20,243 nucleotides of DNA, from IMG/VR virus record IMGVR_UViG_3300035130_000194, positions 1-20,243 of that record; one strand, given 5' to 3'. The translations under genes and the position numbers were made by a program. The notes beneath the pieces were generated by a model. It searched no databases. It was not told the origin of the DNA and was given only the letters and a program-made list of their open reading frames with translations. Below, piece by piece: positions 1 through 20,243 of this stretch; within the stretch, counting starts at the first letter, position 1, and each line of letters starts with the position of its first letter. The stretch is from a virus.

Positions 1-274
1 CCTCGTAATTCTGATCTTCGTATCGCAAATCGAAACGCTCGGAACCAAAACCAACCTCCTTCTCGAATTCCTCCAGCACAACCACATCATCATCGGTCAT
101 TCGCTTAATCATAAATTCGTATTGCCGCTCGACACTCGTCACCGACCGGCCTGTGCTCAAAGCTCCCGCGCCGGGCTGGTTGCGGCGGGTCGGGTCGTAA
201 TACGGCTTGTGACGCCAGCTCTTGTTGGCGATGCCCCGTGTTAAAGTCTCTAATGGAAATCTTCTGTAACTCAT
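1..274 (-). CDS. Tail protein, 5' part only (runs off the left edge)
   Basis: An open frame begins at ATG 274-272 and stays open for 91 codons to the window edge, so only the N-terminus is visible. It starts MSYRRFPLETLTRGIANKSW and continues with a GRSVTSVERQYEF segment, then MTDDDVVVLEEFEKEVGFGSERF. An acidic helix followed by G-x-G-S-x-x-F resembles the minor tail (lambda gpM-like or distal-tail-like) fold, which packs at the tail tip. The position directly downstream of the tape measure gene is where such a gene sits in siphophages. Its coding nature is well supported by the uninterrupted frame and codon use. The family assignment is an inference from order and a loose pattern. No good Shine-Dalgarno sequence precedes the ATG. 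The upstream 68 bases are the AT-rich and CACAGAG repeat spacer. Confidence 0.7.
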   Translation of the reverse strand, partial: MSYRRFPLETLTRGIANKSWRHKPYYDPTRRNQPGAGALSTGRSVTSVERQYEFMIKRMTDDDVVVLEEFEKEVGFGSERFDLRYEDQNYE

Positions 275-342
275 TTTTGATTTACGATTTAATATTTACT
301 ATTGTCTATTATTCTCTGTGCCCTCTGTGTTCTCTGTGGCTT
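275..342. repeat. Intergenic repeat spacer: CACAGAGNN tandem words and AT-rich repeat
   Basis: Between the tape measure stop and the next start there is no gene. On the minus strand, within 313-340, three consecutive 9-mers read CACAGAGAA, CACAGAGGG, CACAGAGAA. They are followed (279-312) by an AT-rich run with TTTACGATT on the plus strand at 281-289. The same TTTACGATT seed, joined to a similar TATT-rich run, recurs at 2872-2896 on the other side of the tape measure gene. Such words look like dispersed intergenic repeats of the host lineage rather than phage control signals. That is an inference. Confidence 0.75.
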
Positions 343-2799
343 TTATCTTATTGACCGGCGGTTCGCATGAATCGCCTGTGTCGCCCTGCCGTTTCTTGAC
401 GCATCTTCCGTAACGACATTAATCACATACTGCTTTAAAACCTCATCGAACCAAACCTGACGGCCAACCTCCCGCTGCGGCGTTCCTTTGTTTTCAAAAT
501 TAATGTTAATAATCGGTTGACCGCCGCCCGAACCGGTCGATTCGACACCTAAACGCCCGCCGCTTGTCCGCGTCAAGGGCATAACCGCCTCTGGTCCCGC
601 TTCGCCCATAAGACCGTAGCCTCGCGCCATTGGGAAAATAGTCGGCCCGGTTATAATTTCGCCGCGGCCCATCGGGACAACCCTGCCCGAATCGAAAACC
701 GCTCCTTTGGCCGCCCCTATCCCCATAACGCCCTTGCCGATACCCAAAACACTAAACATCATTGCCCTGGCAACCATCTGACCAATCATATCAAACCATG
801 CCCTTTTAATACTCAGCATAAAATCCTGCCATGCGTTCTCGCCGCCCTGAAACGCCGTCGAAAAGGCACTGCCAAGCGAACCCTCGACGGACATTGCTAA
901 TTCGGTAAGTTTTCCTTTCGAGTATTCACTGAAATGCTTCATATCGTATTCGAGGTCTTTGTAATAAGCAGTTAATCTGTCTACCCTATCGCGATCGAGA
1001 TTTTCAATTTCCTCGTTGATTATCCGGTGGGCCTCCGCGACTTTTTCAAGCTCTTCGGCGTTTGTCGCCGCATAATCCTTGAGCCACTGAATCCGCTCGT
1101 TTGTACTCAGGTATTCCGTCTGCCGAAGATGCTCGACCGCCTCGCGGGTCTTATCTATAATCTGCTTTTCCTCGTTGCGGGCCTTGAAAATATAATCGAA
1201 CGCCTTCGCGTAGCGTTTCTGCAGCTCAATTGCCTCCGATGTCCCTTCGCCAAAGGCGTTTTGCAATTCTATCTGGAATTTCGCCTGTTCGATGTCCTTC
1301 GCCTTGCCGTCAGCCACTAATTTATACGCCCTTGCCTCTTCTTCAATCTTATTAACAGTCATTTCGACGGCCTCTTCGAGCTTTTCCTGAATCTCCGTCA
1401 TTTTTTCAATTTCATCGGCAGTCAAACCCCAGTCACCACCCTGCTTTTTTAAGAAGGCATCTATTTCTTTCTCAAATTCCGTTCGTTCGTAAATTAACTT
1501 TTTTGTTTCTTCAACGATTTTTCCGGCTGATTCAACCGGTTTCTTAAAAGCCCTGTCCCATGCCCGCCCGCGGGCATCTCCCTGAACTTCCGCCAGTGAA
1601 TCTATATCGGTAAATAAATGCCTTGCAACAACGCCGATCGATTCAAGTCCTGATAATATTTCGGCAGTGCCGCCCGCCATATCTTTTACAAATTCTTTTA
1701 ACCCGAGTTTGTCCTCAACTAACATGTTAGCTAAATCAGCATAAGCGGGGACAACTTCTTTGCCCATATCTCGACCAAATTTTTTCATTTGCTGATTAGC
1801 ACGTTCTAAAATAAATCCGGAATCTTTTGCACGTTTATTAAATTGTTCCTGAGTCAGGCCGGTGCTGTTAAGAATATAATTATAATCTTCGGCGACGTTG
1901 CCTGCATTTTTCAACATGCCCGCAAAACCGGCAATGGCCCTCATCGAAGGCATAAGGATATCTAACTGGCGGGCGTTCGCATATCTGAGCTTTTCTATTA
2001 TAGTTATTAGACCGGCACCCTGAATTGAAGTCTCATCCAACTCGAAACCCAACTCTCTTGCAGCTTTTTTCGCAGCATCGGTCGGATTTTTGAATTGATT
2101 AAGAATGTTTTTCAGGGCCATAAATGCCTTGTCGGCACTTAGACCAGACCTGGTCATGCTCGCTATTGCAGCACCAACAGCCTCTAACTCGACATCCAGA
2201 TAAGCAGAAAAACCGAGGACATTTCCGATACTGCTCGCGTAATCCTCGAAGGTCATTATGCCACGTTTGACCGATGCGTGCATAATGTCACTGATCCTTG
2301 CAGCCTCGGAAGCCTCGTAATCGTAGGCTTTTAACTGCTTAATAATAGCCTTGGTTGTTATCGCAGATTCCGTAAAACCGCCGATTGCCGATTTTGTCGA
2401 TATTTCGAGAACTTTCATGCCATCTGCGGCGGCGATTTGTGCGCTGAGAATATCGTAAGAAGCCGCCTGCAGTGTTTCCGCCGACTGACCATATTTAACA
2501 GCCAGCTCCTCTATCTTCTTTTCGTACCTCGGCAGCAAATACATCGTACTGCCGTCGAGCATCGTTGATATCTTAGACATCCCTTTTTCAAAACTAAGGG
2601 CCTCGCCGGTAGTCGCCTTAAAACCTGAAATTAAACCGCGAAAACTTAGATAACCGGCACCCATCATTATCAAGTTCCGGCTGATTCGCGATATGCCCGT
2701 ATTCAACCGGCTGACGTCACCGTGAACCTTCTTCATCGACCGCTCGAAAGCCGCGGTCTTTGCAACCATATTCACAGCTAATGTCGCTATTGCAGCCAT
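343..2799 (-). CDS. Phage tail tape measure protein
   Basis: This 818-residue protein sets tail length and is threaded inside the tail tube, where it later helps DNA entry. The N-terminus (1-75) is Ala/Ser-rich with a hydrophobic stretch around 43-60. Residues about 75-340 resemble the TP901/PhageMin tail tape measure domain, including YGQSAETLQAASYDILSA. Residues about 430-640 are a highly charged coiled-coil region. The C-terminus has the conserved GEAGPEAVMPL motif (732-742) followed by TRTSGGRLGV, typical of lambda gpH-like tape measures. It is the longest gene here and follows the chaperone genes, as expected. The start at ATG 2799 has no Shine-Dalgarno sequence, because a 19-bp tandem repeat ends only three bases upstream. 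A different start or translation by another route is possible. It is short for a tape measure, suggesting a modest tail length. Confidence 0.95.
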   Translation of the reverse strand: MAAIATLAVNMVAKTAAFERSMKKVHGDVSRLNTGISRISRNLIMMGAGYLSFRGLISGFKATTGEALSFEKGMSKISTMLDGSTMYLLPRYEKKIEELAVKYGQSAETLQAASYDILSAQIAAADGMKVLEISTKSAIGGFTESAITTKAIIKQLKAYDYEASEAARISDIMHASVKRGIMTFEDYASSIGNVLGFSAYLDVELEAVGAAIASMTRSGLSADKAFMALKNILNQFKNPTDAAKKAARELGFELDETSIQGAGLITIIEKLRYANARQLDILMPSMRAIAGFAGMLKNAGNVAEDYNYILNSTGLTQEQFNKRAKDSGFILERANQQMKKFGRDMGKEVVPAYADLANMLVEDKLGLKEFVKDMAGGTAEILSGLESIGVVARHLFTDIDSLAEVQGDARGRAWDRAFKKPVESAGKIVEETKKLIYERTEFEKEIDAFLKKQGGDWGLTADEIEKMTEIQEKLEEAVEMTVNKIEEEARAYKLVADGKAKDIEQAKFQIELQNAFGEGTSEAIELQKRYAKAFDYIFKARNEEKQIIDKTREAVEHLRQTEYLSTNERIQWLKDYAATNAEELEKVAEAHRIINEEIENLDRDRVDRLTAYYKDLEYDMKHFSEYSKGKLTELAMSVEGSLGSAFSTAFQGGENAWQDFMLSIKRAWFDMIGQMVARAMMFSVLGIGKGVMGIGAAKGAVFDSGRVVPMGRGEIITGPTIFPMARGYGLMGEAGPEAVMPLTRTSGGRLGVESTGSGGGQPIININFENKGTPQREVGRQVWFDEVLKQYVINVVTEDASRNGRATQAIHANRRSIR

Positions 2800-2802
2800 T
2801 GT

Positions 2803-2859
2803 GTAGCGAGGGCGTCTCGCCGTAGCGAGGGCGTCACGCCGTAGCGAGGGCGTCTCGCC
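2803..2859. repeat. Three tandem copies of a 19-bp palindrome-containing unit
   Basis: The plus strand reads GTAGCGAGGGCGTCTCGCC at 2803-2821, with a one-base variant (GGCGTCACGCC end) at 2822-2840 and an exact copy at 2841-2859. Each unit ends in GGCG-N3-CGCC, so each can form a 4-bp stem. The array ends three bases before the tape measure start codon and occupies the place where a ribosome-binding site would be expected. It is followed at 2872-2896 by the AT-rich TTTACGATT repeat, which reaches into the last codons of the upstream gene. Confidence 0.9.
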
Positions 2860-2882
2860 CTTGTCCTTTATTTTACGATTGA

Positions 2883-3170
2883 TTATTGATTATTATTCCC
2901 GTTTTTTATTAGCGTTTTTATCTCCCCAAGATTATCCAAAACAACTTTATGCCGGTCATCCGCCCTCTGCTCAAGCCTCTTTACAATCTGATCACATTCC
3001 CTTGTCGTTTGTAATTTTGTTAATTCATCGGAAAATTCATGCCGTTTAACACATTCTCCGTTTTTTCCTGTATTTCCTTTGATATTTTTTACAAAGCCAA
3101 ATGTTTCTCTTATTATGATATAAGCACCCGCCACGCCCAGACCTATTTCCGATATCGGTATATCAGCCAT
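2883..3170 (-). CDS. Small membrane protein of unknown role (holin-like layout)
   Basis: This 95-residue protein starts at ATG 3170, sharing one base (TAATG) with the stop of the frameshift-accessed chaperone extension, so it is probably translationally coupled to it. Residues about 6-28 (ISEIGLGVAGAYIIIRETFGFV) form one hydrophobic, probably membrane-spanning segment. The rest is charged and helical, with one Cys (40) before EFSDELTKLQ, one in RECDQ, and a predicted coiled coil to the end. One membrane segment plus a coiled coil resembles small lysis or tail-associated membrane proteins, but no family signature is visible. Its place between the tail chaperone and the tape measure is unusual. 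The last codons (NNNQ) lie inside an AT-rich repeat, so its original C-terminus may have been altered. Function is unknown. Confidence 0.75.
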   Translation of the reverse strand: MADIPISEIGLGVAGAYIIIRETFGFVKNIKGNTGKNGECVKRHEFSDELTKLQTTRECDQIVKRLEQRADDRHKVVLDNLGEIKTLIKNGNNNQ

Positions 3171-3460
3171 TATTTATTACCCGGCTTTGCGGGCCTCCAC
3201 TTTTTGTTTGGCCTTTTCGCCGTTCGTATTGCCTTAAAGTGACCTCTCATCTTTCTCTTTAATTGTTTCCAACTCGGCCAGCTCGTTGCTGGTTTCTCGT
3301 CGCTCGCCGATCTTGTTATTCCAGATTCTTCGGCCCTGATTATGTCCAAGACCTGCAACTCGACCAGCTCCGGGTACGAAAACGTTTTTTTCAGCCATGT
3401 CACTGAGCATCCGTATTTGTCGGCCCGCTCGACGAGCCATCGCCGCCGGCCGGTTCGGAG
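3170..3460 (-). CDS. Frameshift-accessed extension of the tail assembly chaperone (T-like part)
   Basis: Shifting the chaperone reading frame by -1 at the A AAA AAC site (3466-3460) enters a frame open for 96 codons, to TAA at 3172-3170. The shifted product begins LRTGRRRWLVERADKYGC and continues SVTWLKKTFSYPELVELQ. It would be a fusion of about 218 residues covering 3170-3825. This matches the lambda gpG/gpGT arrangement, in which the longer form binds the tape measure during tail assembly. A GTG at 3403 could in principle start part of it independently, but no ribosome-binding site supports that, and 19 good codons lie upstream in frame. The C-terminus is very basic (KRKMRGHFKAIR, KRPNKKWRPAKPGNK). 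The open shifted frame and exact slippery heptamer are seen directly; the function is from family knowledge. Confidence 0.8.
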   Translation of the reverse strand, partial: LRTGRRRWLVERADKYGCSVTWLKKTFSYPELVELQVLDIIRAEESGITRSASDEKPATSWPSWKQLKRKMRGHFKAIRTAKRPNKKWRPAKPGNK

Positions 3461-3825
3461 TTTTTTTCAATATTCTCACGATACCTGCCCAGGCCGTTTA
3501 GCCGCTCAGCCACCTGGTAACATCGATTCAAAGCCCGGGCCGACTTTTGACCGAGTTTGTCGATCTGTTTATCGTTAAACAGACGCTTGCCGGCCTGGTC
3601 GCATATAGTGCGAACACAAAGCCGGGCGGTTATCCGGCTGCGAACGAATTCGACTTTCTTGTTATCGGCGCTAAGTTTATAAATCTCGTCGTCGAACTGA
3701 TCGCCTTCTTCGCTCGTCATTGTGCGAATAAAAACAAAACCATCCTTACCCCACTCGGGGACATCCACCTTTTCTCGCGGCAGGTCGTCGGCCTTGAGAA
3801 TCTGCTCGGCATTCAAACATGCCAT
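3400..3825 (-). CDS. Tail assembly chaperone (gpG-like, zero-frame product)
   Basis: This 141-residue protein lies between the tail tube and tape measure genes, the standard place for the chaperone that keeps the tape measure soluble and recruits tail tube subunits. It starts at ATG 3825 with a good AAAGGAG site six bases upstream. The sequence is mixed alpha/beta, with GKDGFVFIRTMTSEEGDQFD near residues 26-45 and helices around LNRCYQVAERLNGLGRYREN (about 99-118). After the slippery lysine-asparagine codons the zero frame ends in a disordered Gly/Ser/Asn tail (EPAGGDGSSSGPTNTDAQ), as if it only had to terminate. No enzyme motif is present. The identification rests on position, size and the frameshift signal rather than on strong sequence motifs. 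Confidence 0.8.
   Translation of the reverse strand: MACLNAEQILKADDLPREKVDVPEWGKDGFVFIRTMTSEEGDQFDDEIYKLSADNKKVEFVRSRITARLCVRTICDQAGKRLFNDKQIDKLGQKSARALNRCYQVAERLNGLGRYRENIEKNSEPAGGDGSSSGPTNTDAQ
3421..3466 (-). promoter_or_regulatory. Programmed -1 ribosomal frameshift signal (A AAA AAC plus downstream stem)
   Basis: In the chaperone frame the codons are GAA AAA AAC, giving an X XXY YYZ heptamer A AAA AAC at 3466-3460. Eight bases into the following RNA, CGGCC (3452-3448) can pair with GGCCG (3425-3421). Between them GCTC-GTC-GAGC forms a second small hairpin. A 5-9 nt spacer followed by structure is the usual layout for -1 stimulators. No stop interrupts the -1 frame from the heptamer to 3170. 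Confidence 0.8.
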
Positions 3826-3863
3826 AAAATACTCCTTTCTTTATTAAATAATTATCATCAACG

Positions 3864-3878
3864 CCCGGCACAGCCGGG
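3864..3878. other. Short GC-rich hairpin in the tail tube-chaperone gap
   Basis: CCCGGC-ACA-GCCGGG forms a perfect 6-bp stem with a 3-base loop in the 129-base gap between the tail tube stop and the chaperone start. No T-run follows on the minus strand, so it is unlikely to be a strong intrinsic terminator. It could stabilise the abundant tail tube mRNA end. That role is an inference. Confidence 0.45.
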
Positions 3879-3954
3879 GGCTAATAGTATTTATATTTTG
3901 CGGTCGGTACATAAACACACCGTTACAACCGGTTCTTCATCGGCAATCGCTATT

Positions 3955-4440
3955 TTAAGACGGAGAAGGACTGGGCGATACGCTGGCCGATGGACTGGGC
4001 GATACGCTCGGCGAAACGCTGGCCGATAAACTTGGTGAAGCCGAGGACGATATTCCTGTAAATGTAGGCTCGCCGGAGAACTTGATTACTATATCGCCTA
4101 TCAAAGTATCGGTCTCAGTAGCGTTCGGCCTATCGACATCGGCGATAAAGCCGCTGCAGGCGTCCGTCGCCATATCAGGGTGAGTAATCGTGAACGTCTG
4201 GACCACGCCGATATAAGTCCGGGCCTTCGCGTAATCGCCTGTTTCATCGCCATCGTACTCGATCGTGTAAGTGCATTCGCCAGGGTCGATAAGTCCGCTC
4301 TCGAACTGCTTGTAATCGTGATCAAGCGTGACATCCGGTTTGTCCAGCCGGTCGGCGGATATTCTGCCCGGCGTCATATTGCGAATAACGCCGACGACGC
4401 CCATCAAAGACCCGGTCAGTAATGTCTGTCTGCCTTTCAT
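3955..4440 (-). CDS. Major tail tube protein with C-terminal Ser/Pro repeats
   Basis: This 161-residue protein is placed between the tail completion genes and the chaperone, the position of the tail tube subunit that polymerises into the tail. It starts at ATG 4440 after a clear AAGGAG eight bases upstream. Residues 1-125 look like a tube-protein beta fold, with MKGRQTLLTGSLMGVVGVIR at the start, then the FESGLIDPGECTYTIEYDGD strand region and a later TFTITHPDMA strand. The last 30 residues are almost only Ser, Pro, Ala and Val in an 8-residue period, encoded by 24-bp tandem repeats (3960-4040). Such a tail would be surface-exposed and variable in length. The assignment rests on gene order, size and beta-rich character. 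A related Ser/Pro tail is not part of the minimal family fold. Confidence 0.8.
   Translation of the reverse strand: MKGRQTLLTGSLMGVVGVIRNMTPGRISADRLDKPDVTLDHDYKQFESGLIDPGECTYTIEYDGDETGDYAKARTYIGVVQTFTITHPDMATDACSGFIADVDRPNATETDTLIGDIVIKFSGEPTFTGISSSASPSLSASVSPSVSPSPSASVSPSPSPS
3960..4040 (-). repeat. 24-bp tandem repeat encoding the Ser/Pro tail
   Basis: On the plus strand CTGGGCGATACGCTGGCCGA recurs 24 bp later with a few changes, followed by a third diverged partial unit. Each unit is eight codons of the Ser/Pro/Ala/Val type, so copy number changes would keep the reading frame. This is the only clear coding repeat in the window. Confidence 0.75.
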
Positions 4441-4444
4441 TGCA

Positions 4445-4849
4445 TTAACTCCTTATATGAAATATATAGTCCTGCCTTCTGGCATATTCGTTTTGCTGCT
4501 CGTTATCGGCGACAAGAACATCCAAATCCGCCGCATCGATTAACTCCACATGCTCAATATCGGTACCGCTTATCGCCCCCCTGTAAATATTTAGGGCACT
4601 CTCAACCGCAGCCTCGAGCGCACGGGCGCCCGTATAGGTATTTGCATATAAATTTAACTGAAATCTCTGCTCCTGCGATGCCGATTTGCCCCTTAAATGA
4701 TATTCCTGAACATGATCTATTTTTTGAAATACAATGCACGGCAAGGTGGTCCTGGGCGGCCGCTTTAACGGAAATATCCGCGAGGCCACTAAATCCAAAA
4801 CCGTGGCATCAGCTTTAAGAATCGCAACTATCGCCGTCTCAACCGACAC
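4445..4849 (-). CDS. Tail terminator/completion protein, DUF3168-like
   Basis: The protein (134 residues) is read from GTG 4849, which has GGGAGG seven bases upstream. A longer in-frame extension to 5059 lies wholly inside the preceding gene and looks arginine-rich and non-native, so I reject it. The sequence begins MSVETAIVAILKADATVLDL, then LVASRIFPLKRPP, a strand PCIVFQKID, and FQLNLYANTYTGARALEAAV. This is the pattern of DUF3168 proteins that cap the tail end and join it to the head. It overlaps the upstream gp10-like gene by 11 bases, suggesting translational coupling. It is followed directly by the tail tube gene. Family fit is good, although exact homology cannot be checked here. Confidence 0.85.
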   Translation of the reverse strand: MSVETAIVAILKADATVLDLVASRIFPLKRPPRTTLPCIVFQKIDHVQEYHLRGKSASQEQRFQLNLYANTYTGARALEAAVESALNIYRGAISGTDIEHVELIDAADLDVLVADNEQQNEYARRQDYIFHIRS

Positions 4850-5402
4850 TTCGGGCCTCCCTTTCAATTCCGGCACCCATAACATCGGTGAATATCTTCG
4901 CCGCCTTTTGCTTATTAGTATCAATTGCAGGCCGCATAAACGGCCGCGCCGCGACATCTTTCGGCGCGTTCTTTCTGCCGCCCCTGCCCGGGAATGCGTG
5001 GCCGTATTCGATCGCCGTCGGGATGTAATAACGCCGACCTGATTTTGTAATATATACAAAACTCATAGTTTCTATGGATTTTTCCATAAACTTATAAAAA
5101 CCTTTAGCGCTGCCGGAGCTCTTTTTCGCCGCTCCTTTAGCCGTTTCTATACCGACATACATTGCATACTGGCCGCGTTTCTGCTTTTTATAAGCCTTTT
5201 CTTTAATATTTTTGGCAATCAATTTAGCCATGCCGCTGCCGCCGCCCCTGCTTAGGGCCTTTGCGTTGGTCTTTGCCGATTTGAGTATCGGTTTGAGCGA
5301 TTCGCGGACCGCCTTGCGGACGATTTTTTTCTGTACCTTTTTTGTCAGGCTATCCAATCGACTTTTTAGCAAAAAAACACCTTCCAATTTTAACTCAATC
5401 AT
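4839..5402 (-). CDS. HK97 gp10-like tail completion / neck protein
   Basis: This 187-residue basic protein begins MIELKLEGVFLLKSRLDSLT, then KKIVRKAVRESLKPILKSAK. That amphipathic N-terminal helix pair is typical of HK97 gp10 family proteins, which act at the head-tail joint. The C-terminal half has YIPTAIEYGHAFPGRGG and VAARPFMRPAID. The hydrophobic AARPFMRPA motif is strongly conserved in this family. The start ATG lies directly after the stop codon of the head closure gene, so the two are coupled. At 187 residues it is longer than the usual 130-150 because of a Lys/Gly-rich middle (KGAAKKSSGSAKGFYKFMEK). Gene order (connector, closure, gp10, DUF3168, tube) is the standard siphophage series. 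Confidence 0.9.
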   Translation of the reverse strand: MIELKLEGVFLLKSRLDSLTKKVQKKIVRKAVRESLKPILKSAKTNAKALSRGGGSGMAKLIAKNIKEKAYKKQKRGQYAMYVGIETAKGAAKKSSGSAKGFYKFMEKSIETMSFVYITKSGRRYYIPTAIEYGHAFPGRGGRKNAPKDVAARPFMRPAIDTNKQKAAKIFTDVMGAGIEREARSVG

Positions 5403-5720
5403 TTAAACAGCCTCTTTGCACAATAAAATCAACCACTCGTTTCTTTCTTCAATATTCTTCGGATAATTAATATCAAATATCCTTGCCCCGAACAGGACAC
5501 GGTCGGTCGATATCACGGCGCTGTTGTATCGAATTGTTATCTCGTAATCGGCATCGACCTTCGCCTGCTCGGCAATAAATGCCTCTTTGCCGGAAATCGG
5601 TTTTATCGCAGCCCAAACAGTCGCATAAGTCGTCCATGTATATGTCACCGAACCATCCGGGGCCTGCGATTCCGTTCGATGCTGCAATTTAATCGAATGT
5701 CGCAATTTGCCGACCTGCAT
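5403..5720 (-). CDS. Head closure / head-tail adaptor protein (SPP1 gp16-like)
   Basis: This 105-residue beta-rich protein starts with MQVGKLRHSIKLQHRTESQ. It has the family's W-A-x-I-K-P-I-S-G-K-E motif (about 36-46), the strand pair YEITIRYNSAVISTDRVLFG, and the closing block IFDINYPKNIEERNEWLILL. These are the usual landmarks of the phage head-tail adaptor family (PF05521 type), which seals the connector after packaging. It shares a base with the upstream connector stop (TAATG), and an AAAGG site sits within the end of that gene. Length is typical. I see no odd residues. Confidence 0.9.
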   Translation of the reverse strand: MQVGKLRHSIKLQHRTESQAPDGSVTYTWTTYATVWAAIKPISGKEAFIAEQAKVDADYEITIRYNSAVISTDRVLFGARIFDINYPKNIEERNEWLILLCKEAV

Positions 5721-6274
5721 TAATAAACCTTTCGTAATGTAATCAGCGAATCGAAACCCCTCGGCAATTGTTCCTTTTTTACCTCTTCGACGGCCGAGCG
5801 ATTCTCATAATAATGAGTCAGCAGCAGCTTAATCGCGTGCTTGATATCCGCCGGGACATCAGATGTATCGTCTATCGCCGCCGAATAACCCGCGACGTAG
5901 GTCAATGTCACTGCATTCAGAACCGAACGAATAGACGGCCACGAACAGTTATAAGCCGGCATTATCCGGCCGGGCTCGGTCGCATAATCAACCTGGTACT
6001 GGTCGGCGGCCAGCGTCTGCTCAACGCCGCCGGTGTCGTAGTATTTAATCGAAGTAACCGGGCTGACCAACGGCGAATAGACCGGCCGGATTACGGCAGG
6101 AAAAGAATCAAAATACTCGACAACCGTTCGGCGAATATAAATCCGGCGCTGCATCTGCTCGCACAGCTCGGTTATGCCCAAAAGTAGCGCCGCGATATAG
6201 ACATCATCATCGCTGTGCGTTATCCGCAGGTGCGTTTTCGCCTCTGCCAGCGTTATCGGTGCCGTCGTTGACAT
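5720..6274 (-). CDS. Head-tail connector protein (HK97 gp6-like)
   Basis: This 184-residue protein is the adaptor ring that docks under the portal. Its N-terminal helices read ITLAEAKTHLRITHSDDDVY, the classic start of the gp6-like (PF05135/Phage_connect type) family, followed by ALLLGITELCEQMQRRIYIR. The middle is beta-rich with RPVYSPLVSPVTSIKYYDT and VTLTYVAGYSA, and a final helix pair contains DVPADIKHAIKLLLTHYYEN. The stop of the upstream gene overlaps its ATG (TAATG), so translation is coupled. It is followed by the head closure gene, as expected. Length and motif order are normal for the family. Confidence 0.9.
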   Translation of the reverse strand: MSTTAPITLAEAKTHLRITHSDDDVYIAALLLGITELCEQMQRRIYIRRTVVEYFDSFPAVIRPVYSPLVSPVTSIKYYDTGGVEQTLAADQYQVDYATEPGRIMPAYNCSWPSIRSVLNAVTLTYVAGYSAAIDDTSDVPADIKHAIKLLLTHYYENRSAVEEVKKEQLPRGFDSLITLRKVY

Positions 6275-6648
6275 TATTTGCCTTTTTTACTCTTACCCTT
6301 GTCCCCGTTTTTTTCTTTTACATTTTTATCTTTGGCCGGCATATCCATATCCACAACTCTTTCAGGCTGTGCATCCATGATTTCCGGGGGAACATTATCA
6401 GGTCTTGTTTCCTGAATGTCGGGGCGGGCATCGGTGTTCTCCGCCGCAGGTTTCTGCATTGTCGTCTCCGCCTTCTTTTGCTTCGACGGAAGTTTCGGAT
6501 CATTGACCGCTTTTTGTTTAGGCACCTTTATGCCTATGCCTAAATCGATACGCCCCTGCCCTTTGTTTTGACCGAACCTAACTACATCTCCGGCAAGAAA
6601 ACCGCCCCACGGCTTTAGTAATTTTACATAAATATATTTCTCAGACAT
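6274..6648 (-). CDS. Small two-part protein with charged disordered tail, unknown
   Basis: This 124-residue protein starts at ATG 6648 after an AAGGAG site. Residues 1-40 are compact: KYIYVKLLKPWGGFLAGDVV, then FGQNKGQGRIDLGIGI. This resembles the short beta proteins with a G-D-V turn and a I-x-x-G-x-x motif often found between the capsid and connector genes of HK97-like phages. Residues 45-124 are Lys/Glu/Asp/Pro-rich, without hydrophobic core, and end in KEKNGDKGKSKKGK, so they are probably disordered. The role is unknown. A virion or assembly accessory is suggested only by its place in the head-to-tail series. Confidence 0.75.
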   Translation of the reverse strand: MSEKYIYVKLLKPWGGFLAGDVVRFGQNKGQGRIDLGIGIKVPKQKAVNDPKLPSKQKKAETTMQKPAAENTDARPDIQETRPDNVPPEIMDAQPERVVDMDMPAKDKNVKEKNGDKGKSKKGK

Positions 6649-6660
6649 TTTTAAATCTCC

Positions 6661-8214
6661 TTATATATTTCCGTTCCATACTGTTTCGGGTTTTCCTTTT
6701 TTGTGCATATCTTCCGGCAACTGGTATATGGGCTTGCCGTGAATATCAGGCCATGTCACCATCAATTCCAAATGTCCCACAACCACACGATTCGCCTGCA
6801 ATACCATCTTGCCGCACTTTTCCATCGTCCGCCAGAATGTTATGTCCGCATCCGTCCTTCCCGGCCCCCACATACCATCGGCATCGGGTTTGGCAATAAA
6901 CCACGGATGCGGTATGTCCATCAAATCGCTTACTCTGATTGCCGTAAGTCCGAAATGACTAGTTGCAATCTTTGATGTTTCCGCCTTGAATTCGGCTAAA
7001 GGTATATCTTTACGCACCTGGCCGCTCTTGCTCTTACTCGTCATAAGCATCCTGTAATGTCCCCTGCCTATCTGGGTGGATGAAACGGCCGCCGCCTCCG
7101 GGTGCTCGTACATTAATCTAAGTAATTCCTCCACATCCGCCCGCTTAAAAACGGTATCGTAATCGACGGTAATTATGATATTTGCTCCATCATCGATTAC
7201 ACACTGCATACCCCGTTCGAGACACTGGCCCCAGTACGCACCCTGCACCTTCATAATAGGAATCGCCAGGGGACTCATCGCCTCAAATACACAGCTCATA
7301 TTATCGTGGAATCCCAGGCGCGGAACGCTCATTACGCAGGCCACCTTAGCCATCGCCCTCTTGTCGGCAACGATGATACCCTGCGGCCGATTCGCAGGCT
7401 CTTTGGCCGGGTCTTTAGTGGCCGATATAAAGCCCCTGCACTCACTCAACTGGGCGGGCCTGTCCGTTAATGCCCATGCGTCGACATCTTGCCAGCCCGC
7501 CGACCGCACCATCTCGCAAAGGCACTGAAGCGTCGGACACCACCAATTATTATCGTTATTGCCGTATTGCCTGCCCGGGTAGAATTCCATCACCATCTCG
7601 TTATTGGGATACCCCCTGTTAAGACCTCCCCGATAGGGCGAATAATCATCAGCCTCGGCGGTTTCGATGTATATCGAGCCGTCACTAACTTTTGATATTA
7701 AATCCAAGGCCAGCAATGGATACCGAAGGTGATATAAGGTTCCAAACAGGAATATCACATCGAAATGCCCGAGTTTCTCAACCTCATAAACCGATTTATA
7801 TAACCGTGAAACATATTGCATTTCAGAATATTGTGATTTATGGTTTGACCACATATTTTTACTTATTTTATGATTTTCTAATTTTACCTCTTCGGTAAAT
7901 CCGAAAGCCTCGCGGCATAAATCGAATGTCGCCCATTTATTACGTTTAGTTTTTTCCGGCGAGCCGAGATCGTCGCTGAAGTCGTCGATAGCGATTACCT
8001 CTTTAGCCCCGCGCTTTAGTGCCTCGAATGTCCAGTATCCGTCCCACGCTCCTATGTCCAAAACCCGCTTGCCGGTCAGGTTTTCGGGGATCCCGTACCT
8101 TTCGGCGTTAATCGGCGCCCAGCCCGGCGTTACGGTTCCATCCGGCAGTTCTATTTTATGATACCAGTAAGGAATTTCTTCAACTCTTTGAGCTATACTT
8201 TTTTCTTGCGACAT
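6661..8214 (-). CDS. Fusion of a SAM-dependent methyltransferase and a GT-A glycosyltransferase
   Basis: The 517-residue protein is read from ATG 8214, because AAGGAG lies seven bases before it. An upstream ATG pair at 8235 would include that site in the coding region. Residues about 45-260 form a class I methyltransferase: motif I VLDIGAWDGYW (51-61), acidic residues in IAIDDF, and the GTLYHLRYPL segment (158-167) typical of the CmoB/DUF1698 branch. Residues about 288-517 look like a GT-A glycosyltransferase: the VDYDTVF block carries a DxD motif (351-353) for metal and nucleotide-sugar, followed by SHFGLTAIR, RTDADITFW and VVVGHLELMVTWPD. There is no signal peptide. The gene sits between capsid and connector genes, so virion glycan modification is plausible, but the substrate is not visible. 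Both catalytic cores look intact. Confidence 0.85.
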   Translation of the reverse strand: MSQEKSIAQRVEEIPYWYHKIELPDGTVTPGWAPINAERYGIPENLTGKRVLDIGAWDGYWTFEALKRGAKEVIAIDDFSDDLGSPEKTKRNKWATFDLCREAFGFTEEVKLENHKISKNMWSNHKSQYSEMQYVSRLYKSVYEVEKLGHFDVIFLFGTLYHLRYPLLALDLISKVSDGSIYIETAEADDYSPYRGGLNRGYPNNEMVMEFYPGRQYGNNDNNWWCPTLQCLCEMVRSAGWQDVDAWALTDRPAQLSECRGFISATKDPAKEPANRPQGIIVADKRAMAKVACVMSVPRLGFHDNMSCVFEAMSPLAIPIMKVQGAYWGQCLERGMQCVIDDGANIIITVDYDTVFKRADVEELLRLMYEHPEAAAVSSTQIGRGHYRMLMTSKSKSGQVRKDIPLAEFKAETSKIATSHFGLTAIRVSDLMDIPHPWFIAKPDADGMWGPGRTDADITFWRTMEKCGKMVLQANRVVVGHLELMVTWPDIHGKPIYQLPEDMHKKGKPETVWNGNI

Positions 8215-8261
8215 TTTTTTCTCCTTGTTCATCATCTAATTACTAAACACTATTTAATGCC

Positions 8262-8295
8262 CATCCGGCCGGGGCTTAAAGCCCACGGCCGGATG
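8262..8295. other. Strong two-part hairpin between virion protein and enzyme gene
   Basis: CATCCGGCCG (8262-8271) pairs perfectly with CGGCCGGATG (8286-8295). Inside, GGGC pairs with GCCC, with only a single unpaired A (8285) between the stems. No T-run follows on either strand, so it is not a canonical intrinsic terminator. It lies in the 94-base gap before the methyltransferase-glycosyltransferase gene. It may protect the upstream capsid mRNA, or it may be a REP-like element. Confidence 0.6.
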
Positions 8296-8308
8296 AACAA
8301 AGAAACTC

Positions 8309-8788
8309 TTATCCGCTTGCGACCAGACGCAGGCCGTCCGATGTCGTTGCCTGGGTAGTCAACGGCTCATCGCCTGCATTGTTCCTGAATAAATGGGCTA
8401 TCAACGAGATAGCCACGGTTTGCTTGACCGGGGTGTAATCGACGGCTAAATATCTTTTTTTACCTCTCAGATCGATATTCATCTGATAGATATTCTGTTT
8501 CGTCGATGAGCCCGGCGGCAGGATATTGCTGCAGGTTGCCGCCACCGCTGCACCACATGAAAAAGCGGGCAGAACGGTAGTATCGGTAGTAACATCCGTT
8601 GGCACTGTATCCGAATGACCCATGCGCAGGATTTCCAGCGAGGTCTCGGCCGCCTCGTGCGTTCCGGACAATATCTGGAATACGCAGTAATCGTAACCCT
8701 TGGTATCGACTGTTGCGAAAACGTCACCGGATGAAGTTGCCGACTGTGTTTCCTCGAGGATTACAGTTTTCATGTTTGAAGGATTCAT
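8309..8788 (-). CDS. Small probable virion protein downstream of the capsid gene
   Basis: This 159-residue protein starts at ATG 8788 with AAGGAG nine bases upstream; the internal ATG at residue 6 has no such site. It is rich in Thr, Ser, Ala and Val, with alternating strands such as YDYCVFQILSGT, YLAVDYTPVKQTVAISLIAH and a NNAGDEPLTTQATTSDGLRL ending. Cys is present at about residues 35, 77 and 86. No enzyme motifs, signal peptide or membrane segment are visible. Its beta-rich composition and place immediately after the major capsid gene suggest a head decoration or stabilising protein, but I do not recognise a family. The function is an inference from position. Confidence 0.75.
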   Translation of the reverse strand: MNPSNMKTVILEETQSATSSGDVFATVDTKGYDYCVFQILSGTHEAAETSLEILRMGHSDTVPTDVTTDTTVLPAFSCGAAVAATCSNILPPGSSTKQNIYQMNIDLRGKKRYLAVDYTPVKQTVAISLIAHLFRNNAGDEPLTTQATTSDGLRLVASG

Positions 8789-8822
8789 ATTTTTATCTCC
8801 TTAAAAAAGGATTAACTTTATT

Positions 8823-8871
8823 AACTTTTCACATTCGACCCGTCCTTAGGGGACAGGTCGAACTTTTCACA
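8823..8871. repeat. Hairpin flanked by 11-bp direct repeats after the capsid gene
   Basis: TTCGACC (8834-8840) pairs with GGTCGAA (8856-8862), and inside GTCC (8842-8845) pairs with GGAC (8851-8854) across a single mismatch. AACTTTTCACA occurs at 8823-8833 and again at 8861-8871, bracketing the hairpin. No T-run follows in the minus direction. The layout looks like a small insertion or an mRNA stability element. Confidence 0.55.
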
Positions 8872-8889
8872 CCCTTTAATCAGCACTTC

Positions 8890-10218
8890 TTATGTAGTGC
8901 CGACGCTCGCAACTATTGGGCCGGCATCTGAAGTATCACCGATATCATGGTTGACAATGCAGAACCGCTCCGTCGCCTGTATCCCGATCTGGTCGTATTC
9001 CAGATAACGCTGGTCTGATACCTTAATTGTGATGCCTCGCCTGTCGCCGAATGTCGTGGACATACTCAAATCGCCGAATAAAAATGCGACCGTCCCGTTT
9101 GTCGGTGCGCTTGGCATTAGCGATGATACAACTACCGGATACCCTGCGAACATCGGCTGCGCACCGGCCGCAATTTCACGGGTGGTATTACCGCCTGCCG
9201 CCAAAGCGATTCTATCGAACAGCCCTGCCTTGCCGGCGGGGTGAATGTACCATTTCGCCCTCGGCATTGCATAGGTAGGCAATAAGCTCATCAAAGTAGC
9301 AATCTCATCGTCCAGCGTTCCATGCGACCACGCTGTATATGGCGATGTTCCGGCATCCTGACCGGCGGTATGAGTACCGTCGACGAATCTTGTCCGGATA
9401 CCTATCATTCCGCCGTATGTGCTGGTCCCGTCGCCGTCGATTCCGCACTGGTCCTCTTTCTTGGCGAATGCCCATGCCATTTCCTCAGCAAGGTCATCGG
9501 CGATATTGATAATCGCATCCTCGGAAAGATCCGTACTCATGCGGGTCAGGGCACCGAGCTTCTTTGCGGTTAGTTCGACCTGGTTCCAGCTTTTATCCGA
9601 TGCTGTTATTTCGTCGGTCTCGCCGATGAAATACGCCGTTACCCCGCCGGAACGCCTGGGTATCAGCATGTGGTCGGATGACATCGGCACTACCCTGGCA
9701 TTCGCCCTGAACATGCCGTAAGTCTCTCGCAGGTCGATAATCGCCCGTTCCATTACATCGGGCACTACGAAGCCGCCTGCGGTATTAACACCTTCGGTTT
9801 GGACCCGCAACTCGATGCCGTGATCGCGGCACCACTGGCGGGCGGCTGCATCGCCCATAATAGTAGCCATCAGCCACTTGCCCGACTTATAGGCATTGGC
9901 CTCGGCGTTCGGTCCCTTAAATGACCTGAGCTTGCCGAACCGGAACAATTCAGGCTTGATCACTTCTATTTGGCTGCCGTCTGCCGTTTCCTGCGGCACC
10001 TTCTTGGGCTGCTTCTCATTGAGCCGGCTCTCCTGCTCTTCGAGTTTTCTCTGCCGCTCGGCCATTGTTTCGAATTTCTGGGCCTCGCGAAGGTGTTTAT
10101 CGAAGTCCGCGGCCTCATCGGCGGTCATATCTCTTATTTCCTCATCGGCCTTATCCTTCAATTCTCGTGCGGCTTCGGCCTCTTGTGCCGCCCGCTCCAA
10201 TAATTCTAAAACTGTCAT
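8890..10218 (-). CDS. HK97-family major capsid protein with N-terminal delta domain
   Basis: This 442-residue protein is the shell subunit. Residues 1-80 are a charged coiled coil (LELLERAAQEAEAARELKDK onward), the scaffold-like delta domain that the prohead protease normally removes. The mature HK97 fold begins near residue 110-145, with the VNTAGGFVVPDVMERAI segment (144-160) typical of this family. It continues with FRANARVVPMSSDHMLIPRR, TAKKLGALTRMSTDLSEDA, and EMAWAFAKKEDQCGIDGDG, all conserved landmarks. Start ATG 10218 has AAGGAG nine bases upstream. Immediately before this lies an intrinsic terminator, so expression may be controlled in the leader. Length is normal for a delta-containing HK97 capsid protein. 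Confidence 0.97.
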   Translation of the reverse strand: MTVLELLERAAQEAEAARELKDKADEEIRDMTADEAADFDKHLREAQKFETMAERQRKLEEQESRLNEKQPKKVPQETADGSQIEVIKPELFRFGKLRSFKGPNAEANAYKSGKWLMATIMGDAAARQWCRDHGIELRVQTEGVNTAGGFVVPDVMERAIIDLRETYGMFRANARVVPMSSDHMLIPRRSGGVTAYFIGETDEITASDKSWNQVELTAKKLGALTRMSTDLSEDAIINIADDLAEEMAWAFAKKEDQCGIDGDGTSTYGGMIGIRTRFVDGTHTAGQDAGTSPYTAWSHGTLDDEIATLMSLLPTYAMPRAKWYIHPAGKAGLFDRIALAAGGNTTREIAAGAQPMFAGYPVVVSSLMPSAPTNGTVAFLFGDLSMSTTFGDRRGITIKVSDQRYLEYDQIGIQATERFCIVNHDIGDTSDAGPIVASVGTT

Positions 10219-10240
10219 TTGTTTATCTCCTTATCTTGCC

Positions 10241-10277
10241 AAAAAAAAAGGGCACCCTGATTCGTATCAGCGTGCCC
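10241..10277 (-). terminator. Intrinsic terminator in the capsid gene leader
   Basis: On the minus strand GGGCAC (10277-10272) pairs with GTGCCC (10255-10250). Inside, CTGAT pairs with ATCAG around the loop ACGA, with one G-G mismatch between the stems. Nine T residues follow (10249-10241). The T-run ends 22 bases before the capsid start codon, and the capsid Shine-Dalgarno follows it directly. Confidence 0.85.
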
Positions 10278-10336
10278 CTGTAACAGGCCCGTGGTTACAG
10301 CACTCGGCGGAAGCTACCCCGCCTATGCCTGTCTTT
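10278..10336 (-). ncRNA. Structured leader RNA or small RNA upstream of the capsid gene
   Basis: From the predicted start near 10336 the RNA contains GGCGG...CCGCC (10322-10306, extendable by a G-U pair) and CTGTAAC...GTTACAG (10300-10278), then the terminator. ACAGGC (10332-10327) can pair with GCCTGT (10288-10283), which overlaps the loop and 3' arm of the second hairpin. The two folds are therefore alternatives or form a pseudoknot. On the plus strand the same ACAGGC/GCCTGT pair is followed by CTTTTTTT, so the region could also terminate rightward transcription. I do not recognise a known riboswitch class. Confidence 0.5.
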
Positions 10337-10341
10337 TTTTG

Positions 10342-10370
10342 GTTATGTCCTAATTAAAAATCCTTAACAA
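10342..10370 (-). promoter_or_regulatory. Candidate sigma70-type promoter for the capsid leader
   Basis: TTGTTA (10370-10365), a 17-base spacer, and CATAAC (10347-10342) match the -35 and -10 consensus at four of six positions each. Transcription would begin just before the structured leader. The element is between the protease stop and the leader, in otherwise gene-free sequence. The matches are modest, so this is a candidate only. Confidence 0.4.
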
Positions 10371-10410
10371 AACTCCGCCGGAACTTCGGCCCGGCCTTCC
10401 ATAACTCAAG

Positions 10411-11679
10411 TCAAACATCGGCTGACTTTACGCGATTAAGAATACGGCCCGCCGCCCTGTATCCCTTTGCGATATGGCGACGCCGTTCGTTAATTTCTTT
10501 TTTTTCTTCCTCTGTTTTAACTTCCTCTTTTTTTTCTGCCTCTTTATTTTCTTGCGACCGTCCCGGTCCCGGTCTTTCTTTCCGCCGCATATCGCCGCCG
10601 CATTCGGGGCATTTAACGTCCTTACAATGCTTTTTTGTCTTTAATGTATGCTTACATTCGATACACTCGCATTCGTACTCTTTTTTTCGATTCTCTTCAT
10701 CTTTTGTTTCGGTCCTCTCTTCCGGCTCATCTGTGCGTTGTTCCTGCTCTTTTTTCTTTTTGAAGGCATCGAGCGATCTAACCGCAATAGTGGTATCCCG
10801 GGCCACTACCGAAGTTTCAGGATTCGCCGGATAAACGACAGGTCCGACATCGAATAACTGTGCGATTTTTACGATAGTTCTTTCCGATGGCCGGCCGTCG
10901 TCGAAATATTTCCAGTCATCCTCCGCCACGGTAAAGGCAAAACTGCAGCCGGTTATATCGCCCCTGCGAATTTCCTCTCTTATGTCCCTGCCTGTGGTGG
11001 TATCTGGAATATCATTTTCAAAGCGCAGCCCGACCGAATTGGAATTCAACCGAAGTGTTTCATTTGTAGTCCGGCCAAGGATAAGGTCCGGATTATGGTT
11101 CTTGAGGCAGCGAACATCGGAATCCAACACATCGTCGAACGCGCCTTTCTTAATCCTCTCTTTGAACCATCCGAGATCATAAAAATTGCCGTACTTAGTG
11201 GCGTAACCGACAAGCATCGGCTGGTCGTCGCCTTCGATTCGCAGCTCGCCGATATCCGGGGATATGTCCCTTGTCTCCATATTTTCTGACTTATAATTTT
11301 TCTCATTCAATACTTTGCCTGTTTGGTCTATTAGGTTTTTACAATAGGGACATTCAATATAGCCCATCCCCGATTCCGGGATATCTGTATATCTCAAAGA
11401 TTTATTACATCCCTGACAAATAATATCCTCCGATTTACTGTCTTTTGCCGCCTCGAATTTGCCATCATGCTCTTTACAGTGACTTTTTGCCTCCGATGCC
11501 GTCCATTTATTTTTCTTATAGCGATAAGCCTGCTCGGTCATCGAGTCATCACCTTTGAGTTTACCCATAATGACATCGTATTCTTTACCCTTATGTTTTC
11601 GGGATGTCCTTCGAAAAGAATCTTTTTCAAAATCACCTGGTTCTCTCAAACGACATGCGTGTTCATTTTCATAAGGCAT
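10411..11679 (-). CDS. Prohead maturation protease with two Cys clusters
   Basis: The 422-residue protein is read from ATG 11679, which has GGAGGT seven bases upstream; the longer frame to 11727 lacks such support. Residues 1-80 form an N-terminal domain (MPYENEHACRLREPGDF, later TEQAYRYKKNKWTASEAKSH) that I associate with phage protease-fused or stand-alone proteins. The HK97 gp4-like (U35/S78) protease spans about 145-300, with catalytic His195 in CLKNHNPDLILGRT and Ser246 in GDITGCSFAFT. It cleaves the capsid delta domain during maturation. A CxxC...CxxC pair (88/91 and 110/113) and a second cluster (336, 338, 341, 352, 357, 360) flank the protease and suggest zinc ribbons. The C-terminus is long, charged and probably scaffold-like. 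It overlaps the portal gene by 11 bases. Confidence 0.92.
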   Translation of the reverse strand: MPYENEHACRLREPGDFEKDSFRRTSRKHKGKEYDVIMGKLKGDDSMTEQAYRYKKNKWTASEAKSHCKEHDGKFEAAKDSKSEDIICQGCNKSLRYTDIPESGMGYIECPYCKNLIDQTGKVLNEKNYKSENMETRDISPDIGELRIEGDDQPMLVGYATKYGNFYDLGWFKERIKKGAFDDVLDSDVRCLKNHNPDLILGRTTNETLRLNSNSVGLRFENDIPDTTTGRDIREEIRRGDITGCSFAFTVAEDDWKYFDDGRPSERTIVKIAQLFDVGPVVYPANPETSVVARDTTIAVRSLDAFKKKKEQEQRTDEPEERTETKDEENRKKEYECECIECKHTLKTKKHCKDVKCPECGGDMRRKERPGPGRSQENKEAEKKEEVKTEEEKKEINERRRHIAKGYRAAGRILNRVKSADV

Positions 11680-13189
11680 AATGATTACCTCCAATCTCCT
11701 GCAGGATATTATCTGCAAGTATTTCAATATCTTCGTTATTCTGCACTTTTTCTCGAACTATTCGATTTTCGATTATTTTGTTGAGAATGTCCCTTGACTC
11801 ATTTTGCCTATTAAACAGGCTGGCATAGGCATTGACCGGCTCGAACAGTATCGTATTTGCGAAATTTCTAAGCGATTCATTCGTTGTAAATTTTTTTCGG
11901 CCGATCCTTAATAGCTGACTGGCAATCAGGTCACGATGTGCCTGCCGGATATCATCTCGTTTTGCTTTATCGGGCTCCGGCTTGTACGTCCCCGCCGGCC
12001 GCATATTTGTCGGTTCAAGATAAACATCACCTGCCGGTCCGATCGGATTCATATTCTCGAATTCATGAATATCATTGACGTTAAGGTATCCCCACTGCCT
12101 GCCGTTCGAATAAAATGCTGTTCTCGCCGCCATATTACCACGCAAAAGTCCTGAAACGAGTATCTCGCAGAACATTTTTTTGTATTCCGATGGCATGAAC
12201 AGTTTATAATTGCATTCCAGCTCCCATTTGCGGAACCAGTAAAGCATAGTAGTTGTCACGAAGTCGATATTCTGCTCTTCGATATTCGAAAAGGTCGCCC
12301 TGTCCAGGGATGCGATTTTGTGAGGCGGAATATTAAATATCCTCGCACAGTCGTCGACCGTATATTTCTGGACCTCCAGCGCCTGTGCCTGTGCCGGCTC
12401 GATGCCTGTTTTATTCCATTTCATACCCTCTTCGAGTATCATTAGACGGTGTGCCTTAGACAATCCTGTATGACTTAATTGTAATGATTCTTCTAAATTC
12501 TTTCTCGCTTTCGGCGATAGTGAATTTGGATGTTCATAAACTCCCCCAGCATTGGCGCCCTGACTAAAAAACCTGCTTCCGTATTCTTTCACGGCGACGC
12601 CATAGCCGATAGCCTCTTTGTGATAGGCTACGACGTTATAGCCTGTATATCCGTCGAATCCCAGTCCTTTTATATGCAGCACATTGTAATCCGGCAGATT
12701 AAATGTCTCGCCCGTCTGCGTTCGCACCTCGTAATAAAGTATTCCGCCATCGCTTATTTTTCTCGCAGTCCTGTCCGGCAGCAGCGGCCACAATGCCACA
12801 GGCCTGCCGCCGCCGTCCCTTTGAATCTCGGCATAGCCGTTACCGTAGGTCAATACGTGAGCCTGCCGCGTTTCCTGGAATGTAAGGGCATCCATATATT
12901 CGTTCGGTCGGTCGTGCAGCAGTTTATAGACCCGATGGTCGGGCGCCCTGTCTTTGCCCTTTTTACCTTCTCGTTTATAAACTATAAACGGCAGTGATGC
13001 CAGAGTCCCCGATATTATCCGCACCGCCGCCCAGAACGGCGTGTACTTCAGGGCCGAGCTCTCCGTGACGCGAACGCCGGACGATGACTCTGTCCCGCCC
13101 GATACCCAGTCGATAAGCCACTGGGCCGGGTTGGATGTCCCCGAACGCCTGCTGATTTTAGATTCCAGAATATTACAGATTAAACCCAT
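11669..13189 (-). CDS. HK97-type portal protein
   Basis: This 506-residue protein forms the dodecameric portal ring through which DNA enters the capsid. Landmarks are YTPFWAAVRIISGTLASLPF (about 49-68), HRVYKLLHDRPNEYMDALTF, the strand LYEVRTQTGETFNLPDYNVLHI with the V-L-H-I-K-G pattern, and the helix with GYGVAVKEYGSRFFSQGANAG. The stem and clip region includes YTVDDCARIFNIPPHKIASL. These match the HK97/SPP1 portal family at the expected spacing. The C-terminal 60 residues are helical. Start ATG 13189 has only a weak AAGAG site. The stop overlaps the protease start, so the two are coupled. Confidence 0.96.
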   Translation of the reverse strand: MGLICNILESKISRRSGTSNPAQWLIDWVSGGTESSSGVRVTESSALKYTPFWAAVRIISGTLASLPFIVYKREGKKGKDRAPDHRVYKLLHDRPNEYMDALTFQETRQAHVLTYGNGYAEIQRDGGGRPVALWPLLPDRTARKISDGGILYYEVRTQTGETFNLPDYNVLHIKGLGFDGYTGYNVVAYHKEAIGYGVAVKEYGSRFFSQGANAGGVYEHPNSLSPKARKNLEESLQLSHTGLSKAHRLMILEEGMKWNKTGIEPAQAQALEVQKYTVDDCARIFNIPPHKIASLDRATFSNIEEQNIDFVTTTMLYWFRKWELECNYKLFMPSEYKKMFCEILVSGLLRGNMAARTAFYSNGRQWGYLNVNDIHEFENMNPIGPAGDVYLEPTNMRPAGTYKPEPDKAKRDDIRQAHRDLIASQLLRIGRKKFTTNESLRNFANTILFEPVNAYASLFNRQNESRDILNKIIENRIVREKVQNNEDIEILADNILQEIGGNHYAL

Positions 13190-13195
13190 CTTTTT

Positions 13196-13336
13196 TTACT
13201 CTTTTAACGCATCTAATATTAATCCTGACCCTAAAATAAAAATCGCTAAACATATTCCGGTTTTCAGATTACAAATGTAAGTCCCTGCTGCAAAACCAAC
13301 CAGACATAAACCAACTGTCCCAACTATTATTCTCAA
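13196..13336 (-). CDS. 46-residue two-helix membrane peptide with TTG start
   Basis: A frame starting at TTG 13336 overlaps the large terminase stop (TTGA) and is open for 46 codons to TAA 13198-13196. GGAGAGG lies seven bases before the TTG, inside the terminase gene, which strongly supports translation. Residues 2-22 and 28-44 are two hydrophobic segments (RIIVGTVGLCLVGFAAGTYI and ICLAIFILGSGLILDAL) joined by a short CNLKTG loop. It therefore resembles a small hairpin membrane protein. Three Cys residues (11, 22, 29) are present. Its position between terminase and portal is unusual for a lysis gene. Function is unknown. It is too short for most gene finders. Confidence 0.65.
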   Translation of the reverse strand: MRIIVGTVGLCLVGFAAGTYICNLKTGICLAIFILGSGLILDALKE

Positions 13337-15060
13337 TTCAAATCCTCTCCCAGCGTTAATATCCCGCGGTCCTCATAGACCGATTTTTTCTCTTCCGGCA
13401 CCACCATCGCCCGGCCTAGTGCCATGATAATCATTACAATACCATCGATCCGGCCCGTTGATTTCTTTTTCGACGGTTTTATATTCTCCGCCGCATCCAT
13501 TTCGACCGCCACGTTCGAGGCCATCCATCGTAAAACCGGATGTCCCCCATGTGCTATTAACCTACTTAAAAGCAGCTCATTTAATTTCTTCATAGGTGCC
13601 GACATCGAGGCAAATCCCTGTCCGAACGAAACGAATTTGTCCTCTGGCATACCATCGTGTATAAACTGCTGTCGGGGCCCTTCGAAGTTCCACCTGTCGA
13701 ATGCCGCCTCTGCAATATTGAACCTGCTGCTGTCGGCCTCGAAATTCGCCTTGATAGTAGCATAATCGACTACATTGCCTTCGGTCAGTGTGATATACTT
13801 CTCCCGTTCCCATGTAAGATACGGCACCTTATCGAGCTTTTCTCTCCGCTCGGCATTGTCACGAGGCATATAGAGCCGAGGCACTACCCGCCATCGCTTG
13901 CAATCTTCATCCGGCTCGAACACCAAAGCATAACCTGCAATATCAATATTGGAAGATAAGTCAAATCCGGTGAAGCATCGTTTACCGATAAGCTCATCCT
14001 CATTTACCTCGAAGTCGCAGGCATCCCACGTTTCTATCGGCATCCAGCGAACATCCTGCTCGGTCCGGATATTCAAATGCAGCCGCTTAAATGTATTCTC
14101 ATAAGCCGGCACTTCATTCGCCCTTTCACACGCCTCTCGCAGGCTGTCTATCGAAACGCTCACACCCAAATTCGGATTGCCCTTTTTCCACGTCTTTACC
14201 TTTGTCCAGTCATCTTCCGGTTGCGCCTCGTAGATTACCGGCAGGAACCTTATATTATTAATCGCGCCCGTCCGCACCTTGCAGGCGTATTCGTATTTCT
14301 CGTTACAGATACTCTCCCGCATATAATCCGCTGTGGTCAGATGTATCATCAAAGGCTGCAGCCGATTTAAAGATGTCATCGCAGTCTCAAGTACGTCGAC
14401 AAGGTCCCTGTTCTTTTGAACGTGCAGTTCATCGACAATAACTACATGCGGATTGCCGCCATGTTTTGTATCCGCATCGCTGCTGAGCACCTTTATAAAC
14501 GACTGGTCCGATTCGCGCACGATAGTCCGGGATGCCTTGTAATCCTGTACCCGGGATTCCATCTCAATCTCGTTATGAATCATGCCCGCTATATGCCGAA
14601 ACGATAGGGTCGCCTGGTCCCGCTCGCCGGCAGCGCAAAAATTCTGTTGACCTATCTCTTCATCCAGAAAAAATATCGCATTCATAATCGCCGCCGCCAG
14701 CGGCGTCTTGCCGTTCTTGCGGCAGACGTAAATTAATACCTCGCGGAACCGTCGCACAGTCCGCCCGTAAGAATCCTCCATGAGCCAGCCGAATATATTG
14801 GCGACGATTGCCTTTTCCCATCTCTTTAAAATAAAAGGCTTGCCCGCCAAGGCACCTTCGATATGCGTGCAGCATGTCTCTATAAAATCGATATAGTATT
14901 GAGCCTTTTCTGCATCGAACCAGCAGTCGTCCGCGCCCCTGAACGGGTCGTATTCCGGCAGGCTGCACAGCAGATTTCGCCATGCCTTTGTAACTCGGGG
15001 CCGATGATTTTTAACTTTAGGCCGCGTTCGCCTTTTTGGTTTTTGTAAAGTCGTCGTCAT
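13333..15060 (-). CDS. terL: Terminase large subunit
   Basis: The 575-residue protein, read from ATG 15060, is the DNA packaging ATPase and headful nuclease. A longer frame reaches 15135 but crosses a palindrome and has no homologous look, so I keep the shorter start, which lacks a strong Shine-Dalgarno. Residues about 113-119 (CRKNGKT) are the deviant Walker A of HK97/YmfN-type terminases, and VVIVDELHV (206-214) is Walker B with its catalytic Glu. The nuclease part has Asp in GFDLSSNIDIAGY, AAFDRWNFEG and GRIDGIVMII, the three acidic positions of the RNase H-like fold. It is followed by the portal gene, as usual. It is separated from the small subunit by about 4 kb, which is unusual. Confidence 0.96.
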   Translation of the reverse strand: MTTTLQKPKRRTRPKVKNHRPRVTKAWRNLLCSLPEYDPFRGADDCWFDAEKAQYYIDFIETCCTHIEGALAGKPFILKRWEKAIVANIFGWLMEDSYGRTVRRFREVLIYVCRKNGKTPLAAAIMNAIFFLDEEIGQQNFCAAGERDQATLSFRHIAGMIHNEIEMESRVQDYKASRTIVRESDQSFIKVLSSDADTKHGGNPHVVIVDELHVQKNRDLVDVLETAMTSLNRLQPLMIHLTTADYMRESICNEKYEYACKVRTGAINNIRFLPVIYEAQPEDDWTKVKTWKKGNPNLGVSVSIDSLREACERANEVPAYENTFKRLHLNIRTEQDVRWMPIETWDACDFEVNEDELIGKRCFTGFDLSSNIDIAGYALVFEPDEDCKRWRVVPRLYMPRDNAERREKLDKVPYLTWEREKYITLTEGNVVDYATIKANFEADSSRFNIAEAAFDRWNFEGPRQQFIHDGMPEDKFVSFGQGFASMSAPMKKLNELLLSRLIAHGGHPVLRWMASNVAVEMDAAENIKPSKKKSTGRIDGIVMIIMALGRAMVVPEEKKSVYEDRGILTLGEDLN

Positions 15061-15100
15061 TATGAGAACGATTTTAAGGCGTGAAAATGATGGTTGTCTA

Positions 15101-15116
15101 ACAAGTGAATACTTGT
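15101..15116. promoter_or_regulatory. 6-4-6 inverted repeat upstream of the large terminase
   Basis: ACAAGT-GAAT-ACTTGT is a perfect 6-bp inverted repeat with a 4-base centre. GTGAAAATGA occurs on both sides, at 15081-15090 and 15122-15131. This looks like an operator with flanking direct repeats, or a binding site used in packaging. The function is inferred only. Confidence 0.45.
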
Positions 15117-15162
15117 AAAATGTGAAAATGAACAAAAAAACGGTACTGAAATGTGTTTTTAA

Positions 15163-15258
15163 AGCGTTTTTAGTGTTTTTTAAGCGTAAAGCGTGAAGCG
15201 TTTAGCTCGGCTTCGTGTTGCTTAGCCGCGGCAGATCGAAGATAATAGCGTATAGCGT
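15163..15258. repeat. Six AGCGT words in 7-bp phase between ASCH gene and terminase
   Basis: AGCGT begins at 15163, 15183, 15190, 15197, 15247 and 15254. Within each of the two groups the copies are exactly seven bases apart (AGCGTNN tandem units). A short stem CGGCT...AGCCG lies between the groups. The 214-base gap between the ASCH stop and the terminase start holds no gene. Confidence 0.7.
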
Positions 15259-15274
15259 TTCTCAACTTTTAAAT

Positions 15275-15742
15275 TTAGTCACTTTGCAATTTTAACTTTT
15301 TTATTATTTCATTTGGAACATTAAACAATCCCTGATTACCTCTAAAACGAATAGATTCAATACGTCTAATATTCCGCAACAGCCACATATATCTGCCAAT
15401 ATTATAATCGCCAAAAGAATACTCGTCACCTTCAGGCAAAAGTGAATTTACAAAATTAAAACTTTCGTTTTTGTTTATGATCTTCTGGCAATCATATAAA
15501 TCAACCATTGCTATAATACAGCCAAACGAGAAGATGTTTTTAGAGAATATCTGATTATCTGATTTCAAAGCAGAATAAAAAGGCTCCTGATTACATATAT
15601 CAGCTAAATTCTTATTCCATTTATCGGCCGCATGAATTAATAATAATCCCCGATGAGAAGTGTACCAGGATCGCGTCTCAATTTTCTTGGCCCCTATGGA
15701 AATTAAATACGCCCATGGGTTGTATAAACTTATACACTTCAT
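15275..15742 (-). CDS. ASCH-domain protein (PUA-like, nucleic-acid binding)
   Basis: This 155-residue protein starts MKCISLYNPWAYLISIGAKK, then IETRSW and HRGLLLIHAADKW. The pattern I-S-L-x-x-P-W-A, G-x-K-x-I-E-T-R-x-W and the LLIHA strand is the signature of ASCH domains, a PUA-like fold that binds RNA or modified nucleotides. A strand FGCIIAMVDLYDC and the YMWLLRNIRRIE segment fit the second half. The start lies two bases after the stop of the AAA ATPase gene (TAAATATG), so they are co-transcribed and probably coupled. Codons are AT-rich, unlike the terminase and head genes. What it binds is not visible. In phages such proteins often accompany nucleic-acid modification or translation control. 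Confidence 0.85.
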   Translation of the reverse strand: MKCISLYNPWAYLISIGAKKIETRSWYTSHRGLLLIHAADKWNKNLADICNQEPFYSALKSDNQIFSKNIFSFGCIIAMVDLYDCQKIINKNESFNFVNSLLPEGDEYSFGDYNIGRYMWLLRNIRRIESIRFRGNQGLFNVPNEIIKKLKLQSD

Positions 15743-15744
15743 AT

Positions 15745-16392
15745 TTATTTCAACATATCGCCAGATTCGATTGATTGCAGCATCGCCCTGAAATTATTCT
15801 GACATTTTTCAGCCAGTTTTTTATATGATTCAAGCGGTTTACCGTCTAATTTTTCCTTTTGTGCAATCTTTTTACAATGCTTAGCAAAAGCCATTTTCAC
15901 ATATCCACTGTTCGCAAGTTCAATACAAATACATCGACTCAATAACGGACTTGAATCAATTTTGTCATCGAATAAATCTTTTTGACCGGCCTTCGTAGTT
16001 GTGAAAATAAACGTAACATGTTTCGGTATCCGCTCCAACATACCCAGTAATCTTCTGATAATCCATGACTTCAATCCGTGAGATTCATTGATTATAAATA
16101 CCCTGCCTCCCTTACCGGGCGCGCAATAATTCATATTTTCATTTATAATCTCAATCTCTTTCGTATCCAAAGAGTCCGCCGAATCATATTCATTGATAAA
16201 TAATTCGTCGGCCATTCGATTCGCAATTATTCTGGCTATCGTTGTCTTTCCGGTCCCGGACGATCCGTTTATCCAAAAAGCTTTGCCACCAAAACCACGT
16301 TTTGCTATCGCCCTGATTTTACGAACTGCACTTTCCTGACCAACCATATTACTCAATTTAGTCGGTCTGTATTCTTCGTATAAACTTGCCAT
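15745..16392 (-). CDS. Clamp-loader-like AAA+ ATPase with Asn in Walker B
   Basis: This 215-residue protein starts MASLYEEYRPTKLSNMVGQE, the opening of DNA polymerase III gamma/tau and RFC-type clamp loader subunits (Y-R-P ... VGQ). Walker A is GSSGTGKT (43-50). Walker B reads RVFIINESHGL (97-107), with Asn102 where family members carry Asp but the catalytic Glu103 kept. Sensor 1 is FIFTTT (128-133) and the SRC motif with the arginine finger is at 152-154. The small helical lid follows; the C-terminal collar domain of full clamp loaders is absent. Start ATG 16392 has AAAGGG seven bases upstream. Codons are AT-rich. It could load a clamp, remodel DNA or serve as a regulatory ATPase. No clamp gene is visible here. 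Confidence 0.88.
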   Translation of the reverse strand: MASLYEEYRPTKLSNMVGQESAVRKIRAIAKRGFGGKAFWINGSSGTGKTTIARIIANRMADELFINEYDSADSLDTKEIEIINENMNYCAPGKGGRVFIINESHGLKSWIIRRLLGMLERIPKHVTFIFTTTKAGQKDLFDDKIDSSPLLSRCICIELANSGYVKMAFAKHCKKIAQKEKLDGKPLESYKKLAEKCQNNFRAMLQSIESGDMLK

Positions 16393-16415
16393 TTCTTAAC
16401 CCTTTCAAAAAAAGT

Positions 16416-16556
16416 TTATTTATTGAATATTTCGCATAAAAAACATTTTTTCCCACTTCTTTCAATTACATAAAATTTCTCTTTTTGAAGAAAATACTTC
16501 CAACACCAACAACATACCTTAATTATTTTTTCGCTTTTAATGTGTTTGATTTTCAT
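16416..16556 (-). CDS. 46-residue Cys-rich peptide, probable zinc binder
   Basis: An ATG at 16556, with AAAGG eight bases upstream, opens a 46-codon frame to TAA 16418-16416. The peptide starts MKIKHIKSEKIIKVCCWCWK and ends CFLCEIFNK. CCxC near residues 15-18 and CxxC at 38-41 give four or five Cys spaced as in a small zinc ribbon or knuckle. Lys-rich flanks would suit nucleic-acid binding. It lies 23 bases upstream of the AAA ATPase gene, in the same AT-rich cassette. Coding is supported by the site and composition, but length and lack of homologues I can name limit certainty. Confidence 0.6.
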   Translation of the reverse strand: MKIKHIKSEKIIKVCCWCWKYFLQKEKFYVIERSGKKCFLCEIFNK

Positions 16557-16574
16557 TTTCTAACCTTTCAAAAT

Positions 16575-16613
16575 AACCCAGGCCCCCCGGCAACAAGCCA
16601 AGGGGGCTGGGTT
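16575..16613. terminator. Strong GC hairpin after the 105-residue gene
   Basis: On the minus strand AACCCAG (16613-16607) pairs with CTGGGTT (16581-16575) and an inner CCCCC pairs with GGGGG around a 13-base loop, with one bulged C. The following RNA is ATTTTG, a weak T-run, so termination may be partial or the hairpin may stabilise the mRNA end. It sits in the 74-base gap between the unknown 105-residue gene and the Cys-rich peptide gene. Confidence 0.5.
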
Positions 16614-16630
16614 AAAAAATGCTTAATTGA

Positions 16631-16948
16631 TCAAGAAACATAAACGAGACGATACTTGCCCGTATCCAATATATATAGATCGCAACGTTGTTCGCCTTTA
16701 ATTCGTTGAGTACCCATCATTTCAACAACTCGACCTCCCTGCAATTTTGCATATTCAGCAGGAATCGCCTCAACTTCACCAACTTCTTTAATCTCACGAC
16801 AAGCGTCCGCAAAATTCTCAACAGTATCACCCGTCACAGTGATGTCGCTCTCAACGCAACTAATTGACCGCTCTTCATCAAGCCATTTACAAAATTCAGC
16901 AGCCAACTTATAAGCATCTGATTGTGATTTTACTTCTTGAATTGCCAT
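16631..16948 (-). CDS. Conserved-looking 105-residue protein of unknown function
   Basis: The start ATG 16948 follows GAGGTGACAAA, a clear Shine-Dalgarno. The sequence begins MAIQEVKSQSDAYKLAAEFC, then KWLDEERSISCVESDITVT, a helix-rich first half. The second half (about 60-105) is beta-like: VEAIPAEYAKLQGGRVVEMM, then CDLYILDTGKYRLVYVS at the end. No enzyme motif, signal peptide or membrane segment is seen. It lies directly behind a promoter and an intrinsic terminator of about 100 bases, so its expression may depend on read-through. I do not recognise a family. It could be a small regulatory or anti-host protein, but that is only a guess from the neighbourhood. Confidence 0.7.
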   Translation of the reverse strand: MAIQEVKSQSDAYKLAAEFCKWLDEERSISCVESDITVTGDTVENFADACREIKEVGEVEAIPAEYAKLQGGRVVEMMGTQRIKGEQRCDLYILDTGKYRLVYVS

Positions 16949-16962
16949 TTTGTCACCTCAAT

Positions 16963-17020
16963 AAAAAAACCTTGCCGGCTGGATAATCGCAGGCACGGAG
17001 ACTTGCAATAACCGGCAAGG
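16963..17020 (-). terminator. Intrinsic terminator directly upstream of the 105-residue gene
   Basis: CCTTGCCGG (17020-17012) pairs perfectly with CCGGCAAGG (16978-16970), followed by seven T (16969-16963). The loop contains a further imperfect stem. The T-run ends 14 bases before the start codon and the Shine-Dalgarno sits between them, so translation of the next gene needs read-through or a second promoter. Confidence 0.8.
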
Positions 17021-17064
17021 ATTTTGGTCTGATTAGTTAATTGATTGTACCATTGATTATCCAT
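17021..17064 (-). ncRNA. Leader RNA with antiterminator-like complementarity
   Basis: From the predicted start near 17064 the RNA has TGGATAATC (17063-17055), which is perfectly complementary over nine bases to GATTATCCA in the terminator loop (16988-16980). It could form a pseudoknot or compete with the terminator fold. The full transcript from 17064 through the T-run is about 100 nt, so it may also be a small RNA. Confidence 0.45.
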
Positions 17065-17070
17065 ATATAT

Positions 17071-17099
17071 ATTATCGACTATTATGATTTTAAAGTAAA
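17071..17099 (-). promoter_or_regulatory. Candidate promoter for the leader RNA
   Basis: TTTACT (17099-17094), a 17-base spacer and GATAAT (17076-17071) match the -35 at four and the -10 at five of six positions. It lies about 120 bases downstream of the ABC-GNAT stop and drives the leader described next to it. Confidence 0.5.
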
Positions 17100-17223
17100 G
17101 AAAAAAATGGAAAAAATCAGGTTTTTTTTTCGCCATAAGACCTAAATATATAAGGAGTTATGGCTATTTTGGGATATTTTTCTGATTTCTCGTGTTTTTA
17201 TCGTCTTTTTACGATAGAAATGA

Positions 17224-18309
17224 TCACTTTCCTATATATTCAAAACTTGCGATCGAACATTTTCTGCCCGTTTTTTCTAACCATCTAAATGTCTGTTTTT
17301 TTCCTCTGTGTTTAACTGAACCTGTTTTCAAAAAATTTTTAACTTTCCATTCTTTGCAGTTTTTTAATCCGTGAATCATCGCCGGATGTGAGCTTGTAAT
17401 GCCAAATCTCTTACCCATATTTTTTCGATAAGATGCCACCGTATTTAATACGGCCCTGCCGATTCCAACGCCCTGAAAATCAGGCAATACAACTATCCTG
17501 TGAACCCTGTCGTAATTTTTATGACCGGCACTGGGTAATAACGCGCAAAATGCAACCAGATTATTATTTATAAATCCGCCAAAACACTTCGCGGTTTTAT
17601 GAAGATTGCCGCTTAAATAATGATGGTTCTTAAACATTGTCCAATAGTCTCGCGATATTTTTCTGATTTCAATTTTGATTTTCGGTCGCCGAAGTAACAC
17701 CTGTCGATAAGTATAATCGCTGGTATCAAATATCCAGTTTGGTTCAAGCCATTTGACAATATCATTATGACATGAAATCGCTATCATTCGTGATTTTGTC
17801 TTGCGTATCGCTTTCGATATTGCGTGAGAACATATCTTGGCAACTTCCCTGTCAACAACCGAAGAAAATTCATCAATAACAAAAAAGTCCTGCTCTTTAT
17901 ATTCACATATCGCCCTCGCTAACTCAGCCCGAAACTTTTCGCCGTTACTCAATATTCGAAATGGTTTTAGCCAGGAAGGAGGCGAAGAAAATCCTACCGA
18001 ATTAAGAGCGTATAATATCTCCTGTATTTTTAGTTTTTTAGGGAAATCATCGATTATCGCTTTTTTATCATGCCATTTGAAAGAATGATGTACGTTATTA
18101 TCAAATATCTTGTTTATAAGAACACTTTTTCCCGATCCGCTTGGACCTATTATTAAACCGATATCCCAATCCGTATTTTCAATTGGTAAATCTATGTGAT
18201 AACTATGCCTAATTTTATTTTTATGCGGCAAATCATAAATCGACTTCAATTGAGATATGCGAAAACTCTCATTGACATCACATTCAATCATATAGTCAAG
18301 AGTCGGCAT
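17224..18309 (-). CDS. ABC ATPase fused to a GNAT acetyltransferase
   Basis: This 361-residue protein has two domains. Residues about 48-200 are an ABC ATPase: Walker A GPSGSGKS (55-62), signature LSNGEKFRAELARA (120-133), Walker B DFFVIDE (141-147) and a switch His181 in AISCHND. Residues about 209-361 are a GNAT fold with the acetyl-CoA loop QGVGIG (279-284) after HRIVVLPDF. This fusion resembles COG2401 (ABC-type ATPase fused to a predicted acetyltransferase), which has no settled function. It lacks membrane segments, so it is not a transporter but probably a soluble, possibly DNA-related ATPase. Start ATG 18309 has AAAGGAT six bases upstream and lies inside the ParB-like gene, overlapping it by 22 bases. 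The two are therefore coupled. Codons are AT-rich. Confidence 0.85.
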   Translation of the reverse strand: MPTLDYMIECDVNESFRISQLKSIYDLPHKNKIRHSYHIDLPIENTDWDIGLIIGPSGSGKSVLINKIFDNNVHHSFKWHDKKAIIDDFPKKLKIQEILYALNSVGFSSPPSWLKPFRILSNGEKFRAELARAICEYKEQDFFVIDEFSSVVDREVAKICSHAISKAIRKTKSRMIAISCHNDIVKWLEPNWIFDTSDYTYRQVLLRRPKIKIEIRKISRDYWTMFKNHHYLSGNLHKTAKCFGGFINNNLVAFCALLPSAGHKNYDRVHRIVVLPDFQGVGIGRAVLNTVASYRKNMGKRFGITSSHPAMIHGLKNCKEWKVKNFLKTGSVKHRGKKQTFRWLEKTGRKCSIASFEYIGK

Positions 18310-18896
18310 TTAAATCCTTTCTCACATAATAATTCATAACATTTCTTTTGCTCATCTTCATCAATACATTCAACAAGCACATTGTTTTGTGTCTCAGGAA
18401 TTTGAACATCGTCTTTTTTATCTTCCTCTTTTTGCATATACCCCTCGATCTGTTTGGCATCCAGCGCGGTAAAGTCCAGGTTATATTTCGCCTTCTCTAA
18501 CCGTGCCATAACGTCCGACATCTTCTCGGCGTCCGTCTCAGCGAATTCCTGTACTATATTATCAGCCAGAAGCACCGCCCGCTCCTCGGACCTGGATTTA
18601 AAATCCTGAAAATCCACCGGCGCCTTTTTTAGCCCAAGTTTCTGAGCCGCCGCAAGCCTGCAGTGGCCCGATACTATCAGTCCCGATCGCCTGGACACTA
18701 CAATCGGGTGCCGCCAGCCATGGCCCTTTATTATCGTTGCCAGCTTATCGACCTGCTTTTCCGGGTGCGTATTAGGATTCTCCGGGTTCGGCTTTAATGT
18801 ATCGACAGCCACCATCTTTTTGTACGAGCAGTGAACGCCAATCCCACACTTAGCCGGCTTCTTTTTTTTGATTGTTTTTTTAGTTTTTTTCGCCAT
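18288..18896 (-). CDS. ParB-like (Srx/ParB fold) protein
   Basis: I start this protein at ATG 18896 (202 residues) rather than an upstream TTG at 18926, because the Lys-rich MAKKTKKTIKKKKPAKCG opening is the more natural beginning. The ParB/Srx domain spans about 28-130: VDTLKPNPENPNTHPEKQVD, then GHGWRHPIVVSRRSGLIVSG with the nucleotide-binding GHCRLAAA motif (77-84), and a following RAVLLADNIV helix. The C-terminal VLVECIDEDEQKKCYELLCE, then GFKCRLL is a recurrent tail in phage ParB-like proteins. No HTH partition domain follows, so plasmid-like partitioning is unlikely. In phages such proteins are linked to DNA binding, nicking or to methylase partners. Overlap with the ABC-GNAT gene suggests a joint task. 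Confidence 0.88.
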   Translation of the reverse strand: MAKKTKKTIKKKKPAKCGIGVHCSYKKMVAVDTLKPNPENPNTHPEKQVDKLATIIKGHGWRHPIVVSRRSGLIVSGHCRLAAAQKLGLKKAPVDFQDFKSRSEERAVLLADNIVQEFAETDAEKMSDVMARLEKAKYNLDFTALDAKQIEGYMQKEEDKKDDVQIPETQNNVLVECIDEDEQKKCYELLCEKGFKCRLLTI

Positions 18897-18953
18897 TGAT
18901 CTGTCCCGCTTTCTATTTACCAGCAAATCCCGATAAAATTGATTGGATAAATA

Positions 18954-19343
18954 TTATTTATTTAATAAATTGAAGTTTTCATAGATGTTGCCGACATTCT
19001 CATGCTCAATCGAGCAAATCATTATTCCTTCCTCGCCACTTGTAGAATTAAAGACAGGAAGGTCTATGCAATACGCGCCGCTTTCGGCTTGAAATATTTT
19101 TCTAAAATACGTTTCTTGACCGACTTTCACTTTAACAATATCGTTTATCCAATCTTCTTTGCCATTTTTATCAAACTGATTAGTGAATAACATAAATATT
19201 AAATCTTGCCCGCCAACCCAATTTATTGTTCTTGAACAATTTCTATTAAGACCTTTTGTCGTAAGTGGAGGTAAATATTCCATGTGCTTTGTGTCGTTAT
19301 GCCATACCCGTAATTTTATAATTGTATGGTTCATCTTGTTCAT
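18954..19343 (-). CDS. YopX-like phage protein
   Basis: The 129-residue protein is read from ATG 19343, giving MNKMNHTIIKLRVWHNDTKH at the start. A longer frame to 19388 overlaps the small terminase and lacks a ribosome-binding site; ATG 19334 is a possible alternative. I-K-L-R-V-W near the start, the centre FTNQFDKNGKEDWINDIVKV and the ending NVGNIYENFNLL match the YopX family (PF09643 type), a common small phage protein of unknown function related to a beta-barrel fold. Its KNGKEDWINDIVKV segment is the conserved D-K-N-G-K-E-I-x-x-x-D-I-V motif, here with W-I-N in place of the usual residues. It lies directly after the small terminase gene. AT-rich codons again. Confidence 0.8.
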   Translation of the reverse strand: MNKMNHTIIKLRVWHNDTKHMEYLPPLTTKGLNRNCSRTINWVGGQDLIFMLFTNQFDKNGKEDWINDIVKVKVGQETYFRKIFQAESGAYCIDLPVFNSTSGEEGIMICSIEHENVGNIYENFNLLNK

Positions 19344-19377
19344 CGCCTTTCTTTTTAAATAAACTCTTTTTTCTTTC

Positions 19378-19902
19378 TCAAGCCCCATTGCTTTTATTAT
19401 TAAAAAACCTGCTCTTTTTATTATCCGTTGATTTCGGTTTTATAGTCAATCCTGCCCGGCCGGGCGGTGACAGGCCCAGATCGTTCGTGATTTTACGCAG
19501 GCGTTCCCATGCCGCATTGCGGATTGACAGGGCCGGATGCTGTATTATATTACCACCGGATTCGATGACAGTGCCATCTTTAAGTTTTTTCTTCTTTTTT
19601 TTCGTAATTATTAAAGGGCTCTTGACCAGGCTCTCAGCCTCGCGATACTCGGCATAAGCCTTGCAGTATAGAGCTATATAAGTCCGGTCCGCCTCGATTA
19701 TCGTCCCCATTTTCTCCAAAATAGGTATAATCCGCTTCCATTCCTTCCGGGCATCGCCCGTAAGCCACTGCGGGCAGGCCGGCCTTACGTACTCCAATTC
19801 GCCGCCTCTACTGTTCTTCGCCCCTGGCTTTTGCTTTGCCCGCCACGACCCCCTTATTTTTAAGGTCGGCTTCGGTGTCGGTTTCGGTCCGCGTTTACCC
19901 AT
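19378..19902 (-). CDS. terS: Terminase small subunit, P27 family
   Basis: This 174-residue basic protein begins MGKRGPKPTPKPTLKIRGSW, the characteristic N-terminus of P27-type small terminases. It recognises the packaging start on concatemeric DNA and delivers it to the large subunit. The helical core includes CPQWLTGDARKEWKRIIPIL, then EADRTYIALYCKAYAEYREA, followed by a Lys run and HPALSIRNAAWERLRKITND with the L-G-L-S-P segment that closes the family domain. The start ATG has only a weak AAGAAAG site. Two candidate promoters lie upstream, and this is the first gene of the late block in the window. Its distance of more than 4 kb from the large subunit is the odd point. Confidence 0.93.
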   Translation of the reverse strand: MGKRGPKPTPKPTLKIRGSWRAKQKPGAKNSRGGELEYVRPACPQWLTGDARKEWKRIIPILEKMGTIIEADRTYIALYCKAYAEYREAESLVKSPLIITKKKKKKLKDGTVIESGGNIIQHPALSIRNAAWERLRKITNDLGLSPPGRAGLTIKPKSTDNKKSRFFNNKSNGA

Positions 19903-19948
19903 AATATTCTTTCTTTTTTTTCGGGATTTGATTTTTAAGAATCATTTT

Positions 19949-19976
19949 ATTATACCCTATTTGCAGGTCACTGCAA
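19949..19976 (-). promoter_or_regulatory. Candidate late promoter with embedded 6-4-6 operator
   Basis: The -10 is a perfect TATAAT (19954-19949). The upstream TTGCAG (19976-19971) is a weak -35 with a 16-base spacer. TTGCAG-TGAC-CTGCAA (19976-19961) is a perfect inverted repeat covering the -35 and part of the spacer, the usual position for a repressor or activator site. Transcription would start about 40 bases before the small terminase ATG. Confidence 0.6.
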
Positions 19977-20138
19977 GTCGCTGACGCCCCGAAGAGACGT
20001 TCAATGGCCTGTTATTGCCTGATAATAAAGAAAATCGCCCACAATAGACCTCTTATTAATTTTATAAATAAATCTCAAAAACCCCCTTATTGTTATAAAA
20101 ACGCTGTATTTTTACCAAAAACCGCTATTTTTTATTTT

Positions 20139-20166
20139 TTAATATTCCTAACTGTTTTATTGTCAA
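20139..20166 (-). promoter_or_regulatory. Candidate upstream promoter with consensus -35
   Basis: TTGACA (20166-20161) is a perfect -35, followed by a 16-base spacer and TATTAA (20144-20139), matching four of six -10 positions. It would give a 5' region of about 230 bases before the small terminase, containing the operator-like promoter downstream. Confidence 0.5.
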
Positions 20167-20204
20167 CACTTTATGAGCGGCCCAAGTCACCCCCTGTCGC
20201 ATGT

Positions 20205-20224
20205 CCCCACCCCCCCTAAAACCC
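20205..20224 (-). other. G-quadruplex-forming motif at the right edge
   Basis: The minus strand reads GGG-TTTTA-GGG-G-GGG-T-GGGG (20224-20205), which fits the four-run G3 pattern with short loops. A further GGGGG run follows 10 bases later (20194-20190). It lies upstream of the TTGACA promoter. Any function is speculative. Confidence 0.5.
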
Positions 20225-20243
20225 GTGAAAAAAAACAAAAGAT

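What the first reader, a model, noticed from the sequence alone, without database searches (positions are those of the whole stretch)
15275..19343. A largely AT-rich cassette of about 4 kb splits the two terminase genes
Small and large terminase genes are normally adjacent. Here they are separated by YopX-like, ParB-like, ABC-GNAT, an unknown 105-residue gene, a Cys-rich peptide, a clamp-loader-like AAA ATPase and an ASCH protein. Most of these have visibly more AT-rich codons than the flanking packaging genes, although the ParB-like gene is closer to the structural genes. Two NTPases, a ParB-fold protein and two putative nucleic-acid binders together could be a packaging-control, genome-protection or counter-defence module. 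Sequence content is seen; the joint function is inferred.
Basis: partly seen in the sequence, partly recalled or inferred. Interest (0 to 1): 0.62.

Follow-up and report, generated by a model that had tools for sequence, protein, structure and literature searches.

The report
Phage DNA-modification genes beside packaging genes
Between the two DNA-packaging genes of this phage fragment sits a conserved gene pair (ParB-like plus ABC-ATPase/acetyltransferase) that most likely decorates phage DNA chemically just before packaging, so that bacterial restriction enzymes cannot cut it; the other genes inserted there look like unrelated passengers.

Summary
In detail: TerS and TerL are split by an AT-rich block encoding YopX, ParB, ABC-GNAT, a 105-aa ORF, a Cys-rich peptide, a DnaX-like AAA and ASCH. 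The seven genes are not one module. Only ParB + ABC-GNAT is a conserved unit, and it lies just upstream of terminase in most relatives. The last ~35 residues of ParB are a separate module: present at 162/174 window-like ABC-GNAT loci, fused with ParB and ABC-GNAT in one ORF at three loci, and standing alone without ParB in Mu-like phages. It co-varies with ABC-GNAT more than the ParB domain does. In the window GC drops from 0.53 to 0.36 at the ParB/module junction.

Best functional clue: in ~80-90% identical P. gingivalis transposable phages, one terminal slot holds module+ABC-GNAT+formyltransferase, or a Mom DNA-modification gene, or nothing. With a published prediction for GNAT+ABC proteins (PMC7824862), this favours late DNA-base acylation as anti-restriction. 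Mom homology was not detected, so it probably works like Mom without being Mom. Chemistry is untested. AAA, the 105-aa ORF and the Cys peptide had no counterpart at the 174 loci; YopX and ASCH recur only in a minority.

The parts
19378..19902 (-). TerS, P27-family terminase small subunit (left border)
   Evidence: PF05119 2e-24; TIGR01558 1e-23
18954..19388 (-). YopX-like protein (likely ATG at 19343); probable passenger
   Evidence: PF09643 9.6e-8; phrog_98 3e-20; rare at ABC-GNAT loci
18288..18896 (-). ParB/sulfiredoxin-fold protein carrying a C-terminal ~35-residue module that is the conserved partner of ABC-GNAT
   Evidence: PF02195 4.7e-7; AF2 pLDDT 88; residues 24-158 match KorB/Noc/ParB, Z 12.6-12.1
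18288..18395 (-). C-terminal module of ParB (NNVLVECIDEDEQKKCYELLCEKGFKCRLLTI); stand-alone version is phrog_28816
   Evidence: HMM hits at 162/174 loci; stand-alone ORFs in Mu-like phages
18288..18309 (-). 22-nt overlap of the ParB end with the ABC-GNAT start
   Evidence: Same 22-nt overlap at 66 window-like loci and 31/31 Firmicute-type loci
17224..18309 (-). ABC ATPase fused to GNAT acyltransferase (phrog_11143), predicted DNA-base acylating enzyme
   Evidence: phrog_11143 2.4e-101; AF2 pLDDT 91.4; ABC fold 1-207, GNAT fold 212-360; near-invariant Walker A, LSxGE signature, DE, H181, F226..H230-Y231-L232 and QGxG
16968..17021 (-). Terminator-like hairpin with U-run between ABC-GNAT and ORF105
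   Evidence: -28.8 kcal/mol, z -2.9
16631..16948 (-). Unknown 105-aa ORF; no relative found
   Evidence: No Pfam or NCBIfam hit, no significant PHROG hit, no phage tblastn hit
16573..16615 (-). Strong terminator-like hairpin between ORF105 and the Cys peptide
   Evidence: centroid -32 kcal/mol, z -3.7 for the stretch
16413..16556 (-). Cys-rich 46-aa peptide (MKIKHIK...CCWCW...CFLCE), zinc-ribbon-like by eye
   Evidence: translation; no homologue at the other loci
15745..16392 (-). DnaX/gp44-like AAA+ ATPase without the C-terminal clamp-loader part; passenger
   Evidence: TIGR02397 5.8e-25; phrog_5846 1.3e-27; about 29% to phage clamp loaders
15275..15742 (-). ASCH (PUA-like) protein of the ASC-1/TRIP4 type; possible nucleic-acid reader, loosely associated
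   Evidence: PF04266 3.5e-4; phrog_3193 2.6e-36; human ASC-1 ASCH 2e-13
13333..15135 (-). TerL terminase large subunit (right border; likely ATG at 15060)
   Evidence: PF20441 1e-40, PF03354 4e-30

Best explanation
The core of the cassette is a two-gene DNA-modification unit placed beside the packaging genes. ParB (CTPase-fold, DNA-handling) carries a C-terminal adaptor module that docks ABC-GNAT; the ABC ATPase half engages DNA in an ATP-dependent way, and the GNAT half transfers an acyl group from acyl-CoA to a base amino group. Made late, together with terminase, it marks DNA about to be packaged so that restriction systems of the next host do not cut it. The remaining genes are separately acquired morons; ASCH might read the modified DNA. 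SHOWN: the pair, its module, the fusions, the position by terminase, intact ABC and GNAT folds and motifs, and replacement by Mom at one slot in relatives. INFERRED: complex formation, DNA as substrate, acyl chemistry, timing, anti-restriction effect.
For: Pair conservation: module found at 162/174 window-like ABC-GNAT loci (6 of the 12 misses are contig edges), mostly immediately upstream with a 22-nt overlap; 31/31 in the Firmicute type and 73/77 in the formyltransferase type. Three loci (L085, L124, L138) encode ParB-module-ABC-GNAT as one ORF. Module distances track ABC-GNAT distances (rho 0.49) better than ParB-domain distances do (0.23; bootstrap difference 0.13-0.38). TerL lies downstream on the same strand in 119/174, median about 0.5 kb, and 21/21 in the Firmicute type. 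Mom swap: P. gingivalis phages 006a, 007a, 008a, 009a, 011a have the ABC-GNAT unit, 012a, 013a, 014a, 015a a Mom homologue (phmmer 5e-26 to 5e-27) and 010a nothing, between conserved flanks. Microbacterium phage Appa has ParB directly before Mom. ParB also occurs fused to N6/N4 DNA methylases beside TerS in two TerL relatives (L188, L193). Published prediction for the GNAT+ABC family, naming pT24 (PMC7824862), a homologue of this protein (E 2e-43).
Against: No chemistry was measured and no modified base is known to me for this family. The GNAT domain shows no significant profile similarity to Mom (hhalign E 0.36); its nearest solved folds are ordinary acetyltransferases such as RimI, which acts on protein. 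The pT24-type subfamily lacks the ParB module altogether (0/77). A shared slot can also hold functionally different morons. Locus samples are the best-scoring 80 per scan and contain near-duplicates, so counts are not independent events.
Confidence: 0.64

Rival explanations
1. All genes of the block form one packaging-control or genome-protection module: the NTPases, ParB and the ASCH/YopX binders act together on DNA at packaging.
For: Co-location between TerS and TerL and shared low GC. ASCH is found near ABC-GNAT at 29 of 174 loci and 9/27 Firmicute-type loci.
Against: AAA, ORF105 and Cys peptide have no counterpart at the other loci; YopX is rare; ASCH is mostly on the opposite strand. Two hairpins split the block.
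Confidence: 0.08
2. ParB + ABC-GNAT is a packaging or terminase regulator: ParB clamps DNA near pac/cos and ABC-GNAT acetylates or remodels terminase or portal to time packaging.
For: Very frequent position directly upstream of TerS/TerL; the ParB fold is a DNA-sliding clamp fold in partition proteins.
Against: In Mu-like phages the unit sits at the far end of the late region, away from terminase, in the slot used by Mom, and 010a does without it; jumbo and T4-like phages carry ABC-GNAT far from any terminase seen.
Confidence: 0.12
3. The unit acetylates a host macromolecule (protein, tRNA) to disable defence or metabolism, with ParB as DNA- or NTP-sensing partner.
For: Nearest GNAT folds are RimI-type and small-molecule acetyltransferases. 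GNAT enzymes acting on aminoacyl-tRNA are known (general knowledge).
Against: Exchange with Mom at one slot, recurrent ParB partners of DNA-modifying enzymes, late-gene position.
Confidence: 0.12

Closest known systems
GNAT + ABC-ATPase predicted nucleobase acylation system (Iyer et al. 2013, doi 10.1093/nar/gkt573, as cited in PMC7824862; example Tenacibaculum phage pT24)
   Same: Same ABC + GNAT domain pair; the pT24 protein is a direct homologue (34%, E 2e-43).
   Different: The window type has ParB and its C-terminal module overlapping the ABC-GNAT start and sits by terminase; the pT24 type has neither module nor ParB. The 2013 paper was not available here, so whether it mentions ParB is unchecked.
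Phage Mu Mom (com-mom)
   Same: GNAT superfamily, late slot, an H-Y motif at the same place by eye, and interchangeable position in P. gingivalis phages.
   Different: No significant profile similarity; Mom has no ABC ATPase, lacks the QGxGxG motif, and its partner Com is a zinc finger, not the ParB module.
ParB-DNA methyltransferase fusions (phrog_498)
   Same: The window ParB matches the N-terminal third of phrog_498 (1.2e-37); such fusions sit next to TerS in TerL relatives.
   Different: Effector is ABC-GNAT in place of a methylase; the C-terminal module was not detected in the two fusions seen.
DpdB and DndB (ParB-family partners in DNA-modification systems)
   Same: ParB-superfamily protein beside a DNA-modifying enzyme (PMC12839542, PMC10853773).
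   Different: Different chemistry and partners; no Dpd or Dnd genes were seen here.

Membership tests
GNAT + ABC ATPase predicted nucleobase-acylation family (phrog_11143) | ABC ATPase with Walker A, signature, Walker B and H-loop | tested here: met
   Conserved G55-K61, LSNGE 120-124, DE 146-147, H181; ABC fold Z about 14 over residues 1-207
GNAT + ABC ATPase predicted nucleobase-acylation family (phrog_11143) | GNAT domain with acyl-CoA loop | tested here: met
   PF00583 2.9e-7; QGVGIG; GNAT fold Z 15.3 (3.9 A over 137) for residues 212-360
GNAT + ABC ATPase predicted nucleobase-acylation family (phrog_11143) | Homology to the named example pT24 | tested here: met
   34% over 97%, E 2e-43
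GNAT + ABC ATPase predicted nucleobase-acylation family (phrog_11143) | Acylates a base in DNA | not testable with these tools
   Needs LC-MS or an enzyme assay; only a prediction in the literature found
Mom family | Significant sequence/profile similarity to Mu Mom | tested here: not met
   hhalign of 28-sequence GNAT profile against Mu Mom: E 0.36, probability 0.2
Mom family | Occupies the Mom slot of transposable phages (analogy, not homology) | tested here: met
   P. gingivalis phages; shown for relatives, not for the window phage itself
ParB/sulfiredoxin superfamily | ParB N-terminal fold | tested here: met
   PF02195 above cut-off; Z 12.6 to KorB (3.0 A over 129), 12.3 to Noc (1.7 A over 91, 32% identity)
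ParB/sulfiredoxin superfamily | CTPase motif GERR as in partition ParB | tested here: inconclusive
   Window has SGHCR at the expected place, read by eye; not compared residue by residue with a CTP-bound structure
Clamp loader (DnaX/gp44) | AAA+ core with Walker A and SRC motif | tested here: met
   TIGR02397 5.8e-25; GSSGTGKT and LLSRC in the translation
Clamp loader (DnaX/gp44) | C-terminal oligomerisation/collar domain | tested here: not met
   Protein ends at 215 aa; matches cover only the N-terminal AAA part of the profiles
YqfB-type ASCH amidohydrolase (N4-acylcytosine) | Thr-Lys-Glu catalytic triad | tested here: inconclusive
   By eye the Thr24 position is Glu in the window (KKIETR); YqfB itself was not aligned; triad from PMC6972931

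The most novel reading that the evidence does not exclude
A new ATP-dependent kind of DNA-base acyl modification: a ~35-residue adaptor (phrog_28816, fused to ParB or alone) brings an ABC-GNAT acyltransferase to DNA about to be packaged. In one subfamily a PurN-like formyltransferase follows ABC-GNAT directly (53/62 loci, HPSxLP motif in 62/63), which suggests two-step chemistry: an aminoacyl (for example glycyl) group put on the base and then N-formylated, as PurN does with glycinamide ribonucleotide.
Probability: 0.33. Interest if true: 0.82.

Novelty: new variant of a known kind. Interest (0 to 1): 0.56.

Why it matters
Phages use bulky DNA modifications to defeat restriction and CRISPR; few chemistries are known and most predicted systems are untested. 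This work turns a vague prediction (GNAT + ABC) into a defined, widespread unit with an adaptor, a usual place by terminase and sibling phages that differ at one slot (ABC-GNAT, Mom or nothing), which is close to a ready-made experiment. Well-studied laboratory phages such as Lactococcus P335 carry it with the genes labelled unknown or ABC transporter, so the modification could be looked for directly.

Tried and rejected
One seven-gene module: rejected, genes not co-conserved. ORF68 as a gene: rejected (no hits; overlaps a terminator-like hairpin). ABC-GNAT as an ABC transporter part (annotation in several records): not supported, since it has a fused GNAT domain and no permease gene was noticed beside it. 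Membership in Mom: not supported. MADS mad3, PtuA and other PADLOC hits: ABC-domain cross-hits only. DNA-level search of the cassette in phages: no match. Single-sequence searches for relatives of ABC-GNAT and AAA in viral contigs: none. Rfam: nothing above gathering. Repeats flanking the cassette as insertion scars: none convincing; no tRNA. The module has no Pfam match. The structure lists for the two models covered the ABC, GNAT and ParB parts, not the module alone. Paper searches found no experimental work on the family.
Full report
CHECK OF THE OBSERVATION. The window is a 20,243-base virus record with packaging and head genes all on the minus strand. Between P27 TerS (19378-19902) and TerL (13333-15060/15135) lie YopX, ParB, ABC-GNAT, a 105-aa ORF, a Cys-rich 46-aa peptide, a DnaX-like AAA and an ASCH protein. 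Every one of the measured genes except ParB is clearly poorer in GC (0.33-0.41) than the 15 flanking genes (0.493 +/- 0.031), and GC3 falls from 0.54 to 0.36. Among relatives of this TerL, 15 of 17 with both genes visible keep TerS next to TerL; the closest relative (L176, 64% identity) has about 1.1 kb between them and L187 about 1.6 kb with other genes. So the junction is an occasional insertion point in this lineage.

WHICH GENES BELONG TOGETHER. I collected 174 loci of the window-like ABC-GNAT search (80 viral contigs, 80 genome contigs that are largely Planctomycetes, phage records, and the window), then 80 of a formyltransferase-associated type, 80 of a pT24 type and 32 of a Firmicute type in which ABC and GNAT are separate genes. 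ParB-type N-terminal domains were found at 157 loci of the first set; AAA, ORF105, the Cys peptide and ORF68 only in the window; YopX at 5 and ASCH at 29 loci. Hence the unit is ParB + ABC-GNAT, and the others are passengers, ASCH possibly excepted. Two hairpins, at 16968-17021 and 16573-16615, would end transcripts before and after ORF105, in keeping with several morons side by side.

THE C-TERMINAL MODULE OF PARB. Aligning ParB partners showed that their last ~35 residues (consensus VIVECxDExEQxxxYExLxxxGxKCRxxxx) are better conserved than the ParB domain. A profile of this stretch hits 162 of 174 loci; 6 of the 12 misses are contig edges. The ORF that carries it overlaps the ABC-GNAT start by exactly 22 nt at 66 loci, and at 31/31 Firmicute-type loci. 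In 36 of 77 formyltransferase-type loci it is carried by an ORF of under 95 residues without a ParB domain; this stand-alone form is phrog_28816, function unknown. Three loci encode ParB domain, module, ABC and GNAT as one polypeptide. Pairwise distances of the module follow those of ABC-GNAT (Spearman 0.49) much more than those of the ParB domain do (0.23; 31-column windows of ParB reach at most 0.28; bootstrap interval of the difference 0.13-0.38; 127 loci). In the window, GC drops from 0.53 to 0.36 at 18440, between the ParB domain and the module (log-likelihood gain 18.9), as if module + ABC-GNAT had been joined to a resident ParB. I infer that the module is the docking piece for ABC-GNAT. 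The pT24 type lacks it (0/77).

THE ENZYME. The AF2 model of ABC-GNAT has pLDDT 91.4. Residues 1-207 match ABC ATPases (Z about 14) and 212-360 GNAT acetyltransferases (Z 15.3 to 1y9k, 14.6 to RimI). ATP and acyl-CoA motifs are near-invariant, as is F...H-Y-L in the GNAT domain (171 of the 174 set, formyltransferase type 80/80, pT24 type 71/80). ParB is modelled at pLDDT 88 and matches KorB, Noc and ParB.

FUNCTION. TerL is downstream on the same strand in 119 of 174 loci, median about 0.5 kb, often with TerS between (72 cases; the window is the only case with TerS upstream). In Lactococcus P335 the order is Orf23 (22-nt overlap), ABC, GNAT, one ORF, TerS, TerL. The strongest functional clue is a natural replacement series in P. 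gingivalis transposable phages with ~80-90% identical tail genes: the last slot holds the stand-alone module, ABC-GNAT and a formyltransferase in five phages, a Mom homologue in four and nothing in one, between conserved left and right flanks. Microbacterium phage Appa has ParB directly before Mom, and two TerL relatives of the window have ParB-methylase fusions before TerS. GNAT coupled with an ABC ATPase has been predicted to acylate a nucleobase (Iyer 2013 as cited in PMC7824862). Together these favour late DNA modification for protection against restriction. Not shown: substrate, product, timing, effect. Homology to Mom was not detected, so this is a claim of working like Mom.

OTHER GENES. 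[quoted passage not shown] ASCH/EVE-type PUA domains are described as binding or recognising modified bases in other systems (PMC12707154, PMC10853773). A YqfB-like deacylase is unlikely because the Thr nucleophile position looks like Glu, but I judged this by eye. AAA is a short DnaX/gp44-like protein.

LIMITS. Loci are the top-scoring ones per scan, with some duplicates (for example L070 and L159). TerL and ASCH searches used few seeds and miss divergent families. No experiment was possible.

Noticed in passing
L008:6855-8580, L013:6849-8724, L014:630-2473; L202-L281: A PurN-like formyltransferase gene follows ABC-GNAT directly in one subfamily (53 of 62 loci with enough sequence), hinting at a second, formylating step in the putative modification.
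   Followed up: partly
window 6661-8235: A 524-aa protein with an N-terminal SAM methyltransferase and a C-terminal part that looks like a glycosyltransferase by eye sits among the head genes; a close homologue occurs in L194 downstream of the capsid gene.
   Followed up: partly
L085:889-2601, L124:7392-9089, L138:7374-9125: Natural single-chain ParB-module-ABC-GNAT fusions, useful for structural work.
   Followed up: yes
L187:1156-3286: TerS and TerL are split by a different pair of genes (weak glycosyltransferase match and a methyltransferase), so the same junction accepts unrelated cargo.
   Followed up: partly
L197:3469-4621 (Microbacterium phage Appa): A ParB-like gene lies directly before a Mom homologue; it lacks the ABC-GNAT module.
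   Followed up: partly
L004, L005, L015, L009: In Firmicute phages and Tenacibaculum phage pT24 the ABC and GNAT halves are separate genes or frames and are annotated as an ABC iron-siderophore transporter, ABC transporter or hypothetical protein, a likely misannotation.
   Followed up: partly
window 16945-17045, minus strand: A long-armed hairpin with a U-run just before the ORF105 start could be an attenuator-like leader and not a simple terminator.
   Followed up: no
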